From: Polynucleobacter sp. Latsch14-2
GTDB lineage: Bacteria; Pseudomonadota; Gammaproteobacteria; Burkholderiales; Burkholderiaceae
DNA: 64,000 nt
Assembly: GCF_018881925.1 (NCBI RefSeq)
Contig: NZ_JACVPL010000012.1
Span: 1 to 64,000 of the forward strand
Reading direction: 5' to 3'
Shown here: positions 1-64,000 of the stretch, in pieces
Layout: each line of letters starts with the position of its first letter
Position numbering within the stretch: position 1 is the stretch's first letter
The notes under the pieces: model-generated
Told to the model about the DNA's origin: nothing
What the model saw: only the letters and a program-made list of their open reading frames with translations
Database searches by the model: none
Made by a program: the position numbers and the translations under genes

Positions 1-2
1 AA

Positions 3-113
3 AACTGGATCACCATTTACAACGAAGAAAGACCGCACAGCTCTCTTGGCAGAATATCGCCTAGAGACTATCGAGCACAGGCAGAAAACAACACTTTAGG
101 AATGTCGGCTTGA
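3..113 (+). mobile_element. 3' end of an IS3-family transposase (OrfB), cut by the window edge
   Basis: The third frame from the window start reads as the last 36 residues of a DDE transposase: the block YNEERPHSSLGRISPRDYRA is the conserved C-terminal end of IS3-family OrfB (rve integrase core), followed by a TGA at 111-113. Only the tail is visible, so subgroup and intactness of the element cannot be judged. The right inverted repeat should lie within a few tens of bases after the stop; I could not define it with certainty. The element appears to have inserted into a minus-strand gene whose start survives at 196. Confidence 0.85.
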
Positions 114-196
114 CGGGGGATACTACACCCTATTTCCAGGGTGTAGATGGCGGTAATGCGATCTACATTTAAGTTGGCGTTTAAGTTTTGTTGCAT
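68..196 (-). pseudogene. 5' stub of a gene truncated by the IS3 insertion
   Basis: On the minus strand an ATG at 196-194 follows a good ribosome binding site (AAGGAAA, 209-203, six bases upstream) and opens a frame of 42 codons (MQQNLNANLNVDRITAIYTL...) that closes with TAG at 70-68, inside the transposase tail. Only the part upstream of the IS boundary (roughly 196 to 115-130) can be native. An 8-bp inverted repeat (CTACACCC/GGGTGTAG, 123-146) lies in the junction. The product is not recognised. Two copies of the GTTTAGC-N2-GCTAAAC box lie directly upstream, as for two other genes of this island, so it probably belonged to the same regulon. Confidence 0.5.
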
Positions 197-212
197 TATA
201 TGTTTCCTTGTG

Positions 213-228
213 GTTTCGCTGGCTAAAC
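213..228. promoter_or_regulatory. Operator-like palindrome, copy 1
   Basis: GTTTCGC-TG-GCTAAAC is a 7-2-7 inverted repeat with one mismatch, related to copies at 273, 3145 and 4185. It sits three bases upstream of the AAGGAAA ribosome binding site of the truncated minus-strand gene starting at 196, a position suited to repression. Binding factor unknown. Confidence 0.5.
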
Positions 229-272
229 CTTTTATTACTTTTTAAAAAAGATGTTTAACTAACTTACAAACA

Positions 273-288
273 GTTTAGCCCGCTAAAC
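273..288. promoter_or_regulatory. Operator-like palindrome, copy 2 (perfect)
   Basis: GTTTAGC-CC-GCTAAAC is a perfect 7-2-7 inverted repeat, the best of four copies in the window. It is 60 bp from copy 1, centre to centre, so the two could be bound cooperatively. It lies 77 bp upstream of the minus-strand start at 196 and 122 bp upstream of the plus-strand antitoxin gene at 411. The rest of 229-410 is AT-rich, with no gene seen. Confidence 0.55.
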
Positions 289-410
289 CCATTTTGTCAA
301 CTAAAATTTAGGAATTGGGGTGAAATAGATGCAGGTGGTTTGTAGATAGTGCTATTAAGATCAAATAATGTTATATTCAAATCTCTATATATATCTTTAT
401 AGGATATAAA

Positions 411-1247
411 TTGAACATAAATAATAATAATTCATCTAAAACTCTAGGCCCTCGCATGGCGGGGTTATTTACACGCCTATATGAGAAGGGGCTCTTAACG
501 TTTAGGGTGGCTGACGCCGTCAAATACACGGGATTGTCTCCAATTGCAGTTAGTAACTTATTGCACAAAGCTCAACAGCGCGGGGTTGTTACACGATTAA
601 AGCCGGGTCTATTCAATTTAGTACCTTTTGAGTTGGGGGGTGTGTCAGAGCATATTGATAGTCCTTACATCATCGCCAGAGAGCTTGTAGGGGCGGCACC
701 CTATTTTTTATCGTATGGGACAGCATTTGAATTGCATCGGATGTTTACGCAACCGATGTTTACGACATACGTTTCATCCACTAAGCGTATGCGCTCCCAG
801 ACTGTTGGGGGGTATGAATTCAAGTTCGTCAAAGTGAGCAGCGATCAAGTCTTTGGGGTAGAGAAATACTGGGTGGATAAAGAGCGATTTGTGTTGATCA
901 GTAATATTGAAAGAACACTCATTGATGGCTTGAAGCACCCAGAGTATGTTGGGGGGGTTACGGAGGTCGCAAAAGGTTTGTGGATGAAAAAAGACGCAAT
1001 TAATTTTAAGACTCTGATTGAGTATGCAAAACAACTAGGTGTAGGTGCGGTAATTCGCCGACTCGGATATCTATTGGAGAGGTATGAATTGGTGGATGAA
1101 AGCATTTTGCGAGAATTACAAAAGCAGTTAAGTGCAACCTATCAGCGCTTAGATCCACAAATGCCTGCGCAGGGGATATTTCTTTCGAGATGGAAATTGC
1201 AACTGAATGTGAATCAAGAAGAGCTTGATGCCGTGAGGTTTGGATAA
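411..1247 (+). CDS. AbiEi-type antitoxin / winged-helix repressor (first AbiE pair)
   Basis: This 278-residue protein has the layout of AbiEi-family antitoxins: an N-terminal winged helix (about 16-60, with the segment KPGLFNLVPF typical of the wing and following strand) and an AbiEi C-terminal domain (about 70-270, with the conserved ISNIERTLIDGLKHPEYVGG stretch near 165). Family members repress their own operon and neutralise the AbiEii nucleotidyltransferase. The start is TTG at 411 with AGGA at 401-404; an ATG at 456 (MAGLFTRLYEK) is a fair alternative. The stop overlaps the toxin ATG by one base (TAATG), so the pair is translationally coupled. Function is assigned by family and context; sequence is AT-richer than the core genes. 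Confidence 0.82.
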   Translation: MNINNNNSSKTLGPRMAGLFTRLYEKGLLTFRVADAVKYTGLSPIAVSNLLHKAQQRGVVTRLKPGLFNLVPFELGGVSEHIDSPYIIARELVGAAPYFLSYGTAFELHRMFTQPMFTTYVSSTKRMRSQTVGGYEFKFVKVSSDQVFGVEKYWVDKERFVLISNIERTLIDGLKHPEYVGGVTEVAKGLWMKKDAINFKTLIEYAKQLGVGAVIRRLGYLLERYELVDESILRELQKQLSATYQRLDPQMPAQGIFLSRWKLQLNVNQEELDAVRFG

Positions 1248-2080
1248 TGATTCCGCAAAGAAATATTTCTCTAATTGCTAATAAATTATTAAAAGAGGGC
1301 GGTAAACGTGTTCCCGAGTCCGTGATTGAGCGGGACTATGTGTTGGCTTGGTTTTTGACCGGGCTTGCCAATCATCCTTTACGTGAGATATTGGTCTTTA
1401 AGGGTGGAACAGCCCTACGACGTTGCTGGATTGATCACTATCGATTTTCAGAAGACTTGGATTTCACTTTAACAAAACCCATTCAATTTTCAGAAATCTT
1501 GGTTGGATTAAATGAGGTATTTGAAAGCGTATATAGGGAGTGCGGCTTAAAAATAGAGTTCGATAGAGAAGATCGGGCCAGCCATCAAAATAGCTATACT
1601 TTTTATCTAAAGTATCAAGGACCGTTGCCAGCATCCAATGATGTCAAGGTGGATATCACGATTAATGAGGTATTTTGTTTTGGCGCACAAAGCAGGCCCA
1701 TCTTTCAAACCTACGATGAGTTCGAAGATCTGCCACAGGGACCAATTCTCAATGTATATTCCATTGAAGAGATTGTGATTGAAAAGGTCGCAGCCCTAAG
1801 TGATCGTGCTAGAAATGAACCTAGAGATCTTTATGACCTTTGGCATTTATTTGGAGAGCATTCGATTGTTCTTCAAGAGTTACGCCCTGAACTTGTGCGC
1901 AAGTTAGCGCATCGCAATAGGCTCGTAAATGGTCTTGAGCAAGCAATTGCCGTTAAAAATGAGCGTTTAAAGCGTCTTTGGACAGGCCGCCTAGCTCATC
2001 AGATGAGTGCTCTTCCAGAGTTTGATGGCGTTTTCAGGGATGTTATGAGGGCAATTAGAGCTGCTGATTTACCGGAATGA
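1247..2080 (+). CDS. AbiEii-type nucleotidyltransferase toxin (first AbiE pair)
   Basis: The 277-residue product shows the MNT-fold signature of the AbiEii/AbiGii toxin family: FKGGTAL (51-57), the metal-binding RFSEDLDF (66-73), a further acidic strand VKVDITI (133-139), and the late helix with K180 followed by RDLYDLWHL (193-201). Related toxins (MenT) transfer nucleotides to tRNA 3' ends and stop translation; whether this one uses tRNA is not known. It overlaps the antitoxin stop by one base. All recognised catalytic motifs are present, so it looks intact. It is only distantly similar to the second AbiEii protein at 6532, so the two pairs are independent acquisitions, not a local duplication. 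Confidence 0.85.
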   Translation: MIPQRNISLIANKLLKEGGKRVPESVIERDYVLAWFLTGLANHPLREILVFKGGTALRRCWIDHYRFSEDLDFTLTKPIQFSEILVGLNEVFESVYRECGLKIEFDREDRASHQNSYTFYLKYQGPLPASNDVKVDITINEVFCFGAQSRPIFQTYDEFEDLPQGPILNVYSIEEIVIEKVAALSDRARNEPRDLYDLWHLFGEHSIVLQELRPELVRKLAHRNRLVNGLEQAIAVKNERLKRLWTGRLAHQMSALPEFDGVFRDVMRAIRAADLPE

Positions 2081-2089
2081 AGGTATTTT

Positions 2090-2224
2090 TTGGATGAGGT
2101 TCATTTAATAAGGGCAGTTCATCATCAAAATTCAAGGCAGCTTATAAGTGGCAATCCGAACCCTAGAGAAAACAGTGATTTTGCGTATGATTTTTTCAAG
2201 GGTATGCCTACGGTAAATAATTGA
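2090..2224 (+). CDS. Possible small ORF after the AbiEii toxin
   Basis: A TTG at 2090 with AAGG at 2080-2083 six bases upstream opens a 44-codon frame (starts LDEVHLIRAVHHQNSRQ) ending at 2224, and overlaps the convergent end of recombinase A by 17 bases. Spacing from the toxin stop would fit a third cistron of the AbiE operon. No family is recognised and composition gives no strong support, so it may be a decayed remnant or chance. Confidence 0.22.
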   Translation: MDEVHLIRAVHHQNSRQLISGNPNPRENSDFAYDFFKGMPTVNN

Positions 2225-3092
2225 TATGCTCCACATACCTCATGACGGTATCCGTTTTTGACCATCGACCCATGCTCATGATGATGGGAAAGCTGGCTCC
2301 CGAAACAACTAAATCCTGGGCATGACCTACTCGCATTGAATGACCACTAATTCTGGCTACAAAAGATTCATCTAAGCCGGCTTTTCTGGCAATTCGCTTG
2401 AAGATCCTGTTAATTTGACCTCCACCCAGATGTGAGGATATCTTCTGCGATTTTCCAATGCCACGAAATATCTGACCCTCTTGATCCCCAATTTTCGCTA
2501 TCCACTCCTTTAAGGCAAGATGAGCTCGTTGACTAACGTGTAGCCATTTGCCAGTAGAGTCTTGATCGGTTTTGCTTTTCCTAAGTAATATAGTCGTAGA
2601 TTCAATACTATTTTTAATAGTAATTTTGACATCTTGGATTTGCAGGGAAACTAATTCGCTTCGTCTGCATAGGGTGTCATAGGCAACCAGCAGAAGCGCT
2701 CTATCTCTAATGCCCATATTATCTGCATCGGTTGCGCTAAGCATCTGCTCTAAAACATCTTGATTAATTCCTTGAGCCTGTTCGGACGCGCGCCCTAGTT
2801 TTCTATGCATTCGCCTCATTTCCAATGTGACATCTGGATCTTTGCTTGGATCGTCAAAGCGATTTAACTTATGGATTGTGGCGATTCCTGTAATTGCACG
2901 TCGAATGCTAGCGGACGTTCTGCCGCCATTCGCAAGCATAACAATATAGTCGGCAAGGATTAGCGGGTCAACTGGCAGGGCAGTTTGATTGTGCAGACTG
3001 CAATAAGTAATGAAATCAATAAAGTCAGCGCGATATGCCCTGATGGTCGAGGCAGAATAGGCGCCATCAATTTTTAGAACTGTTTTGGCCAA
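2208..3092 (-). CDS. Tyrosine recombinase / phage-type integrase A
   Basis: The 294-residue protein has a core-binding SAM-like N-terminal domain (about 10-100) and a tyrosine-recombinase catalytic domain (about 110-290). The catalytic set is complete: R143 in CRRSEL, a lysine in KSKTDQ (172-177), H251-x-x-R254 in HSMRVG, W277 in GRWSKTD, and nucleophile Y286 in MRYVEH. It is a close paralogue of recombinase B (4424-5380). The only usual start is a TTG at 3092; in-frame codons further upstream (LSPSEQ) still align with recombinase B but offer no ATG, GTG or TTG, so the 5' end may have changed. The GTTTAGC box lies 53 bp upstream. The target site is not identified. Confidence 0.85.
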   Translation of the reverse strand: MAKTVLKIDGAYSASTIRAYRADFIDFITYCSLHNQTALPVDPLILADYIVMLANGGRTSASIRRAITGIATIHKLNRFDDPSKDPDVTLEMRRMHRKLGRASEQAQGINQDVLEQMLSATDADNMGIRDRALLLVAYDTLCRRSELVSLQIQDVKITIKNSIESTTILLRKSKTDQDSTGKWLHVSQRAHLALKEWIAKIGDQEGQIFRGIGKSQKISSHLGGGQINRIFKRIARKAGLDESFVARISGHSMRVGHAQDLVVSGASFPIIMSMGRWSKTDTVMRYVEHINYLP

Positions 3093-3144
3093 CTGTTCGC
3101 TTGGGCTGAGTATTATTTTGGTATTTCCATAATTGTCTTTTACA

Positions 3145-3160
3145 GTTTAGCTAGCTAATG
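3145..3160. promoter_or_regulatory. Operator-like palindrome, copy 3
   Basis: GTTTAGC-TA-GCTAATG matches the boxes at 213, 273 and 4185; the inner 12 bases (TTAGCTAGCTAA) form a perfect palindrome. It lies between the nuclease-like gene and recombinase A, 53 bp upstream of the recombinase TTG start, in its presumed promoter. Confidence 0.55.
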
Positions 3161-3176
3161 TACCGTAGCCAAAAAA

Positions 3177-4148
3177 TCACTTCCTCATAAATTTAATTAA
3201 TAAGTTTTTAACAAAACTCAATTGCGCCTCAGCAGAAGTTTCATTACGCTTTGCAGCTTTAATGATGTCAATTTTCTGACCCTTAAATTCCAACAAGCCA
3301 AATTCACTAGGAATCTGCTTGGCTCCCACTTTTGGGTCGTAATCGTGAAAGGTAACCCACACGAAGTCAAAATAGGAGCTAACCTTTTTTAAAGTGTCAT
3401 ATTTAGTTACAGGCGAATTATTTGATTTGATTTCAATGCCGTGTAATTCAATAGGGCCATCTACATTCATTTGAACTATTGCAATCGCATCGATGTAATA
3501 GAATTTAGACTCAGAGATGGCTAAGCGAGCTACCTCGCCCCTTAGAAGTTCAAAGTGAAATGGTTTTGGTGTTTTGAGCCAAGAACCTGCACTTTGAGAG
3601 AGGGCAGTAAACACATGCGCTTCTAATAAGCTGTCATGTTGAGCCTTATCTTTTAAATCTACTCTAGGAATAGGCATGCCCATACCCCTAGCTGTTCTTC
3701 CCTCAAGAATGGGGCGATAGATTAACCAAGTTTGTCTTAAAGAATCACGCGTAATTGTCGCGGAAATAACCTGGGCGGCTAATTTGATAAAAATATCATT
3801 GGGCATGACTCGCTCTAGCTTACCCAAAATTTCTATATTTTCAGGGCTGACCTTGGTGGGGAGTTCATTAAGGAGGGGATTGGTAATCTGATTTTTACTT
3901 AAAAGAGGCTGAAGCTCTTGATAGTATTTGCCCGCCCGATAGTAGCGCCAAATGCTACCTTCTTTAAGGCCAATGCTTTGCCCAAATGAAACAAGCCATT
4001 CAGTAAAGGAGCGATGACTGGCTTCCCAAAAGTTATTTTCTTCAACTTGTAAAACTATAAGAGCAATTTTTGTCCAGGCGCGAGCATCATCAGCGTTAAG
4101 ACTTTTAATTGAACTTACAATTGTTTTGGTAATCTCTTGCTTGGACAT
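3177..4148 (-). CDS. Uncharacterised protein with PD-(D/E)XK nuclease-like C-terminus
   Basis: No named family is certain for this 323-residue protein. The C-terminal half (about 170-300) carries the order of motifs expected of a PD-(D/E)XK fold: E177 in a leading helix (LLEAHVFTAL), D220 in YYIDAIAIV, E239-I-K241 in GIEIKSNNS, then Y250...K254 before the strand YFDFVWVTF; the spacing resembles MmcB-like restriction-fold repair proteins. The N-terminal part (about 25-80, FTEWLVSFGQSIGLKEGSIW) looks helical and helix-turn-helix-like. It sits between two tyrosine recombinases on the same strand and has its own GTTTAGC box 37 bp upstream of the ATG, so it is probably part of the same mobile or defence module. 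Nuclease activity is inferred from motifs only. Confidence 0.6.
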   Translation of the reverse strand: MSKQEITKTIVSSIKSLNADDARAWTKIALIVLQVEENNFWEASHRSFTEWLVSFGQSIGLKEGSIWRYYRAGKYYQELQPLLSKNQITNPLLNELPTKVSPENIEILGKLERVMPNDIFIKLAAQVISATITRDSLRQTWLIYRPILEGRTARGMGMPIPRVDLKDKAQHDSLLEAHVFTALSQSAGSWLKTPKPFHFELLRGEVARLAISESKFYYIDAIAIVQMNVDGPIELHGIEIKSNNSPVTKYDTLKKVSSYFDFVWVTFHDYDPKVGAKQIPSEFGLLEFKGQKIDIIKAAKRNETSAEAQLSFVKNLLIKFMRK

Positions 4149-4184
4149 ATATATAGTGGTTTAAAGTAATTAGTTAAGCTTGTA

Positions 4185-4200
4185 GTCTAGCTCGCTAAAG
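4185..4200. promoter_or_regulatory. Operator-like palindrome, copy 4
   Basis: GTCTAGC-TC-GCTAAAG is a 7-2-7 imperfect inverted repeat of the same type as those at 213, 273 and 3145. It lies 37 bp upstream of the ATG of the nuclease-like gene (start 4148, minus strand). Confidence 0.5.
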
Positions 4201-4253
4201 TATTTATTGTCAAGTTAATAATAGAGATGCAGTGTTTATAAGGCTCGGCGGCG

Positions 4254-4366
4254 CTTGCACTTTATGGTCTCTCAACTTGCAGCTTATGGGGGGCAACTTG
4301 CACTTTATGCATGAACCCACAGGTGTATCAACTTGCAGCTTATGGGGCCCCAACTTGCACTTTATG
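4254..4366. repeat. Cluster of five iteron-like direct repeats
   Basis: Five direct copies of CAACTTGCA(G/C)(C/T)TTATG occur at 4254-4266 (lacking the first three bases), 4273-4288, 4294-4309, 4329-4344 and 4351-4366. Types alternate (GC..., CT...), so the cluster reads as repeated two-site units: the pairs 4273/4294 and 4329/4351 are near copies, and 4254 is the second half of a third. CTTGCA starts are 22, 21, 35 and 22 bp apart, close to two or three helix turns, as expected of protein-binding sites. The last pair is bracketed by TGTA and TACA. It could be an iteron array, recombinase accessory sites, or the multi-repeat end of a lost IS21-type element. The gene-free stretch 4149-4423 contains nothing else I can name. 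Confidence 0.7.
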
Positions 4367-4423
4367 AGTACACCCGCATTGGGGGATATGGAGTATTGAG
4401 ATCGTTATTCCCTGCTGAAAAAT

Positions 4424-5380
4424 TTAAATATGCTCAACATACCGCATCACCGTATCTGACTTGGACCACCTCCCCCGTTGCATCATGATTGGCATGCTTG
4501 CTCCAGAGCTCAATAAATCTTGAGCCGCGCCTACTCGCATGGAGTGACCGCTGATCCCCTTAATGACTGATTCATCTAATCCGGCTGCCCTGGCAATCCT
4601 CTTATAGATACGGTTAATCTGGCCTGCCCCCACTGCAGAGCTAATAATATGGGCTCTGTTAACACCAGCCATGATTTTTTCTTGCCCCTCGGGAAGTTGC
4701 TTTATCCACTCCATCAATGCAAGGCCGGCCCTTGGACTTAGGCGCAATACTTTACCCATTGAATCTTGATCGGTCTTACTTTTTCTCAGTAGGATCGAAG
4801 TACTCTCAACTCCATTTTTAATGGTTATTTTCACGTCTTTGACTTGCAGTGACACTAACTCACTGCGTCTACATAAGGTGTCGTAAGCCACAAGTAATAG
4901 GGCCCTATCTCGCAAGCCTCTGATCGAATCATCGGTAGCTGACAGCATCTTATCTAGAGTATCTATATTTATGCTGCCTGCTTGACTTGATGAGCGCCCT
5001 AGTTTTCGATGCATTCTTCGCATTTCGATGGTGACATCAGGATCCTTCGTGGGATCATCCATGCGGTTAAGTTTGTGAATGGTAGATATTCCACAAATGG
5101 CTCGACGAATACCTGCTGAACTTCGCTTGTTATTTGAGAGCTTAATGATGAAGTTGGCGATAGATGAGGGGAGGGCGGGCAATGCATCTTCATTGCATTC
5201 CTCGCAAAATTGGATGAAGGCATTGAAGTCAGCTCTATAGGCGCGAATGGATGCGTATGCGTAGGCACCTTCAATTTTCTCAAGGGTGTTAGCTAATAGC
5301 TCCCTGGGATCAATTCTGATTTTTAAGTCGTTCAGATTGGTGTGAGCTAATGCTGATGCGTTCTTTGGTAGGCTCGTCAT
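4424..5380 (-). CDS. Tyrosine recombinase / phage-type integrase B
   Basis: This 318-residue protein is a close paralogue of recombinase A, with long identical blocks such as RDRALLLVAYDTLCRRSELV and RKLGR. It has an N-terminal extension of about 30 residues, a core-binding domain (about 40-125) and a catalytic domain with R171, lysines in KSKTDQ (201-206), H279-x-x-R282, W305 and Y313, so it looks active. It ends at YVEHI, lacking the few extra C-terminal residues of A. The start is ATG 5380. Its upstream region (5381-5545) lacks the GTTTAGC box but has a 12-bp palindrome AGACA-AA-TGTCT (5433-5444) and three TACTTCT-like repeats, so its control may differ from A. Confidence 0.87.
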   Translation of the reverse strand: MTSLPKNASALAHTNLNDLKIRIDPRELLANTLEKIEGAYAYASIRAYRADFNAFIQFCEECNEDALPALPSSIANFIIKLSNNKRSSAGIRRAICGISTIHKLNRMDDPTKDPDVTIEMRRMHRKLGRSSSQAGSINIDTLDKMLSATDDSIRGLRDRALLLVAYDTLCRRSELVSLQVKDVKITIKNGVESTSILLRKSKTDQDSMGKVLRLSPRAGLALMEWIKQLPEGQEKIMAGVNRAHIISSAVGAGQINRIYKRIARAAGLDESVIKGISGHSMRVGAAQDLLSSGASMPIMMQRGRWSKSDTVMRYVEHI

Positions 5381-5545
5381 ATATGGCTTTCTGTGGTCGG
5401 GATGGTTTACTTCTGGGCTTTCGGATACTTCTAGACAAATGTCTCAATACTGGGCAAAATCTAACTTCTGATACTTTTTTATCTCCTTGTTAATAAATAA
5501 TTATTGTAAATAAATAATTAATACTAATTATACAGCAAATATACC

Positions 5546-5782
5546 TTGATTACAAGCAATCAAATTCGTGCAGCGCGCGCCATGCTCCGGTGGAGTGGGA
5601 AAGATTTAGCAGAAAAAACAGGATTGGGTTTTTCAACCTTGATGCGTCTCGAGTCTTTAGAGGGCGTACCGGGCACCCACTCTAAAACTCTGGAAGCAAT
5701 TGAAAAGGCTTTTGAAAAAGCGGGGATTGAATTCATTGGGACTCCAGAATCTGGTGCTGGTGTGCGCTGGAGGCTTAGGTAG
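5546..5782 (+). CDS. Small XRE-family helix-turn-helix regulator
   Basis: The 78-residue protein is essentially one Cro/C1-type domain: the N-terminal ITSNQIRAARAMLRWSGKDL, recognition helix region GLGFSTLMRLES, and a C-terminal tail with FEKAGIEFIG typical of short plasmid/phage XRE regulators. Start is TTG at 5546, at the usual family position; no strong ribosome binding site. It stands between recombinase B (divergent) and the second AbiE pair. The AT-rich repeat tract at 5490-5535 (two TAAATAATTA-like copies) precedes it and may hold its operator. It is a candidate regulator of the island, including the GTTTAGC boxes, but nothing in the sequence links it directly. Confidence 0.75.
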   Translation: MITSNQIRAARAMLRWSGKDLAEKTGLGFSTLMRLESLEGVPGTHSKTLEAIEKAFEKAGIEFIGTPESGAGVRWRLR

Positions 5783-5879
5783 ACTTCAGCTTGCACCGAG
5801 CTAAGCGCATTGGAAGCTACATAAATGATTTGATTTGCATCCCTTGGCAGGATGGAGCCTTAAAGTCAGTCATCCATAA

Positions 5880-5921
5880 AACATAATGTATGTATTTATT
5901 AATATTTACCGACATTATGTT
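5880..5921. promoter_or_regulatory. Inverted-repeat operator of the second AbiE pair
   Basis: AACATAATGT (5880-5889) and its exact reverse complement ACATTATGTT (5912-5921) are 22 bp apart, immediately upstream of the antitoxin gene. AbiEi antitoxins are known to bind inverted repeats in their own promoter, which fits. The arms cover the ATG at 5886, so translation must begin further in. A TAAAAT (5921-5926) is a possible -10. Confidence 0.6.
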
Positions 5922-5927
5922 AAAATA

Positions 5928-6539
5928 ATGCATATGCAGACATCCAAAGAAATCATTCTTGCAATGGCAAGTCAAAGAGGTATTTTGAGGGCCAGAGACT
6001 TGGGCGAGCTCAATTTGCCCCGAGTTGAATTGGCAAGACTGGTAGACGAAGGGCGTCTATTGCAACTAAGTCGTGGTTTGTATTCGCTTCCCGATAGAGT
6101 GGCAACTGAGCAAACAACACTGGCGGAAGTGGCTATTAAATTTCCTAAGGCCATATTCTGCCTACTCACGGCATTGCAGATGCATGGATTGACCACGCAG
6201 TCCCCACATCAAGTTTGGGTAGCAGTTGATGTAAAGGCACGCGCACCCAATATTAAATATCCACCGCTCAAGGTCGTTCGATTTTCAGGGGAAGCGTTGG
6301 AGTCAGGCGTAGATACTAAAGTGATTGACGGCGTAGTTAACGTCAGCGTCACATGCATTGAAAAGACCATAGTGGATTGCTTTAAGTTTCGGAACAAAAT
6401 CGGGATTGATATTGCTATCGAGGCCTTGCACGAGGCTTGGCGTAGCAAGCGAATGTCAATGGATAAAGTTTGGGAATATGCAAAAATTTGTAGGGTAAAT
6501 AATGTGATGAGACCTTATTTGGAGAGTCTGAATGGCTGA
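5928..6539 (+). CDS. AbiEi-type antitoxin (second AbiE pair)
   Basis: About 203 residues: an N-terminal winged helix (MASQRGILRARDLGELNLPR, then EGRLLQLSRGLYSLPD, the classic AbiEi_4/AbiEi antitoxin pattern RGLYSLP) and a C-terminal AbiEi domain with CIEKTIVDCFKFRNKIGIDI, the counterpart of the ERTLIDG motif of the first pair. The frame is open from 5886, but an inverted-repeat operator covers 5880-5921, so the start is taken as ATG 5928; ATG 5934 (MQTSKEI) is equally plausible. It overlaps the toxin gene by eight bases. It should neutralise the toxin and repress the operon. Confidence 0.84.
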   Translation: MHMQTSKEIILAMASQRGILRARDLGELNLPRVELARLVDEGRLLQLSRGLYSLPDRVATEQTTLAEVAIKFPKAIFCLLTALQMHGLTTQSPHQVWVAVDVKARAPNIKYPPLKVVRFSGEALESGVDTKVIDGVVNVSVTCIEKTIVDCFKFRNKIGIDIAIEALHEAWRSKRMSMDKVWEYAKICRVNNVMRPYLESLNG

Positions 6540-7380
6540 CAAAAACATTGGCGCATCCGTTCGAGCTAAGTTGAAAAATAAGGCGCAAGCCGAGGGCAAA
6601 GAATTCAATTTAATTCTTACTCGCTATGCATTGGAGCGTTTTCTGTATCGCTTAAGTATTTCAGAGCATCGAGATCACTTTTTATTGAAAGGAGCCTTAC
6701 TATTTGATTTATGGTTTGATGTTCCCTTAAGGGCCACAAGGGATATTGATTTACTGGGATTTCAACTTCCCGATGCCGCCTACTTGATAAAAGCATTTGA
6801 GGATCTATGCGCTTTAGAGGTGGCCGACGGCATCGAGTTTGAAGGGGGCAGCATTCGGGCGGAAGAAATTCGCAAAGAAGCAAATTACACAGGAATGCGG
6901 GTGACTTTAGTCGCCTATCTGGATGGGGCAAGATCAGCCATTCAAGTGGATGTCGGTAATGGGGACGCAGTCACACCAGCGCCAGAAATGGCGAACTATC
7001 CCGTACTCTTGAGTGAGTTTCCTAGCCCCAGGTTAAGGGTGTATCCACGCTATACCGTCGTGGCTGAAAAATTAGATGCAATTATTTCCTTAGGTATGGC
7101 CAATAGCAGAATGAAAGATTATTTTGATCTATGGGTAATCCTTAATCAATCTGGGTTGGATCAAGAAATTTTAAGGACTGCAGTAGAGGCCACCACTACT
7201 CGTAGAAAGACTTTGATGCCAGAGGGATTGCCATTGGGCTTATCTGATGAATTTGTGCAAGATAGGAATAAAAATATTCAATGGAATGCGTTCTTAAGTA
7301 AGAATCAATTAGATAGGGTTGAGTTGAAAGATTTGGTAATGGATCTAAAAAATAAATTAGGATATTTATTTCATGACTGA
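6532..7380 (+). CDS. AbiEii-type nucleotidyltransferase toxin (second AbiE pair)
   Basis: The 282-residue protein has the AbiEii MNT-fold motifs: LLKGALLF (51-58), RATRDIDLLG (67-76, the two-aspartate metal site), QVDVGNGD (138-145), and a long late helix with EKLDAIISLGMANSRMKDYFDLW (179-201 region). Ribosome binding site GGAGAG (6521-6526) precedes the ATG at 6532, inside the antitoxin gene. The KGA in place of KGG and the longer insert distinguish it from the AbiEii at 1247. A 17-codon frame (7373-7426) overlapping its stop is probably incidental. Confidence 0.85.
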   Translation: MADKNIGASVRAKLKNKAQAEGKEFNLILTRYALERFLYRLSISEHRDHFLLKGALLFDLWFDVPLRATRDIDLLGFQLPDAAYLIKAFEDLCALEVADGIEFEGGSIRAEEIRKEANYTGMRVTLVAYLDGARSAIQVDVGNGDAVTPAPEMANYPVLLSEFPSPRLRVYPRYTVVAEKLDAIISLGMANSRMKDYFDLWVILNQSGLDQEILRTAVEATTTRRKTLMPEGLPLGLSDEFVQDRNKNIQWNAFLSKNQLDRVELKDLVMDLKNKLGYLFHD

Positions 7381-7425
7381 TGCCAAGTGGAGAGTTTCAG
7401 ATATTTTTAGAGAAAAGGCTGTGTG

Positions 7426-7884
7426 ATGCTTGCATGTACGACAACCAATATCGGTGTCGGAGTAATTCTCCTGGGCACACTTCAATTTTTAGCATCTCTT
7501 TTGGTTACCGAAAGACTTAAAACCTCGTTACAGAAGGAGCACTCTCATTTCCTTGAAAAATTAAAGTGGGATTTGAAGGTTAGAGAGCAAGCCGTAAAGG
7601 TTGCCGAGTATCTTTCCCTTATAAGAGAAATGAATACAAGTCCAAATACTGCTGAGTTTGACTATCAAAAGTTAAATCAATTGTCTTGGGAGTTGGCATT
7701 ATGGCTTCCTGAAAAGATATATAAGGAAATGGTACTTTCCATTAAAAATCCTACGCCCGAGGTTAATGAATTGACAACAATTATTTCTATTAGAAAATTA
7801 CTCTTGGAGAAAAATTCTGGAAACCTGACCGCTGATGATATCGCGCATCACGGAGTTGATATTGGCAAAAAAAGTCAATCTTAA
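7426..7884 (+). CDS. Hypothetical protein with one N-terminal membrane segment
   Basis: The 152-residue protein begins with a hydrophobic stretch (about 6-28, NIGVGVILLGTLQFLASLLV) followed by a charged helical region (about 30-75) likely to form a coiled coil, and a soluble C-terminal part. AAGG (7415-7418) is seven bases upstream of ATG 7426; a GTG sits directly before it. No family is recognised. It follows the second AbiE pair by 45 bases on the same strand and may be cargo of the island. Confidence 0.6.
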   Translation: MLACTTTNIGVGVILLGTLQFLASLLVTERLKTSLQKEHSHFLEKLKWDLKVREQAVKVAEYLSLIREMNTSPNTAEFDYQKLNQLSWELALWLPEKIYKEMVLSIKNPTPEVNELTTIISIRKLLLEKNSGNLTADDIAHHGVDIGKKSQS

Positions 7885-7972
7885 GTATGGCTTAGAAGGA
7901 GATTAGGTGCGCTAATGCCATGTATCGAACAGTCAATGGGTGAGTGCTAACCCCATTTAAGGCCAACTTGTA

Positions 7973-8012
7973 TTGCTTATATTCAAGATTCACAGTATGA
8001 TATGTATATACA
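7973..8012 (+). promoter_or_regulatory. Promoter and palindromic operator of the BrnT/BrnA-like pair
   Basis: TTGCTT (7973-7978), a 17-bp spacer and TATGAT (7996-8001) form a good sigma-70 promoter. A perfect 10-bp palindrome TGTATATACA (8003-8012) covers the predicted start of transcription, as expected of an autoregulated toxin-antitoxin operon. This excludes the ATG at 8002 as the toxin start. Confidence 0.6.
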
Positions 8013-8028
8013 AATATATGGTACAAGC

Positions 8029-8322
8029 ATGAAAAATCTAATTATTAGCCCTGATACAGAAGAAAAACTGATCAAAAAACATGGTTTAAGGCGGATTGAC
8101 GTAGAGCAGTGCTTTAGGAATAGGGAGCGCTCTTATTTACTTGAAACAAGACCAGAACATAAAACTGAGCCATTGAGTGAGTGGTTTATATCTGAAAACG
8201 ATAGAGGTGTATTGATCAAGGTTGTTTGTATTTTTATAGAAGGCATGATTCATCTGAAAAGCGCATTTCCTCCAAATGATGAAGAGATTAGTATATACAA
8301 TACAATGTCTGAAAATTACTAA
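8029..8322 (+). CDS. BrnT-like toxin of a type II toxin-antitoxin pair
   Basis: About 97 residues. The sequence MKNLIISPDTEEKLIKKHGL, then VEQCFRNRERSYLLETR, WFISENDRGVLIKVV and a C-terminal NDEEISIYN match a family of small betaproteobacterial proteins related to BrnT RNases (often mislabelled ADP-ribosyl-dinitrogen-reductase hydrolase). BrnT toxins cleave RNA; the activity here is inferred. Start taken as ATG 8029 because the family begins at this point and the promoter covers the earlier ATG at 8002. The next gene, 45 bases downstream, has the look of a BrnA-like antitoxin. Confidence 0.68.
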   Translation: MKNLIISPDTEEKLIKKHGLRRIDVEQCFRNRERSYLLETRPEHKTEPLSEWFISENDRGVLIKVVCIFIEGMIHLKSAFPPNDEEISIYNTMSENY

Positions 8323-8367
8323 AAGTGTTGACTACCAAAAAGCAGATAATTCAAATAGAGGACAGTG

Positions 8368-8736
8368 ATGATTACAAACGAAAAAACAAAAAAGATTGAA
8401 GCCGCTCAAGACGCTTGGGAAAGTGGCAAGTTAGGCAGGGATAGTAAATATGCCGTAGCGGCTAGCAAAGAGCATGGTGATCAAATCGATGATGCATTGG
8501 GTTTACAAATGATTTCAATTCGATTGGATAGAGAGTTGATTGATACATTCAAGCTTTTGGGTGGGAAGTACCAAATGGGCTATCAGCCTTTAATGCGGGA
8601 AGCATTAAAGCGGTTTGTCGATGGTGAGCTGAAGATGGTGGCGCTTGAGGCTTTGGAAAAACAAAGCTTAGCAAGATCAAAATCAAAGGATGATCAAAAT
8701 CCTCCCAAGAAAGAAAAGGTAGCCAAGGCTGCATAA
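8368..8736 (+). CDS. BrnA-like ribbon-helix-helix antitoxin
   Basis: The 122-residue protein has a central RHH/CopG-type segment: ISIRLDRELIDTFKLLG (strand and first helix, about 50-66) then GYQPLMREALKRFVDGEL (second helix), the arrangement of BrnA antitoxins. The long lysine-rich tail (PPKKEKVAKAA) may bind toxin or DNA. Ribosome binding site AGAGGA (8357-8362) sits five bases before ATG 8368. Placed after the toxin gene, the usual brnT-brnA order. It probably represses the promoter at 7973-8012. Confidence 0.68.
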   Translation: MITNEKTKKIEAAQDAWESGKLGRDSKYAVAASKEHGDQIDDALGLQMISIRLDRELIDTFKLLGGKYQMGYQPLMREALKRFVDGELKMVALEALEKQSLARSKSKDDQNPPKKEKVAKAA

Positions 8737-8740
8737 AGTT

Positions 8741-8764
8741 AAAGTCCCATCAGGAGCTTTTTTA
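8741..8764 (+). terminator. Weak intrinsic terminator after the BrnA-like gene
   Basis: AAAGTCCC (8741-8748) can pair with GGAGCTTT (8753-8760) with one mismatch and one wobble, followed by a run of T (8758-8763). Position right after the antitoxin stop supports it; the stem is imperfect. Confidence 0.4.
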
Positions 8765-8818
8765 TTAAGTGGAATGGTGTTTATTCGCCCAAGGACTTTA
8801 TAGAAAGCGTAGCAAAAC

Positions 8819-8977
8819 ATGCCATCAACTAAATTATTTAAAGAAACAGTCCGTTTAAGAATCGAGCGTGATCCTGCTTTCAGACTAGCCTTGCTTCAAG
8901 AGGTGCTCTCTGCTTTATATATGGGGGATATGTCTCTTGGAAAAGCCATACTTCGAGACTTACTTATCCACAATTAG
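8819..8977 (+). pseudogene. Truncated HigA-like/addiction-module antitoxin remnant
   Basis: A 52-codon frame starting MPSTKLFKETVRLRIERDPA and containing FRLALLQEVLSALYMGD and GKAILRDLL matches the N-terminal half of the widespread antitoxin family of about 90-100 residues that pairs with HigB/RelE-like toxins. It stops at TAG 8975-8977, just before the helix-turn-helix half, and I found no matching toxin frame beside it. It is most likely the leftover of a broken toxin-antitoxin pair. Without the DNA-binding part it is unlikely to repress. Confidence 0.6.
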
Positions 8978-9124
8978 TCTTGAGAGTTAGGTTCGCTATG
9001 GGGAAATAGGGCGCTTATCTGAGCGACATTCCACTTCGTCTTACGAAAACTTCAGCAGTCACTGACCCGTTTGGGTTTGCTCTTTCTTTAGGATGTAGTG
9101 AGTCATCAATCCCAAGGAGTTGCA

Positions 9125-9256
9125 ATGCTTTCAATTGAATATGTGCACAAGCGAGCTCGATTATTTCGGATCGAGTTGCGCTTAATCGTGGTTGCCTGTT
9201 TGGTGGTGCTGATACTTGTTTGGCAAATACTGCGTGTGCTCATGGTACTTAAATAA
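9125..9256 (+). CDS. 43-residue small membrane protein
   Basis: ATG 9125 is preceded by a strong ribosome binding site AAGGAG (9114-9119) with five bases between. The product is a charged N-terminus (HKRARLFRIELRL) and one hydrophobic helix (about 20-41, LIVVACLVVLILVWQILRVL), so a single-pass membrane peptide with positive-inside orientation. No family recognised. The gene lies alone between the island and the convergent glycosyltransferase gene; strong initiation signals argue it is real. Confidence 0.55.
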   Translation: MLSIEYVHKRARLFRIELRLIVVACLVVLILVWQILRVLMVLK

Positions 9257-9280
9257 TCTAATTGGTGCTACTTGTGATGT

Positions 9281-10360
9281 TTAAGGATGCATCCATTTAG
9301 GTGTTCTAAATGTAACCACTCTTCTGTAGAGCCACATATAGGACGCGACGAAGATGAAGAAAAATCCAATCAGTATTGGGGTTGAGCCGTAAAAAAATAT
9401 TGCTGGAATAACTGAAAAACTACTAAGTACCCAGAGGTAGGGCGAAGTCCTAGCATTAGCGCTAATCCAGTCACTCTCAGTAGTAGTGTTTTTACGGTTA
9501 AGAATGCGTCTAAATATTAGAGAGTGAAAGTGAGTCCCATCGGGATGGCCAATACTTGTACCTTGATGAAATTTTCTACGATAAATTGTAAAGAGCGTTT
9601 CTAGAATGGGGTAAGCATTGTCCAGTACCGCAAACCAAGGGGAAATCTCACTATGTCGACCAACTATCAAGATGCTCAGGATCGCAATCCAAAGGCCGAT
9701 GAGATAGGCGCCGCCATCTCCCAAAAATATCAAGCCTCGTGGGTAGTTCCAAATAAAAAATCCCAGGATTGCGCTAGCCATAGTAAAGCTTAAAGAAAAA
9801 ATCATCGGGTCATTCAATTTAAAGCCAACGTAGCCTAATCCCAATAACGAGATAATGCCAACCATACTTGATAAACCATTGAAGCCATCAATGATGTTGT
9901 ATGCATTGGCTAAGCCAGTTACGGCAAATACTGTAAACATAATGGAGACCACGGGGAGGGCAAATGCATAATCTATTAATGGGATATCTAAGCCATTAAT
10001 TTGTGCGCCTAAAAAGAGGTTGGCGAGCAGTGCGCCAAAGGCCGTAAAAATGAGTCTACTGCGAACACTTATTTTTTTAGTCACATCCTCAGCAATACCA
10101 ATGCAGAATGCAGGCAGAGCGCAAAAAAGAAGAATGAGGTCTGTAGCGTTCTCTAAATTGCTTTGGTGGCGCAGGGCAATGGCAACAAAAATTCCCAGTC
10201 CGATGGCTATACCCCCAACCCTTGGAACTACTTTAGTGTGAAATTTTTGGGGGCCTGAAAGATCTCTATCCCCACTAAAGCCGCTATGCAATTTCTGGGT
10301 ACGAATAATCAGAATGGTGGCAATAAATGAAGTGAAAAAAGCGGCTAGCAAACTAATCAT
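9281..10360 (-). CDS. MraY/WecA-family polyprenyl-phosphate sugar-1-phosphate transferase
   Basis: The 359-residue polytopic protein (about ten membrane helices) belongs to glycosyltransferase family 4, which transfers a sugar-1-phosphate from a UDP-sugar to undecaprenyl phosphate at the inner membrane, starting O-antigen or other surface-glycan synthesis. Diagnostic blocks: FHTKVVPRVGGIAIGLG near the N-terminus, GIAEDVTKKISVRSRL (first cytoplasmic acidic motif), NAYNIIDGFNGLSS (family aspartate), FLGDGGAYLIG, and a C-terminal HPDGTHFHSLIFRR histidine loop. It is closer to WecA-like enzymes than to MraY. No glycan cluster is adjacent, so the precise sugar cannot be told. Confidence 0.85.
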   Translation of the reverse strand: MISLLAAFFTSFIATILIIRTQKLHSGFSGDRDLSGPQKFHTKVVPRVGGIAIGLGIFVAIALRHQSNLENATDLILLFCALPAFCIGIAEDVTKKISVRSRLIFTAFGALLANLFLGAQINGLDIPLIDYAFALPVVSIMFTVFAVTGLANAYNIIDGFNGLSSMVGIISLLGLGYVGFKLNDPMIFSLSFTMASAILGFFIWNYPRGLIFLGDGGAYLIGLWIAILSILIVGRHSEISPWFAVLDNAYPILETLFTIYRRKFHQGTSIGHPDGTHFHSLIFRRILNRKNTTTESDWISANARTSPYLWVLSSFSVIPAIFFYGSTPILIGFFFIFVASYMWLYRRVVTFRTPKWMHP

Positions 10361-10544
10361 GGAATCATTATAAATTCTAATACTGCTTATTTAAAGGTTT
10401 AATTCGGGATAAACCATTAGATGTTCGGTTATGCGCCAATAAGTGCATATTTTGGCTAAAAGGCTATTGCTTTAATAAAGGTATTATTGGAAATAATATA
10501 AGTAATTTTGATTTTGACTTTATTCCCATCCGTCAATTAGCCCC

Positions 10545-11387
10545 ATGAAAAATGGCCCTAAATTCACTACCTCTAGTGTTGCAAATTTTATTTCCGATTT
10601 GGCTTTATTGCGCTTGGCCTGCCTCGTTGCTTTATCGACATTAAGTTTGGGCACTTCTGCCCAGACCATTCAATTTGAATACGATCTCAAAATTACTGCA
10701 GACCCAGCCAAGCGTGTCGCCTATTTAAAGGAGTCTGGTGAAGCCCCGAGTCCTTACGAGCAAGTCTTTAATTTGGTCAAGGGCTCCATGCAGGTGGCTA
10801 CTATTGTGGATAAGGTGGATATTCGTAAAGACCAATATCACATTAATTCCGTTGGCACTCTTGGCGCAGTGCTCTCAACTGCGCTCTCTGATCAAAAGTT
10901 GGTGAGAGATTCAGTAGGGTCTGTGGGTAAAGATGGCATGCTTACCAATACCTATCAAGAAAAGCGGGGTAACACTGACTTGCTGATCGCCAAGGTAGAA
11001 AAGAGTCTCGTGAACTTTTATAAAGTGTCCTCACGCAATCCGCCTGTTGGAAGTGCGCCTTATACGGGCCGTTTGCTTGACATGGTTTCGGTGGGTTACC
11101 AGTTTTTGGGTCGTGAATTATCCCCTAAATCGATTGTGTTACCGGTAACAGATGGCCGCTCTGTCAAAAATTACACCTTGGTACGTGGTGAGCCTTGGGA
11201 GTTCCCATTTGATGGTGGCAAGGTCAAGGCGATTCGTTATTACAAGACCACCTCTAAGGATGACACTGCTACTTTTGAGGTTTGGTTTTCTGAAAAAGAA
11301 CATGCGCCGCTGCGCTCAGTGATTGGTCTGAATGCCCAGTATGGCGCAACTATTCAGTCAGATTTAAAGAAAATGCCTAAGTTTTAA
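10545..11387 (+). CDS. DUF3108 family secreted protein
   Basis: 280 residues. The N-terminus has an extended signal-like segment (hydrophobic about 19-36, predicted cleavage after TSA at 39), so the protein should be periplasmic. The mature part, beginning TIQFEYDLKI, with a repeated beta-strand pattern and KGSMQVATIVDKVDI, fits DUF3108, a family with an OmpA/lipocalin-like beta-rich fold and no established function. Long relatives are common in Burkholderiales. The 184-bp gap from the divergent transferase gene should hold both promoters; nothing sharper was seen there. Confidence 0.7.
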   Translation: MKNGPKFTTSSVANFISDLALLRLACLVALSTLSLGTSAQTIQFEYDLKITADPAKRVAYLKESGEAPSPYEQVFNLVKGSMQVATIVDKVDIRKDQYHINSVGTLGAVLSTALSDQKLVRDSVGSVGKDGMLTNTYQEKRGNTDLLIAKVEKSLVNFYKVSSRNPPVGSAPYTGRLLDMVSVGYQFLGRELSPKSIVLPVTDGRSVKNYTLVRGEPWEFPFDGGKVKAIRYYKTTSKDDTATFEVWFSEKEHAPLRSVIGLNAQYGATIQSDLKKMPKF

Positions 11388-11438
11388 TGCTGTGTCTTTT
11401 TAAATAATTACTATTTGCAATGATAGGAAAATATTGTC

Positions 11439-11684
11439 ATGAATAAAAAGGCCATCATTTTTATTGTTGCCATTGCGCTCATCATCTTTGTCTTAATAAA
11501 ATTTATTTATAGTCAACTATGTGCGCCGACGCAAAACAATCTCATTGCTAATGTTGCCTCTAGTCTTGCTTCTGGCGTGGTTTCAGATGTTAGATCTGCG
11601 CCTCCCAGTGCTCCAGAGCCCTTATCTTGGGAGCTAGTGATTCAGCGCTTTGTTACATTCTTATCAAAAGCTTGTAATCGCTAA
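11439..11684 (+). CDS. Small hypothetical single-pass membrane protein
   Basis: 81 residues: a membrane helix at about 5-26 (IIFIVAIALIIFVLIKFIYS) followed by a 55-residue presumably periplasmic tail with a proline-rich stretch (SAPPSAPEPL). It lies 51 bases downstream of the DUF3108 gene on the same strand and could be cotranscribed. No family recognised; no good ribosome binding site. Confidence 0.5.
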   Translation: MNKKAIIFIVAIALIIFVLIKFIYSQLCAPTQNNLIANVASSLASGVVSDVRSAPPSAPEPLSWELVIQRFVTFLSKACNR

Positions 11685-11705
11685 GAGTAGAAATGGCGAC
11701 TGGTC

Positions 11706-12725
11706 TTAAGGCACTAGGCTCAAAAACAAATACTCAAAGAAAATAATTAAGTGAACCACGCCTTGCAACATGGTGGTTCTGCCAATGGCTAGTGTCAGTG
11801 CGCCAATAAAGAAGGATAGGTACATTAAGGTCACGTTGAGATTGCTGATACCTAGACTTAAAGGCAGATTAAAGTAAATCGCAATAGCCGCTACCGTTGG
11901 AATGGTGAGCCCAATACTCGCTAATGCAGAGCCTAAGGCTAAGTTCAAACTACTTTGCAGGCGATTGGCCCTCGCTGCTCTGACAGCGGCATAGCCTTCA
12001 GGCATCAGCACTAATAGTGCAATCGCAATACCCACAATAGTTTTTGGCGCCCCAGCAGCCTTGACGCCTGATTCAATCACGGGGCTGAGCAATTCAGCTA
12101 GACCCACTACAGTTACCAGGGAAATGAGTAAGAGTGCGCAACTGGCAGTTGTCTTTAAATTACTCGGTTTCTCAGCATGCGCGTGCTGATTGCCTACTTG
12201 CCCCTCTACTTTGGGTAGATAGTAATCGCGGTGACTGACGGTTTGGAAGAATAAAAAAGCAATATATAAAACAAATGAAGCAATCCCGGCAAAAGCTAAT
12301 TGACTCTTGGTGAAGTCTGGTCCCGGGGTGCTAACAGTCACAATTGGCATGACTAAAATAAATGTTGCCAATGCAGTCAGTACTGCCAATGCAGAATTAG
12401 TACCTTCGTTGCGGAAACTCATTTCATGATGTTGAAAGCCGCCCATAAAAATACATATACCAATCACGCCATTGACCACAATCATCACAGTAGCAAAGAC
12501 GGCGTCACGGGCAATAAATTCTGAGCCCTCATGGCCAGAGAGCATCATGGCGATGATGAGAGAGACCTCAATGATGGTAACGCTGATCGATAGCACTAAA
12601 GTGCCAAAAGGCTCACCCGTTTTATGTGCAATGACCTCTGCATGATGAACGGCCGAGAGAACCGCCCCAATCAAAATGGCTGCGAGTATGGCAATAAACC
12701 AAGAGTGGGTAAGTAAGTTGGCCAT
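11706..12725 (-). CDS. chaA: ChaA-like calcium:proton antiporter
   Basis: 339 residues with about eleven membrane helices. Two CaCA-superfamily alpha-repeats are visible: SISVTIIEVSLIIAMMLSG (about 46-64) and the C-terminal counterpart with LVLMPEGYAAVRAARANR followed by ALGSALASIGLTIPTVAA. Glutamates in IIEVSL and MPEGYA are the expected ion-binding residues. ChaA exports Ca2+ (and Na+/K+) in exchange for protons across the inner membrane, chiefly at high pH. Divergently transcribed from the chelatase gene at 12810. Confidence 0.88.
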   Translation of the reverse strand: MANLLTHSWFIAILAAILIGAVLSAVHHAEVIAHKTGEPFGTLVLSISVTIIEVSLIIAMMLSGHEGSEFIARDAVFATVMIVVNGVIGICIFMGGFQHHEMSFRNEGTNSALAVLTALATFILVMPIVTVSTPGPDFTKSQLAFAGIASFVLYIAFLFFQTVSHRDYYLPKVEGQVGNQHAHAEKPSNLKTTASCALLLISLVTVVGLAELLSPVIESGVKAAGAPKTIVGIAIALLVLMPEGYAAVRAARANRLQSSLNLALGSALASIGLTIPTVAAIAIYFNLPLSLGISNLNVTLMYLSFFIGALTLAIGRTTMLQGVVHLIIFFEYLFLSLVP

Positions 12726-12809
12726 AGTTTGATAATCGATAAAGGTGACTGTGAATACGACTAATAATAGGTAATATAGAGTAAATCCATATTAAGGTAC
12801 TAGTAGAGT

Positions 12810-13172
12810 ATGAAGGCAATTATTCTGTTTGGTCATGGTGCACGAGATGCCCGCTGGCGTGAGCCTTTTGATCGCCTGGCCGCCCTATGGAAAGCCCAGC
12901 ATCCAGACACTTTGGTTCAATTGGCCTTCCTGGAGATGATGGATCCCAGCTTAGAGGCTGCGGTTGTCAATCTTGCGAGTGCGGGTGCCTCTGACATTGT
13001 TGTAGTGCCGGTCTTTTTTGGACAAGGTGGCCATCTACGCAATGACTTCCCTGTGCTACTTAATTCCTGCCAAGAAAAGTTCCCCAGTGTGAAATTAAGT
13101 GCGACGCTTGCTGTTGGCGAGGATGAGGGTGTTTTGCAGGCTATCGTTGATTTTGCGGTTCAAAGGATCTAG
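12810..13172 (+). CDS. CbiX-type sirohydrochlorin chelatase
   Basis: The 120-residue protein is the short single-domain form (CbiX-S length) with both metal-binding histidines: H9 in LFGHGARD and H75 in GQGGHLRNDFP. It inserts Fe2+ (or Co2+) into sirohydrochlorin. Together with cobA (uroporphyrinogen methylation) and cysI (sirohaem enzyme) about 1-2 kb downstream, it supplies sirohaem for sulfite reduction. In relatives it usually sits at the end of that operon; here a HigBA pair and a strand inversion separate them. Confidence 0.85.
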   Translation: MKAIILFGHGARDARWREPFDRLAALWKAQHPDTLVQLAFLEMMDPSLEAAVVNLASAGASDIVVVPVFFGQGGHLRNDFPVLLNSCQEKFPSVKLSATLAVGEDEGVLQAIVDFAVQRI

Positions 13173-13193
13173 AGCTAGATATCCATAACTTAT

Positions 13194-13230
13194 GTAATGG
13201 TATTCATTACAATATAATGAATACCATTAC
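13194..13230. promoter_or_regulatory. Perfect 15-bp inverted repeat: HigBA operator
   Basis: GTAATGGTATTCATT (13194-13208) is mirrored exactly by AATGAATACCATTAC (13216-13230) across a 7-bp spacer. A consensus -10 TATAAT (13213-13218) lies inside, so a repressor bound here would block transcription of the toxin-antitoxin operon. HigA antitoxins are known to bind such operators. The repeat also covers the first ATG of higB (13217). Confidence 0.75.
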
Positions 13231-13528
13231 AATAAGCCCTAGTAATTCATTGATTCAATCATTTCGTCATCGTGGATTAGAGCTCTTTTATTCAAAAGGG
13301 AGTTATCGAGCTATTCCCGCTCAATATGCTGCGCGTCTTGAGCGAATACTGGATCGCCTCGATGCTGCTATTTCTGCAGATGATATGGATTTACCGGGCT
13401 ATCGGTTTCATCGGCTGAGCGGCAAGAGAAAGTCATACTACGCTATTGCAGTATCAGGTAATTGGCGTCTCACTTTTAGATTCGATGGAGATAACGCAAT
13501 TGACGTTGACTTAGAGGATTATCACTAA
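13217..13528 (+). CDS. higB: HigB/RelE-superfamily toxin
   Basis: 103 residues from ATG 13217. The blocks IQSFRHRGLELFYSKGS, LDRLDAAISADDMDLPGYRF and a C-terminal SGNWRLTFRFDGDNAIDVDL followed by EDYH match the HigB (plasmid maintenance killer) family, ribosome-dependent mRNA interferases. The family usually starts at M(I/V)xSFRH, which corresponds to the TTG at 13250 (LIQSFRH); since a TATAAT -10 overlaps the ATG at 13217, the TTG at 13250 may be the true start (92 residues). One-base overlap with the antitoxin gene downstream, in the toxin-first order of higBA. Confidence 0.88.
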   Translation: MNTITISPSNSLIQSFRHRGLELFYSKGSYRAIPAQYAARLERILDRLDAAISADDMDLPGYRFHRLSGKRKSYYAIAVSGNWRLTFRFDGDNAIDVDLEDYH

Positions 13529-13863
13529 TGAAGAAAATGCTGAAAAGTTTAAGAAATACAAATCGTAGGCCAACCCATCCAGGTGCAATTTTGAGGGAGG
13601 ATGTTCTGCCGGAGTTAGGCATTACCCAATCGCTTTTTGCAAATCACTTGGGAGTAAGTCGCCTCACGGTATCGGAAATTTTGCACGAGAAGCGTGGGAT
13701 TAGTGCAGAGATGGCGGTCAGAATTGCCAGAGTTATCGGCGGCACTCCTGAAAGTTGGCTCCATATGCAGGAGGCCGTTGATCTTTGGGAAGTCGAGCAA
13801 AAGTTTAAGCAGAACCCCAAGATGGCCCCAACAGCGCTTTTCCCATTGGCACTCGCAGCATAG
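13528..13863 (+). CDS. higA: HigA antitoxin, XRE-type
   Basis: 111 residues with the HigA signature RRPTHPGAILREDVLPELGI, an XRE helix-turn-helix (LFANHLGVSRLTVSEILHEK) and the family motif ISAEMAVRIARVIGGTPESW followed by LHMQEAVDLWEVEQ. It should bind and inactivate the upstream toxin and repress the operon through the 13194-13230 inverted repeat. ATG overlaps the toxin stop (TAATG). The pair interrupts an otherwise core sulfur-assimilation region, consistent with mobile insertion; its stop is 11 bases from the convergent cobA stop. Confidence 0.9.
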   Translation: MKKMLKSLRNTNRRPTHPGAILREDVLPELGITQSLFANHLGVSRLTVSEILHEKRGISAEMAVRIARVIGGTPESWLHMQEAVDLWEVEQKFKQNPKMAPTALFPLALAA

Positions 13864-13874
13864 TTTTACACTAA

Positions 13875-14702
13875 CTAGGCCGCTTTATTTTCCTCTTTAA
13901 CTTTAATATCAAATTGCGTTGCATCTCTTTTGCGCAGACTATCAAGCTGTCGACCCTTTAAAGTTTCACCAATCATAATGAGCGCCGGCGAGCTGTTATC
14001 AAACCATTGATCAGCTTTGCCATGAGCGAGCTCACCTAAGTTGCTCGACCAGTGGCGCTCTCTTGGGGTGCTGACTGATTCCAAAATATGGACTGGAGTT
14101 TTTTGGGTGTGATTGGCGCTACTTTCTATCAGTTGCTTAGCAATCTTAGCTGCATCCTTGCGACCCATGTAATACACCAAGGTATCAGCCGTAGGATGTT
14201 GGATTGGACCTCTAGATACTTCTGTTTTACTCTTTGCTGTATTTTCTGTAGCTTGCGCAAGTGTCACAAATGCCACGCTTCTAGAGACGCCTCGCAGTGT
14301 TAAGGATTGCTGCAGGCTTGCTGCTCCGGCTAATGCCGCAGTAATGCCTGGCACCACTTCCACTGCAATACCTTCATTATGAAGTGCTTGTAATTCTTCA
14401 TCAGCCCTGCCAAAAAGCATTGGGTCCCCACCCTTTAATCTGACTATAGTTGGATATTGTTTTGCTGCATCAACTAAGCGCTTGTTAATAAAGTGCTGGG
14501 CTGAAGATAATTTACCGCAGCGTTTACCAACAGCTACTTTGATCGCTTGTGGACAAAGATCAAGCATCTCAGGCTCTATGAGCGCATCGTGAAACACAAT
14601 ATCCGCTTGGGCCAACAGTTTTGCGCCGCGAATAGTAATGAGGTCAGCAGCGCCAGGACCGGCGCCAACCAAATAAACTTTTCCGAGGGTATCGTTGTTC
14701 AT
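13875..14702 (-). CDS. cobA: Uroporphyrinogen-III C-methyltransferase
   Basis: About 275 residues of the SUMT family. Motifs in order: VYLVGAGPGAADLITIRG (SAM-binding loop), ADIVFHDALI, VGKRCGK, IVRLKGGDPMLFGRADEEL, VVPGITAALAGAASL, and a C-terminal PALIMIGETL. It performs the two SAM-dependent methylations giving precorrin-2 on the way to sirohaem; it lacks the CysG N-terminal oxidase/chelatase domain, so a separate enzyme or the CbiX-like protein must finish the path. Start taken as ATG 14702, overlapping the upstream stop as ATGA; the frame is open 18 codons further. Confidence 0.92.
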   Translation of the reverse strand: MNNDTLGKVYLVGAGPGAADLITIRGAKLLAQADIVFHDALIEPEMLDLCPQAIKVAVGKRCGKLSSAQHFINKRLVDAAKQYPTIVRLKGGDPMLFGRADEELQALHNEGIAVEVVPGITAALAGAASLQQSLTLRGVSRSVAFVTLAQATENTAKSKTEVSRGPIQHPTADTLVYYMGRKDAAKIAKQLIESSANHTQKTPVHILESVSTPRERHWSSNLGELAHGKADQWFDNSSPALIMIGETLKGRQLDSLRKRDATQFDIKVKEENKAA

Positions 14703-15292
14703 GAGATTGTTATGAGCTGTGCTGAGGCTTCTAGCAAGGTTCTTTTGCCGCGCCAACTGTTTTGTGTGCTCACTGTAAAGAGATCGAATTGCTTTAAGCC
14801 TACCTCTAGGTTTTGATCTGGACGCATTTCAAAGGCGTCAAATCCAACACGCGCACCTTGGAGCAATTGATCAATCAGTACATCACCAATGGCGCGTACC
14901 TCTCCCTGCCAGCTAAAACGGTCACGCAATAGCGCTGCGGTACTAAAACCTCTACCATCTCTAAAAATGGGGAAGTGGGCCGCCACTACTGCCCAGTACG
15001 CTTTGCCAGCTTGAATAATGTCAGCATGTTTCAGGATGTCATCATCGGCTGCGAACCACACACCAATTTCTCCTTTGTTGGCGCGCTCAACAATGTCGGC
15101 ATTCTGATGATGGCCGCTGCAATGACTGCGCCACCAATAAAACGGCACTAGCACCTTATTGAGACCATGCTTCAAATCAGGGGTATTTAATGGTGCGCCT
15201 TCATCACCTTTACCATCCCATATTTGCCACTCATTGGCTGCTAGGCTAGGCTGGCCAGCTTTCGGAAATCGAATAATGTGCTTGTTCATCAT
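14699..15292 (-). CDS. DUF934 protein associated with sulfite reduction
   Basis: 197 residues matching DUF934 (conserved partner of assimilatory sulfite reductase in proteobacteria). Recognisable parts are WQIWDGKGDEG near the N-terminus and the C-terminal FPIFRDGRGFSTAALLRDRF with GDVLIDQLLQGARVGFDAFE. Its exact role is unknown; it has been proposed as an electron donor or accessory subunit to CysI. It is coupled on both sides: ATG overlaps the cysI stop by one base (TAATG) and its stop overlaps the cobA start by four bases. Confidence 0.85.
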   Translation of the reverse strand: MMNKHIIRFPKAGQPSLAANEWQIWDGKGDEGAPLNTPDLKHGLNKVLVPFYWWRSHCSGHHQNADIVERANKGEIGVWFAADDDILKHADIIQAGKAYWAVVAAHFPIFRDGRGFSTAALLRDRFSWQGEVRAIGDVLIDQLLQGARVGFDAFEMRPDQNLEVGLKQFDLFTVSTQNSWRGKRTLLEASAQLITIS

Positions 15293-17004
15293 TAACTCGC
15301 AGCACTTTCTTTTTGATCGACTGCTTTATCTTTTTTCTTAACGTTTTTATAAGCAGCTTCTTTGAAAGGTGTCACACCAATTCTGCGATATACATTGATA
15401 AAGGATTCATCATCGGTGCGATGTTCAACATACGTATTGATAACGTTGGTGATGACATCTGGAATTTCATCGGCGTAGAAAGAAGGTCCAATCACCTTAC
15501 CAATGGCCGCGTCATTCCCTTGCTCGCCACCCAGGGTGATTTGATACCACTCTTCACCATCTTTATCCACACCGAGTACACCAATGTTGCCAACGTGATG
15601 GTGACCACAAGAATTAATGCATCCGGAAATATTTAAACTGATATCACCTAGATCAAATAAGTAATCTAAGTTATTAAAGCGTTCCTGAATAGCCTTGGCG
15701 ATTGGTAAGGATTTAGCATTCGCTAAAGAACAGAAGTCACCGCCAGGGCAAGCGATGATGTCGGTGAGTAAGCCAATATTCGGCAGGGCTACATGTTGTT
15801 GCTTGGCGGCTTGCCATAGTTCAAGCAGTTTTGATTGCTCAACATCAGCCAAGACTAAGTTTTGTTCGTGTGTAACGCGCAGTTCACCAAAGCTATATTG
15901 ATCTGAAAGGTCTGCAATCGCATTCATTTGCGCAGTAGTGGCATCGCCAGGTGCAACTGTTCCATGGGGTTTGAGTGACAAAATCACACTCGCATAGCCA
16001 GGTACTTGGTGCGGTTTGACATTGCGCTCGAGCCAGCGAGAAAAAGCGGAGCGCTGAGATTCTGGTGCGCTGGCAATGACTTGTTCACTTGTTAGTTTGC
16101 CCAGTTGCTTGTATGCAGGTTTGGTGAAGTGCTGTGCGACCCGATCCCACTCAGCTTGGGTAAAGTTGTCATCACCATTCTTAATGTGGATCCATTCGCC
16201 TTCGACTTGGCGGGCAAACTCTTCTGATCCCAAGGCCTTTACAAGAATCTTAATGCGGGCTTTGTAGAGATTGTCTCTGCGTCCAAAGCGGTTATATACC
16301 CGCAGGAGGGCAGTTAAATAACTCGGTAGTACTTCCCATGGCAGATCTTGCTTAATGAGTGAGCCTAGAATCGGAGTGCGACCCATGCCGCCACCAGCAT
16401 AGATATCTGCTACTAGCTCACCTATGGGATTTTTCTTGAGCTCAATGCCAACGTCGTGACACAGCAGCACTGTACGATCCTCTTTAGCGCCATTGATTGC
16501 AAACTTAAACTTACGGGGCAAGTGGGCAAACTCGGGATGTAATGTTGACCATTGACGAAGTAATTCGCAAATCGGGCGAGGGTCAATATATTCATCTGCA
16601 GCAACACCAGCAAATGCATCGCTCGTAATATTGCGAATACAGTTTCCCGAAGTCTGAATGGCATGCATTTCAACTTTAGCTAGTTCCGCCAAAATGTCAG
16701 GAGTTTTTTCCAGCTCCACCCAGTTGTATTGAATATTCTGACGGGTAGTGAAGTGACCATAACCACGATCATATTTTTCTGCAATGAGGGCTAGGGTACG
16801 CAATTGCTTTGCACTCAAAAGTCCATAAGGAATCGCAACGCGCAGCATATATGCATGGCGTTGGTGATAAAGACCATTTTGCAGACGCAGGGGACGGAAC
16901 TCTTCTTCAGCCAAAGTGCTATTCAGGCGCCTAGCAACCTGGTCTCTAAATTGGGCAACCCTTTGGTCTACAAGGGTTTGGTCAATCGTGTCGTATTTGT
17001 ACAT
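15292..17004 (-). CDS. cysI: Sulfite reductase haemoprotein (nitrite/sulfite reductase family)
   Basis: 570 residues with the two tandem ferredoxin-like and sirohaem/4Fe-4S half-repeats of this family: YGHFTTRQNIQYNW (83-96), GNCIRNIT (120-127), and the cluster ligands C419 and C425 in ACPGGDFCSLANAKS plus C462 and C466 in ISGCINSCGHHH. It reduces sulfite to sulfide in the cytoplasm (nitrite reduction is possible within the family). First gene of the cysI-DUF934-cobA operon. The cysH, cysD and cysN genes often found between these genes in relatives are absent here. The 180-bp upstream region contains an 8-bp inverted repeat at 17060-17081. Confidence 0.92.
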   Translation of the reverse strand: MYKYDTIDQTLVDQRVAQFRDQVARRLNSTLAEEEFRPLRLQNGLYHQRHAYMLRVAIPYGLLSAKQLRTLALIAEKYDRGYGHFTTRQNIQYNWVELEKTPDILAELAKVEMHAIQTSGNCIRNITSDAFAGVAADEYIDPRPICELLRQWSTLHPEFAHLPRKFKFAINGAKEDRTVLLCHDVGIELKKNPIGELVADIYAGGGMGRTPILGSLIKQDLPWEVLPSYLTALLRVYNRFGRRDNLYKARIKILVKALGSEEFARQVEGEWIHIKNGDDNFTQAEWDRVAQHFTKPAYKQLGKLTSEQVIASAPESQRSAFSRWLERNVKPHQVPGYASVILSLKPHGTVAPGDATTAQMNAIADLSDQYSFGELRVTHEQNLVLADVEQSKLLELWQAAKQQHVALPNIGLLTDIIACPGGDFCSLANAKSLPIAKAIQERFNNLDYLFDLGDISLNISGCINSCGHHHVGNIGVLGVDKDGEEWYQITLGGEQGNDAAIGKVIGPSFYADEIPDVITNVINTYVEHRTDDESFINVYRRIGVTPFKEAAYKNVKKKDKAVDQKESAAS

Positions 17005-17059
17005 AGCGCTAGATTCTCGTAGTTTTTGAATATAACTTCAAATACTGAAAAGTCTCATC

Positions 17060-17081
17060 TATATATCTGATTGGATATATA
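17060..17081. promoter_or_regulatory. Inverted repeat upstream of cysI
   Basis: TATATATC (17060-17067) and GATATATA (17074-17081) are exact inverted arms separated by TGATTG, about 55 bp before the cysI start and 104 bp before the divergent hydrolase gene. The AT-rich ATA half-sites recall CysB-type LysR binding regions, but no specific factor can be named from sequence alone. Confidence 0.4.
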
Positions 17082-17184
17082 AAGAGCTATTTGCTTGAAA
17101 TAATGAAAATCTGTTTAAATACAAGGAGATATCTAAATTTTTCAATTTAACTATCAATTAAAAACAGAATAAATTGGAGACAAA

Positions 17185-18453
17185 ATGAACTCATTAAAAG
17201 CTTTCAGCCTGCTGGCGGCATTATTGGCTAGCGCCACTCTCTGGGCGGCAGAGTCTGCAGCGCCACTACCAATGGCACTAGGCAAAGGGTTTAATCAAGA
17301 AGGTCTTGCCAAAATTGACGCTTATTTTGCGGATCAAATTGCAAGCAATCAAACGCCAGGCGCAGTGTTGGCAGTGGCTAAAAATGGCAAGTTGGCTATT
17401 TATAAGACCTACGGCTATTTAGATAAGGCTAACAATAAGCCGATGACAAAGGATGCTATTTTTAATTTGGCATCCATGACTAAGGTGATGGCGGCTGTCG
17501 GTGGTCTGACATTTTATGAAGAGGGTAGGCTACCGCTCAATGCCCCCATCTCTAATTGGTTTCCCCAATTTAAAAATATCACAGTAGGACAAGTTGATGC
17601 TGACGGCAAGGTTGCTGCTGTTCCAGCGAAGCGTCCAATTACAGTGCAAGATCTTATGCGCCATACCAATGGTCTGACTTACGGTGCTCGTGGTGATACT
17701 CCGGTACATAAGTTGTTTCCGCCATCCTCAGCAAATGCTGCTATGGATTACACCGGCGAACAATTCATTGATAAGTTGGCCAGCACACCTTTGTTATATG
17801 AGCCAGGGACGGTTTGGGACTATGGCTTCGGCATTGATGTGCTCGGTTTGCTTGAGGAAAAAATTGCTGGCAAGCCACTGGGCAGCATTCTTCAGGAGCG
17901 CGTATGGAGTAAGGTCGGCATGCCTGATACGACTTTTCAGGTGCCAGAAAAAGATCGCGCTCGTTTAGCTCAAGCATTGCCCATTGACCCAATTTCTGGC
18001 AAGCCACAAAAATTAAGTATTTTGACCGACAAGGTGAAATTTGATTGTGGTGGCTCTTGCGGATTTTCTACTGCGGGTGATTACGTGCGCTTTGGTCAGA
18101 TGCTATTAAATGGCGGGAGCTTGGATGGCAAGCGTGTCCTCGGTCCGCAGACCGTGACCTTTATGACTTCAAACCACTTAAATAAAGACATTAAAAATTT
18201 AGTGGGCGATACAGAGCCAGGGCGTGTAGGTTATGGTTTTGGCTTGGGTGTTGCAGTGCGTATGGAGCGTGGCTTATCAGCTATTAACGGTAATGTTGGT
18301 GATTACACTTGGAATGGCGCTAATGGCACGATTTTTTGGGTTGATCCAAAAGAGCAATTAGTCGTAGTGATGATGTCTGTAGCTCCAGGGGAGATTCGGA
18401 AAATTCATCGCGAGAAGTTGAATGCACTTGTGTATGGGGCGCTTGAGAAGTAG
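17185..18453 (+). CDS. Secreted serine hydrolase of the class C beta-lactamase family
   Basis: 422 residues. A signal peptide (residues 1-22, cleavage near LWAAES) directs it to the periplasm. The catalytic S97-x-x-K100 is in FNLASMTKVMAAVG, the tyrosine motif is Y213 in WDYGFGID, and the third active-site region lies near YTWNGANGT. Such penicillin-binding-protein-like enzymes are esterases or D-aminopeptidases more often than antibiotic beta-lactamases. A good ribosome binding site (GGAGA) precedes ATG 17185. Monocistronic: a strong terminator follows at 18483. Confidence 0.87.
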   Translation: MNSLKAFSLLAALLASATLWAAESAAPLPMALGKGFNQEGLAKIDAYFADQIASNQTPGAVLAVAKNGKLAIYKTYGYLDKANNKPMTKDAIFNLASMTKVMAAVGGLTFYEEGRLPLNAPISNWFPQFKNITVGQVDADGKVAAVPAKRPITVQDLMRHTNGLTYGARGDTPVHKLFPPSSANAAMDYTGEQFIDKLASTPLLYEPGTVWDYGFGIDVLGLLEEKIAGKPLGSILQERVWSKVGMPDTTFQVPEKDRARLAQALPIDPISGKPQKLSILTDKVKFDCGGSCGFSTAGDYVRFGQMLLNGGSLDGKRVLGPQTVTFMTSNHLNKDIKNLVGDTEPGRVGYGFGLGVAVRMERGLSAINGNVGDYTWNGANGTIFWVDPKEQLVVVMMSVAPGEIRKIHREKLNALVYGALEK

Positions 18454-18482
18454 ATCATCAACTACATCTGCATGATAAAAAG

Positions 18483-18504
18483 CCCCGATAAGTCGGGGTT
18501 TTTT
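18483..18504 (+). terminator. Intrinsic terminator after the serine hydrolase gene
   Basis: CCCCGA (18483-18488) pairs with TCGGGG (18493-18498) around a TAAG loop, followed by six T. Flanking A residues upstream could make it work for the convergent gene at 18540 as well. Confidence 0.9.
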
Positions 18505-18539
18505 ATGAACTACTTTTAGGTTTTATTGCCAATGCTTGA

Positions 18540-18911
18540 TCAGAGTTTAAATTCTCGATAGTGTCGATATAAATTAGCAATCGATGCAAAACCCAGCACC
18601 ACAATTAATACCGAGAAAAGATATTCGCTAGTTAAGTAAGTGAAGATGCCCAAGTAAATTGCTAGCATGGCCGCGATGAATGCACCAATCGCTCCCAGCA
18701 CTACTAGCTTAAAGTTTGGAATAAAAGCGCCCAAGGTAATTGCTACAAAAATCAGAATCAGGTCCGAAACTAGTTTGTCGGCAGTTTCAAAAATAGTATT
18801 GGTTAGTGCAGGGTAGGAGATCTTACCCAATACAGCAATTAATAGAATGGCTGCAAGAACTATAAAATTGAGTTTTGCTTTATTCAGGATGGTTTTGAGT
18901 TGCTCGTTCAT
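18540..18911 (-). CDS. Hypothetical small polytopic membrane protein
   Basis: 123 residues with three to four predicted membrane helices (about 15-34, 48-64, 68-92, 96-113), a short cytoplasmic N-terminus and a charged C-terminal end (LYRHYREFKL). No family recognised. The next minus-strand gene upstream, at 18927-19151, is also a small membrane protein and lies 15 bases away, so the two probably form a two-gene operon. Confidence 0.55.
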   Translation of the reverse strand: MNEQLKTILNKAKLNFIVLAAILLIAVLGKISYPALTNTIFETADKLVSDLILIFVAITLGAFIPNFKLVVLGAIGAFIAAMLAIYLGIFTYLTSEYLFSVLIVVLGFASIANLYRHYREFKL

Positions 18912-18926
18912 CGCCGTCTATTTTTC

Positions 18927-19151
18927 TTAAGAAATATTGCCATTAAAAACAAGGCTCATGCCAATCCAAAGCAGGATAAAAGCAACCAAAATGGTGAGAC
19001 CCAGCTTTTTGAGGAAGTATTCGAGCGTATCCATATACGCTTCATCATTTTTGCCAAAGTACTGATCAAACCGTTTCCAGACGAGACGAGCTACGAATAG
19101 CGGAAGAATGATGGCCGCAATGCCAAGTAGGACGGTAAAGGTAGTGCTCAT
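18927..19151 (-). CDS. Hypothetical two-helix membrane protein
   Basis: 74 residues with hydrophobic segments at about 3-22 (TTFTVLLGIAAIILPLFVA) and 50-68, joined by a charged loop rich in aromatic residues (RFDQYFGKNDEAYMDTLEYF). Family unknown. First gene of the presumed pair with 18540-18911. Confidence 0.55.
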   Translation of the reverse strand: MSTTFTVLLGIAAIILPLFVARLVWKRFDQYFGKNDEAYMDTLEYFLKKLGLTILVAFILLWIGMSLVFNGNIS

Positions 19152-19401
19152 GTGATAAGTAAATCCTTGCGCTATCTAAGATGGTTGAGTTGGGAGCAGA
19201 AATTACGATAAGGATACATCGCTTGCTTCCAGGGGCTGATTTTTAAGGGGGCTGTAAGCCTAAGGGGCATTTAATACCCTTGCGACCGCATTTCTGATGA
19301 TTTCCGTGGATTCATTGGATAATCAGCTAGGAGATTCAATTAAAAATTGAGTGATCAGTATTTATTGATGCATTACATGGCAAGCGCTAAAGGGTATATA
19401 T

Positions 19402-19998
19402 ATGTCTGAAAATAATTCACAATTATCTGGAGCCCAGCTTCAAGAAATTCGTACGGCCGTACTCGGAGCAGCTGCTAAGGCGCCGGGTGCACTAATTGGC
19501 TTGGGTGTTTTATTGATTATTTTGGGTATGGTTGGTGTGGCTGGTCAGGTCATGTTCTCATTTGCAACGATAAGTATGCTGGGCGCTTTTTTGATCATCG
19601 GCGGTGGCTTACAGTTTGCACATGCTATCAAGTCGCATGGCTGGAAGAGTGTTGGGACTCAAATGGCATTGGCTGTTTTGTATATTGTTGCTGGTGTCTA
19701 TACTTGGGTTTACCCAATTCCCGCCTTAGAAGCAATCACCTTGTGGTTAGCAGCGATCTTCTTTATCACCGGCTTCTTACGTTTACTTTCCGCATTCCAT
19801 CACCGTCATTTTCGTGAATGGTTTTGGTTGGTGCTGTCTTCAGCGATCTCTATTTTGATGGGTGTATTGATTATGAATGGCTACCCAGCATCAAGCTTGT
19901 GGTTGCCAGGACTGTTAATTGCAATTGAATTGCTATTACAAGGCTGGTCACTACTATTCTTGGGATTTGCTGCGCGCAATTTTGTAAAAAATCAATAA
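19402..19998 (+). CDS. hdeD: HdeD-family acid-resistance membrane protein
   Basis: 198 residues with six membrane helices and the DUF308/HdeD repeat pattern: LGVLLIILGMVGVAGQVMF, a short polar loop HAIKSHGWKS, LYIVAGVYTWVYPIPALEAI, and the conserved R-rich loop HHRHFREWFWLVLSSAISIL. HdeD in enterics supports acid resistance at high cell density; the role in this organism is inferred. No operon partner; the 250-bp upstream gap shows nothing specific. Confidence 0.85.
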   Translation: MSENNSQLSGAQLQEIRTAVLGAAAKAPGALIGLGVLLIILGMVGVAGQVMFSFATISMLGAFLIIGGGLQFAHAIKSHGWKSVGTQMALAVLYIVAGVYTWVYPIPALEAITLWLAAIFFITGFLRLLSAFHHRHFREWFWLVLSSAISILMGVLIMNGYPASSLWLPGLLIAIELLLQGWSLLFLGFAARNFVKNQ

Positions 19999-20041
19999 TG
20001 GTGACATGGTGTTTGTGTAGACAATTTGCCGATAGATAACA

Positions 20042-20212
20042 ATGAAAAAAACCGACCTGTATAAAAATCTAGGCCTAGCAACAGCCCAACGCATGAAAAA
20101 TTCTGTGAAGGCTGCTAAGCCTGGTGGCGCAGATACCGCTAAAACTAAAAAAGAGCTAGCCAATGCCAATCCCCTGCTAGCGTCTTTAATGGGTAAGGCG
20201 AAATCTAAGTAA
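20042..20212 (+). CDS. Small lysine-rich hypothetical protein
   Basis: A 56-codon frame starting MKKTDLYKNLGLATAQRMKN with a basic, alanine-rich low-complexity middle and an ordered-looking end (NANPLLASLMGKAKSK). It follows hdeD by 43 bases. Codon use is like that of the core genes, and conserved hydrophobic positions at both ends suggest a real small soluble protein. No family recognised; ribosome binding site weak. Confidence 0.5.
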   Translation: MKKTDLYKNLGLATAQRMKNSVKAAKPGGADTAKTKKELANANPLLASLMGKAKSK

Positions 20213-20261
20213 GTCGGCATCAGTGTTTGCCTAGTCTCTCAATCCTTTTTAAGTTGCCCCC

Positions 20262-21326
20262 TTGCAGTCAAAAAACCATTTCTTACTAATTGATTTTTTA
20301 AAGGTCTTTGCCGCCTTATTAATTATTCTTCATCATCTCTCCAGTTATGGACAGTTAGCTGAAGATGCGCAACATTTTTTACCTGGAATCATGACTTGGT
20401 TATTTGAGTATGGGCGCTATGCGGTTCAAATATTCTTGGTGATGGGCGGGTATTTGGCGGCTCAGTCGCTCACACGAACGAGAGACATTAAAAATCCGCA
20501 TACCGTTCTTAAGCTGATCTTTAATCGCTACTTACGCCTTTTTGCGCCCTATGTCATTGCCTTGTTGGTCACCATGGTGTGTGCTTGGATAGCGCGCTTT
20601 TGGGTGCAGGACGAATATGTTGGTGAGTCCGAAACTTTGGGGCAATTTTTAGCCCACCTTTTTTTCTTACAGGGCATCTTGGGTCTCGATTCTATTTCTG
20701 CTGGCGCTTGGTATGTTGCAATTGATTGGCAGCTCTATGCGGTGCTTGCGATCATGCTGGGAATGTTTCCAAACTTTCGATCTTTGATTTGGGCGTCCCT
20801 CATCCTGATCGTAGCCTCTTTGCTATATTTCAATCGCTTGAGCCATTATGAAAATTATTTCATCTACTTTATTGGCGCTTATGGCTTAGGAGTATTGGCT
20901 CAATTAGCAAAAAATGATTCTGAGCCAACCATCAGTCGTTTGGCAAAGTTATCTATCGTAATTACGGGCTTGATTATTTTGGTTTCAAGTTTTCATCATC
21001 TCTGGATCAGAAATATTTTGGCCTACCTGGTGACCATTGCCTTAATCATGTGGGGCGATCGCGCATATAAAGATCAGAAGCACGCAAAAATGCACAATCT
21101 GGTTTTTTCTATCTTATGGGGTAGCCGTAGATCCTATTGTGCATTCTTGCTGCACTTTTCATTGATATTAATTGCGAACACGATTTATATTGCCTCAGGA
21201 TTGAGCTCACAACACAACGGTGGGGTTGCTCTCGGATTAATGTTAGCAACTGTCGTAGCGAGTTGGATTGCGGCCAACTATTTATATCGTCTGGTAGAAG
21301 TGCCGTCGCGACACCTCAAGCTCTGA
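20262..21326 (+). CDS. Acyltransferase-3 family membrane protein
   Basis: 354 residues with about ten membrane helices. The N-terminal block FLLIDFLKVFAALLIILHHL (catalytic-type histidine near residue 24) and the loop GYLAAQSLTR followed by FNRYLRLFAPYVIALL match the OafA/YrhL-type acyltransferase-3 family, which O-acylates surface polysaccharides or other exported molecules from the inner membrane. Start is TTG 20262. It lies alone; its target cannot be told. Convergent with darP, three bases apart. Confidence 0.8.
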   Translation: MQSKNHFLLIDFLKVFAALLIILHHLSSYGQLAEDAQHFLPGIMTWLFEYGRYAVQIFLVMGGYLAAQSLTRTRDIKNPHTVLKLIFNRYLRLFAPYVIALLVTMVCAWIARFWVQDEYVGESETLGQFLAHLFFLQGILGLDSISAGAWYVAIDWQLYAVLAIMLGMFPNFRSLIWASLILIVASLLYFNRLSHYENYFIYFIGAYGLGVLAQLAKNDSEPTISRLAKLSIVITGLIILVSSFHHLWIRNILAYLVTIALIMWGDRAYKDQKHAKMHNLVFSILWGSRRSYCAFLLHFSLILIANTIYIASGLSSQHNGGVALGLMLATVVASWIAANYLYRLVEVPSRHLKL

Positions 21327-21329
21327 TAT

Positions 21330-21857
21330 TTATAGACCCAAGTCTTTTAAAACGCGGAAAATTTCACGATACGCTTTGGGTGGTTTGTTTTGTTCTTTTT
21401 CTCTACGGGCATTTCGAATGAGTGTGCGCATATTCTGAATATCCATATCCGGAAATTGCTCAATGAGTTTGGTGAATGTTTCATCATTTGCTATGAGCTT
21501 ATCGCGGTAGTTTTCCAAGAAGTGTAGTTTGGCTGTTTCAGCCTTACTGACTCCTTGAATGGCATCTAAGCGTTTTTGAATGGCTGCCAGCTCTTCTTCA
21601 TCCAAAAAGCGCATCAGTTTGCCTAGATATTGCTTATGACGACGAATCGCTTCAAAACTCTTAATCTTGGGTGTTTCGGCAATGGCAGTTTTAATCGCTT
21701 CATCCATGGGGATGCTCTTTAGTCCATCACTACTGAGAGCGGCCAATACCTCAGCTAACTTTTGACGCTCCGTCATTTGGCGTTTTAGCTCAGATTTACT
21801 GGGACCCTCATCAGGATCTTCCTTCTTGGGGGTGCGGTTCTTTTCATTAACGTGCAT
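21330..21857 (-). CDS. darP: Ribosome biogenesis factor DarP (YjgA, DUF615)
   Basis: 175 residues matching the DUF615 family: SKSELKRQMTERQKLAEVLA at the N-terminus, the helical middle EAIRRHKQYLGKLMRF with DEEELAAIQKRLD, and the C-terminal FPDMDIQNMRTLIRNARREK. DarP binds pre-50S particles and assists maturation of the peptidyl transferase centre. No neighbour with related function. Confidence 0.93.
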   Translation of the reverse strand: MHVNEKNRTPKKEDPDEGPSKSELKRQMTERQKLAEVLAALSSDGLKSIPMDEAIKTAIAETPKIKSFEAIRRHKQYLGKLMRFLDEEELAAIQKRLDAIQGVSKAETAKLHFLENYRDKLIANDETFTKLIEQFPDMDIQNMRTLIRNARREKEQNKPPKAYREIFRVLKDLGL

Positions 21858-21907
21858 ATGAGGATTTTAGACTGTATTGGTTCCATAGCCACTTAAAGAA
21901 AGTGCTT

Positions 21908-22219
21908 TTATGTGAGTATTTGTTTAAGTTTTCGAAGATCCATGGTTGAAAAGAGCTGGCTTCTGCCGATGACATCTTTAGGTTTCAGTTTGCCCGATTG
22001 AACATAGCGACGAAAGGTCGGCATAGAAACCTCTAAATATTCTGCGGCCTCTTCAGCAGAGAAGATGTCATTCCGAAGATGGCCAAATAGCTGCTCATGA
22101 TTAAAGTCACTCTCTTGGAATGCGTTAATTGCGATTAAAGAGAAAAATTTGATACGCTCTTTCGTTGACATTTTTTTAACTTGATCAAACATATCTTCTG
22201 CCGTTATTGAGAAACTCAT
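21908..22219 (-). CDS. Excisionase/MerR-type helix-turn-helix antitoxin
   Basis: 103 residues: a helical N-terminal part (MSFSITAEDMFDQVKKMSTK), then a DNA-binding domain of the excisionase type, FSAEEAAEYLEVSMPTFRRY followed by VQSGKLKPKDVIGRSQLFST. This matches antitoxins encoded after RelE-like toxins in several betaproteobacteria. Its ATG overlaps the toxin stop by four bases, so the two are translationally coupled. It probably binds the 14-bp palindrome at 22553-22566. Confidence 0.7.
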   Translation of the reverse strand: MSFSITAEDMFDQVKKMSTKERIKFFSLIAINAFQESDFNHEQLFGHLRNDIFSAEEAAEYLEVSMPTFRRYVQSGKLKPKDVIGRSQLFSTMDLRKLKQILT

Positions 22220-22554
22220 TTCTCCTCCTCTTCAGATTGTCGCAACACTGCTTCTTGTCGTAAAAATCGCTTTAATTCAGTATAAAAATTTTCGTGACTA
22301 CCAATTTGGTAAAAATTAATCCAAATAAGATTAATTTTTCCATCACACTTACTAAATTTATAAGCTATCAAATACTCTTGTTTGTTAAAGCGAAACTTAA
22401 AAATAAAAATACTCTGTAAGTCCCCCAATTTTTGCTCACCTAAATTTGGGTTTTTGCATATCTCGATAACCCTATCTTCAATTGCGAGCTGAAAGGGCTT
22501 GTTTGCCTTTTTTACGAAGTGTGCAAAAGGTCTTTTGTAATTAATTTTTATGAT
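22216..22554 (-). CDS. RelE/HigB-like toxin with no ATG, GTG or TTG start
   Basis: In-frame reading from 22554 gives up to 112 residues, with INYKRPFAHFVKKANKPFQL, AIEDRVIEICKNPNLGE and FIFKFRFNKQEYLIAYKF, the full pattern of a RelE-superfamily toxin. The frame follows a TAG (22557-22555) and begins ATC ATA AAA ATT; no usual start codon appears until TTG 22428, which would delete the first 42 residues. Either translation starts at a rare ATC, ATA or ATT, or the start codon has mutated (family N-termini suggest ATA 22551 in place of ATG). The core is otherwise intact and the antitoxin is kept. Confidence 0.65.
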   Translation of the reverse strand: MIKINYKRPFAHFVKKANKPFQLAIEDRVIEICKNPNLGEQKLGDLQSIFIFKFRFNKQEYLIAYKFSKCDGKINLIWINFYQIGSHENFYTELKRFLRQEAVLRQSEEEEK

Positions 22555-22603
22555 CTAATATTAGATAAGCAATGATTCTATATAAAATCACTAAAAGTGA
22601 CAA
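22553..22603 (-). promoter_or_regulatory. Promoter and 14-bp palindromic operator of the RelE-like pair
   Basis: On the minus strand TTGTCA (22603-22598), a 17-bp spacer and TAGAAT (22580-22575) form a fair sigma-70 promoter. A perfect palindrome ATCTAATATTAGAT (22553-22566) lies between the -10 and the toxin frame, where a bound antitoxin would repress. Confidence 0.55.
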
Positions 22604-22671
22604 GATTCACTTGACTTTCTAGTATGGTGAATAATGAACATCAGGTACAACGTGCTTATCTAAATAGAGAC

Positions 22672-24306
22672 ATGACTCAAGCAGACCAAAATAATACTTA
22701 CGACTACATCATTATTGGAGCGGGGAGCGCAGGCTGTTTGTTGGCAAAGCGTCTGACAGAAAATCCCAATAAGCGTGTTTTGTTGATCGAAGCCGGCAAG
22801 AGCGATAACTACATTTGGATTCATATTCCCGTTGGTTATTTGTATTGCATTGATAACCCACGTGCCGATTGGCGCTTTCGCACGAGCAATGAAGTTGGAT
22901 TAAATGGACGATCATTGCTCTATCCAAGAGGAAAAGTGTTGGGTGGATGTTCCTCTATCAACGGCATGATTTATATGCGCGGTCAAACTGGCGACTACGA
23001 GTCTTGGGTAGCGGCCACCGGTGATGAGTCTTGGTCTTGGAAAAATGCCCTCAAGCGTTATAAGCAATTTGAGGATTACCACGGCGAGGCTAATGAATGG
23101 CATGCCAAGGGCGGTGAGTGGACTGTGTCTAAGCAACGTTTACGTTGGCCCATTATGGATATCTTTAGGCAGGCGGCAGTTGAGGCGGGCATTCCAGCTT
23201 CGGATGACTTCAATTGTGGTGATAACTTTGGCGTTGGCTATTTTGATGTTAGCCAGCGCAAGGGTTGGCGTCTGAATACCTCCAAAGCATTTTTATCTGA
23301 CGCTGCAAAACGTAGCAATCTCACGGTGATTACCGAGGCTATGGTGACAAAGCTGAAAATTGACCCCATTAGCAAAAATTGTTACGGCGTCGAGTATCTG
23401 CAAAATGCTGTTGCAGCAGAAGCATTCTGTGCAATCGATCAAGGTGGTGAGGTCTTATTGACTGCGGGCTCTATCGGTAGCGTACAAATTTTGGAGCGCT
23501 CAGGGGTTGGTGCTGCGGCTCATCTAGAAAAGCTAGGCATTCCGGTAATTCAAGACTTACCTGGTGTTGGTGAAAATTTTCAAGATCACTTGCAACTGCG
23601 CATGATTTACAAGGTGAGTGGCATTAATACTCTGAACGCTAAAGTCCACTCATTATTTGGCAAGCTCATGATTGGCCTTGAATATGTATTCAAACGTTCT
23701 GGACCAATGTCGATGGCGCCATCGCAATTGGGCGCATTCGCCTTTAGTTCCCCGGAGCAAAAAAGTGCCAATGTGGAATACCACGTCCAACCTTTATCGC
23801 TAGAGAAGTTTGGTGAAAATCTGCATACGTTCAATGCTTTTACTGCAAGCGTTTGTAATTTGCGCCCCACATCTCGCGGTAGCGTTCATATCAATTCCAT
23901 TGATCCTGAGGCACCTCCAGTTATTAGTCCCAATTATTTATCCACAGAGGAAGATCGAAAAGTTGCCGTTGAGTCTTTAAGGCTCACACGGAAGATCGTA
24001 GGGAGTACTGCCCTGCAGGCTTATGTCCCAGATGAATACAAACCAGGAAAGCAATATCAAACTGATGCAGAGCTTATTCAAGCTGCGGGTGACATTGGCA
24101 CAACTATTTTTCATCCTGTAGGCACTTGTAAGATGGGCCGTGCTGATGATCCTTTTGCGGTATTGGATTCTGAGTTGCGAGTGAGGGGCATTCATCACCT
24201 GCGGGTTGTGGATGCATCCGCTATGCCAACGATTACTTCAGGAAATACTGCCGCTCCAACGATGATGATTGCGCAACGTGTGGCGGAGTTACTTACTGGT
24301 GAATAA
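22672..24306 (+). CDS. GMC-family FAD oxidoreductase (choline/alcohol dehydrogenase-like)
   Basis: About 544 residues. The FAD-binding GAGSAG (16-21 from the chosen start) is followed by the GMC signature with RGKVLGGCSSINGMIYMRGQ, and the C-terminal GMC domain ends with HPVGTCKMG (active-site histidine) and NTAAPTMMIAQRVAELL. Such enzymes oxidise primary alcohols, choline-like or polyol substrates. Start chosen at ATG 22672, giving the usual short N-terminus; ATG 22624 would add 16 residues without a ribosome binding site. The next gene overlaps the end, so the two are coupled. Confidence 0.87.
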   Translation: MTQADQNNTYDYIIIGAGSAGCLLAKRLTENPNKRVLLIEAGKSDNYIWIHIPVGYLYCIDNPRADWRFRTSNEVGLNGRSLLYPRGKVLGGCSSINGMIYMRGQTGDYESWVAATGDESWSWKNALKRYKQFEDYHGEANEWHAKGGEWTVSKQRLRWPIMDIFRQAAVEAGIPASDDFNCGDNFGVGYFDVSQRKGWRLNTSKAFLSDAAKRSNLTVITEAMVTKLKIDPISKNCYGVEYLQNAVAAEAFCAIDQGGEVLLTAGSIGSVQILERSGVGAAAHLEKLGIPVIQDLPGVGENFQDHLQLRMIYKVSGINTLNAKVHSLFGKLMIGLEYVFKRSGPMSMAPSQLGAFAFSSPEQKSANVEYHVQPLSLEKFGENLHTFNAFTASVCNLRPTSRGSVHINSIDPEAPPVISPNYLSTEEDRKVAVESLRLTRKIVGSTALQAYVPDEYKPGKQYQTDAELIQAAGDIGTTIFHPVGTCKMGRADDPFAVLDSELRVRGIHHLRVVDASAMPTITSGNTAAPTMMIAQRVAELLTGE

Positions 24307-25213
24307 GGCGCCCCCAAAGCAAGCATCGCATTATCAACTGCCTTTTAGCCACCTCCTTCTAGCATTGGCAATTGTGGCGGTATGGGGTACCAATTTTGTC
24401 GTGATTAAGATGTCCTTGGCTAGCTTTCCACCATTTCTGTTTGCTGCACTACGCTATGCCTTTGCCTTGTTGCCCGTAGTCTTTTTTGTAGCTAAGCCTA
24501 AAGTGCCCTGGAGCAATCTCTGTGTGTATGGGGTAGCGGTTGGGGTAGGGCAGTTCGGGGTGCTTTACTTCGCTATTAATGGCCACATTTCTCCAGGATT
24601 GGCTTCTTTGGTGATCCAGACCCAGGTGTTTTTTACGATTGGCTTTGCCATGTTTTTTGCTAATGAAAAGCTTCGGCTATATCAAGCAGTAGCGGTAGGG
24701 GTGGCCATGATCGGCCTAGGAATTATTGCAGTGCACACAGACTCTACAACTACTGTCTTGGGGCTGGCTTTAGTGGTGTTAGCTGGTTTCTCATGGGGAA
24801 TAGCTAACACCGCCAGTCGCCGTGCCGGATCTATCAATATGTTCTCGTATGTAGTTTGGGCCAGTGCTTTTGCTGTCCCCCCATTAGTTCTGATTTCGTT
24901 TGTGTTTGAAGGAGGGTGGGAATCCATCTCCTATTCAATGGCTGCCGCTCCACCCGGGGCTTGGCTTGGGGTGCTCTGGCAGGCCTGGGGTAATACCCTT
25001 TTTGGCTATGCTGCGTGGGGCTGGTTGCTTTCCAAGCACCCAGCTGCGGTAGTGGCACCTGCCCCTCTATTGGTACCCATATTTGGCATGGGGTCATCCG
25101 CTTTTTTCTTGGACGAGTCCTTGCCGATCTGGAAAATCCTTGCCGCTGGATTGGTTATAGCCGGCTTGATGGTGAATTTATTCTGGCCAAATCTAAAGCG
25201 TAGGCTAATGTAA
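24299..25213 (+). CDS. EamA-family (DMT) transporter
   Basis: About 304 residues with ten membrane helices in two EamA repeats; the first begins LALAIVAVWGTNFVVIKMSL, the second after GLALVVLAGFSWGIANTASR, and the end WKILAAGLVIAGLMVNLFWP is typical. DMT exporters move amino acids or metabolites out of the cell. The frame is open from ATG 24269, but GTG 24299 overlapping the GMC gene stop is more likely. Coupling to the oxidoreductase hints at export of its substrate or product. Confidence 0.82.
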   Translation: MNKAPPKQASHYQLPFSHLLLALAIVAVWGTNFVVIKMSLASFPPFLFAALRYAFALLPVVFFVAKPKVPWSNLCVYGVAVGVGQFGVLYFAINGHISPGLASLVIQTQVFFTIGFAMFFANEKLRLYQAVAVGVAMIGLGIIAVHTDSTTTVLGLALVVLAGFSWGIANTASRRAGSINMFSYVVWASAFAVPPLVLISFVFEGGWESISYSMAAAPPGAWLGVLWQAWGNTLFGYAAWGWLLSKHPAAVVAPAPLLVPIFGMGSSAFFLDESLPIWKILAAGLVIAGLMVNLFWPNLKRRLM

Positions 25214-25330
25214 AACCCTAATACAAAGCACTTTTTTTGCGCTAGCATTAACAGTAAGATAAGCCTTCGATATAAGCTTTATCAATAAAACAGTATTTAT
25301 TTAATTAGTAACTTTAGTCATGGAGACTTT

Positions 25331-26518
25331 ATGAATATTCGTCATCACATTTTTGCAGTAGCTGCTGCTGCAATGCTTACCACCGGCGCATACGCTGCTG
25401 ATATCAAAGTTGGTGTTATTGGCCCATTTACAGGCGGCTCATCATCCATGGGCGTCAGCATGCGAGATGGCGTGCGTTTAGCTACTAAAGAAATTAATGC
25501 TGCTGGTGGCATTAACGGCAACAAAATCGTTCTAGTTGAGCGAGATGATGAAGCTAAAAATGAGCGCGGCGTGCAAATTGCACAAGAATTTGTTAACAAC
25601 GAAAAAGTAGTTGCTACATTGGGTTACATCAACACTGGAGTTGCATTGGCTTCCCAGCGCTTTTTCCAGGAAGCAAAGATTCCTGTCATCAATAACGTTG
25701 CTACAGGCACATTGATTACTAGTCAATTTCCGAATGCAGCAGAAAATTATGTATTTCGTACATCTGCTGCTGACAACATTCAAGCCCCAATGATTGCTAA
25801 AGAAGCAGTTGAAAAGCGTGGCTTGAAAAAAGTGGCGATTTTGGCTGACTCTACTGGCTATGGCCAATTGGGCCGTGAGGATTTAGAAAAAGCATTGAAG
25901 AAGTATGGCGTTACTCCAGTTGCGATTGAGAAATTCAATATTGGTGACGTTGATATGACATCACAGCTACTCAAGGCTAAGAATGCTGGCGCAGAAGTAG
26001 TTTTGACCTACGCAATTGGACCTGAGTTGGCGCAAATTGCTAACGGTATGGCTAAGTTGGGCTGGAAGAAGCCAATGATTGGTAGCTGGACATTATCTAT
26101 GGCTAGCTTTATTGATACTGCTGGTAAAAACGGTAACGGTGCAACAATGCCAGAAACCTTTATTCAGGTTGGTAACACTCCAAAGCGCAAAGCATTTATT
26201 GATGCCTATTTAAAAGAGTTCAAGCCTAAGAATGGCATTATTGCTTCCCCAGTTTCTGCTGCTCAAGGTTACGACTCTGTTTACTTGTTGGCTGCTGCAA
26301 TTAAGCAAGCTGGCGGCACAGATGGACCAAAAATTCTTGGCGCATTGCAAACCTTGAATACACCATTGGAAGGTGTTGTTACAACTTATAACAAGCCTTA
26401 TAGCCAAACTGACCATGAGGCCATCACAGAGCAAGATGTAGTGATGGGTATTGTGGAGAATGGCCGTGTTGAGTTCTTGAATGCTGAAGATGCTACTAAG
26501 GGCACTAAGAAGAAGTAA
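25331..26518 (+). CDS. livK: Branched-chain amino-acid-type ABC receptor (periplasmic)
   Basis: 395 residues. Signal peptide 1-22 (cleavage after AYA), then a Peripla_BP_6/LivJK domain: IKVGVIGPFTGGSSSMGVSM, ATKEINAAGGINGNKIVLVE, RDDEAKNERGVQIAQEFV and LGYINTGVALASQRFFQEAK. It delivers a ligand (leucine/isoleucine/valine type, or another amino or organic acid) to the permeases downstream. It is separated from livH by a strong hairpin (26581-26607), which should raise receptor over transporter expression. Confidence 0.85.
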   Translation: MNIRHHIFAVAAAAMLTTGAYAADIKVGVIGPFTGGSSSMGVSMRDGVRLATKEINAAGGINGNKIVLVERDDEAKNERGVQIAQEFVNNEKVVATLGYINTGVALASQRFFQEAKIPVINNVATGTLITSQFPNAAENYVFRTSAADNIQAPMIAKEAVEKRGLKKVAILADSTGYGQLGREDLEKALKKYGVTPVAIEKFNIGDVDMTSQLLKAKNAGAEVVLTYAIGPELAQIANGMAKLGWKKPMIGSWTLSMASFIDTAGKNGNGATMPETFIQVGNTPKRKAFIDAYLKEFKPKNGIIASPVSAAQGYDSVYLLAAAIKQAGGTDGPKILGALQTLNTPLEGVVTTYNKPYSQTDHEAITEQDVVMGIVENGRVEFLNAEDATKGTKKK

Positions 26519-26580
26519 GTTTGGCAAGGCGACTGGGTACGTCTTGATGGCCTATTCTGTGTCGCATCATTGCTAATGTC

Positions 26581-26607
26581 AAAACGCCGCCTATAAAGCG
26601 GCGTTTT
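26581..26607 (+). terminator. Terminator/attenuator between the ABC receptor and permease genes
   Basis: AAAACGCCGC (26581-26590) and GCGGCGTTTT (26598-26607) form a perfect 10-bp stem with a 7-base loop and a T run, 63 bases after the receptor stop and 58 bases before livH. Within one operon it probably limits read-through. Confidence 0.85.
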
Positions 26608-26664
26608 GCTTACAATGTCAAATTCTTTAATAAAAACAGTTTTAAGCATTTTTGGGTCTAGACA

Positions 26665-27543
26665 ATGGAAATCCTTGCACAAATCCTTTCGAGCGGTATA
26701 GCAGTGGGCATGATCTATGCGGTCATTGCTTTCGGCTTCCAGCTCACCTTTGCCACATCGGGCACCCTGAACTTCGGTCAAGGTGAAGCTTTGATGTTGG
26801 GCGCCTTGGTTGGCCTTACTTGTGTAGATACCTTAGGCATGAACTACTGGTTGATGATTCCAGTGGTGTGTTTATTCGGCATGCTCCAAGGTGGATTTGT
26901 CGAGTTGATTGGCGTGCGCCCTGCGATCAAAATTAAATCAGAGTTCGGCTGGATTATGTCCACCATTGCGCTGGGTATTATTTTTAAAAACGTTGCGGAA
27001 AATATTTGGGGTCGTGATGCATTGCCGTTCCCATCCCCGTTGAGCAGTGACCCATTAAATTTCTTGGGCGCAAATATCATGCCAATGGAAATTTTGGTGG
27101 TAGTTGGTGCGCTCGTGATGATGTTGCTTGTCGAGTTCTTTAATCGCAAAACAATTTATGGTAAAGCGGTTGTTGCAACGGCTAATGATCGTGATGCAGC
27201 AGGTCTGATGGGCATTAATACCAGTCTGGTAATTACTTTTTCCTACGCACTTTCTTCTTTAACAGCAGCATTTGCGGGCATCTTGATCGCGCCCTTGACC
27301 TTGACGGGTGCGACCATGGGTGGTGCCCTAGGTTTAAAGGCTTTCGCGGTGGCGATCATTGGTGGTCTTTCAAGCGGCCTTGGCATTATTGTTGGCGGTT
27401 TGATTTTAGGAATCATTGAGACTGCTACTGGCTTTTATATTTCGACAGGCTACAAAGATGTACCTGGCTTGATCTTGCTGTTGCTCGTACTTGCGTACAA
27501 GCCATCAGGTCTCTTTGGTAAATCTGCAATTAAGAAAGTTTAA
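26665..27543 (+). CDS. livH: Branched-chain amino-acid ABC permease LivH
   Basis: 292 residues with eight or more membrane helices of the BPD_transp_2 family: YAVIAFGFQLTFATSGTLNF near the N-terminus, GQGEALMLGALVG, and the EAA-like loop KAVVATANDRDAAGLMGI (coupling to the ATPase) then a C-terminal GLSSGLGIIVGGLILGIIET. It forms the inner-membrane channel with the LivM part of the next gene, which begins two bases after its stop. Confidence 0.92.
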   Translation: MEILAQILSSGIAVGMIYAVIAFGFQLTFATSGTLNFGQGEALMLGALVGLTCVDTLGMNYWLMIPVVCLFGMLQGGFVELIGVRPAIKIKSEFGWIMSTIALGIIFKNVAENIWGRDALPFPSPLSSDPLNFLGANIMPMEILVVVGALVMMLLVEFFNRKTIYGKAVVATANDRDAAGLMGINTSLVITFSYALSSLTAAFAGILIAPLTLTGATMGGALGLKAFAVAIIGGLSSGLGIIVGGLILGIIETATGFYISTGYKDVPGLILLLLVLAYKPSGLFGKSAIKKV

Positions 27544-27545
27544 TA

Positions 27546-29474
27546 ATGAAATTGAAGGCTCACCTTCCTCTATTAATTGCAATAGTTGCCCTCTTTTGTT
27601 TGCCGCTATTGATTCATAATCCTTATTACATTCACTTAGCTGAAACGATCCTGATTTACACCATTTTGTTGTTTGGTTTGGATATCGTTGTCGGTTATGT
27701 CGGTCAAGTGTCTTTAGGGCATGCAGGTCTTTTCGGGATTGGCTCTTATACAGTCGGCATTTTGTTTTTCCATCTAGGTTGGCCAATTTGGGCAACCCTG
27801 CCTGCATCCATCATCGTGACGGCTATCTTTGGCGGCATTTTGGCTTTGCCTGCCTTGAAGGTAATTGGACCATATTTGGCGATGGTCACCTTGGCATTTG
27901 GAACGATTGCCCAGATCATGATTAATGAGATGAGTTGGCTGACTGAAGGTCCTGTGGGCATTAAGCTCACAAGACCAGAGATCATGGGCGTACCGATGAC
28001 TAAAGCCGAGTATTTCTGGCTGGTCTCAGCAGTCATGATCTTGGCATTAATTGTGATTGATCGTTTTGTAAAGTCACAAATGGGTCGCGCATTTGAAGCT
28101 CTGCGAGATAGTCCTGTAGCTTGCGATTGTATGGGCGTATCCGTTTATCGCTTTAAGGTGATTGCATTCGTGATTAGTGCTGGTTTCGCAGGTTTAGCTG
28201 GTGGCTTATATGCTTATTCAGAGCAGTACATTTCACCAAATACCTATATCAATGAGTTGGCCGTATTATTTTTATTAGCCATCATCATGGGTGGACGTAA
28301 GTCACGTTTAGGTGCAGTCATTGGTGCTGCCATTATTGTTCTGCTGCCAAAATTACTTGACGACATTCAGTTATTCCGCATTGTTGCATCCATCATTGCT
28401 CTCGTAGTAGTCGTTGGCGCTGCAATATTATTTGCCAAGAAATTAACTACTGCACGTCGAGTTGCCATACCCTTGGCTGGCGTAGTGGGCTTAGCGGCTT
28501 TTTCATTTTGGCTGGATAATATTTCTGACTGGCGTTTAAGCATCTTCGGTTTCATGATTTTGCTGGTGGTCTATTACTTGCAGAACGGTATTGTTGGTTT
28601 TGCAAAGAGCTTTTATCAGTCGATCGCAGGTAAGGCTAAAACAAGCCGTGGCGAGACCGCCCAAGAGGTAGATGATTCGATCAGCTTCATTAGTTCGGTT
28701 GCCAACCAAAATACAGGCGCTGAACTCTTACAGGTGGACTCCGTCTTAATGCAATTTGGCGGTTTGAAGGCACTCAATAATGTCAGCTTAAGTATTAAAC
28801 GTGGCACCATTCATGGTTTGATTGGTCCTAACGGCTCTGGCAAGAGCACCATGATGAACGTGCTGACCGGCATTTACATGCCAACTAGTGGCAATGTTTT
28901 ATTTTCCGGCCAAAGCGTGGTTGGTAAGACCTCTTCTGATATTGCTTTATCGGGAATTGCGCGTACATTCCAAAATGTGCAGTTGTTTGGCGAAATGACG
29001 GCCATCCAAAATATTTTGGTTGGACTCCATCACACCTTCAAATCGAATATGGTGGAGATTGCACTTCACTTGCCGCGCTATAACAAAGAAGAAGCTGAGG
29101 CTCACGCAAGAGCATTAGCGCTCTTGAAATTTGTTGGCCTTGAGGATTTGGCTAATGAAGAGGCGCGCAATCTGCCGTATGGTAAGCAGCGCCTCTTAGA
29201 GATTGCACGCGCCTTAGCGCTTGACCCAGAATTACTCTTATTAGATGAGCCTGCTGCGGGTTTAACAGCCCCTGATATTAAGGAACTTCTACGCATTATT
29301 CGGAAGATTCGTGACAGCGGCATTACCTTTATCTTGATTGAGCATCACATGGATGTAGTGATGTCAGTTTGCGATACCGTTTCTGTGCTGGACTTTGGCC
29401 AGAAGATTGCAGAGGGTAAACCAGCTGAAGTTCAGGCAGACGAGAAGGTGATTCATGCCTACTTGGGCGCTTAA
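27546..29474 (+). CDS. livM: Fused LivM permease - LivG ATPase
   Basis: 642 residues in one frame. Residues 1 to about 300 are a LivM permease (GYVGQVSLGHAGLFGIGSY at 50-68; coupling loop ALRDSPVACDCMGVS near 186-199); two further hydrophobic helices follow (about 305-350), a linker, then a LivG-type ATPase from about 393: Walker A GPNGSGKST (427-435), signature PYGKQRLLE (544-552), Walker B LLLLDEP (563-569), and a switch histidine in IEHHMDVV. The fusion replaces separate livM and livG. No stop or frameshift is seen at the junction; such fusions are known in betaproteobacteria. Confidence 0.9.
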   Translation: MKLKAHLPLLIAIVALFCLPLLIHNPYYIHLAETILIYTILLFGLDIVVGYVGQVSLGHAGLFGIGSYTVGILFFHLGWPIWATLPASIIVTAIFGGILALPALKVIGPYLAMVTLAFGTIAQIMINEMSWLTEGPVGIKLTRPEIMGVPMTKAEYFWLVSAVMILALIVIDRFVKSQMGRAFEALRDSPVACDCMGVSVYRFKVIAFVISAGFAGLAGGLYAYSEQYISPNTYINELAVLFLLAIIMGGRKSRLGAVIGAAIIVLLPKLLDDIQLFRIVASIIALVVVVGAAILFAKKLTTARRVAIPLAGVVGLAAFSFWLDNISDWRLSIFGFMILLVVYYLQNGIVGFAKSFYQSIAGKAKTSRGETAQEVDDSISFISSVANQNTGAELLQVDSVLMQFGGLKALNNVSLSIKRGTIHGLIGPNGSGKSTMMNVLTGIYMPTSGNVLFSGQSVVGKTSSDIALSGIARTFQNVQLFGEMTAIQNILVGLHHTFKSNMVEIALHLPRYNKEEAEAHARALALLKFVGLEDLANEEARNLPYGKQRLLEIARALALDPELLLLDEPAAGLTAPDIKELLRIIRKIRDSGITFILIEHHMDVVMSVCDTVSVLDFGQKIAEGKPAEVQADEKVIHAYLGA

Positions 29475-29505
29475 CCATTAGAACCATATTGAATCGGTAA
29501 ATACC

Positions 29506-30234
29506 ATGTTATCTATTAAGAATCTTGAAGCGGGTTACGGCAAAGTTAAAGTTCTTCACGGCATCAGTATTGACGTGCCTAAAGGGCAGGTGATTACTTT
29601 GATTGGATCTAACGGCGCTGGTAAAACAACCACTATGCGCGCCATTACTGGCATGATTAAACCTACTGGTGGCGAAGTGACCCTGGGTGGTGAAAAGATT
29701 GATGGTTATGACTCCCATAAAATTGCTCGATTAGGCTTAGCTCACAGTCCTGAAGGTCGTCGCGTCTTCACGACCATGTCGGTCAATGACAACCTTCTCT
29801 TGGGTGCTTTTCCACGCTTTACTGGCAGCCGCCCCAAGGGTGATATCAAGAATGACCTAGAGCATGCCTTAGAAATGTTCCCTCGTCTAAAAGAGCGTCG
29901 CAACCAGTTGGCTGGTACCTTGTCTGGCGGTGAACAGCAAATGCTAGCGATGGCTCGTGCGGTCATGCTAAACCCAGAAATCATTCTGCTTGATGAGCCA
30001 TCGATGGGTCTTGCTCCGATTTTGGTTGAGGAAGTGTTCAAGATTATTTCTAATCTCAAAGCGCAGGGCGTAACCATGTTGCTAGTGGAGCAGTTTGCGG
30101 CAGCGGCTTTGAAGGTTGCTGACTATGGCTATGTATTGGAAAATGGAAGGATTGCTACCCATGGGCCTGCTAGCAAGCTTCAGGATGATCCTGCTGTGAA
30201 GGCTGCCTACTTAGGTGGTGCCGGCGGTCATTAA
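29506..30234 (+). CDS. livF: Branched-chain amino-acid ABC ATPase LivF
   Basis: 242 residues: Walker A GSNGAGKT (34-41), signature LSGGEQQMLAMARA, Walker B IILLDEPSMGLAP, and the LivF-type C-terminus with YVLENGRIATHGPASKL. It pairs with the LivG half of the fused protein to power transport. Last gene of the operon, closed by a terminator at 30261. Confidence 0.92.
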   Translation: MLSIKNLEAGYGKVKVLHGISIDVPKGQVITLIGSNGAGKTTTMRAITGMIKPTGGEVTLGGEKIDGYDSHKIARLGLAHSPEGRRVFTTMSVNDNLLLGAFPRFTGSRPKGDIKNDLEHALEMFPRLKERRNQLAGTLSGGEQQMLAMARAVMLNPEIILLDEPSMGLAPILVEEVFKIISNLKAQGVTMLLVEQFAAAALKVADYGYVLENGRIATHGPASKLQDDPAVKAAYLGGAGGH

Positions 30235-30260
30235 TCGATTCTCGCCATGTTCAATTGAAG

Positions 30261-30287
30261 GCCCTCTTATCGAGGGCTTTTTCTTTT
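30261..30287 (+). terminator. Intrinsic terminator of the ABC transporter operon
   Basis: GCCCTC (30261-30266) pairs with GAGGGC (30272-30277) around TTATC and is followed by TTTTTCTTTT. Confidence 0.9.
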
Positions 30288-30365
30288 GGCGGGGTTAAAT
30301 GGAAGTGAGCGATACCTTCGCTTGAGGGTGTATTCTGGTGCTAAGACAGAATAAGGAATAAGCAA

Positions 30366-30890
30366 ATGAACATGACTCACTACATGCAATTGCTGGCGAA
30401 TAATCAGCCCTGGAATCTGATTCTCTTTATGGCTATCCCGGTGGTTTTAGCCGAAACTTTAGCGATCACCGAGCTATACATCCTCTTTACTCGTAGATTC
30501 CATGGTTTGGTTTGGTCTATCAACCGCATCTCCGGCGCTCTTGTTGGTATATATTTTGTGGGCATTATTTATTATTTAGTCACAACGGCAGTTATTCCAA
30601 TTACCAAAGCAGGTGAATGGAGAACAGTGATTGATGTGATTGCGGTGGGCACCTATTTAATTGGCGGGTTACCACTCATCTGGATTGCACTGCAAGAGTT
30701 GGGTTTTGTGAATAAGGCGATGAATCGCGAGGGCAAGCTGAAGATTCATGCTATTTGTGTGGCACTCTTCTTAGTGTTTGGGCATATTGCCATGATTAGC
30801 GGCATGTTGGATCCCGGTCTCTTGGGGTATCAGCCAGCACACGCGATGGAAATGCCGGCTGCTGAAATGCCGATGACTCATCAGCATTAA
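30366..30890 (+). CDS. Polytopic membrane protein with a Met/His-rich tail (DUF6803-like)
   Basis: 174 residues with four to five membrane helices (about 17-42, 52-75, 88-112, 125-146) and a C-terminal tail rich in methionine and histidine (HAMEMPAAEMPMTHQH), a pattern that often binds copper or other soft metals. It resembles small proteobacterial membrane proteins of the DUF6803 type; this label is from memory and tentative. Ribosome binding site AAGGAA precedes the ATG. It converges on the Fur-controlled flavin operon, and metal handling could link the two. Confidence 0.5.
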   Translation: MNMTHYMQLLANNQPWNLILFMAIPVVLAETLAITELYILFTRRFHGLVWSINRISGALVGIYFVGIIYYLVTTAVIPITKAGEWRTVIDVIAVGTYLIGGLPLIWIALQELGFVNKAMNREGKLKIHAICVALFLVFGHIAMISGMLDPGLLGYQPAHAMEMPAAEMPMTHQH

Positions 30891-30903
30891 AGATTTACTT
30901 GGC

Positions 30904-31326
30904 TTAGCTTGGGTGCAGTCTTCGCTGGGCTAGTACACCATGGAATGTAAATAGGCTAAAAAATAACAATCCAGTAAGCCAGTGGATCAAGATAATGTCA
31001 TCTCTTATTGATGCTGGGCCGTAATAAAGCAGGGCGCCAGAAATTGTGAGGATCGATAAAACTATTAATTGGCTAATTCCGCTGATGACCTTTCTGTTTG
31101 CTTTTAGGCCGACCTTTAAATGAAACGGCAGCACTGATCCTAGCGCTAGTGTGGCAATGATGGCTGTTATGCCATGAACAGAAAGCACTGAGTGTGTTCC
31201 AAGCCATTCTTTTTGTAACGAGAATTGACTCCCAAGTAAGTATGCGATGCCTGATGAGGAGCAGATCAACATCCCTGTAAGAACAAAGTATTTTTGCCAG
31301 CTTGCCATTTTGCCTAAACGACTCAT
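30904..31326 (-). CDS. Four-helix membrane protein with paired histidines (possible haem b protein)
   Basis: 140 residues with four membrane helices (about 12-33, 45-67, 82-102, 112-132). Histidines H51 and H69 bracket helix 2, H115 and H129 lie in helix 4, and H45 is at the start of helix 2; such spacing suits b-type haem ligation, as in cytochrome b561-like and ferric-reductase-like proteins. No family is certain. It is the last gene of the Fur-box operon; its ATG overlaps the ApbE stop by four bases. A role passing electrons across the membrane to a flavinylated protein is inferred. Confidence 0.55.
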   Translation of the reverse strand: MSRLGKMASWQKYFVLTGMLICSSSGIAYLLGSQFSLQKEWLGTHSVLSVHGITAIIATLALGSVLPFHLKVGLKANRKVISGISQLIVLSILTISGALLYYGPASIRDDIILIHWLTGLLFFSLFTFHGVLAQRRLHPS

Positions 31327-32141
31327 ACTTCAATCCTGATCGCTTGTGCCGAGAAATGGGAAAAGCAAGGATGATCCAATTTATTGGAGAGAGCTAAGAC
31401 TTTGGTGAGCGCATCTGCATGGATACATTTTTTAGCAACGATCGAAAAAGATTCTGAAAAATGATGCTGAGCTTGATTGATTGGATTCACGATATGACTA
31501 GCGGCATGACTTTCATGTTTAGAAAAATATAGACCGCTGGTTGCGATAGATCCGTTTTGTAGTTCGCCAATATTGATTAACTCTGAAGGTGAGGCGGGGT
31601 TGCGAATCCGAATAGACCTCGCTTGATTTCCAAAGACCCTTAGATCACCGCCGGCATTGACATAGCCCGACTCGATTCCATTTGCTAGTAGGCTGTCGAC
31701 TGCGATATCGACTGCGAATCCTTTGGCAATCCCACCTAAGTCTAGACAGAGCGGTTTATGTGAAAAAATGATATTTGAGTCTATAAAGACGAGATCTTCA
31801 ATTCCACCAAATTTAAACGGCAATAAATCTAGATTGTCGGGAAGTAAGCCAGTTGCCACTAGGCGATGCCCAATACCACAGTTAAAAAGACCATTAGATT
31901 GCGTGTATACCTCACGCGCAGTTCTGAGCACTTGAGCAGTCCATGGATGAATCTCAATGCTTTGTAGGTGCGATAGGGCATTGATTTTGGAGAGCTCACT
32001 TTGAGGGTCATGAAAACCCATGAGGGCTTGCACTTTCTCTATAGTGGCAAAGGCTTTATACATAGCATTTTCTTGCGAATGTTTCATTGAGTGAATTGAG
32101 ATTTCTACAAAGGTCCCAAGCAGTGGTTTGCAACGGGTCAT
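31323..32141 (-). CDS. apbE: ApbE-type FAD:protein FMN transferase
   Basis: 272 residues with family motifs: CKPLLGTFVEISI at the very N-terminus, a GIGHRLVATG segment, LDLGGIAKGFAVDIAVDSL (FAD and metal binding), GYVNAGGDLRVFG, and a C-terminal ADALTKVLAL (metal aspartate). ApbE attaches FMN through a phosphoester to a threonine of partner proteins; the partner is almost surely the adjacent FMN-binding protein, whose stop overlaps this ATG. Oddly, no signal peptide or lipobox precedes the catalytic domain, while most ApbE proteins act in the periplasm. Confidence 0.9.
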   Translation of the reverse strand: MTRCKPLLGTFVEISIHSMKHSQENAMYKAFATIEKVQALMGFHDPQSELSKINALSHLQSIEIHPWTAQVLRTAREVYTQSNGLFNCGIGHRLVATGLLPDNLDLLPFKFGGIEDLVFIDSNIIFSHKPLCLDLGGIAKGFAVDIAVDSLLANGIESGYVNAGGDLRVFGNQARSIRIRNPASPSELINIGELQNGSIATSGLYFSKHESHAASHIVNPINQAQHHFSESFSIVAKKCIHADALTKVLALSNKLDHPCFSHFSAQAIRIEV

Positions 32142-32680
32142 TTGCTTTGAGGCTTCTTCAGGGCTTGGTCATAGAAGGCCAGAACTCGTTTCACACCATC
32201 AGTGATGTGCTTGCAAGATAGGGTGGCACCGCCAATATTTTGAATATCTTGATTAAGCTTGACAGGGTCGCTAGCCGTCTTGCCTATAAATTGCTGTCGC
32301 CAATGTGCTTCGGCGACCTCGTATCCATAAGACTCGATGTACTCTAATATTTCGATGCTTTGTACGCTACCAGCGGGGGTAAGCCCCACCGCATAAGTAA
32401 TCATTTCATGTTTACCAACCACTTCATCCACTATGAGCCAACTACCATCTGACCCCTTCCAGACTCGGTCACCTTGAAATGGATGGCGAATGCTAGAGGC
32501 GCTACGCATCTTATCCTGCAGATCTGCCGTAATTAGAATGGGATTTTTAGTGAATGGTTTATTGGGAAAAATCAGCTTCTGCGCTTGTTCAATCGAAAGA
32601 TAAATCTTTGCTTGCGCAATGATGGGGGCTGAAGCCATAGCTAGACCTGCAACAACAAAGTGGTTGGGTTTCCAATTCAT
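32138..32680 (-). CDS. Periplasmic FMN-binding domain protein
   Basis: 180 residues: signal peptide (1 to about 24, cleavage after AQA) and an FMN-binding domain (about 85-172) with the flavinylation motif GGATLS, T153 being the likely attachment site, preceded by the strand GLTPAGSVQSIEILEYIESY typical of the family. FMN covalently bound by ApbE would give an extracytoplasmic one-electron carrier. Located between the outer-membrane protein and apbE genes in the Fur-box operon. Confidence 0.85.
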   Translation of the reverse strand: MNWKPNHFVVAGLAMASAPIIAQAKIYLSIEQAQKLIFPNKPFTKNPILITADLQDKMRSASSIRHPFQGDRVWKGSDGSWLIVDEVVGKHEMITYAVGLTPAGSVQSIEILEYIESYGYEVAEAHWRQQFIGKTASDPVKLNQDIQNIGGATLSCKHITDGVKRVLAFYDQALKKPQSK

Positions 32681-32698
32681 GATGATTGTGCGCTCACA

Positions 32699-33613
32699 CT
32701 AGTTCAGTGGAAATCCGACTTTGACAATAAATTCATTAACTGAATGGCTATCCCACACTCGGGCATTGGAGCATTCTGCTTCACCACCACCCATACAGTT
32801 ACCACCTTTTAATTGATAGCGCCAAGCTCCTGTAACCCACCAGTCTTTGGCGGCATAGTGCATATTGGGCCCAACGAAAGTAGCCCTTTGGACTTGGTTG
32901 CGTAAATTTAATTCTGAGTAATCATTGTGCAGACGCGCCTCAACACCGGCTGACCATTTCGGTGCAAATCGATAACTGGCTCCGACCAAGAAATCCATCA
33001 TGGATTCGGGCACATTGCCGTTCTCGATAAATTTGAGACGCTCATTGGCTAGCACTACATTGCCTGCCAATATCAGTCGATCATCAATGAAATTCGATTG
33101 CAGTAAGAGTCGCGCTTCAATTTCATCTTTGTTTCTCCCCCAAGTGGGTTCTAAATAAAGCCCTACTCCAACTGGTGATGTCACGGGGTTAGTGATACGG
33201 TAGATGGCCTCTAGTGACCCACCCTCTATGCCACTCTTCCTGTAAGCGGTGCTGGGATCATGGCTAGATGGTACGCCATAGCCTCCAGTGCAGGTAGGGC
33301 TATCTCCACAAGCTTCTGGATTTGTATAGTTTTGATTGGCATTGGTGTAATAGGAGTTGATGTAGCCGGCAACCTGCAAATCATTTGTGAGTCCGTACTC
33401 AAGCTCTGATCGCGCAGTCCATGCCTCATAAGTTCCAGAAGATTGCTGTTGATTGAGTTGAAGTCGTTGCTCAAATTCCCACTTTCCCTTAGGCTGAAGA
33501 TCAAGGGTGTAAATCCAGCCAAATGCTCCTTCACCTGCATGTGCAAAAGAGAAATGGAGTGCCGTCGCCAAGAGTATGGAAAACGCGATGAGTCTTTTGA
33601 TAGTTAATTTCAT
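32699..33613 (-). CDS. Outer-membrane beta-barrel protein, DUF6662-like (Fur-box operon)
   Basis: About 304 residues. A signal peptide (MKLTIKRLIAFSILLATALH, ending FAHA) is followed by alternating amphipathic strands such as WEFEQRLQLNQQ, ARSELEYGLTNDLQVAGYIN and a final aromatic-ended strand NEFIVKVGFPLN, as in transporters of the outer membrane. A Cys-containing loop (CGDSPTC) lies near residue 110. Start chosen at ATG 33613; the frame is open 18 codons further but without signal features. First gene of the operon and directly downstream of the Fur-like sites. Confidence 0.7.
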   Translation of the reverse strand: MKLTIKRLIAFSILLATALHFSFAHAGEGAFGWIYTLDLQPKGKWEFEQRLQLNQQQSSGTYEAWTARSELEYGLTNDLQVAGYINSYYTNANQNYTNPEACGDSPTCTGGYGVPSSHDPSTAYRKSGIEGGSLEAIYRITNPVTSPVGVGLYLEPTWGRNKDEIEARLLLQSNFIDDRLILAGNVVLANERLKFIENGNVPESMMDFLVGASYRFAPKWSAGVEARLHNDYSELNLRNQVQRATFVGPNMHYAAKDWWVTGAWRYQLKGGNCMGGGEAECSNARVWDSHSVNEFIVKVGFPLN

Positions 33614-33644
33614 GGGTTCCGTTTGGTTGGTGAATAAATCTAAA

Positions 33645-33689
33645 TGAGAATGATTCTTAATATACAATATTAAATAAGAATAATTCTCA
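33645..33689. promoter_or_regulatory. Two Fur-box-like sites before the flavin operon
   Basis: TGAGAAT-G-ATTCTTA (33645-33659) and TAAGAAT-A-ATTCTCA (33675-33689) each fit the Fur 7-1-7 consensus (TGATAAT-N-ATTATCA) at most positions and are near-perfect mirror images of one another. They lie 32-76 bp upstream of the operon start at 33613, where iron-loaded Fur would repress it. They could also affect the divergent gene at 33753. Confidence 0.75.
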
Positions 33690-33752
33690 ATAAAAAAATG
33701 ACCATGACAGAGTTAATGAAATATTTTTTAGATAGAGCGTGCCACTTGTAAG

Positions 33753-34001
33753 ATGGGGGCTATGGATTCACAAGCACTTGAAAAACTTGTCCTGATGAAG
33801 ATGCCCTTTGGCAAGCATGCTGGGCGTGCCATTGCCGATTTACCCGGGAATTACTTGGCTTGGTTTGCACGTGAAGGTTTTCCGAAGGGCGAGCTCGGGC
33901 AGTTGCTTGAATTGATGCATACCTTAGACCACAACGGCTTACGTGGTTTATTGGCACCGATTCAAAGAGCGCATGGTTTAACGCGCTCTAAATCACCTTA
34001 A
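33753..34001 (+). CDS. DUF3820 family small protein
   Basis: 82 residues with the DUF3820 core: MKMPFGKHAGRAIADLPGNY followed by LAWFAREGFPKGELGQLLEL. Family members (one was described as a quorum-sensing-regulated virulence factor) are small cytoplasmic proteins of unknown biochemical function. ATG 33762 is an alternative start. Divergent from the Fur-box operon. Confidence 0.8.
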   Translation: MGAMDSQALEKLVLMKMPFGKHAGRAIADLPGNYLAWFAREGFPKGELGQLLELMHTLDHNGLRGLLAPIQRAHGLTRSKSP

Positions 34002-34002
34002 G

Positions 34003-35019
34003 TTACTTTGAGCGAATAATAGCAGTGACCCGATTGCGCTCATAGCTTGCTGTAGCGGAATCTGGTGGGCTGCTTTGGGAGAGTTTAAGTTGTACTGAGG
34101 TCTGACGTTGAATTTCTTGAGCAATTTTTTTAGCTAATTCAGGATTACGGTCATATTGAATTTGAATGCTAGCAATCTTGCCCGCCTTGCTGTTGGCAAT
34201 AATTTCCTGAACCTTGCTGGGTGAGTAGTCATCAAAAAAAATGGGATACCAGCCACCTACCAAGGGTTGTTGGTTCTGGTGCTGTTGATTCATTTTCTTG
34301 CCGTCTATAGAGGCAACATCGTCTGGTAAATGAAAATCAATCCCCGTTTTCGCTTTCAAATCCTGATAGGTAATCGGAGGGGACATAGTGGCTTCATTGG
34401 TGTTCTCAACCCAATATGCCCAGGCAGTATTTTTGCTTGGTTCATAAACCAGTTTGAATAAATGATCGGGAATGGCGACCCTGCCATTACCAATACTTCC
34501 CATCTTTCCAGTCGAACCCGTAAAGACGTATAGTTCTCCACCAGCTCTTTTGGCATATTGCCGAGTAGGCTCTTCTACATTTTTAGCCCAAATACCCTGA
34601 TTATTTTGCCTAGCCTGCGGCATCATATTGGCCAATGAGAAAGATTGCGCCATTGCTCTTTCATTGGTCATATCGCCAGCAGGGACGTTGTGCCCACGGT
34701 CATACCCACTGCCCCGATAATCTGAAAGCAGGGCGCGTTCTTGATATGGCAGGCGAGCTTCTTCATAAAATTGGTTTGTTCTTTTGGGGTGTGGACCTGC
34801 TAAGCGCTCCCCATTAAGCTTCTCGACTGTATATATAGGTTTTTTATCTAATGGTGAGTAATAGACCGCAAAGGCATCAAAGCACAGGTCACGTCCAGCT
34901 TGAGCGCTAGTGGGAATACGTTGATCAGGGAAAAGATCCTTGCATTCATCAAAGAGGGCAAGTGCACTTAGCGGACTCAGCAGGGAGATGAATAGAAAAA
35001 GTTGGGCAATCCATTTCAT
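34003..35019 (-). CDS. Secreted DNA/RNA non-specific endonuclease (NucA/Serratia type)
   Basis: About 338 residues from ATG 35019: signal peptide (MKWIAQLFLFISLLSPLSAL), then an Endonuclease_NS domain with the catalytic DRGH motif in GYDRGHNVPAGDM (general base H110) and the metal-binding asparagine region SLANMMPQARQNN. Such enzymes degrade any nucleic acid in the periplasm or medium, for nutrition or against incoming DNA. The frame is open nine codons further upstream. A C-terminal region of about 90 residues beyond the nuclease core has no recognised role. Confidence 0.85.
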   Translation of the reverse strand: MKWIAQLFLFISLLSPLSALALFDECKDLFPDQRIPTSAQAGRDLCFDAFAVYYSPLDKKPIYTVEKLNGERLAGPHPKRTNQFYEEARLPYQERALLSDYRGSGYDRGHNVPAGDMTNERAMAQSFSLANMMPQARQNNQGIWAKNVEEPTRQYAKRAGGELYVFTGSTGKMGSIGNGRVAIPDHLFKLVYEPSKNTAWAYWVENTNEATMSPPITYQDLKAKTGIDFHLPDDVASIDGKKMNQQHQNQQPLVGGWYPIFFDDYSPSKVQEIIANSKAGKIASIQIQYDRNPELAKKIAQEIQRQTSVQLKLSQSSPPDSATASYERNRVTAIIRSK

Positions 35020-35420
35020 ATTTAGTAAGTGTAGGCGAGACCTCATCCAGGCGCATGATTGACCATCAGACTAGCCTGAAGGCTAATAAGAATCAGGGTT
35101 TTGGAGTATTTTTTTAAAACCCCCAGCCTCCAAATTAGAATCTCAAGCGATGATTTTCGGTACAGTGGCAAATTGCTTCCCATCACTACCGGTAGAATTT
35201 TTTCTTAGAGAAAATACTAAATGTATGGGTTTGCTATTGATTTTTCTTTCCCGAATTGTAAAAAAGTAGGATTTCACCCCGTTTTTTACAGTATGAAATT
35301 AGTACCCACTTACATTTTTAAGTCATTGATAAGTAAAGACTTATTACAAGATGAGTCCTCTCTATCGATGTGAATTCATATTTCTATATGAATTAGTTAT
35401 GGAAATTCATTTACTTATTC

Positions 35421-35449
35421 TTGACTTGATATAAGAACCTTCTTAGCAT
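35421..35449 (+). promoter_or_regulatory. Candidate promoter of the transglycosylase gene, in a 503-bp gap
   Basis: TTGACT (35421-35426), 17 bp, TAGCAT (35444-35449) is a plausible sigma-70 promoter about 75 bp before the ATG at 35523. The rest of the gap 35020-35522 holds a small hairpin TAGCC-TGAA-GGCTA (35072-35085), a GGGTTTT/AAAACCC hairpin (35096-35122), a 10-bp palindrome CTACCGGTAG (35186-35195), and a 39-codon frame (35150-35269) without a ribosome binding site that I do not accept as a gene. Confidence 0.45.
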
Positions 35450-35522
35450 GGCTCATGTTTTTCATATATTGCACTGCAACATAAATCGGAGCATTGGTTT
35501 GTGATCTTGTGTAACAAGGCGA

Positions 35523-36506
35523 ATGAGTAAAAGTTTTTCAAACAATTTGAGTCAACTGCAGATTGCCCGTCAGGCAAGATTGTCAGGCGTTGATTATCTG
35601 AATCGCGCCATGGCGCCGGTATATCGCGTACTAAATAGCTTGCTAGTAATTGCTGTATTCATGTTGGTTGGCCTTTGGCTTTCTGGCAATGGTACTAATG
35701 CTGGAGCTTTTGATTTGGCGCGCATTTTGGTTCCAGATGAGGCGCGTCATATTGTTTGGCAGAATGGTCTAGGCACTGCTGATGCAAATAAAGAGGTAAC
35801 CAACAGTCAGCCACTTGACCAAGACTTTTTGGCAAACTCCTATAGCAGGGTACAGCTTGGGCAGCAGTTCGGCCTGGTCAGTGCAAAAAAACAGACTATT
35901 GCCTTGCTAATGCCCTCAGTGGCGCGCGCTCAAATTAAGCCGATTTCGCATTTGACGGATCAAATCCCAACTTCAAAGATTGATCCGCAGGCCCTCGACA
36001 GTAATTTAATGGGTTCGATTCATAATCAACGAGCTGTAGCAGACTTTTTTGAAAAGAAATATAGCCTCGACCGCAGCAAGATTGAGGAGTACGTTTCTAA
36101 TGCTGTACTGATTGCTAAAGAGGCAAACATTGATCCCGTCTTGCTGCTAGCAGTGATGTCGGTGGAGTCTAATTTCAATCCCAATACCAAGAGTTATGCT
36201 GGGGCAGAAGGTTTGATGCAGGTAATGACTGCGGTGCATAAAGATAAATATGCGCTCTATGGTGGAACCTCAGATGCAGTTAAGCCCGAGGTGAATATTC
36301 GGGTTGGTGCTTACATTCTGAAAAATCTGATTGCGAGCGCAGGTTCCTTGCGCAATGGCCTAAAGTTCTATGTTGGTGCAGCCAATGCTGAAGATGATGG
36401 TGGCTACGCTGATAAGGTGATGGCTGAGCGTCGTCGCATCATGAGCGTCTGTCAGCCTGCAGTCTCAAATAAACTAACGCTTAATGGCAAAGATTTGCGC
36501 TCATAA
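35523..36506 (+). CDS. Membrane-anchored lytic transglycosylase (SLT domain)
   Basis: 327 residues: a membrane helix at about 36-53 with a short cytoplasmic N-terminus, an uncharacterised linker, and a C-terminal SLT domain (about 185-310) with the catalytic glutamate E215 in MSVESNFNP, followed by YAGAEGLMQVM (225-235) and INIRVGAYIL-type segment (here VNIRVGAYILKNLI). It should cleave peptidoglycan glycan strands on the periplasmic face. Monocistronic, closed by a bidirectional terminator at 36528. Confidence 0.87.
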   Translation: MSKSFSNNLSQLQIARQARLSGVDYLNRAMAPVYRVLNSLLVIAVFMLVGLWLSGNGTNAGAFDLARILVPDEARHIVWQNGLGTADANKEVTNSQPLDQDFLANSYSRVQLGQQFGLVSAKKQTIALLMPSVARAQIKPISHLTDQIPTSKIDPQALDSNLMGSIHNQRAVADFFEKKYSLDRSKIEEYVSNAVLIAKEANIDPVLLLAVMSVESNFNPNTKSYAGAEGLMQVMTAVHKDKYALYGGTSDAVKPEVNIRVGAYILKNLIASAGSLRNGLKFYVGAANAEDDGGYADKVMAERRRIMSVCQPAVSNKLTLNGKDLRS

Positions 36507-36527
36507 CGTTTGTAAGAAAGCAAAAAT

Positions 36528-36553
36528 AAAGGCCACCAGATATGGTGGCCTTT
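36528..36553. terminator. Bidirectional terminator between transglycosylase and FKBP genes
   Basis: AAAGGCCACC (36528-36537) and GGTGGCCTTT (36544-36553) make a perfect 10-bp stem with a 6-base loop. A T run follows on the plus strand (after 36553), and upstream A residues give a T run for the convergent gene. Confidence 0.9.
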
Positions 36554-36583
36554 ATTTTTTATAGAGCTCTTGGCAAGCGCTAT

Positions 36584-36931
36584 TTAATTTACTCCATGCA
36601 ATTCAACATCAAACACCAATGTAGCGTTGGGTGGAATGACGCCGCCGGCACCACGCGCGCCATATCCCATCTCCGCGGGGATGATGAGGGTGCGTTTGCC
36701 GCCGACCTTCATGCCTGCTACACCTTGATCCCAGCCCTTAATGACATGGCCGGCGCCTAAAGGGAAGCTAAATAACTGGCCGCGATCTAGGGAGCTATCA
36801 AATTTCTGGCCCTTATTCTCAGGGGCATTCTCATCAAATAGCCAGCCGGTATAGTGGACATCAACTTCTTGGCCCGGGGTTGCTTCTACGCCAGAGCCTA
36901 CTACGCTATCGATTTTCTTAAGTTCACTCAC
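36584..36931 (-). CDS. FKBP-type peptidyl-prolyl cis-trans isomerase
   Basis: 115 residues, the usual length of small cytoplasmic FKBPs: [52 protein letters not shown] and [16 protein letters not shown] are all present, with the proline-pocket aromatic residues Y, F, W and F in place. Start chosen as GTG 36931, which has a strong ribosome binding site (AGAGGA, seven bases upstream); ATG 36988 would add 19 residues and leave only 23 bp to the divergent gene. Speeds proline isomerisation in folding. Confidence 0.9.
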
Positions 36932-37011
36932 AATATTTTCCTCTTCAACTGAAATTGATTGGCTAGTATATTCTGAGCCCTGTTTCATGTCTTCTTCAAC
37001 GCAAAGCGCTT

Positions 37012-38028
37012 ATGACAAATTATTGGCCTAGTTCTGCCTATCAGACCCTAAAGATTAGCCCCGATAATCAATTGCTGGTCACGGATGATTTTTTGCGGAC
37101 ATACCTACTCAGACCGGAGTTAAATTTAGTGCCCGAGTCTTGTGCTGCTGAAAAAGCTTTGCACCAGTGCTTAATGGCTAGCCCCCGCACTGAAATCACT
37201 GCCAGCGATATTGCCGCTATGGCTGATGAAGATATTCGGGCGAACTACCAAGTATGGCTACGCTATCGATCTAAATTATTGGCTGCAAGCTCCCTGGAAA
37301 ATTTTTATATGGGGTTGTTTGAAGGCGAGGGAGTGGATGTGCCGCCATTATTTATTTCGCAGTTAGCGCAAATATTTGTACGCCATATTTTAAGTGACGC
37401 ACCCCATCCATTGGATGCTCGCATGGGAGAATTATTTTTCAGACCCCAAAAGATTAGTGTCTTAGATGATGGTGTTGTGATGGGCGCGGATGACGAGGTG
37501 GTCTCACGCAATGCTCAGGCAGGAGAAACCGGAAACATTATGGATTTACTGAAAGGTAAATCGATGATGATGCGATCGATTGATTTAGACGTTTTGCATG
37601 AAGGGAATGCCGAGCTTTATTGGAGTAGGGATGATGATTATGATTTAGCGGTTCAGCTTAATGTTGGTCAGCCGCCGATCAACCACTTCAGTCGCCTCTT
37701 GGAAAAATGGGTTGATCATTTTTTAGGGGTAAAAGTACGTATTACGCCAATGCAGCAAATCACCGATACAAAATGGTCATGGCATGTTGGCCTAGATGCG
37801 GCAGCCACCGAAATCTTGAATAAACTCTATAACGAAGAGACTCTAGAGCCCGATGAGTTAGCTAAAGTGATCTGCCTTTTCCGGTTGGACTTTATTGATA
37901 CCGCTGCTGTGCCTCGGGCACTCGAAGGTAAGCCAGTTTATTTAGGCATTGCCATGAATGACGAAAAACAATTAAAACTTAAGCCGCAAAATTTGCTATT
38001 CAATTTACCGCTAGCTAAAACGTCGTAA
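37012..38028 (+). CDS. Conserved hypothetical protein (DUF6352-like)
   Basis: 338 residues, no signal peptide or membrane helix. The N-terminal block LLVTDDFLRTYLLRPELNLV followed by PESCAAEKALHQCL, and VWLRYRSKLLAASSLENFYM, recall a betaproteobacterial family (DUF6352, from memory). Function unknown. It overlaps the convergent MFS gene by 14 bases at its 3' end. Confidence 0.6.
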   Translation: MTNYWPSSAYQTLKISPDNQLLVTDDFLRTYLLRPELNLVPESCAAEKALHQCLMASPRTEITASDIAAMADEDIRANYQVWLRYRSKLLAASSLENFYMGLFEGEGVDVPPLFISQLAQIFVRHILSDAPHPLDARMGELFFRPQKISVLDDGVVMGADDEVVSRNAQAGETGNIMDLLKGKSMMMRSIDLDVLHEGNAELYWSRDDDYDLAVQLNVGQPPINHFSRLLEKWVDHFLGVKVRITPMQQITDTKWSWHVGLDAAATEILNKLYNEETLEPDELAKVICLFRLDFIDTAAVPRALEGKPVYLGIAMNDEKQLKLKPQNLLFNLPLAKTS

Positions 38029-39229
38029 TGGATTGATTGGCGCTTTTATTTTTTTGCTTATGTAGACTTAGCCAAACCAGCGCTGCCCCCGTAATGGAAA
38101 CAGGAATGATCGAGCTTAGATTGAGGATGTCCCAACCTTGACCTGTAATCATGGCACCAGAGGCAAGTGAGGTGAAGGCCATGGTTCCAAAAACAAAGAA
38201 ATTAATAACTGCCTGGGCTTTATCGCGCTCATCCGGTTTGTAAGTTGTCATTGCTAGCGAGGTGGATCCGGTGAACAAGAAGTTCCATCCATTGCCGAGT
38301 AAAAATAAGGCAATGGCAAATTGATGCAGATTTGTGCCGGTTAGCGCGATCGCAATGCATAGAAAATTGAGTAGCACTCCCAGGCCCATAATTTTTAGAG
38401 CTCCAAATCTTTGAATTAGTGAGCCAGTAAAAAATCCCGGAGCAAACATGCCGATGACGTGCCATTCCAATACGAGCGCAGTCTCTGAAAAAGGCAGGCC
38501 GCATATTTGCATTGCTAATGGGGTCGCGGCCATGAGCAAGTTCATCACGCCATAACCAAGTGCTGCACCAATGACTGCAACCATGAAGACTGGTTGCCTC
38601 AAGATTGTCTTGAGATCTCTGCCAGCCCCCAGTGTATGTTGGGTTTTAAATTCCGCCGGAAAGTGAATACATTGCATCACGACGATGCCGATCAAGGCAG
38701 CAATCGAAAGTGTTATGTAAGCCCCAAGAAAGGCAGTCTCAAATAGATTCTTGGTCCAAGAGGCAAGATTGGGTCCCACAACCGCTCCTAGTAGGCCCCC
38801 TGCTAGCACCCAAGACACTGCCTTATCCCTTTGGCTGGCAACAGTTAACTCTGCGGCGGCGAACCGGTATAGCTGGCCATTGGCAAAGTAGTAACCCGAA
38901 ATAAAGGTGCCACACACTAAGAGCCAGAAGTTTTTGGTAGATGCCGCATAGGCACAGAGCAGGGCAGAAAATACGGCAACTAACAGGCCAAGCTGAAAAG
39001 AGGTCTTGCGGCCAAAGTAGTTCTGAGTCTTCGCCACGATAGAGGTAGAGAAGGCGCCGCCAACCACATACCCCATGACGGGCAATGTAGCCATCCAGGT
39101 CGCTGGACTTAGGCTTAGGCCAACTAGACCATTAATGGCTATGAAAGTGACATTATTTGTTAGGAAGAGCCCCTGGCAAATAATGAGCAATACAAGATTT
39201 TTGTTAAGGAGGGGGTGCTTACCAGTCAT
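38015..39229 (-). CDS. MFS transporter
   Basis: 404 residues with twelve membrane helices. The helix 2-3 loop KTQNYFGRKTSFQLGLLVAV is the MFS motif A region, and the six-plus-six pattern is clear, with a central loop (about 195-210, HFPAEFKTQHTLGAGRDLKT). Substrate unknown. The 228-bp gap to the icd gene carries both divergent promoters; I could not pick one out with confidence. Confidence 0.85.
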   Translation of the reverse strand: MTGKHPLLNKNLVLLIICQGLFLTNNVTFIAINGLVGLSLSPATWMATLPVMGYVVGGAFSTSIVAKTQNYFGRKTSFQLGLLVAVFSALLCAYAASTKNFWLLVCGTFISGYYFANGQLYRFAAAELTVASQRDKAVSWVLAGGLLGAVVGPNLASWTKNLFETAFLGAYITLSIAALIGIVVMQCIHFPAEFKTQHTLGAGRDLKTILRQPVFMVAVIGAALGYGVMNLLMAATPLAMQICGLPFSETALVLEWHVIGMFAPGFFTGSLIQRFGALKIMGLGVLLNFLCIAIALTGTNLHQFAIALFLLGNGWNFLFTGSTSLAMTTYKPDERDKAQAVINFFVFGTMAFTSLASGAMITGQGWDILNLSSIIPVSITGAALVWLSLHKQKNKSANQSITTF

Positions 39230-39457
39230 GGAGTGCAGTTTACGGTGAATTTGCTTTATGCATTGTGTTGGTGGATTCCCTTAAATTGGGAAAAAGGACC
39301 AGTTTGGGGCGCAAATCCAGTACTTTTCGCAATGTCGATGATTTAAAATAGAAATCTCACCCCACTAGCGATTGCCCGTTAAGTCTGGCCAACGGAATGT
39401 GAGGGTGACAAGGCTTAAACCGAGCCCTGCAAATTTACCAAAATCGAGGAAATATTA

Positions 39458-41692
39458 ATGGCTTCAGAGAAATCAAAGATCATTTACACGCTGACAGATG
39501 AGGCGCCACTTTTGGCGACTTGTGCATTTTTGCCAGTGATTCGTACTTTTACAGCACCAGCTGGAGTTGAAGTTGTCACGAGCGACATTTCTGTTGCCGG
39601 GCGAATCTTGGCTGAATTCCCAGAATTTTTGACTGAAGAGCAAAAAGTTCCCGATAACTTGGCTGAACTAGGGCGAATGACCTTATTGCCTGACACCAAT
39701 ATTATTAAGCTGCCTAATATCAGTGCATCTGTTCCCCAATTGCTAGCTGCCATTAAAGAATTGCAGTCTAAGGGCTACAAGATTCCAAATTTTCCAGATG
39801 ATCCTAAAGATGATGCTGAAAAAGCCATCCGTACTCGTTACTCTAAGTGCTTAGGTAGTGCTGTTAATCCAGTCTTGCGCGAAGGGAATTCAGACCGCCG
39901 CGCCCCTCCCGCTGTAAAACGCTATGCACGAAAAAATCCTCACACTATGGGTGAATGGAGTCAGGCTTCGCGCACTCACGTTTCCCATATGCATGGTGGC
40001 GACTTCTATGCAGGTGAGAAGTCAATGACAATGGATAAGGCATGTGACGTGAAGATGGATTTGGTCACTAAGAGTGGCAAAACCATTGTGCTCAAAGCCA
40101 AAACATCGTTACTTGCTGGAGAGATTATCGACAGCATGTACATGAGCAAGAAAGCGCTTTGCGAGTTCTACGAAAAAGAAATTGAAGATGCTTATAAAAG
40201 CGGCATGATGCTTTCACTGCATGTGAAGGCAACGATGATGAAGGTCTCGCACCCTATCGTGTTTGGTCATGCGGTTAAGATTTTCTACAAAGACGCTTTT
40301 GCAAAGCATGCAAAATTATTTGAAGAGCTAGGTGTCAATGCTAACAATGGTATGAGCAGCCTTTATGACAAGATCAAAACCTTGCCAGAATCGAAACGTG
40401 AAGAAATCATTCAAGATTTGCATGCATGCCATGAGCATCGTCCGGCATTGGCAATGGTCGATTCAGCCAAAGGGATTACCAACTTGCATTCTCCAAGCGA
40501 TGTGATTGTTGATGCATCAATGCCTGCCATGATTCGCGTTGGCGGAAAAATGTGGGGTGCCGATGGTCGTCTACATGACACTAAGGCTGTGATCCCAGAA
40601 AGTACCTTTGCTCGTATTTATCAAGAGATTATTAACTTCTGTAAGACTCATGGCAACTTTGATCCAACCACCATGGGCACAGTACCAAACGTAGGTCTGA
40701 TGGCTCAGCAAGCCGAAGAGTATGGTTCACACGACAAGACTTTTGAGATTCCAGAGGCTGGTGTAGCGCGGATTGTTGCTGACGACGGCACTGTTCTGCT
40801 CGAGCAAAATGTGGAAGAGGGTGATATTTGGCGTATGTGCCAAGCTAAAGACGCACCGATTCGTGATTGGGTGAAACTAGCCGTGAATCGTGCACGCCTT
40901 TCGAATACACCTGCAGTGTTCTGGTTGGATGAATACCGTCCACATGAGGCTGAGTTAATTAAGAAGGTTAAAACTTATCTCAAGGATTACGATTTGACGG
41001 GCGTTGATATTCAAATCATGTCTCAAACACGTGCAATGCGTTATACCTTAGAACGTGTTATTCGTGGCAAGGACACCATCTCTGTGACTGGCAATATCTT
41101 GCGTGACTACCTCACGGATCTATTCCCAATCATGGAATTGGGTACTAGCGCGAAGATGTTATCGATTGTTCCATTGATGGCTGGTGGTGGCCTCTTTGAA
41201 ACAGGTGCAGGTGGTTCTGCTCCTAAGCACGTGCAACAGTTGGTTGAGGAAAACCATCTGCGTTGGGACTCGCTTGGTGAGTTCCTGGCCTTGGCTGTCT
41301 CGCTTGAGGATATTGGCGATAAAACTGGCAATACCAAAGTCAAGATTCTGGCCCGTACATTGGATGAGGCCACTGGCAAATTGTTAGAGAACAATAAGTC
41401 GCCTTCTCCACGCACGGGTGAGTTGGATAATCGTGGTAGCCAGTTTTATTTGGCAATGTATTGGGCTGAGGCCTTAGCCGCACAAACAGACGACAAAGAA
41501 TTGCAAGCCCACTTTGCGCCACTGGCTAAATCATTGCTTGCGAATGAGGAAAAGATTGCCGGAGAGCTGAAGGCAGTTCAAGGTAAGCCGGCAGATATTG
41601 GCGGTTACTTTATGGCCGATACACAAAAGTGCGAAGCAGTTATGCGCCCAAGCGCAACCTTCAATGCGGCTTTGAAGGCGGTAGCAGTCTAA
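39458..41692 (+). CDS. icd: NADP-dependent isocitrate dehydrogenase, monomeric type
   Basis: 744 residues, the standard length of the monomeric (IDH-II) enzyme. Signature stretches include [20 protein letters not shown] at the N-terminus, [40 protein letters not shown], and [20 protein letters not shown]. It oxidatively decarboxylates isocitrate to 2-oxoglutarate with NADP+ in the TCA cycle. Unrelated in size to the dimeric Icd of E. coli. Monocistronic, with a terminator at 41715. Confidence 0.97.
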
Positions 41693-41714
41693 TTAGCTCA
41701 AATTCGCTAATGCA

Positions 41715-41745
41715 AAAAAGGCAAGCCGAAAGGTTTGCCTTTTTT
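41715..41745 (+). terminator. Intrinsic terminator after icd
   Basis: AAAAAGGCAAGCC (41715-41727) pairs with GGTTTGCCTTTTT (41732-41744) closed by a GAAA tetraloop (41728-41731), ending in T's. Confidence 0.92.
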
Positions 41746-41839
41746 GTTGTCTGAGGCTAGAGAAATAGGTGGTCGAGCAATAAAATGATAAGAGTAGGAG
41801 AATGAGGATTGATCCAGCTTGAATGAAAAGGCTACTGCT

Positions 41840-42802
41840 ATGCGCTTTACAGATAACACCATCTTGCCTAGTGAAATTACCCCCAAAAGTATCTTTGAGG
41901 GGCGCCGTGAGTTGATCAAGGCTGCCGCAGCTGGCAGTTTTGGCTTGGCCCTAGCGCCTTGGTTTGCCCGCGAGGCTTTGGCGGCAAATCCGGATAAGTT
42001 GGTCGTTAATCAAAATACTGCTTATGCGTCCAAAGATGAGTTGAGTGGCTACAAGAATGTCACTAGCTATAACAACTTTTATGAATTCGGAACAGACAAA
42101 ACAGATCCATTCGTCAATGCTGGCACCCTCCAAACTAGGCCTTGGACTATTTCAATTGAGGGGCTAGTAAAAAAACCAGTGACTCTGGATATTGATGCCC
42201 TGCTAAAGCTCGCACCACTGGAAGAGCGTATTTACCGCATGCGTTGTGTAGAAGGTTGGTCAATGGTCATTCCTTGGGATGGCTATGCCTTATCTAAGTT
42301 ATTGAACAAAGTGGAGCCACTGGGTTCTGCTAAGTATGTAGAGTTCATTTCTTTGGCTGATCGCAAGCAAATGCCAGGGGTAAAGAGCAACATCATCGAA
42401 TGGCCCTATCGAGAGGGTTTACGTTTAGATGAGGCCATGAATCCTTTAACCCTTTTGACATTTGGTTTGTATGGAGAGGCTTTGCCAAAACAAAATGGGG
42501 CACCCGTACGCATCGTGGTGCCATGGAAATACGGCTTTAAGAGTGCCAAGTCGATTGTCAAAATTCGACTTACTGAAGAAATGCCAAAGACTAGTTGGAG
42601 CCAGTTTGATCCACGGGAGTATGGCTTCTATTCCAATGTAAATCCATTGGTAGATCATCCCCGCTGGAGTCAGGCTACAGAACGTCGCATTGCGGATAAC
42701 AAGGGTGTATTTGCGCCGAAAATTAAAACGGAAATGTTTAATGGTTATGGTGATCAGGTCGCCAGCATGTACGCCGGCATGGACCTGAAAAAGTTCTACT
42801 AA
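41840..42802 (+). CDS. msrP: Protein-methionine-sulfoxide reductase catalytic subunit MsrP
   Basis: About 320 residues of the sulfite-oxidase/YedY family. A Tat signal lies at about 20-50 (twin arginine in [13 protein letters not shown], then a hydrophobic run to AREALA). The molybdopterin-ligating cysteine is C136 in [15 protein letters not shown], and [19 protein letters not shown] is family-specific. It reduces methionine sulfoxide in periplasmic proteins using electrons from MsrQ. Start chosen at ATG 41840, where the family begins; TTG 41819 opens the same frame. First gene of msrP-msrQ-lipocalin. Confidence 0.95.
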
Positions 42803-42833
42803 CTCAAAGTAGACTTACGCGAAGCGCTCCGTG

Positions 42834-43421
42834 ATGAAAGTGATGATCTTTCTACTGGCATTGATACCATTAGACCGCTTGCTTTGGCTGGGTTTGACGG
42901 ATGGTCTTGGCGCCAATCCAATTGAGTTCATTACCAGGTCGACTGGAACTTGGGCCCTGGTACTTCTTTGTATTACCTTAGCGATGACGCCCTTACGTCT
43001 ACTGACTAACTCCCTGTTTTGGATAAAAATTCGCAGGATGCTTGGTTTATTTAGCTTCTTTTATGCGGCACTACATTTTTTAATTTGGCTTTGGCTGGAT
43101 CAAAACTTTGATTTGCTTTCTATGCTCAAGGATATTGTTAAAAGGCCATACATTACGATGGGCTTTGCAAGTTTTGTCTTGTTGATTCCGCTCGCGCTGA
43201 CTTCCAATCACTGGATGCAACGCAAATTGGGAAGACGTTGGTCTCAGTTGCATCGTCTAATTTATTTCATAGCATGTACTGTGATACTTCATTATTGGTG
43301 GCATAAAGCTGGCAAGAATGATCTTCAGACAGTTTCTATTTACGCGCTTATTGTGTGCTTGCTATTGTGTTGTAGGATTCCCTTTGTTAGAAGCAAACTC
43401 ATTTTAAATAAGGTCAAATGA
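42834..43421 (+). CDS. msrQ: MsrQ haem-binding membrane subunit
   Basis: 195 residues with six membrane helices of the ferric-reductase-like domain; haem histidines are expected in FYAALHFLIWLWL and in the loop WSQLHRLIYFIACTVILHYW. It takes electrons from quinol or flavin and passes them to MsrP across the inner membrane. ATG 42834 directly follows a GTG; stop overlaps the lipocalin ATG by four bases. Confidence 0.92.
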   Translation: MKVMIFLLALIPLDRLLWLGLTDGLGANPIEFITRSTGTWALVLLCITLAMTPLRLLTNSLFWIKIRRMLGLFSFFYAALHFLIWLWLDQNFDLLSMLKDIVKRPYITMGFASFVLLIPLALTSNHWMQRKLGRRWSQLHRLIYFIACTVILHYWWHKAGKNDLQTVSIYALIVCLLLCCRIPFVRSKLILNKVK

Positions 43422-43981
43422 AAATTTCACACCCCACAACAGCCATAATCTTAGGCTTGATCACTAGTGCCTTGCTGTTTCAGGCAAAGGCGTATGGTGA
43501 GAGTACTCCGCTGCCAGTGCAGACGATTGCAGCGTTAGAGCTGCCTCGCTATCTGGGGGCTTGGTACGAGATTGCCAAATTCCCCAACTGGTTTCAGAAG
43601 AAATGCGTTGGCAGCACTAAGGCAGTGTATTCACTCAAGGATGATGGCAACGTGCAAGTGCTCAATAGCTGTAAAACAGCTAGCGGTGAAACTTCCTCTG
43701 CCCAAGGTACAGCAAAACAGATTGGTGCTAAAGATTCTCCAAAACTGGAGGTGCGCTTTGCGCCTGACTGGCTTTCATTTCTTCCAATGGTTTGGGGCGA
43801 CTACTGGGTAATTGATCTAGACTCTCGTTATCAGGTTGCTGCAGTTAGTGATGCAAAGCGAGATTATCTTTGGATCTTATCTAGAACTCCGCAGATAGAT
43901 CCAAAGGTTTACGATGATTTGTTATTGCGTTTACAGCAACAACAATTTGACATACGTAGACTAGAAAAGACTCCGCAGTAG
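43418..43981 (+). CDS. Lipocalin family protein (Blc-like)
   Basis: 187 residues: signal peptide (1 to about 28), then a bacterial lipocalin with the GxW motif in YLGAWYEIAKFPNWFQKKC, a middle segment WGDYWVIDLDSRYQVAAVSD and the C-terminal DYLWILSRTPQID. No lipobox cysteine is evident, so it is probably soluble in the periplasm. Bacterial lipocalins bind lipids or fatty acids and help in envelope stress. The coupling to msrPQ supports a role in oxidative envelope damage. Confidence 0.88.
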   Translation: MKISHPTTAIILGLITSALLFQAKAYGESTPLPVQTIAALELPRYLGAWYEIAKFPNWFQKKCVGSTKAVYSLKDDGNVQVLNSCKTASGETSSAQGTAKQIGAKDSPKLEVRFAPDWLSFLPMVWGDYWVIDLDSRYQVAAVSDAKRDYLWILSRTPQIDPKVYDDLLLRLQQQQFDIRRLEKTPQ

Positions 43982-44000
43982 AGTTCATTCAAAGACCGTT

Positions 44001-44924
44001 ATGAATCATTTTGTATTGCCACCCGGAATTCAAATCTTCGAAAGAGGATGGCTTTCAGCAAATAATATTTTGCTCTATGGCAATGGCGATGTCTCGTTAG
44101 TGGATACAGGATATTGTGCGCATCAAGATCTCACGCTGGACTTAGTAAAAAATGCTTTGCAAAAGCATGGGCTATTCAGTTTGAATAAGATTGTTAACAC
44201 TCATCTACATTCAGATCACTGTGGCGGTAATGCCGTGTTGTTTAAGGCTTACCAGCCCGAGATTTATATCCCTGCAGCAGAGGCTTTAGCAGTGAGCTCT
44301 TGGGATGAGGAGTTGCTCAGTTATCACAACCTAGGGCAAGAATGCCCACGCTTTTCGTATTCAAATTTGTTGCTTCCTGGGAGTGAGATCGTTTTAGGCT
44401 CGCATCTATGGCAGGTCTTGGCTGCACCAGGGCATGACCCGCACTCGGTCATGCTCTATCAAGCCAACCATCAAATTTTAATTTCAGCCGATGCTCTATG
44501 GGAAGAGGGGTTTGGGGTGATATTCCCGGAGCTATGGGGCGAGAGCGGGTTTGAAGAGGTGGCGCAAACCTTAGATCTTATTGAGGGTTTGAATATTGCT
44601 TTTGTTATCCCTGGACACGGCAAGCCTTTTGCTAATGTAAAAAAGGCCCTCGAGGCGGCACGCTCAAGATTAGATTACCTTGCCTCCGATCCAGATCGAA
44701 ATGCACGGCATGGCGCTAAAGTCCTATTAAAGTATAAATTGCTTGAGTGGCGCAGCATAGAGATGCGAAAGGTAAGTCAATGGATTGCCAATACCCCTGC
44801 ATTGCTGGCTGCCGCGACTTTGCTGAATATGGAAGTGGGAGAGATGGCAGCATGGCTTCCCCTAGCCTTAGTAAAATCTCGTGCCGCTAGGATTGAGCAA
44901 GAGCATTTAGTCAATCTCGATTAA
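44001..44924 (+). CDS. MBL-fold metallo-hydrolase
   Basis: 307 residues with the zinc motif H68-x-H70-x-D72-H73 in NTHLHSDHCGGN, a downstream histidine in APGHDPHSV, an aspartate in ISADALWEE and a histidine in IPGHGKPF, so both metal sites look complete. The C-terminal 80 residues form a helical domain as in glyoxalase-II-like and related hydrolases. Substrate unknown. 19 bases after the lipocalin gene, so possibly the fourth gene of the msrPQ operon. Confidence 0.87.
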   Translation: MNHFVLPPGIQIFERGWLSANNILLYGNGDVSLVDTGYCAHQDLTLDLVKNALQKHGLFSLNKIVNTHLHSDHCGGNAVLFKAYQPEIYIPAAEALAVSSWDEELLSYHNLGQECPRFSYSNLLLPGSEIVLGSHLWQVLAAPGHDPHSVMLYQANHQILISADALWEEGFGVIFPELWGESGFEEVAQTLDLIEGLNIAFVIPGHGKPFANVKKALEAARSRLDYLASDPDRNARHGAKVLLKYKLLEWRSIEMRKVSQWIANTPALLAAATLLNMEVGEMAAWLPLALVKSRAARIEQEHLVNLD

Positions 44925-45727
44925 AAATTAAAGGAAACTTTTCCATATACAGACCACTTGTATTCAGGATAGGTTTCCACAACCTGTTTGCTCGCTCCAA
45001 TGGCTAGTAAAAAGTTTTTATTGAGGCGGTGGGTCACCATTGCATCGATTGGCACAAACCAGCCACCACCTGCAGTATTGTGGACAATCCCGTTCTCATC
45101 CCAGAGGCGCAGTTGGGTATCGTGTGCGAGATGAATTCCTAGCGTTGGAAATAGAGATAAAGTCCTCAGTAAGGTACCTTGATTGGGGCTAGCTGTACCA
45201 GCGTTATTTTTGGAATCAAAGCCATACATATAGCGCATGAGTGGGGAAAAATCATTTAATACCGAGTGACTGCCTTCAACTGGGCTAAACGAGGCGCTAA
45301 CTTGGGGTCCAGCCACCCATTGACCATTATTCCCGAAAGGAAAAATAATACGACCGCCAAAATTAGCCTGCCAGCCTGGCAGTCCTCCCCAGACGGTGAG
45401 CAAGGTATTGCCAGCGCTATATTGGCCTGTTGCTTGTGATGGTAATGTGGGGCCATAATTCGCAATGTAGGATGTATCCAACCTCATTGTTCCTCTCCAT
45501 CGATCGATCTTGAGAGGTTCGTAATACCGTAGTTTCAGGGTATCGCTGTAGTTTTCAGATCCTTGGTAATTATGATATCCCCAGAATTCTAGAATGTGAT
45601 CTTCAGTATGATCTTGAGAGACATTTTTTAGATCTGAATGAATTATTAAGTCCGCAGTATCGTTAGCCCAGCATAGCCGCATAGTGCTAAGCAGTAGGGT
45701 TAGTAGAATGACGTACACGAATCGCAT
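44921..45727 (-). CDS. Outer-membrane beta-barrel protein of unknown function
   Basis: About 268 residues from ATG 45727: a signal peptide (MRFVYVILLTLLLSTMRLCW, cleavage near WAND), then alternating strands, including LKLRYYEPLKIDRW, TLLTVWGGLPGWQANFGGRI and a C-terminal aromatic end SVYGKVSFNF fit for outer-membrane assembly. The family is not recognised with certainty. It converges on the MBL gene with a four-base overlap and diverges from the SDR gene 42 bp away. Confidence 0.6.
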   Translation of the reverse strand: MRFVYVILLTLLLSTMRLCWANDTADLIIHSDLKNVSQDHTEDHILEFWGYHNYQGSENYSDTLKLRYYEPLKIDRWRGTMRLDTSYIANYGPTLPSQATGQYSAGNTLLTVWGGLPGWQANFGGRIIFPFGNNGQWVAGPQVSASFSPVEGSHSVLNDFSPLMRYMYGFDSKNNAGTASPNQGTLLRTLSLFPTLGIHLAHDTQLRLWDENGIVHNTAGGGWFVPIDAMVTHRLNKNFLLAIGASKQVVETYPEYKWSVYGKVSFNF

Positions 45728-45769
45728 ATAGGCGGTAATATTAAATGACGAAGACAGGAAGAGGAATAT

Positions 45770-46540
45770 ATGGAACATACTGCATTAGTTACTGGCGCAA
45801 CTGCTGGTTTTGGTGAGGCAGCCGCCCGTCGCTTTTTAGCTCATGGCCATAAAGTCATTGCGCTAGGTCGAAGAATGGAGCGTCTTGAGGCTTTAAAGTC
45901 AGCATTGCCTCCTGAGCAACAGAAAAAATTATTGCTCTTAGCGCTCGATGTTTGTGACAGCGCAAGGGTTGACCAGTTAGCCGCTAGCTTACCAGCAGAA
46001 TTTGCTCAAGTGAGTGTTTTGGTAAATAACGCAGGTCTCGCGCTAGGCCTAGAACCGGCTCATCAGGCGGTACTTTCGGATTGGGATCGTATGATTGATA
46101 CCAATATCAAAGGACTGGTACATATGACGCGTGCTTTTTTACCTGGCATGGTTGATCGTAAACGTGGCCATGTGATTAATATCGGTTCGGTTGCAGCAAA
46201 TTACCCCTATCCCGGCGGCAACGTCTATGGCGGTACGAAGGCCTTTGTAAAGCAGTTTAGTTTGAACTTACGTGCTGACCTTAGCGGTACTCCGGTTCGT
46301 GTTACGTGTATTGAGCCAGGAATGTCTGGCGGTACTGAGTTTTCTAATGTGCGCTTTAAGGGTGATGATAATAAAGTCGAGAGCGTCTATGCTGGTGTTC
46401 ATGCGCTTACTGCGGATGATATTGCGGAGGCTATTTTTTGGTCAGCAACCTTACCTAGTCATATGAACATCAATGTGTTGGAAGTGATGCCTGTTCAGCA
46501 GGCTAGTGCCCCCATGAAGATTCATCGCGGAAGTTTTTAA
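45770..46540 (+). CDS. Short-chain dehydrogenase (YdfG-like)
   Basis: 256 residues. Classical SDR features: cofactor loop TGATAGFGEAAARRF (NADP preference from GRRMERL), NNAGLALG, catalytic serine in NIGSVAANYPYPGG and Y-x-x-x-K in VYGGTKAFVKQF. Close in pattern to YdfG, which acts on 3-hydroxy acids and malonic semialdehyde. Ribosome binding site GAGGAA precedes the ATG. Next gene starts two bases after its stop. Confidence 0.9.
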   Translation: MEHTALVTGATAGFGEAAARRFLAHGHKVIALGRRMERLEALKSALPPEQQKKLLLLALDVCDSARVDQLAASLPAEFAQVSVLVNNAGLALGLEPAHQAVLSDWDRMIDTNIKGLVHMTRAFLPGMVDRKRGHVINIGSVAANYPYPGGNVYGGTKAFVKQFSLNLRADLSGTPVRVTCIEPGMSGGTEFSNVRFKGDDNKVESVYAGVHALTADDIAEAIFWSATLPSHMNINVLEVMPVQQASAPMKIHRGSF

Positions 46541-46542
46541 AA

Positions 46543-47301
46543 ATGATACTGTCCCTACGCTCGTTGTTCATTACCCTGATTTTTTTCTCATTGAGCACTC
46601 ATGCAGCTGAGTATCGATTTTATTCGGCCGCTGGTGCTAAGGTGCCATTGATTGAGTTATCTCAGTTATTTAATCAAACTAATTCCGGTAGTCATATTGT
46701 GAATAATTTTGATACTGCTGGGGCTGCTGAGAAAAAATTCTTTGAGGACCCAAAGAGTACTTGCTTGATCACAACGCAGGTGCGTATTAATAGCGCCTTA
46801 AAGTCAGGCGCTCTGAAAGGGCAGGCGCAAATTCCATTGGCGGATACACTTGGTGCGTTGGCATCTTCAAATCCAGCCAAGCCTTCAATTTCCAATACCA
46901 ATGAGCTAGTCAATACTTTGCTTAGTGCAAAGTCGATTGCATTCTCTAATCCAGCCAATGGCGCAACTGTAGGCTTGCATTTTCAGGAGATGATTAAAAA
47001 ATTGGGTATCGAGAAGCAGGTAATGGAGAAAGCTATTCTTGCCAGCGATGGTGTAGAAACCATGAAACTTGTTTTAGCTAAAAAAGTTGAGCTGGGCGTT
47101 ACACAAATGAGTGAAGTCATTCAGGCAGATCGAAATACCTTAGTTGGTCCTTTTCCTGCTGAGTTTGAGTTGGCAACTAGGTACTCTTTATGGTGTAAAG
47201 AGCCGGGGCTGCCAGAAATTTCTGCGTTTATTGGTTTGTTGACGTCACGTTTTGGCGCGCAAGTTTTCAGTTACAACGGCTTGCGCCCAGTGCAGCAATG
47301 A
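46543..47301 (+). CDS. ModA-like periplasmic substrate-binding protein (orphan)
   Basis: 252 residues: signal peptide (1 to about 21, ending THA), then a type II periplasmic-binding fold with YRFYSAAGAKVPLIELSQLF, LAKKVELGVTQMSEVIQADR and a C-terminal TSRFGAQVFSYNGLRPVQ, similar to molybdate-type SBP_bac_11 proteins. No permease or ATPase gene is adjacent, so it may serve a distant transporter or act as a sensor. Coupled to the SDR gene. Confidence 0.7.
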   Translation: MILSLRSLFITLIFFSLSTHAAEYRFYSAAGAKVPLIELSQLFNQTNSGSHIVNNFDTAGAAEKKFFEDPKSTCLITTQVRINSALKSGALKGQAQIPLADTLGALASSNPAKPSISNTNELVNTLLSAKSIAFSNPANGATVGLHFQEMIKKLGIEKQVMEKAILASDGVETMKLVLAKKVELGVTQMSEVIQADRNTLVGPFPAEFELATRYSLWCKEPGLPEISAFIGLLTSRFGAQVFSYNGLRPVQQ

Positions 47302-47315
47302 TTGTTTGATTGTTG

Positions 47316-47852
47316 TTATTCTGATTTCCATTTGTAGAACTTGGGAAAATGGCGCATCACTGCTGTGCCATTGAAGTCCCAAGCTTTGCATTGGCCCAAA
47401 TAGAGTGGCGGCTTATTTTCATCCTTATCAAGTAGTGCGCCTGGAATAGATTGGTATGCCGCTGTTCCAATATTAGCCAGTAGTTCGCGTAAATGGGTGC
47501 ATCCTTTAAGCCCTCCCAAATGGAGATCAATTACTTTTCGCCACCCTTTACCAAGGCGGGCTCCAATTAGGGCATCCATCGGCGGAATAACTTGGGGACA
47601 TTCAGGGTGAGGATGCTTATCCATCGATACTTCAATAGCCTGAATGATGAACTCGCTATTTAAGGTTAAGCGTAGCCACATATCATGTACGGCGTCGCCC
47701 GGAGCCCAAGTTACTCCACCGGTGGTAAAGGGGTATGCTTTTGTATCTTTGAGGTGCGCCTCGATATCCCAGAGTCCATCTTCTCGTGCATATCCCGAAA
47801 AGGTAATTTCGCGTGTGTGCAGTGGGGTGCGCGTTGTTGGAGTAGAAAGCAT
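47316..47852 (-). CDS. DUF2889 family protein
   Basis: 178 residues with the DUF2889 pattern: LHTREITFSGYAREDGLWDI near the N-terminus, AVHDMWLRLTLNSEFIIQAI in the middle, and GGLKGCTHLRELLANIGTAA toward the end with a conserved cysteine. Found in many Burkholderiales, sometimes beside aromatic-catabolism genes; function unknown. Convergent with the substrate-binding protein gene. Confidence 0.85.
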   Translation of the reverse strand: MLSTPTTRTPLHTREITFSGYAREDGLWDIEAHLKDTKAYPFTTGGVTWAPGDAVHDMWLRLTLNSEFIIQAIEVSMDKHPHPECPQVIPPMDALIGARLGKGWRKVIDLHLGGLKGCTHLRELLANIGTAAYQSIPGALLDKDENKPPLYLGQCKAWDFNGTAVMRHFPKFYKWKSE

Positions 47853-47958
47853 TGGTATAGGTGTTCACTCATTCTAAAGAAGTAAATAGCAATGATAATG
47901 ATTCAAGCGGCAGCAACTGCAAATTGCGTAAAACTCTATAGTATTCTCACTGAAATAT

Positions 47959-48693
47959 ATGGCAAAACCAGTCTCCTTAGAAAAAATTCTCTTTAGCCAA
48001 GGCTTTGGCACCAGGCGGTATTGCAGCGATTTAGTCTATGCTGATTTAGTCAAAATCAATGGTGTTGTAGCCGAAGACCCCGAAGAACGCATCTTGACCG
48101 AAGGCCTCGTTTTAAATGTAGAAGGTCAGGATTGGGAATTCCATGAAAAAGCGTATATCGCTTTTAATAAACCCGCAAATTATGAGTGCTCGCATAAAAC
48201 TTCTCATCATCCTAGCGTCTATAGTTTGCTGCCTCGTCCATTTGTCGAGCGCGGCTTGCAGTGCGTAGGGCGCTTGGACTATGACACTACTGGATTGCTT
48301 TTAATTTCTGATGACGGTCAGTTTATTCACAAGATGACTACGCCCAAGAAAAACATTGGCAAGGTCTATGAAATTACGACTTCTGAGCCCATCACCTCAA
48401 AGCAAATAGAGCATCTTTTAAAAGGCGTTGTGCTGGATGATGATCCTCGGCCCTGCCAAGCGGTAGCCTGCAAACAGTTAACTGAGAATACATTAGCAAT
48501 GACTATTGTTGAGGGGCGCTACCATCAAGTAAAGCGCATGATGGCCGCTGTGGGAAATCACGTTGCAAGACTGCATCGCACCGAGATTGGTCAATATAGA
48601 ATGCCCGCTGATTTGGCGGAAGGTCAATGGCGTTGGTTGTATGCGGATGAGTTAAAAATGCTCTCTAGAAGCGTTGAGGCGGATCATGCCTGA
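47959..48693 (+). CDS. rsuA: 16S rRNA pseudouridine(516) synthase RsuA
   Basis: 244 residues: an N-terminal S4-like RNA-binding domain (about 1-58) and a catalytic RsuA/RluB-type domain with GRLDYDTTG (104-112, catalytic D107), TPKKNIGKVYEI and VEGRYHQVKRMMAAVGNHV. It modifies uridine 516 of 16S rRNA during assembly. The pterin dehydratase gene starts inside its last codons. Confidence 0.9.
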   Translation: MAKPVSLEKILFSQGFGTRRYCSDLVYADLVKINGVVAEDPEERILTEGLVLNVEGQDWEFHEKAYIAFNKPANYECSHKTSHHPSVYSLLPRPFVERGLQCVGRLDYDTTGLLLISDDGQFIHKMTTPKKNIGKVYEITTSEPITSKQIEHLLKGVVLDDDPRPCQAVACKQLTENTLAMTIVEGRYHQVKRMMAAVGNHVARLHRTEIGQYRMPADLAEGQWRWLYADELKMLSRSVEADHA

Positions 48694-48982
48694 GCAGAAG
48701 TTGCTATCAGATAGGGTTGATATTCAGAGGAGGCTACCTGAGTGGCATGTGAGCCCTGATTTAAAGGCGATCTCGCGAGAATTTGCGTTTCAGAATTTTA
48801 AAGCTGCTTTCGAGTTTATGAAGCTCTCCGCTCAGTACGCAGAAGAGAACAATCATCATCCGGATTGGTCAAATGCCTGGAACATAGTGAATGTGTCTCT
48901 TAGCACTCACTCACTCCATGGAATCACCGAACTAGACCTTGCCATGGCAAATGCGATGGATGCGTTTGCTCGACAGGTCTAG
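48686..48982 (+). CDS. phhB: Pterin-4a-carbinolamine dehydratase
   Basis: 98 residues matching PCD/DCoH: the signature histidine pair in EENNHHPDWSNAWNIVNVSL and the C-terminal THSLHGITELDLAMANAMDA. It recycles 4a-hydroxytetrahydrobiopterin formed by aromatic amino-acid hydroxylases; no such hydroxylase is in this window. ATG 48686 with a GAGGCGG just upstream overlaps the rsuA stop by eight bases. Confidence 0.92.
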   Translation: MPEQKLLSDRVDIQRRLPEWHVSPDLKAISREFAFQNFKAAFEFMKLSAQYAEENNHHPDWSNAWNIVNVSLSTHSLHGITELDLAMANAMDAFARQV

Positions 48983-48996
48983 CAATCTGTCTGCGA

Positions 48997-49212
48997 TTAA
49001 TGCTCTTCTTCCTCATCATCTTCTGAGGTCATACTCATGAGGATGGTTGCTAGCAGGCCATAGACAACCTCGGTTGCAATCATGCCGTCTTCATCGAGTT
49101 CGTCCATCAGATCATTGAGGCAATCTTCTGTAGGCTCATTTAGAAGGGTCATTGCGCACTCGCACCCGTAGTCGAAGTCTTCGTCGTTTTGGGTTTGATC
49201 TTCGTTAGTCAT
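48997..49212 (-). CDS. Small acidic hypothetical protein
   Basis: 71 residues, highly acidic at both ends (NEDQTQNDEDFDYG and TSEDDEEEEH), with one hydrophobic middle (MIATEVVYGLLATILMSM). ATG 49212 has a good AAGGAA ribosome binding site; the frame is open 11 codons further. No family recognised. Convergent with phhB. Confidence 0.55.
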   Translation of the reverse strand: MTNEDQTQNDEDFDYGCECAMTLLNEPTEDCLNDLMDELDEDGMIATEVVYGLLATILMSMTSEDDEEEEH

Positions 49213-49465
49213 GGCAATTCCTTTATTGATTCTCCAGAATAGCAAATAAAGGCGCTTTTAGGGGTTTGATCTTAGGGGGTGCATGAATTAACCCCCTGGA
49301 ATGCTGATTTATTCCGAGAAAACCTCCCCCATCGGTACTGGTAAATATTTATTTAAATTTAATTGAAAATTGTGTAAAGTCAGAGGAAATTAAACAAGAG
49401 TTTAAATATCCGAGACAAGTTATTTTGTGCACTGCAAAATAATTCTAAAAAAGAATGGAGACAAT

Positions 49466-50917
49466 ATGAGTTTGATGAAGTCTAAATTAGCATTGCTAGG
49501 TGCAACTGCACTTCTTCTAGTTGGTGCGGTAAACGCGCAGGGCGTCGATAAAGCCAAGAACATGAAGCTAGAGGGTTACAGCGATCTGCAAGGACGCACT
49601 GCCTATCAACCCACTATTCAAAAGCAAGGCGATCGTTGGATTGCTTATGTTGGGCACCATGGGGACAATAAACTAAACCCCCTCAATGGAAAAATGGAAG
49701 ATAACGGGACATCTATTATTGATGTAACCGATGTTAAGCACCCTAAATACCTTTACCACGTGCCAGGTGATGTCGGTAAGGCCGAGCAGGGCGGCAGTCA
49801 GATGGTTCGCGTATGTAGTGGCGCCACTTTGCCAAAAGCAGATAAGAGCAAATTTTATATGCTGAGGACTTTTGGAAATCAAGCGCACGAGATTTGGGAC
49901 GTTTCAACACCAGAAAATCCTACGTTATTGACTACGATTGCTAAAGGCTTGAATGGCACACATAAAAACTTTTGGGAATGTGACACCGGCATTGCCTATT
50001 TAGTTTCAGGTAATCCCCAGTGGCGCACCAATCGCATGACTCAGATTTATGACTTGTCTGATCCTGCTAAACCTGTTTTCATCCGTGATTTTGGCTTAGT
50101 TGGCCAACAGCCAGGCTCCTCAGGTGCGGTACCAGTAGATTTGCATGGCGCAATATCGACAGGTCCAAAGGGCAATCGAGTGTATTTTGGTTATGGTACT
50201 AATGGCAACGGAGTAATTCAGATCGTAGACCGTGAAAAGTTGTTGAACGGACCGAAAGACCCTACGCCAGAAAACCTCCTCTATCCGGAAGTTTCTCGCA
50301 CTTATATGCCAACGATGAATGGTGCGCATACGACTTTCCCATTGCTTGGCGTGGAAATTCCCGAGTTCTCCAAGAATCTACTCGGAGCGAAGCGCGATTT
50401 CATTGTTGTTACTAATGAGGCCATCCAAAAAGAATGTTTAGAAGGTCGTCAAATGGTTTGGGTGGTTGATGCAACCAATGAAAAACATCCATTTGGCGTT
50501 TCAAACTGGGGACTTCCAGAGAAGAAAGAGGGCTACTGTAGTAAAGGCGGTCGCTTTGGTACCCATTCTTCAAACGAGAATATGACTGACGTTTTCTATA
50601 AAAAGTTAATGTTCATTACTTACTTCAATGCCGGTGTTCGCGCATTGGATGTTCGTGACCCATTCTCGCCAAAAGAAGTTGGTTACTTTGTACCGGCCAT
50701 GAATAAAAATACTGTAGTGCTAGAAACCCCAGCAAGTCAAAGAGGCAAACTACCCTTTACTGAGGCTTCTAATCGCAAGGTAATCCAAACCAACAACGTT
50801 GATGTTGATGAGCGTGGATATATCTATATTGTTGATAGAGCAAACACGGGTATGCATATTCTTTCTGTAACAGGACCAGCGCGCGACATTGCAAATTGGA
50901 ATGCGGCTGTTAAGTGA
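49466..50917 (+). CDS. Secreted LVIVD-repeat/beta-propeller-like protein
   Basis: About 483 residues from ATG 49466 (GGAGA upstream). Signal peptide 1-24 (ending VNA), then repeats of the LVIVD type such as SIIDVTDVKHPKYLYHV, HEIWDVSTPENPTLLTTI, QIYDLSDPAKPVFIRDF and RALDVRDPFSPKEVGYFVPA, which suggest a periplasmic beta-propeller. Six or more cysteines may form disulphides. First of five co-directional genes ending in a molybdenum hydroxylase, so it may be a component of a periplasmic oxidation system. Confidence 0.7.
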   Translation: MSLMKSKLALLGATALLLVGAVNAQGVDKAKNMKLEGYSDLQGRTAYQPTIQKQGDRWIAYVGHHGDNKLNPLNGKMEDNGTSIIDVTDVKHPKYLYHVPGDVGKAEQGGSQMVRVCSGATLPKADKSKFYMLRTFGNQAHEIWDVSTPENPTLLTTIAKGLNGTHKNFWECDTGIAYLVSGNPQWRTNRMTQIYDLSDPAKPVFIRDFGLVGQQPGSSGAVPVDLHGAISTGPKGNRVYFGYGTNGNGVIQIVDREKLLNGPKDPTPENLLYPEVSRTYMPTMNGAHTTFPLLGVEIPEFSKNLLGAKRDFIVVTNEAIQKECLEGRQMVWVVDATNEKHPFGVSNWGLPEKKEGYCSKGGRFGTHSSNENMTDVFYKKLMFITYFNAGVRALDVRDPFSPKEVGYFVPAMNKNTVVLETPASQRGKLPFTEASNRKVIQTNNVDVDERGYIYIVDRANTGMHILSVTGPARDIANWNAAVK

Positions 50918-50945
50918 TGTTTTGGGGTGGTTGCCATCTCTGAAG

Positions 50946-51311
50946 ATGAGAAAAATTCTACAGAGATGCCTCCTCCCCTTTTTGTTGTTTGCTCTAGTCT
51001 CTCATGCGCAAGCTGAGGCTAGAGTATTTAATATCAATATCAAAAATGGCGTCATCCCATCCGCCGATAGATTAATGCGGGTGCAAAAGGATGATCAAAT
51101 CACGTGGAGAATTGAGAGCAATTCGGATGGCGAGCTGCATATCCATGCTTATCAAATTGATTTAACCATTAAAGCTGGCGTTAAGAAGGTGTATTCATTT
51201 AAGGCTTTTGCTTCCGGTCGCTACCGTGTCGAGTGGCATCCTGAGAGTGAGCGAGGGCTAGGTATTCATCATGAGGACAGCTTAGCTCTCTTCGAAGTTT
51301 TTCCTAAGTAG
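50946..51311 (+). CDS. Cupredoxin-like periplasmic protein
   Basis: About 121 residues: signal peptide (MRKILQRCLLPFLLFALVSH, ending AQA) and a single small beta-sandwich with DDQITWRIESNSDGELHIHA and FKAFASGRYRVEWHPESERG, the pattern of cupredoxin_1 domains. Histidines (HIH, WH, HH) could bind copper, but the Cys ligand of blue copper proteins is lacking. Start chosen at ATG 50946; the frame is open from 50889, overlapping the previous gene. It lies between the LVIVD protein and a polytopic membrane protein. Confidence 0.6.
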   Translation: MRKILQRCLLPFLLFALVSHAQAEARVFNINIKNGVIPSADRLMRVQKDDQITWRIESNSDGELHIHAYQIDLTIKAGVKKVYSFKAFASGRYRVEWHPESERGLGIHHEDSLALFEVFPK

Positions 51312-51316
51312 GTCTC

Positions 51317-52795
51317 GTGTTTAATTTCTGTTCATTCATTATTTTTATTCTCGCCTCAGGTGTTGCGAATGCGCATAGCTTTGATGAGCGCTATGACTTA
51401 CCAATTCCACTAGAGTTTTTTATCGTTGGCGGCGGTTTGGTGGTTGGTCTGTCATTTCTATTGTTGTTGATAGGCGAGAAATATTGGTCAAATCTTCGCT
51501 TCCGATCAGCCGTCCAAATTTCAATTCCCTTTAGTCGGTTAATGGGCATTGGTGTTCTATTGGTTCGAAGTATAAGCCTGCTTTTTTCCTGTTTAGTATT
51601 AGCGGCAGGTTTTTGGGGTTCTGGAAACCCGCTATTAAATTTAGCTACAAATTTTATTTGGATTAATTGGTGGCTGGGTTGTTCAATGGCAATAGCAATG
51701 CTGGGTAATTTTTGGCCCTTACTCAATCCGTGGCTAAGCCTCTTTGATCTTATCCAGTTCATTTTGCAGAAGCTGGGGTTTAAGAAAGGCAATGAATACG
51801 CTGGCTATCAATATCCTAAATGGCTCGGACTCTATCTTGCTACTGCGCTTTTATTGGCATGGAGCTGGATGGAGGTGGTGTATCCGATTGCTTATGTTCC
51901 CGCTAGAGTGACAACGATTGCCTTGATCTGGACCTTTTTAAATCTTTGCGGCATGTTTCTTTTTGGCAAGTCAGTTTGGCAAAGTCGTGGCGATGTTTTC
52001 GCTGTGTACTTCTCCATGTTGGGCCAATTCGGCATTTTTGCTTATATAAAGCAAGATCGCGCAATCTGCCTGCGTCTTCCAGGTGCGGGAATCGTGCAAG
52101 AGCTTGCTGTATGGCGTGGGGTCAATGGATTTGCAGCATTCATCATCGCTATGTTATCGATTGTCTTGTTTGACGGCTTGCACGGCAGTCAAGTATGGAA
52201 TATTTTTCTTGGCTTACTTCAGTATCTTGGATTGGGCTGGGTTGCTTCGAGTTCATATCTCTCTGGAACAATCGGCTTGCTATTGGTTTGGGCGTTTTTT
52301 GCAGGTCTTTATTATTTTTCTTGCTCGCTCTCGAGTCGTTTATTTTCACTAGCAAGCCCCTCAATTTTGGCTAATATATTTGCCGGGTCCTTAATTCCGA
52401 TTGCTGTGGCTTATCTGATTGCTCATGGTTTTTCAAGTCTGATAATTCAGGGTCAGAATATCTTCTTTTTAATATCTGATCCTTTGAGTTTGGGTTGGGA
52501 TCTCTTTGGAACTGCTGCATATCGACCTAATATTGGGATTATTGATGCTGGTACAACCTGGTATTTAGCAGTAAGCTCTATTGTCATTGGGCACGTTATC
52601 GCACTGGTAGTGAGTCACGGGCTAACTTTGAAAGTTGCTCATGCTACTCGTGCTGTAAGTCTAGTCACATTGCCGCAAACAGTGTTGATGATCCTGTTTA
52701 CGATGTTAAGTTTAATTATTATTGCTGAGCCAATGACGACCTCCGAGTTTTCATTGTTGCCGGATATTTGTTTTGTTCAAGAGCCTCAACAATGA
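51317..52795 (+). CDS. Large polytopic membrane protein of unknown function
   Basis: 492 residues with about twelve membrane helices. After a signal-like N-terminus ending NAHSF comes DERYDLPIPLEFFIVGGGLV, a pattern I recall from membrane proteins annotated as fenitrothion hydrolase or as hypothetical in Actinobacteria and Burkholderia, often next to cupredoxins; this link is tentative. Many Trp and Gly residues, no metal motif evident. GTG start at 51317, six bases after the cupredoxin-like gene, implies tight coupling. Confidence 0.55.
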   Translation: MFNFCSFIIFILASGVANAHSFDERYDLPIPLEFFIVGGGLVVGLSFLLLLIGEKYWSNLRFRSAVQISIPFSRLMGIGVLLVRSISLLFSCLVLAAGFWGSGNPLLNLATNFIWINWWLGCSMAIAMLGNFWPLLNPWLSLFDLIQFILQKLGFKKGNEYAGYQYPKWLGLYLATALLLAWSWMEVVYPIAYVPARVTTIALIWTFLNLCGMFLFGKSVWQSRGDVFAVYFSMLGQFGIFAYIKQDRAICLRLPGAGIVQELAVWRGVNGFAAFIIAMLSIVLFDGLHGSQVWNIFLGLLQYLGLGWVASSSYLSGTIGLLLVWAFFAGLYYFSCSLSSRLFSLASPSILANIFAGSLIPIAVAYLIAHGFSSLIIQGQNIFFLISDPLSLGWDLFGTAAYRPNIGIIDAGTTWYLAVSSIVIGHVIALVVSHGLTLKVAHATRAVSLVTLPQTVLMILFTMLSLIIIAEPMTTSEFSLLPDICFVQEPQQ

Positions 52796-52841
52796 AGATG
52801 AGTTTCAAAATACTAGCGGTAGATAATAAAAGGAGATGGCA

Positions 52842-53339
52842 ATGCAATTAACAGTTAATGGGCAGGTTCACAATATTGATGTTGAACCTAATATGCCTTT
52901 GTTATGGGCAATTCGTGAGATCGTTGGGTTGACTGGTACTAAGTATGGCTGTGGAGTTGCTCAGTGTGGCGCTTGTACTGTGTACATGAATGGTGAGCCT
53001 GTTCGCTCATGCTCTATTCCAGTATCAGCAGTAGGCGGCATGAAGATCGTGACTGTCGAGGCATTATCTAAAGACAACTCACATCCGGTTCAAAAGGCAT
53101 GGATTGCGTTGGACGTGCCACAGTGCGGATATTGCCAATCTGGTCAAGTGATGGCTGCGGCGGCCTTGCTTAAGAGAATTCCGAAGCCAACAGATGCTGA
53201 TATTGATAATGCGATGACCAATGTCTGCCGTTGCGGAACTTACCAAAAAGTGCGAGATGGTATTCATGTAGCTTCTGGTCAGAAAAAGCTAGAGGATGTT
53301 CTTGCGCAGTACGATGCCTCAACTAAAACACGTGGATAA
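52842..53339 (+). CDS. 2Fe-2S subunit of a molybdenum hydroxylase (IorA-like)
   Basis: 165 residues. Plant-type ferredoxin cluster ligands C37, C42, C45 and C57 in CGVAQCGACTVYMNGEPVRS, then a second cluster domain with CGYCQSG and CRCGTYQKV. Matches the alpha subunit of isoquinoline-1-oxidoreductase and related aldehyde/N-heterocycle hydroxylases. Start at ATG 52842 because AGGAG (52831-52835) is spaced for it, not for ATG 52836. Coupled to the large subunit. Carries no export signal; it would be exported with the Tat-tagged partner. Confidence 0.88.
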   Translation: MQLTVNGQVHNIDVEPNMPLLWAIREIVGLTGTKYGCGVAQCGACTVYMNGEPVRSCSIPVSAVGGMKIVTVEALSKDNSHPVQKAWIALDVPQCGYCQSGQVMAAAALLKRIPKPTDADIDNAMTNVCRCGTYQKVRDGIHVASGQKKLEDVLAQYDASTKTRG

Positions 53340-53349
53340 GGGGAGCGTA

Positions 53350-55584
53350 ATGACTAACAATATCGAAAATAACAATATGCCAGCTAATATCTCGCGTCGA
53401 GATTTTATTATTAAGGGCTCTCTAATTGGCGGTGGCTTGATGCTTGGGCTTGGCGCCTTGCCTGAGCTTGCTTTTGCACAAGCCAATAGTGCGTATGACA
53501 CCAACACTCCAATGAAATTTGGCGATCCGGAAGTGAATGCTTGGGTCAGTATTAAGCCTGATGAAACAGTGGTCATTAGAATTGTTCGCTCAGAGATGGG
53601 TCAAGGTACTCGTACTGGTTTGGCTCAATTGGTTGCCGAGGAGTTAGAGTGCAATTGGAAAAAAGTAACAACTGAATCTCCAACACCTGGCCATAGCCTA
53701 ACTCGCAAGCGCGTTTGGGGTGAGCATGGTACTGGTGGTAGTCGCGGTATTCGCACCTCCGAGGATTATGTTCGTCGTGGCGCTGCAGCTGCTCGCATCA
53801 TGCTAGTACATGCTGCTGCAAATAACTGGAATGTTCCGGTCAGCGAATTAAAAGTCGACAAGGGCGTCATTACTCATGTGCCAACCGGTCGTCAAACTAC
53901 TTATGGAAAAGTGGCTGAACTTGCCTCTACATTAACGCCTCCTGATCCAAAGTCGATTACCTTAAAAGATCCTAGAACTTGGAAGGTGGCAGGGCAGCCT
54001 TATGCTCGTTTCGATACGGTCAATAAAGTGAACGGCACTAAAGTATTCGGAGTAGATTTGCAGTTACCGGGTATGCTCTGTGCCGCTGTTAAAGCTTGCC
54101 CTGTATTTGGTGGCAAGTTGGTTAGTTATGATGAGGCTAAAGTTAAAGGCTTGCGTGGAGTTAAGGGTGTTGTTAGGGTCAATGACTTTACCGTTGCTGT
54201 AGTTGCTGATACATGGTGGCGTGCCAAGACTGCTCTGGATGTGTTGCCGATTGTGTGGGATGAAGGTAAGAATGCCAATGTTTCACAGGCCGATATCAAT
54301 AAAGCATTGCGTGACGGCTTAGATGAGCAAGGCGATTTTTGGCAACGCAAAGAGGGCGATGCTCCTGCCGCCATCTCTGGATCCGCTAAAAAAGTAGAAG
54401 CCATTTATTTCACACCATTTCGTGCGCACGTCAATATGGAGCCGATGAACGCCACCGTCAAGGTAACTGGTGATCGTGTGGAGGCTTGGGTGCCAACGCA
54501 GAATGGCGAGGGCTCGCACGCTGCGCTCTCAGAAGCAACAGGATTTCCATTAGACAAGTGCGAAGTTTATAAATTAGACTCTGGCACTGGTTTAGGTCGT
54601 CGTGGATCTACTCAAGATTTTGTGACCTACGCGGCTAAAGTAGCGCAACAGTTTCCGGGTGTTCCAGTAAAGGTCATATGGAGTCGCGAAGAGGATATGA
54701 CGCATGACTTTTACCATCCAATAGCGATGGCGAAGATGACGGCTGGTTTAGATTCTGCAGGCAATGTCACGGGTATGCATATCAAAGTGGCAGGTCAGTC
54801 TATTAATGCACTAGCTGCGCCGATGGCGATTAAAAATGGTAAAGATGAGCGTCAGTTGCAAGGTTTTTATGAAAGTGGGCCAGATGCTCAATTAGGCTAC
54901 AAGTTCCCAAGCTTGTTGACTGAGTATGTGATGAAAAATTCACATGTACCAGTTGGTTCATGGCGAGGTGTTAACACGAATCAGAACGGCATCTTTATGG
55001 AGTGCTTTATGGATGAGTGTGCCAAAGCAGCCAATAAAGATCCATTACAGTTCCGCCAAGTGCTAATGCAAAACCATCCCAAGCATTTAGGAGTACTAAA
55101 TGCTGCAGCGAAGAAGGGCAATTGGGGTAAGCCGACAGCGCCTGGTGTTCATCGTGGCATTGCCCAGTTTATGGGTTATGCCAGCTACTCTGCTTGTGTT
55201 GCAGAAGTGTCGGTAAAGGGTAATATTGTCAACATCGAGCGTTTGGTATTTGCACTCAATTCTGGACACGTCGTTAATCCCTATTTGACTCGTGAACAGA
55301 TTGAAGGCTCTGTGGTGATGGCTTTGGGTGCAATCTTTAATCCAGAGATTTCAGTGGAGAATGGACGTATTAAGCAGCAGAATCTCGATTCCTATCCCTT
55401 GTTGAAATTATCATCAAGCCCGCGGGTTGAAGTCGTGTTGGTGCCAACCTATGACTTCTGGGGTGGTGTTGGAGAACCAACGATTTGCGTTGTTGGTCCG
55501 GCCGTTGCCAATGCTATTTCAGCTGCTATTGGTAGGCCTGTTCGAAATTTTCCTCTTTATAAAGAGAACCTCAGTTTGGCATGA
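53350..55584 (+). CDS. Molybdopterin-binding subunit of a molybdenum hydroxylase (IorB-like)
   Basis: About 744 residues. A Tat signal (SRRDFIIKGSLIGG at 15-28, cleavage near AFA|Q43) places the enzyme in the periplasm. The cofactor domain includes SEMGQGTRTGLAQLVAEELE, TGLGRRGSTQDFV and GEPTICVVGPAVANAISAAI (catalytic glutamate region). Family members oxidise aldehydes or N-heterocycles. Start ATG 53350 has GGGGAG upstream; the frame opens earlier inside the IorA gene. No cytochrome c gene is present, so the electron acceptor is unclear; the cupredoxin-like protein is a candidate. Confidence 0.88.
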   Translation: MTNNIENNNMPANISRRDFIIKGSLIGGGLMLGLGALPELAFAQANSAYDTNTPMKFGDPEVNAWVSIKPDETVVIRIVRSEMGQGTRTGLAQLVAEELECNWKKVTTESPTPGHSLTRKRVWGEHGTGGSRGIRTSEDYVRRGAAAARIMLVHAAANNWNVPVSELKVDKGVITHVPTGRQTTYGKVAELASTLTPPDPKSITLKDPRTWKVAGQPYARFDTVNKVNGTKVFGVDLQLPGMLCAAVKACPVFGGKLVSYDEAKVKGLRGVKGVVRVNDFTVAVVADTWWRAKTALDVLPIVWDEGKNANVSQADINKALRDGLDEQGDFWQRKEGDAPAAISGSAKKVEAIYFTPFRAHVNMEPMNATVKVTGDRVEAWVPTQNGEGSHAALSEATGFPLDKCEVYKLDSGTGLGRRGSTQDFVTYAAKVAQQFPGVPVKVIWSREEDMTHDFYHPIAMAKMTAGLDSAGNVTGMHIKVAGQSINALAAPMAIKNGKDERQLQGFYESGPDAQLGYKFPSLLTEYVMKNSHVPVGSWRGVNTNQNGIFMECFMDECAKAANKDPLQFRQVLMQNHPKHLGVLNAAAKKGNWGKPTAPGVHRGIAQFMGYASYSACVAEVSVKGNIVNIERLVFALNSGHVVNPYLTREQIEGSVVMALGAIFNPEISVENGRIKQQNLDSYPLLKLSSSPRVEVVLVPTYDFWGGVGEPTICVVGPAVANAISAAIGRPVRNFPLYKENLSLA

Positions 55585-55620
55585 TCTAGCTTCTAGAGGT
55601 ATTGCCGTGTTTAATGAGAG

Positions 55621-55640
55621 ACTGCCTTCGGGCAGTTTTT
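55621..55640 (+). terminator. Intrinsic terminator after the IorB-like gene
   Basis: ACTGCC (55621-55626), TTCG tetraloop, GGCAGT (55631-55636) and TTTT; very stable small stem. Confidence 0.92.
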
Positions 55641-55657
55641 CATTTCAGAGCCCCTAG

Positions 55658-56560
55658 TCAAAATTCCCTAGTAAAGCGCAGAGCCAGTACGCGGGGTTGG
55701 TAGAAGCCATTCTTGATTTCCATATCGCGACCATACTGGAGTGAAAATCTCCCAATAGATGTATGAGCAAGCCCGCTCAATAAAAATCGTTGAGTATTGA
55801 CGACATTATTTTGGTAAACATTATTAATTGCAGTCGCACCACCGGCTACATAGAAATAAGAAGCGCCGATAGTAAAGATTTGATTGATGTTGTATACAGG
55901 CCCAAGTTGAGTTGTGGTGAGGGGCTTTTGTGTCAGTGGGACATTCACGGTAGATGCACAAGCTGCCGCACACTGACTATTTCCTCCAAACCACATCGTA
56001 TCAACGGCGATCACTCCATCAATGCTACTGGTGATCGGTTTTTGAAAGCCTATTTGTAGATCGCTTTTGTAGCGATTCTCACTGACATTAAAAGCGCGTT
56101 GATTTGAATAGCTGCCAGTTGGTGCAATGAAATAGCCCGCAATTCCCAAGTATGTTCGAGTCGCGCGATTCGAGTACGGCCAAATGGCAGTTGCCAGTGT
56201 GAGATCGCCAATACCGCTATCGGCTGGGTATCCAGCAAGAGAGCCTGCGGGCTGAACTGTGGTGTATGGGAGCTGTAGATAAGTCACGGCGGGAAGCTCT
56301 TAAATAGAATAAGTTCTACTGCCGCGTAGATTGATGGCATTGCTATTAATAACTGGGCTGCCATAGGGCGCAGCGCTTACTGCCGAGCCATTCTTGAAGT
56401 AGTTCGTATTCTGATTGTTTACGTAACTCACCATTAGATAGTTTTTATCTGGCTGCGGAGCAACGACATCATTGGGCTGCAAATCAATTCCCCAACTTAG
56501 TAGAGGCTGCGTAAGCCAAAATAAGAGCGGTAGAATAGAAGTGAGGCCAAAAGTACGCAT
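55658..56560 (-). pseudogene. Outer-membrane channel (phenol meta-pathway type) interrupted by a stop codon
   Basis: An 86-codon frame (start ATG 56560) with a signal peptide ending LLSWG and an early strand pattern ends at TAA 56302-56300. The same frame continues without a shift through ELPAVTYLQLPYTTVQPAGS to 55658, giving SGIGDLTLATAIWPY, TRTYLGIAGYFIAPTGSY and a C-terminal PRVLALRFTREF with the aromatic end of a beta-barrel. Together they make about 300 residues of the MetA-pathway phenol degradation / SphA-like family, so one nonsense codon splits the gene. A GTG at 56287 could restart the C-terminal part, but without signal peptide. Confidence 0.78.
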
Positions 56561-56697
56561 AACGCTATTCTACTGAAAATTCCCTGTTTTAATGGATTCG
56601 ATTTGAGGATAGTGAAACGGATTTTAGTAGTGATTGATAAACTGTAGTTATTGCTCGGGACGACCCAAGCGTTGGGTATCTAATTAGGAGTATTTTC

Positions 56698-57474
56698 ATG
56701 CCGAAGTTTGCTGCAAACCTCACTATGATGTTTAACGAGTATCCATTTCCTGAGCGCTTTGCTGCTGCTGCGGCAGCTGGATTTAAGGGCGTAGAATTTT
56801 TATTTCCCTATGATTACCCTGTGGAAGATGTTCAGAAATGGCATCTTGATGCCAAAGTCCAAAACGTGTTGTTCAATTTACCCCCAGGTGATTGGGCGGC
56901 AGGTGAGCGTGGTATTGCGTCTTTGCCTGGCAGGGAAGACGAATTCAAAGCGGGTGTTGCTAAAGCAATTGAATATGCACTCGCGCTAGGTAGTACTCAG
57001 CTTCATATGATGGCGGGTATTGTCCCTGCAGGTGTCGATATGCATCCGTACCGAAGAACCTATCTAGCGAATCTAAAATATGCAGCTCACGAGTTGGCAA
57101 AGTATGGCTTGACCTTATTGATAGAGCCTATTAATACTCGAGACATGCCGGGCTACTTTCTGAGCAAACAAGACCAGGCACATGAGCTGCGCATTGAGTC
57201 GGGCGAGCCCAACGTGAAGGTGCAGATGGATTTTTATCATGCTCAGATTATGGAAGGTGATTTAACTCATACCTTCAAAAAGTATTTCGATACGATTGGG
57301 CACACACAGATTGCCAGCGTTCCCAAAAGAAATGAACCCGATGATGGTGAGGTGAATTACTCAGCCATTTATCAATTGCTAGATGAATCTGGATATCAAG
57401 GGTGGGTGGGCTGTGAATATCGACCTCGTGGGAAAACAGAGGATGGCCTTGCTTGGTTTAAAGCAGTCAAGTAG
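56698..57474 (+). CDS. hyi: Hydroxypyruvate isomerase
   Basis: 258 residues of the xylose-isomerase-like TIM barrel family: PKFAANLTMMFNEYPFPERF, FKGVEFLFPYDYP, LLIEPINTRDMPGYFLSKQD (metal glutamate) and VKVQMDFYHAQIMEGDL, then GWVGCEYRPRG. It interconverts hydroxypyruvate and tartronate semialdehyde in glyoxylate/glycerate metabolism. AGGAG is seven bases before the ATG. No gcl or glxR gene is adjacent. Confidence 0.92.
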   Translation: MPKFAANLTMMFNEYPFPERFAAAAAAGFKGVEFLFPYDYPVEDVQKWHLDAKVQNVLFNLPPGDWAAGERGIASLPGREDEFKAGVAKAIEYALALGSTQLHMMAGIVPAGVDMHPYRRTYLANLKYAAHELAKYGLTLLIEPINTRDMPGYFLSKQDQAHELRIESGEPNVKVQMDFYHAQIMEGDLTHTFKKYFDTIGHTQIASVPKRNEPDDGEVNYSAIYQLLDESGYQGWVGCEYRPRGKTEDGLAWFKAVK

Positions 57475-57502
57475 CAATACGTAGCTTGTGAAAAGGTAAT
57501 AC

Positions 57503-57769
57503 ATGGACGGTTTCTTAATTTTTATCTCAGAATTACCTTATTCTTGGTTGGTCGTTCTGCTGCTTTTATTGGTGCTATTTGAGTTTTTATATCGCCTGGT
57601 TCGGCGGGTTTTATATGAATTTAAATACCTCAGAAAGCATTACTCTGAAGAACAGAGAAAAATGCTTTCCTTGTACATTATTAGCATCGGGTTCTTAGTC
57701 TCACTGCCTTTTTATGGCGGTAAATACCTGCGCATACTCAATGCGTTAAATGACCTAATTCGTCTTTAA
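57503..57769 (+). CDS. Small hypothetical membrane protein
   Basis: 88 residues with two membrane helices (about 13-33, WLVVLLLLLVLFEFLYRLV, and 53-70) around a basic loop (RRVLYEFKYLRKHYSEEQRK). No family recognised. AAAGG precedes ATG 57503. It overlaps the convergent lyase gene by 15 bases. Confidence 0.5.
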   Translation: MDGFLIFISELPYSWLVVLLLLLVLFEFLYRLVRRVLYEFKYLRKHYSEEQRKMLSLYIISIGFLVSLPFYGGKYLRILNALNDLIRL

Positions 57770-58633
57770 GAAAGCTTCAATAGCATTTGCGAGGGCTAAA
57801 ATTCTCTTGGCATCTTGAATGTGCAATTCTTCAATTAGCTTGCCATTAAGAACTGCAATACCAGCACCTGAGCTAATAGCTGCATCATAAGCATTCATTC
57901 TTTCCTTAGCCTCCTCAATCTCTTCAGGTGAGGGCCCAAAGATTTGATTGGCAATTGCAATTTGGTTTGGGTGAATCAGAGTTTTTCCATCAAAGCCCAT
58001 ATCCCTTCCTTGTATGCACGACTGCTCAAGGCCTACTGCGTCATCCAAGGAGAGGTGAACCCCATCTAGTACGCAAAGTTGATGGGCTCTAGCTGCCAGC
58101 ACGGAAAGCGAGAGCGCCGTCTGTGTTTCCACTCTATTGGAGGTATGACGAGCATGAAGATCTTTTACCAAGTCGGATGTGCCCAATACTAAAGTTTCGA
58201 GTAAAGGGTGGGCGCTAGCAATTTCTTGTAGCCTAAAGATCGCCATGGGGGTTTCTATCATGGCCCAGATCGCCATCGTGTTTGCTGGATTGAATTTCAT
58301 CAGAAGGCTTGCCACTTCCTCTATTTGCGCTGCAGACTCGACCTTCGGCAATAGAATGGCATCTGCTGAAGTATTGGCAAAAACCTTTAAGTCCTCTAAA
58401 CCCCACTGTGTATTGAGTCCATTAATCCTGACTATCGCCTCGCGGTGCCCAAACCCAGTATTTAGTGCCGCAAGAATATTTTCTCGTGCCTTTGCTTTTC
58501 CATCCGGTGCGACTGCATCCTCCAGATCTAAGATAAGCGAGTCTGCAGATAGGGTTTTAGCTTTTTCAAGTGCTCTGGTATTAGCCCCAGGCATATAGAG
58601 TACGGAGCGCCTTGGGCGACTGGTGTTGATCAT
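57755..58633 (-). CDS. CitE-like CoA-ester lyase (HpcH/HpaI family)
   Basis: About 292 residues. SVLYMPGANTRALEKAKTLS at the start, DSLILDLEDAVAPDGKAKAR (metal-binding motif), REAIVRINGLNTQWG, LLPKVESAAQIEEV and GFDGKTLIHPNQI are those of citrate-lyase-beta-type enzymes that cleave or form malyl-, citramalyl- or related CoA esters. Start taken at ATG 58633, where the family begins; the frame is open 23 codons further. Confidence 0.9.
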   Translation of the reverse strand: MINTSRPRRSVLYMPGANTRALEKAKTLSADSLILDLEDAVAPDGKAKARENILAALNTGFGHREAIVRINGLNTQWGLEDLKVFANTSADAILLPKVESAAQIEEVASLLMKFNPANTMAIWAMIETPMAIFRLQEIASAHPLLETLVLGTSDLVKDLHARHTSNRVETQTALSLSVLAARAHQLCVLDGVHLSLDDAVGLEQSCIQGRDMGFDGKTLIHPNQIAIANQIFGPSPEEIEEAKERMNAYDAAISSGAGIAVLNGKLIEELHIQDAKRILALANAIEAFLKTN

Positions 58634-58795
58634 GATGAATAGTTTCTGTAGAGGTAAGCCAATAGTGTATTCAATAGGAGATTTTATAGTGCAGTGCCGC
58701 AAATTTAATTCTATTTCTAATGGTATTTCTCTATGAGGTCGCCGGTCTCAAGAGAGTAGATTAAGAGTTTGGAGTGGACTATTAAAGAGGTTTTA

Positions 58796-59200
58796 GTGAG
58801 TGCGCATCAATATCCCATGCTTCCTCAGGCCCTTAGGGTAAATATCCCTGAAATTGACCATGAGCACAATGAGTTGTTTGCATTCCTAGAGGGATTTAAG
58901 GAGTATTGTTTTGATCGATCTCCTATGCCAGAAGATAGGCGTAACGCCTTATATGAACTGCTAGTAAGTCACTTTAAAACGGAAGAGCGTCTAGCTATTG
59001 CAGTAAGTATGGACTTTTCAGGTCACGAAGAAGCTCATGAAAATATGCTCGATACGGTATCTCAAACCTTGAATCAAATGGCATCTAACAATAGTGATTT
59101 ATATAGCTTGATTCGCTATATTGGTTATTGGTTTGAGATGCATATTTTGCGTTATGACCTGACATTAGCTAAATGCTTAGCAATTTCTACGCATCAATAA
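58796..59200 (+). CDS. Hemerythrin-like protein
   Basis: 134 residues of a bacteriohemerythrin four-helix bundle with all expected di-iron ligands: the histidine in EIDHEHNELFAF, HFKTEER (H-x3-E), GHEEAHENM and HILRYD. It probably binds O2 or senses O2/iron. Start taken at GTG 58796 with AGAGG five bases upstream; TTG 58769 opens the same frame. First of four closely spaced small genes. Confidence 0.87.
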   Translation: MSAHQYPMLPQALRVNIPEIDHEHNELFAFLEGFKEYCFDRSPMPEDRRNALYELLVSHFKTEERLAIAVSMDFSGHEEAHENMLDTVSQTLNQMASNNSDLYSLIRYIGYWFEMHILRYDLTLAKCLAISTHQ

Positions 59201-59215
59201 ATAGGGACATTCTTT

Positions 59216-59443
59216 ATGAAGACCTTTTACATTGACTACCCTCAGAAAAAGATAGAAGAGCATCAATACGCCTATCGATGGGCTGAGTGCAAGATACCCA
59301 CAACAGTGATATTTGGTTTACTAGAGAATCATGCGCAAGATTGTGAGTATCGCGCCCAGCAGCGTAAATGGATGCAGTTAGAGGCTCATTTAAAGCCTCA
59401 TAGGGCCCATTTCGATGAGTCTCACATAAATGAGGTGAATTAA
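59216..59443 (+). CDS. Small hypothetical protein
   Basis: 75 residues, hydrophilic, rich in His, Glu and Gln (EEHQYAYRWAECKIPTT, LEAHLKPHRAHFDESH). No family, signal or membrane helix recognised. It is 15 bases after the hemerythrin gene and directly abuts the next start, so it is most likely cotranscribed. Confidence 0.5.
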   Translation: MKTFYIDYPQKKIEEHQYAYRWAECKIPTTVIFGLLENHAQDCEYRAQQRKWMQLEAHLKPHRAHFDESHINEVN

Positions 59444-59704
59444 GTGAGATACCTTATTCCTTGGTTTTTTGTGTTGGGAAGTTCATTGGCCTTTGCTGAT
59501 GCTGCGAGCTGCTACTCAATTAAAGACTCAGACAGTAAAAATTACTGTCTTGCAATGAGTCATCGACAGGCAAGCTATTGCTATTCTGTTCGTGATAGCG
59601 ATAGTAAAAATTATTGTCTTGCGCAGGTGCATAGTCAGAGAACATACTGCTACTCTATTCGTGCGAATGATCTCAAGAATCAATGCTTGGGTATAGTCAA
59701 ATAA
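59444..59704 (+). CDS. Secreted cysteine-repeat protein
   Basis: 86 residues: a signal peptide (1-20, ending AFADA) and three tandem copies of a 23-residue unit beginning CYS(I/V)(K/R) at residues 23, 46 and 69, each with cysteines 12 apart (C23/C35, C46/C58, C69/C81) around (D/A)(S/N)D(S/L)KN; the third copy is shortened. Cysteine pairing in each unit suggests disulphide-bonded or metal-binding modules. GTG start right after the previous stop. Function unknown. Confidence 0.65.
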   Translation: MRYLIPWFFVLGSSLAFADAASCYSIKDSDSKNYCLAMSHRQASYCYSVRDSDSKNYCLAQVHSQRTYCYSIRANDLKNQCLGIVK

Positions 59705-59717
59705 ATAAGGGGGTTAT

Positions 59718-59954
59718 ATGAGTCAAAATACACCAACCTTAGCAGAGCTGTTTAAGCAATTAGGATTATCTTCCGAGCTAGCGCACATGGATCGATTTAT
59801 TGCGCGTCACCAACTAAATCCCCATGCCCAATTGGTCAACGCCATATTTTGGACCTCAGATCAAAAAGCCTTTTTAGTCGAGGCAACTGCAGAAGATTCA
59901 GAGTGGTCCGAAGTGGTAGATGAGCTTGCAACCCTGTTAATTCGCAAGTCTTAA
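59718..59954 (+). CDS. DUF2789 family protein
   Basis: 78 residues matching DUF2789: TLAELFKQLGLSSELAHMDR, then FIARHQLNPHAQLVNAIFWT and AFLVEATAEDSEWSEVVDEL. Compact helical protein of unknown function. AAGGGGG precedes the ATG. Last of the small-gene cluster. Confidence 0.85.
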   Translation: MSQNTPTLAELFKQLGLSSELAHMDRFIARHQLNPHAQLVNAIFWTSDQKAFLVEATAEDSEWSEVVDELATLLIRKS

Positions 59955-60095
59955 TTTTGGCGCAGTGCTGACTAGGTGGACCCAGATCCTGGGTCTGCGC
60001 TGTATTACTGCCGCGTCCACGAGAGGGTGTCACTTTTACGGGTAATATTCTAGGAGAATTTTTGCCCAATATACCTAGTAGATCGAAAGTGACTT

Positions 60096-60833
60096 ATGTT
60101 TGAATTAATTTTAGCGAGCGCCGTTCTGGGGGTATTGGGTCTTCTTGCCGGCATATTTGGTGGGGTGATTGGTTTTGGTACGGCCATTATCTTGATGCCC
60201 GCCCTAGTATATTTTTATGGTCCAGTGCAATCAATACCGGTGATGGCTATTATTTCTATTGTTGCAAATGTTTCCAGAATATTTTTATGGTGGAGGTTAA
60301 TTGATTGGCGAGTCTGCTTTGTATATAGCTTGACCGCTATCCCTGCGGTTGTCTTGGGGGCAAATACTATCGTGGCCCTGAATGCCACATTGGTTCAAGT
60401 TATTCTGGGTACTTTTCTGATTTTGCTGATTCCCATTAGGCGCTGGATGCGTCAGCAGAATTTTGTACTCCACTTATGGCACATGGCATTCGTAGGCGCA
60501 TTCATTGGCTACCTCACAGGCATTGTCGCCACTACTGGGGCCATCAATACCCCATTCTTTTTAGCTTACGGCTTGAGCAAAGGCACCTTTTTGGGTACTG
60601 AGGCCGCCAGCACCCTATCCATTCTATTTGCAAAGGGGATCGTATTTCATGGTCTAGGTTTATTGGATTCGACTGCCATTATTCAGGGATTATTAATTGG
60701 ATCATCAGTGCTGGTGGGGTCTATTTTTTCCAAAAGAATTATTTTGACGCTATCGGAGAGGCAATTTTTGCGACTCATGGAGTTGGTGATGCTAATTTCT
60801 GGTGTCTTGATTATTGTGATGGCTTTTAAATAA
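60096..60833 (+). CDS. TauE/SafE-family sulfite/organic-anion exporter
   Basis: 245 residues with seven to eight membrane helices. The two repeats are visible: GLLAGIFGGVIGFGTAIILM at the N-terminus and GAFIGYLTGIVATTGAINTP in the middle, both with the glycine-rich loops of TauE. Substrate could be sulfite, sulfoacetate or another organic anion. It stands alone between the DUF2789 gene and the pdxA2 operon. Confidence 0.85.
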   Translation: MFELILASAVLGVLGLLAGIFGGVIGFGTAIILMPALVYFYGPVQSIPVMAIISIVANVSRIFLWWRLIDWRVCFVYSLTAIPAVVLGANTIVALNATLVQVILGTFLILLIPIRRWMRQQNFVLHLWHMAFVGAFIGYLTGIVATTGAINTPFFLAYGLSKGTFLGTEAASTLSILFAKGIVFHGLGLLDSTAIIQGLLIGSSVLVGSIFSKRIILTLSERQFLRLMELVMLISGVLIIVMAFK

Positions 60834-60907
60834 CGGCCCTTTGCCCGAAAGACTCCTAAGGTAGGGGTGTGCGTCAACTGAAGCATCATTAACCTGTAGG
60901 ACTAATG

Positions 60908-60930
60908 TTATAAATAAATGTTATTTATAA
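60908..60930. promoter_or_regulatory. Perfect inverted repeat before the pdxA2 operon
   Basis: TTATAAATAA (60908-60917) and TTATTTATAA (60921-60930) are exact inverted arms around ATG, 110 bp before the pdxA2 start. A second, shorter repeat TGCTCA/TGAGCA lies at 60952-60966. Either may be an operator for the catabolic operon; no regulator gene is in view. Confidence 0.45.
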
Positions 60931-61039
60931 AGCTGGTTTCATCAGTTAGTATGCTCATACTGAGCAAATTTATCGCTATGTAGACGCTATTACTTTTATC
61001 AAGCCAGCGTTAGAACATTCAATTAATAAAGGGGATTTA

Positions 61040-62047
61040 ATGAGTCAAAAGCCAATTATTGGCCTGATGTTAGGTGATGTTACGGGTATTGGTCCTGAGG
61101 TTGCGGTCAAACTGCTTGCCGATCCTTTAACGCATGAGAAAGCCAGAATTTTAGTCGTTGGGGATCTAAGGGTCTTAGAGCTTGGCATGGCTGATGCCAA
61201 GACTAAATTGACTGTGAATGTTGTCGAGAGCGCCGATGCGGTCGACTGGTCAAAACCTGGCATCCAGATGGTTGACTTAAAAAATATCAACCCCGCGGAG
61301 ATTCTGCGTGGCGAAACTTCTATTGAGTCTGGCCGTCTCACTGGTGAAACTCTAAAAGTAATGACGGACATGGTGCATGCTGGCAAGATCGATGCAGTTT
61401 GTTTTGCGCCGCTGAATAAGGGTGCACTTAACAAGGGTGGTTGGAAATACCGGGATGAGCATGAGATGTTTGCCAAATGGAACGGCCATGAGGGCTATTA
61501 TGGTGAAGTCAATTTAATTAAGTTGTTCTGTACTTTCAGGGTTACCTCCCACGTCAGTCTTAGACAGGCTGTTGATTTGGTTGTGCCAGAAAGAATTGAG
61601 GGCGCATTGCGTTTGGCACACGAAACCATGCGCGGCCTTGGAAAGGCGCAGCCACGCATTGGGGTAGCTGCATTAAACCCCCACAATGGCGAAGGCGGTT
61701 TATTTGGTAGCGAAGAAATTGAAATTATTCGACCCACTTTGGATCGTTTGCGTGCTGAAAATCTGCCATGCGAAGGTCCATTTCCCTCGGATACCGTCTT
61801 TTTAAAAGCGCGTGCTGGCGATTTTGATGCTGTGGTGATCATGTATCACGACCAGGGGCAGATTGCTACGAAGCTGTTAGGCTTTTCAGAGGGCGTTACT
61901 TTAACGGGCGGTCTGAAAACTTTGTACACCACACCATCCCATGGAACTGCATACGACATCGTGGGTCAGGGCGTGGCAGATGTTGGAGCCATGAAAAGGG
62001 CTTTTGACGTGATTGCGAATCTTGCTAACGCAAGAAAAAATAAATAA
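61040..62047 (+). CDS. pdxA: PdxA-like 4-phosphate dehydrogenase (PdxA2)
   Basis: 335 residues of the 4-hydroxythreonine-4-phosphate dehydrogenase family: IIGLMLGDVTGIGPEVAVKL, CFAPLNKGALNKGGWKY, VAALNPHNGEGGLFGSEEIE (metal histidine), and VVIMYHDQGQIATKLLGFSE. Given the operon with a hydrolase and a Bug receptor, this copy may belong to the PdxA2 group of catabolic enzymes acting on erythronate or similar acids rather than to vitamin B6 synthesis. AAGGGG precedes the ATG. Confidence 0.85.
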   Translation: MSQKPIIGLMLGDVTGIGPEVAVKLLADPLTHEKARILVVGDLRVLELGMADAKTKLTVNVVESADAVDWSKPGIQMVDLKNINPAEILRGETSIESGRLTGETLKVMTDMVHAGKIDAVCFAPLNKGALNKGGWKYRDEHEMFAKWNGHEGYYGEVNLIKLFCTFRVTSHVSLRQAVDLVVPERIEGALRLAHETMRGLGKAQPRIGVAALNPHNGEGGLFGSEEIEIIRPTLDRLRAENLPCEGPFPSDTVFLKARAGDFDAVVIMYHDQGQIATKLLGFSEGVTLTGGLKTLYTTPSHGTAYDIVGQGVADVGAMKRAFDVIANLANARKNK

Positions 62048-62059
62048 GAATGGCTTGTT

Positions 62060-63013
62060 ATGTCTAGAAAAAAAATTCACACACCTGCTGATATTGAGTC
62101 TTTGGTATTTGATGAACTCGTTCCACATAATGCTAATTTGATGGAGGGTTTCAAGCCGTTTAAGCTTCCAGGTGATGGCGGAGTCAATATCAATGGCGTA
62201 ATTGGTGGTAGTGGACCACCCCTATTGTTGATTCACGGAAACCCCTTAACGCATGTCACTTGGCACAAAATAGCGCCTACCTTAATAAAGCACTTTACTG
62301 TGGTGGCTATTGATTTGCGTGGTTATGGTGACAGCGATAAACCATTGGGTGGCGGGGATCACTCTGCGTATTCATTTCGTACGATGGCAAATGATGCCGT
62401 CAAGGTGATGGCTCAACTTGGGTTCGATCAGTTTCCTGTAGTAGGCCACGATCGCGGTGCGCGGGTGGGCTTTAGGATGTGCCTGGATCATCCTGAAAAA
62501 GTGACTAAATTTATCCCTCTAGATATTGTGCCAACACATGAGGTGTTAACAAAAGTCACTATGGGTTGGGGGCTTGAGTCCTACCATTGGTTCTTCATGG
62601 CACAAAAAGAGCCTTTCCCAGAGACATTGATCTGTGCTGATTTAAATTACTACATCAATTACAAGCTTAATAAAAAAGGGGTTGGTTTGGCAATTTTTGC
62701 CCCCGAGGCTTTCGCTGAATATGCGCGCTGCACGACGCCAGAGCAAATTCATGCTATCTGCGAAGACTATCGCGCTACGGTCTCGGTCGATTTAGAGATG
62801 GATACAGCTGACCTGGAAAAAGGCAAGAAAATTACCTGTCCAGTTCTAGTTTTATGGGGAAGCAACAGCCACTGTGGCAGGCACTTTACGCCGATCGCCG
62901 CATGGAGCAAATGGGCCGATAATCTTGAGGGCACCGATATACCGACGGGGCATTATCCACAGGAACAGCGTCCAGATTTAATTTATAAAGCCATTAGATC
63001 TTTTATCGGCTAG
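62060..63013 (+). CDS. Alpha/beta hydrolase of the fluoroacetate-dehalogenase subfamily
   Basis: 317 residues. Oxyanion region IHGNPLTHVTWHK, nucleophile D131 in VVGHDRGARVGFRM with the carboxylate-binding arginines R132 and R135, a lid with YHWFFMAQ (H176 and W177, matching the halide-site residues of fluoroacetate dehalogenases), a tyrosine in EDYRA (Y237), and catalytic H298 in PTGHYPQEQRPD. So the full dehalogenase set seems present, though other 2-haloacids or esters may be the substrate. Starts 12 bases after the pdxA2 stop. Confidence 0.82.
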   Translation: MSRKKIHTPADIESLVFDELVPHNANLMEGFKPFKLPGDGGVNINGVIGGSGPPLLLIHGNPLTHVTWHKIAPTLIKHFTVVAIDLRGYGDSDKPLGGGDHSAYSFRTMANDAVKVMAQLGFDQFPVVGHDRGARVGFRMCLDHPEKVTKFIPLDIVPTHEVLTKVTMGWGLESYHWFFMAQKEPFPETLICADLNYYINYKLNKKGVGLAIFAPEAFAEYARCTTPEQIHAICEDYRATVSVDLEMDTADLEKGKKITCPVLVLWGSNSHCGRHFTPIAAWSKWADNLEGTDIPTGHYPQEQRPDLIYKAIRSFIG

Positions 63014-63062
63014 GTGGGCAAGACAGTAAAGCCCACTCATCCACTCTTCACTGAAAATCAAT

Positions 63063-64000
63063 ATGATCATTAGACTCACGTATTTTTTCTTGCTCTGCTG
63101 TTTGACTTTTAACTGCTACGCTGAGGAGGCTTATCCAAATAAGCCTATTCGCTTGTATGTTGGTTTCGCACCTGGTGGAGGCACAGATATCGCCGCAAGA
63201 ATTATTGCTCCTTATGTATCCAAAGAACTGGGGCAGCCTATTGTGATTGAGAACAAGCCTGGCGTGGGTGGAAATATCGCCACGGATGTTATTTCTAAAT
63301 CACAGCCTGATGGCTATCTCATTATGCTTAGCTCTGTAGGTCCACTAGCTTACAGCCCCCATATTTACAAGCTTGGGTATGACCCATTAAAAGATGTAAC
63401 ACCGCTTGGCCTTGGGGTTAGTTCGGGTAATGCATTGATCGTGAATCCTCAGGTGCTCAAGGCAAAGACATTGGCTGAGTATGTCGCTATTGCAGAAAAA
63501 ACACCGGGTGGTTTGGCATATGGCAGCTCTGGCTCTGGCAGTGGTGGGCACTTAGCTGGGGAGTTATTTGCAGCAACAGCAAAAATTAAATTGATTCATA
63601 TTGGGTATCGTGGGGGTGGTCCAGCTATCAATGACTTATTGGGAGGAACGGTCCCCTCTTTATTTGCCACCATTATTACCGCCAAACAACTGATTGAGTC
63701 TGGAAAAGTAGACGCGCTAGCCGTTACAAGTCGGACTCGATCAAAAGCATTGCCTAATGTACCAACCATCGCTGAGTTGGGTTACCCAGGCTATGAGGCT
63801 GCCAATTGGTATGCCTTTATTGCACCACCTAAAACACCCCCGGCGATTGTGAATAAACTCAACGTGGCAATTAATAAGGCCTTAAGAGATCCACAGATCA
63901 GGGAGAGATTATTGATGCAGGGTCTTGATCCAACGCCATCAACACCTGAAGAAATGGCTGCTTATATGAAGAAGGAATATAACCTCTGGGGCGGCGTTAT
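63063..64000 (+). CDS. Bug-family tripartite tricarboxylate receptor, 3' end beyond the window
   Basis: ATG 63063 opens a frame running to the window edge (312 codons seen). Signal peptide (about 1-20, ending CYA), then the Bug/TctC signature: PNKPIRLYVGFAPGGGTDIA, PIVIENKPGVGGNIATDVIS, GYRGGGPAINDLLGGTVPSL and SKALPNVPTIAELGYPGYEA. It binds an organic acid in the periplasm for a TctAB-type transporter, none of which is in this window. Follows the hydrolase gene by 49 bases; the ligand is plausibly the acid consumed by the operon. Confidence 0.9.
   Translation, partial: MIIRLTYFFLLCCLTFNCYAEEAYPNKPIRLYVGFAPGGGTDIAARIIAPYVSKELGQPIVIENKPGVGGNIATDVISKSQPDGYLIMLSSVGPLAYSPHIYKLGYDPLKDVTPLGLGVSSGNALIVNPQVLKAKTLAEYVAIAEKTPGGLAYGSSGSGSGGHLAGELFAATAKIKLIHIGYRGGGPAINDLLGGTVPSLFATIITAKQLIESGKVDALAVTSRTRSKALPNVPTIAELGYPGYEAANWYAFIAPPKTPPAIVNKLNVAINKALRDPQIRERLLMQGLDPTPSTPEEMAAYMKKEYNLWGGV

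Follow-up and report, generated by a model that had tools for sequence, protein, structure and literature searches.

Fur-repressed gene clusters that combine PepSY, DUF2271, DUF4198 and ApbE proteins are on record for Caulobacter (CC_3059-3063) and Shewanella; according to the available parts of the two sources, the PepSY/DUF2271 clusters respond strongly to low iron and have been proposed to reduce iron for uptake (PMC8238504, PMC3751524). Related membrane proteins are found among the flavinylation-associated DUF4405 cytochromes, small proteins with conserved histidines that are in part encoded beside apbE. Haem b has been reported for one DUF4405 protein and for the ferrosome cytochrome FezC, which is linked to iron and has been modelled as building such histidine/haem sites by homodimerization, as stated in the accessible sections of PMC11334425 (preprint: PMC10979944). 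For the P19/FTR1 iron assimilation clusters, an FMN-binding partner proposed to act in iron uptake is mentioned in PMC8238504.

The four-gene cassette studied here resembles the Caulobacter and Shewanella clusters in combining ApbE with an exported flavinylation substrate and a membrane electron-transfer partner. Compared with what the available text of PMC8238504 and PMC3751524 describes, it differs in that its substrate is an FMN_bind instead of a DUF2271 protein, its membrane partner a four-helix DUF4405-like protein instead of PepSY, its additional component a DUF6662 barrel instead of DUF4198 and, in some clusters, a TonB receptor, and in that its ApbE is devoid of a signal peptide. With the DUF4405 cytochromes and FezC, as portrayed in the same sections of PMC11334425, the cassette shares a small membrane protein with conserved histidines and a nearby apbE; this protein, however, has 140 residues and four predicted helices rather than six, falls below the Pfam cut-off and is accompanied by FMN_bind and DUF6662 proteins rather than by a flavinylated flavodoxin. 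RnfG and NqrC, the closest solved relatives of the FMN-binding protein, have the same FMN_bind domain and attachment motif, whereas the protein studied here stands alone, no further NQR/RNF subunits being visible by eye among the open reading frames of 25-40 kb, and scores far below the curated cut-offs (rnfG, 23.7 against 102 bits; nqrC, 20.4 against 144 bits). An FMN-binding partner is also the likeness to the P19/FTR1 clusters, insofar as the excerpt of PMC8238504 covers them, and FTR1 occurs near two distant cassettes but not in the source genome.

An initial annotation of this locus had proposed an undescribed ferric-reduction or iron-uptake route. With regard to the gene set this stands, as literature searches found neither papers mentioning DUF6662 nor papers joining Polynucleobacter with ApbE, and the four-gene combination looks undescribed. 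The principle of Fur-controlled flavinylation, on the other hand, has already been published, as is evident even from the available portions of PMC8238504, PMC3751524 and PMC11334425; since such clusters are known from Caulobacter, the cassette constitutes a variant and its principle is not new.

Gene organization and encoded proteins

The following features were assigned in the window, i.e. the complete 64-kb stretch of DNA that was analysed:

33675..33689, no strand: Fur-like 7-1-7 palindrome TAAGAATAATTCTCA, operator half 1, 14/14 match
33645..33659, no strand: Fur-like 7-1-7 palindrome TGAGAATGATTCTTA, operator half 2, 14/14 match
32699..33613, minus strand: DUF6662 outer-membrane protein, 304 aa (Pfam DUF6662, 6.6e-12)
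32138..32680, minus strand: FMN-binding protein, 180 aa (Pfam FMN_bind, 2.3e-9; RnfG/NqrC-type domain)
32216..32233, minus strand: flavinylation motif GGATLS within the FMN-binding protein, Thr153 being the expected FMN site
31323..32141, minus strand: ApbE (FAD:protein FMN transferase), 272 aa (Pfam, 1.1e-41)
30904..31326, minus strand: four-helix membrane protein, 140 aa, with His51, 69, 115 and 129; DUF4405-like, divergent

Pfam matches and the GGATLS motif bear out the identities originally given to the outer-membrane protein, the FMN-binding protein and ApbE. Overlaps of 4 nt connect the FMN-binding gene with the ApbE gene and the latter with the gene for the 140-aa protein, whereas 18 nt separate the stop of the outer-membrane-protein gene from the start of the FMN-binding gene, so that three and not, as first described, four genes overlap. 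The ATG at 33613 as start of the DUF6662 gene agrees with relatives; an alternative TTG at 33667 would cross the boxes. A sigma-70 scan yielded no promoter on the minus strand and four matches on the plus strand, with 5.7 expected. A DUF6803 open reading frame (30366-30890, plus strand) adjoins the cassette in L030 and L032, lies 2 to 4 kb away in L039-L041 and was not found in most of the other loci; it is therefore probably not a member of the cassette.

The DUF6662 protein is predicted to form a 12-strand barrel, in which His252 is invariant among 19 aligned sequences picked by hand; inspection by eye revealed no flavinylation motif. Matches of the predicted structure to FapF, a COG4313 channel and autotransporter barrels (Z about 19-21) suggest a 12-strand channel but do not indicate a function. 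A DUF6662 barrel was detected in 74 of the 80 named loci, including one where its gene is on the opposite strand.

In NqrC, FMN is attached covalently at a motif of the GGATLS type. By analogy with NqrC and RnfG, the latter of which is the closest PDB relative, Thr153 is the expected attachment site in the FMN-binding protein, and G-A-T-x-S is invariant in an alignment of eight of these proteins (seven distinct). Its N-terminus is hydrophobic and signal-like, as called from hydrophobicity, and appears Sec-like without twin arginine. ApbE aligns over residues 8-247 to the solved ApbE-type structure 1vrm and is the sole copy found in the source genome. Together, ApbE and an FMN_bind substrate with attachment motif support the suggested flavinylation module, with covalent FMN as a prediction. 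Unexpectedly, no signal peptide is seen on ApbE, whereas the protein that it would modify appears to be exported, i.e. the N-terminal sequences do not place an exported ApbE in the compartment of its exported substrate. Among the ApbE frames of 99 loci, near-copies included, a stop lies at most 25 codons from the PLLGT motif in 80 and a start at most 20 codons from it in five more; near-copies such as L030 and L137 are present in the 99- and 104-locus sets because L028-L052 and the named L092-L171 overlap in species. It is conceivable, though in our estimation unlikely, that the signal-less ApbE flavinylates the FMN-binding protein in the cytoplasm before Sec export, such that the unfolded chain would cross the membrane bearing FMN, or that ApbE reaches the periplasm by some undescribed road; the cassette would then be a stand-alone ferric reductase module following a rule new for exported flavinylated proteins.

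For the 140-aa protein, searches of Pfam and NCBIfam gave no match with E<=0.1. The score of the protein against DUF4405 (PF14358) amounts to 10.6, below the Pfam cut-off of 26.7 bits, while eight of 16 members of its family match DUF4405 at E<=1, the best at 4.5e-4. The histidine pairs H51/H69 and H115/H129 are invariant in 16/16 aligned proteins, selected from about 25 sequences at hand, and the model features four long helices, not six in one chain, in agreement with the four-helix protein with paired histidines noted originally. Haem-b bundles and b-type cytochromes top the list of structural matches, although helical bundles frequently give four-helix matches of this strength. These matches and the invariant histidines also support the haem-b-like character that had been proposed, haem itself being predicted. 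Given four invariant histidines and the weak DUF4405 match, the protein is probably a DUF4405-like dihaem cytochrome b. Among the 25 families listed of 87 found next to relatives' cassettes, there was neither a PepSY-, MsrQ-, NapH- or DsbD-like membrane protein nor Nqr or Rnf, the proximity of which the initial annotation had regarded as speaking against its proposal.

The paired operator

Fur operators follow the pattern of a 7-1-7 palindrome. The two boxes upstream of the first gene, at a box-to-box distance of 30 nt, are the sole places in the 64-kb window that fit T[AG]A[GT]AATNATT[AC]T[CT]A at 14/14 positions; order-1 Markov controls (200 windows) contained 0.005 sites on average and the pair in none. 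As this degenerate consensus was drawn up after both sites were known, more weight attaches to whether relatives have kept the sites. The pair precedes 34 of 35 Polynucleobacter-like cassettes and the remaining one has a single site; the members of this set, several of them MAGs, were picked by eye on the basis of record title and rank among the matches, and the count makes use of a wider upstream search range, which takes in the site of L119, where the called start lies upstream of it. Pattern and family searches across the source genome returned three exact palindromes, namely the two cassette boxes and one at C11:22996 with a one-mismatch partner 28 nt away, as well as a single Fur-family (Fur superfamily) gene at C22:72570 (E 1.9e-41). 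Other places with two mismatches mostly fall within open reading frames and were therefore not counted as operators.

A paired palindrome of the same kind adjoins a cupredoxin gene in 16/16 loci and in ten of these is located between this gene and feoB, an established Fur target according to the part of PMC6629928 that was available; the source genome has one weaker site between feoB and a porin gene. Based on its occurrence in 34/35 cassettes and beside feoB in 10/16 loci, the paired palindrome is very likely a Fur operator. The two Fur-like boxes noted at the outset are thus found again in relatives as a conserved pair, and Fur control gains support from the operator shared with feoB loci and from the one Fur-family gene. 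Outside Polynucleobacter, a palindrome scoring at least 12/14 is missing from 27 of 45 cassettes, among them all eight from Verrucomicrobia. The same genes without Fur boxes, which had been named beforehand as evidence against the proposal, are thus observed in part, namely in these cassettes, but not among the 35 Polynucleobacter-like loci.

Distribution and association with FeoB

The complete four-gene set was detected in 70 of 80 named relatives, and the four genes occur together in beta-, gamma- and alphaproteobacterial as well as verrucomicrobial records, many of which are MAGs. Genes flanking the distant cassettes mostly have no evident role in iron metabolism, the commonest listed families being housekeeping ones; near certain of these cassettes, however, there are genes for FUR, for two ferritins and, at a distance of 1.6 kb, for VIT1, as well as two FTR1 genes, one of them accompanied by a cupredoxin. 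The tally of families covers 90 of 112 proteins (within 1 kb, >=95 aa) at 42 of 45 non-Polynucleobacter loci, with the near-copies L093, L103 and L104 and, by hand, 22 proteins, mostly long, second or doubtful open reading frames, left out.

With ApbE as proxy for the entire cassette, a few genomes having a second or different ApbE, the 121 genomes of the genus divide into 65 with ApbE and FeoB, 25 with ApbE only, four with FeoB only and 27 with neither (Fisher p 7e-9). When the two genes were mapped on an rpoB tree built from 86 of the 121 genomes (52/19/2/13 in the same order; 32 without marker match and three with partial ones were dropped), a dependent model outperformed the independent one (LRT 22.8, p 1.4e-4), and the fitted rates describe rare gain and ready loss of FeoB where ApbE is absent. 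ApbE and FeoB co-evolve on this tree, and the proposed link to iron is thereby supported as an association with ferrous uptake. FeoB is lacking in 25 of the 90 ApbE-bearing genomes. Two further iron-uptake systems were considered as partners and rejected. TonB-receptor barrels are nearly universal (119/121 genomes; three in the source genome, of which two were located, both on another contig), so that ferric iron may be taken up by a different route, and FTR1 is rare, with no match in the source genome nor in 117 of the 121.

Proposed function and alternative explanations

We moderately favour the interpretation that the genes form a Fur-repressed cassette that serves iron assimilation by transferring electrons outside the cytoplasm and would reduce Fe(III) for FeoB. 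When iron is plentiful, Fur on the paired operator would keep the operon off; under iron scarcity all four proteins would be made. With the quinol pool or some other donor in the inner membrane as its source, the four-helix protein may conduct electrons via two b haems to the periplasmic side, where the FMN-binding protein, carrying FMN placed by ApbE on Thr153, would accept them. Ferric iron or small ferric complexes could enter through the DUF6662 barrel and be reduced by the FMN-binding protein, and the resulting Fe(II) would be taken in, mainly by FeoB. The gene set, the operator common to feoB, the conservation, the invariant histidines, the attachment motif and the correlated evolution of ApbE and FeoB were computed, while what we infer are the binding of Fur, the presence of haem and FMN, the electron donor, ferric iron as the substrate, the role of the barrel and the direction of flow. 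According to the available part of PMC6629928, ferrous uptake such as FeoAB is the only kind known in Pn. asymbioticus, in agreement with the interpretation; the same source describes the species as unable to utilize the Fe(III) that its medium contains, and this fits badly with an efficient ferric reductase. Further points against the interpretation are the 25 ApbE-bearing genomes lacking FeoB, the nearly universal TonB receptors, the 27 cassettes without palindrome, the scarcity of evident iron genes beside distant cassettes and the metal ATPase gene near the Ralstonia cassette.

An extracytoplasmic electron chain serving another metal or small molecule, e.g. Cu(II) or a quinone, with Fur control reflecting the cost of haem or redox proteins, appears improbable. 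A Ralstonia cassette separated by 84 bp from the gene of a heavy-metal P-type ATPase, two Cupriavidus loci in which the FMN and ApbE genes alone were detected and the operator of the same type at the cupredoxin gene would agree with such a chain, but this operator type serves feoB as well, ferritin, FTR1, VIT1 and FUR are among some neighbours in other taxa, and ApbE is associated with FeoB. The last point, ApbE presence following FeoB, also argues against an iron-sparing respiratory or repair branch, in which the flavin carrier would replace iron-containing periplasmic carriers and feed a housekeeping reductase during iron starvation. Such a branch, which we hold to be quite improbable, is consistent with Fur repression alone, and flavinylated carriers have been proposed as possible help in iron-poor settings in the excerpt of PMC8238504; yet the inner-membrane partner appears, from its histidines, to require two haems, and it is the DUF6662 barrel that accompanies the set in 74/80 loci, a terminal enzyme being no part of it.

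It is highly improbable that a regulator other than Fur binds the palindromes and the link to iron is indirect. The palindrome consensus was chosen post hoc, the classical 19-bp Fur consensus has no match with <=3 mismatches in the window, where the 7-1-7 form alone matches, and many distant cassettes are without palindromes. Nevertheless, the sites conform to the 7-1-7 Fur pattern, cassettes of two Acinetobacter loci and of L046 have near-classical TGATAATNATTATCA versions of the operator, the pair adjoins feoB in ten loci, the genome encodes one Fur-family protein and, in L130, a FUR gene lies 96 bp from the cassette.

Polynucleobacter is a freshwater genus, and in oxic water most of the iron is present as Fe(III). 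The absence of a signal peptide from ApbE raises the question of where the flavin is attached. If the favoured interpretation of a Fur-repressed cassette for iron assimilation is true, a Fur-controlled periplasmic reductase travelling with FeoB would close the gap between ferric and ferrous iron in Pn. asymbioticus that emerges from the available part of PMC6629928, and DUF6662 as well as the 140-aa family would gain a testable function in several phyla.

Gene order and the paired palindrome

The cassette consists of four minus-strand genes, of which the last three follow one another with 4-base overlaps (FMN/ApbE and ApbE/140-aa) and the first is separated from the FMN gene by 18 bases. A search of the whole 2.34-Mb genome revealed no second ApbE.

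Features of the cassette in the window
33675-33689 and 33645-33659: two perfect 7-1-7 palindromes, upstream of the first start codon
33613 to 30904, minus strand: cassette of four genes
Minus strand, first gene: DUF6662 protein, 304 aa
Minus strand, second gene: FMN_bind protein, 180 aa
Minus strand, third gene: ApbE, 272 aa
Minus strand, fourth gene: 140-aa protein without family assignment

Convergent with this operon lies a gene for a DUF6803 membrane protein with a C-terminus rich in Met and His (30366-30890, plus strand; Pfam 5.5e-71), which is not tied to the cassette in most relatives.

The window holds no 14/14 matches beyond the two palindromes, and a comparable pair occurred in none of 200 simulated windows. 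Conservation was assessed in the best 80 of at least 396 confirmed relatives, collected by a scan with the FMN alignment and including many MAGs as well as some near-copies (L092/L093, L102-L104). A pair (26-32 nt from start to start, each site at least 12/14) precedes 34 of the 35 Polynucleobacter-like cassettes among these 80, the remaining one having a single site; a site scoring 12/14 or better is present in 18 of the other 45 loci and absent from 27. Where such a site is present, it is almost always the single top-scoring stretch of its locus. The single further exact site in the source genome (C11:22996) is likewise paired, with its partner at a distance of 28 nt, and lies upstream of genes for a cupredoxin and a presumed outer-membrane protein of 255 aa, for which a Pfam search gave no match. 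This second operon with the same type of pair (L070:6880-7976, contig C11) encodes a cupredoxin of 110 aa. The cupredoxin is present in 16 of 121 Polynucleobacter genomes, with the pair in all 16 loci and located between the cupredoxin gene and feoB in ten of them; the operon is possibly a partner of ferrous uptake. In the source genome, which contains one Fur-family gene, the interval separating feoB from a gene for an OprB-like porin holds a weaker lone site. The conserved pair, its position between cupredoxin and feoB, and the presence of one Fur-family gene together constitute strong indirect evidence for a putative Fur operator. A lone palindrome with one mismatch is also found upstream of a HiPIP gene (L071:4877-4891; C22:12876), possibly a further Fur target.

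Barrel, putative electron carriers and the ApbE compartment

AlphaFold predicts four helices for the 140-aa protein (mean pLDDT 86.4), and four of the 15 invariant columns among 16 aligned family members are histidines. Of these, H51 and H69 lie on the second of the long helices and H115 and H129 on the fourth. Foldseek returned nothing for the model at E<=0.001. A second structural comparison placed designed dihaem bundles on top, with hydrogenase cytochrome b, superoxide oxidase CybB, b6f and formate dehydrogenase cytochrome b at Z 10-12, values that helical bundles reach easily and at which haem-free designed bundles also stand. At E<=1, DUF4405 matched 8 of the 16 members (best 4.5e-4) and the prokaryotic cytochrome b561 family three (best 3.8e-5); for FezC, a ferrosome protein, and for one DUF4405 protein, binding of haem b is reported (PMC11334425). 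The FMN protein keeps the attachment motif and has RnfG as closest solved structure; the DUF6662 model (pLDDT 90) is a 12-stranded barrel similar to FapF and a COG4313 channel.

The cassette ApbE begins at the catalytic domain. Among 99 ApbE frames, near-copies included, a stop lies at most 25 codons from the PLLGT-type motif in 80 and a start at most 20 codons from it in five more; the other 14 stay open for longer, and mean hydropathy exceeds 1.3 over 12 residues in two of these (L095, L097). The motif as written is missing in five further frames. Each of eight FMN proteins examined begins with a hydrophobic stretch that resembles a signal peptide and contains no twin arginines. According to a review (PMC12052999), secreted targets are served by exported ApbE, and a soluble fumarate reductase in Klebsiella by a signal-less one. 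The pairing of a seemingly signal-less ApbE with an apparently exported target is the odd point of the cassette.

Occurrence, variants and decay

The 140-aa protein is present in 26 of 200 genomes of the family, namely 19 of 22 from the same genus and seven others, and ApbE is likewise missing from the three genus members without it. The order OMP, FMN, ApbE, 140-aa was recovered by tblastn in 24 of 25 fetched loci (L028-L052), L042 with its broken frames being one of them; in L047 only FMN and ApbE were detected. Among the best 80 of at least 396 relatives, the complete set was detected in 70 loci (34 of 35 Polynucleobacter-like and 36 of 45 others), the non-Polynucleobacter records including Ralstonia, Roseateles, Polaromonas, Dyella, Acinetobacter, Sphingobium and Verrucomicrobia. 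In L093, whose MAG bears the label Rhodobacteraceae, the FMN protein of the cassette matches the Ralstonia pickettii one exactly; the contig is probably misbinned. In Verrucomicrobia, six of eight cassettes lie directly before rpsB, without palindrome (L105, L111, L112, L114, L117, L127), some of them after a cobalamin adenosyltransferase gene.

In 22 of the 99 loci having both OMP and FMN genes (near-copies counted; e.g., L030:6817-7027), the gap between the two holds an optional fifth gene for a conserved protein of 59-63 aa (MExQNLLVAAL...QC...ERALMMFE...LC.EANELL) without evident signal peptide or convincing Pfam match; the window, with its 18-nt gap, lacks this gene. DUF6662 was not detected in L134, L140, L149, L160 and L047. 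In such cassettes an ORF of 440-495 aa adjoins the FMN or membrane gene; of the two checked singly, that of L149 matched porin O/P and that of L140 gave no match. The barrel may be exchangeable. In the 1.66-Mb Polynucleobacter genome carrying L042 (G094) the cassette is decaying: the ApbE, OMP and FMN frames are broken, and the 140-aa gene, the small ORF and feoB still have open frames. In genome G213, ApbE is split in two pieces and a TonB receptor match is absent.

Relation to ferrous uptake and proposed function

With ApbE as proxy for the cassette, and bearing in mind that genes may be hidden in fragmented genomes, 65 of the 121 genus genomes have both ApbE and FeoB, 25 ApbE alone, four FeoB alone and 27 neither. 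When 86 of these genomes were placed on an rpoB tree, a model of dependent gain and loss was preferred (LRT 22.8, p 1.4e-4, the chi-square being an approximation). Some distant cassettes have iron genes nearby, namely those for FUR (96 bp, L130), ferritin (115 bp in L165, 109 bp in L161), FTR1 (L107), FTR1 and cupredoxin (L136) and VIT1 (1.6 kb, L122); the remaining neighbour families most often listed are housekeeping. The heavy-metal ATPase gene adjoining the Ralstonia cassette counts against an iron-only view. In a study on Pn. asymbioticus (PMC6629928), ferrous uptake is described as the only iron uptake known, feoAB as about fourfold up in samples presumably short of iron, and Fe(III) of the medium as not usable. 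This last point suggests either that the reductase is not an efficient one or that it requires particular complexes.

Since Fur-controlled flavinylation clusters are already in print (PMC8238504, and Caulobacter CC_3060-3062 in PMC3751524), the kind of system is known. Literature searches yielded no paper on DUF6662 and none linking Polynucleobacter and ApbE, and the four-gene set is not described in the titles and abstract openings covered; within that scope the cassette is a variant not yet described of a known system type. Most likely, iron scarcity would release Fur from the operator, the presumed 140-aa cytochrome would draw electrons from the quinol pool and deliver them to the periplasm, ferric iron arriving via the DUF6662 barrel would be reduced by the flavin protein, and the resulting ferrous iron would be imported by FeoB.
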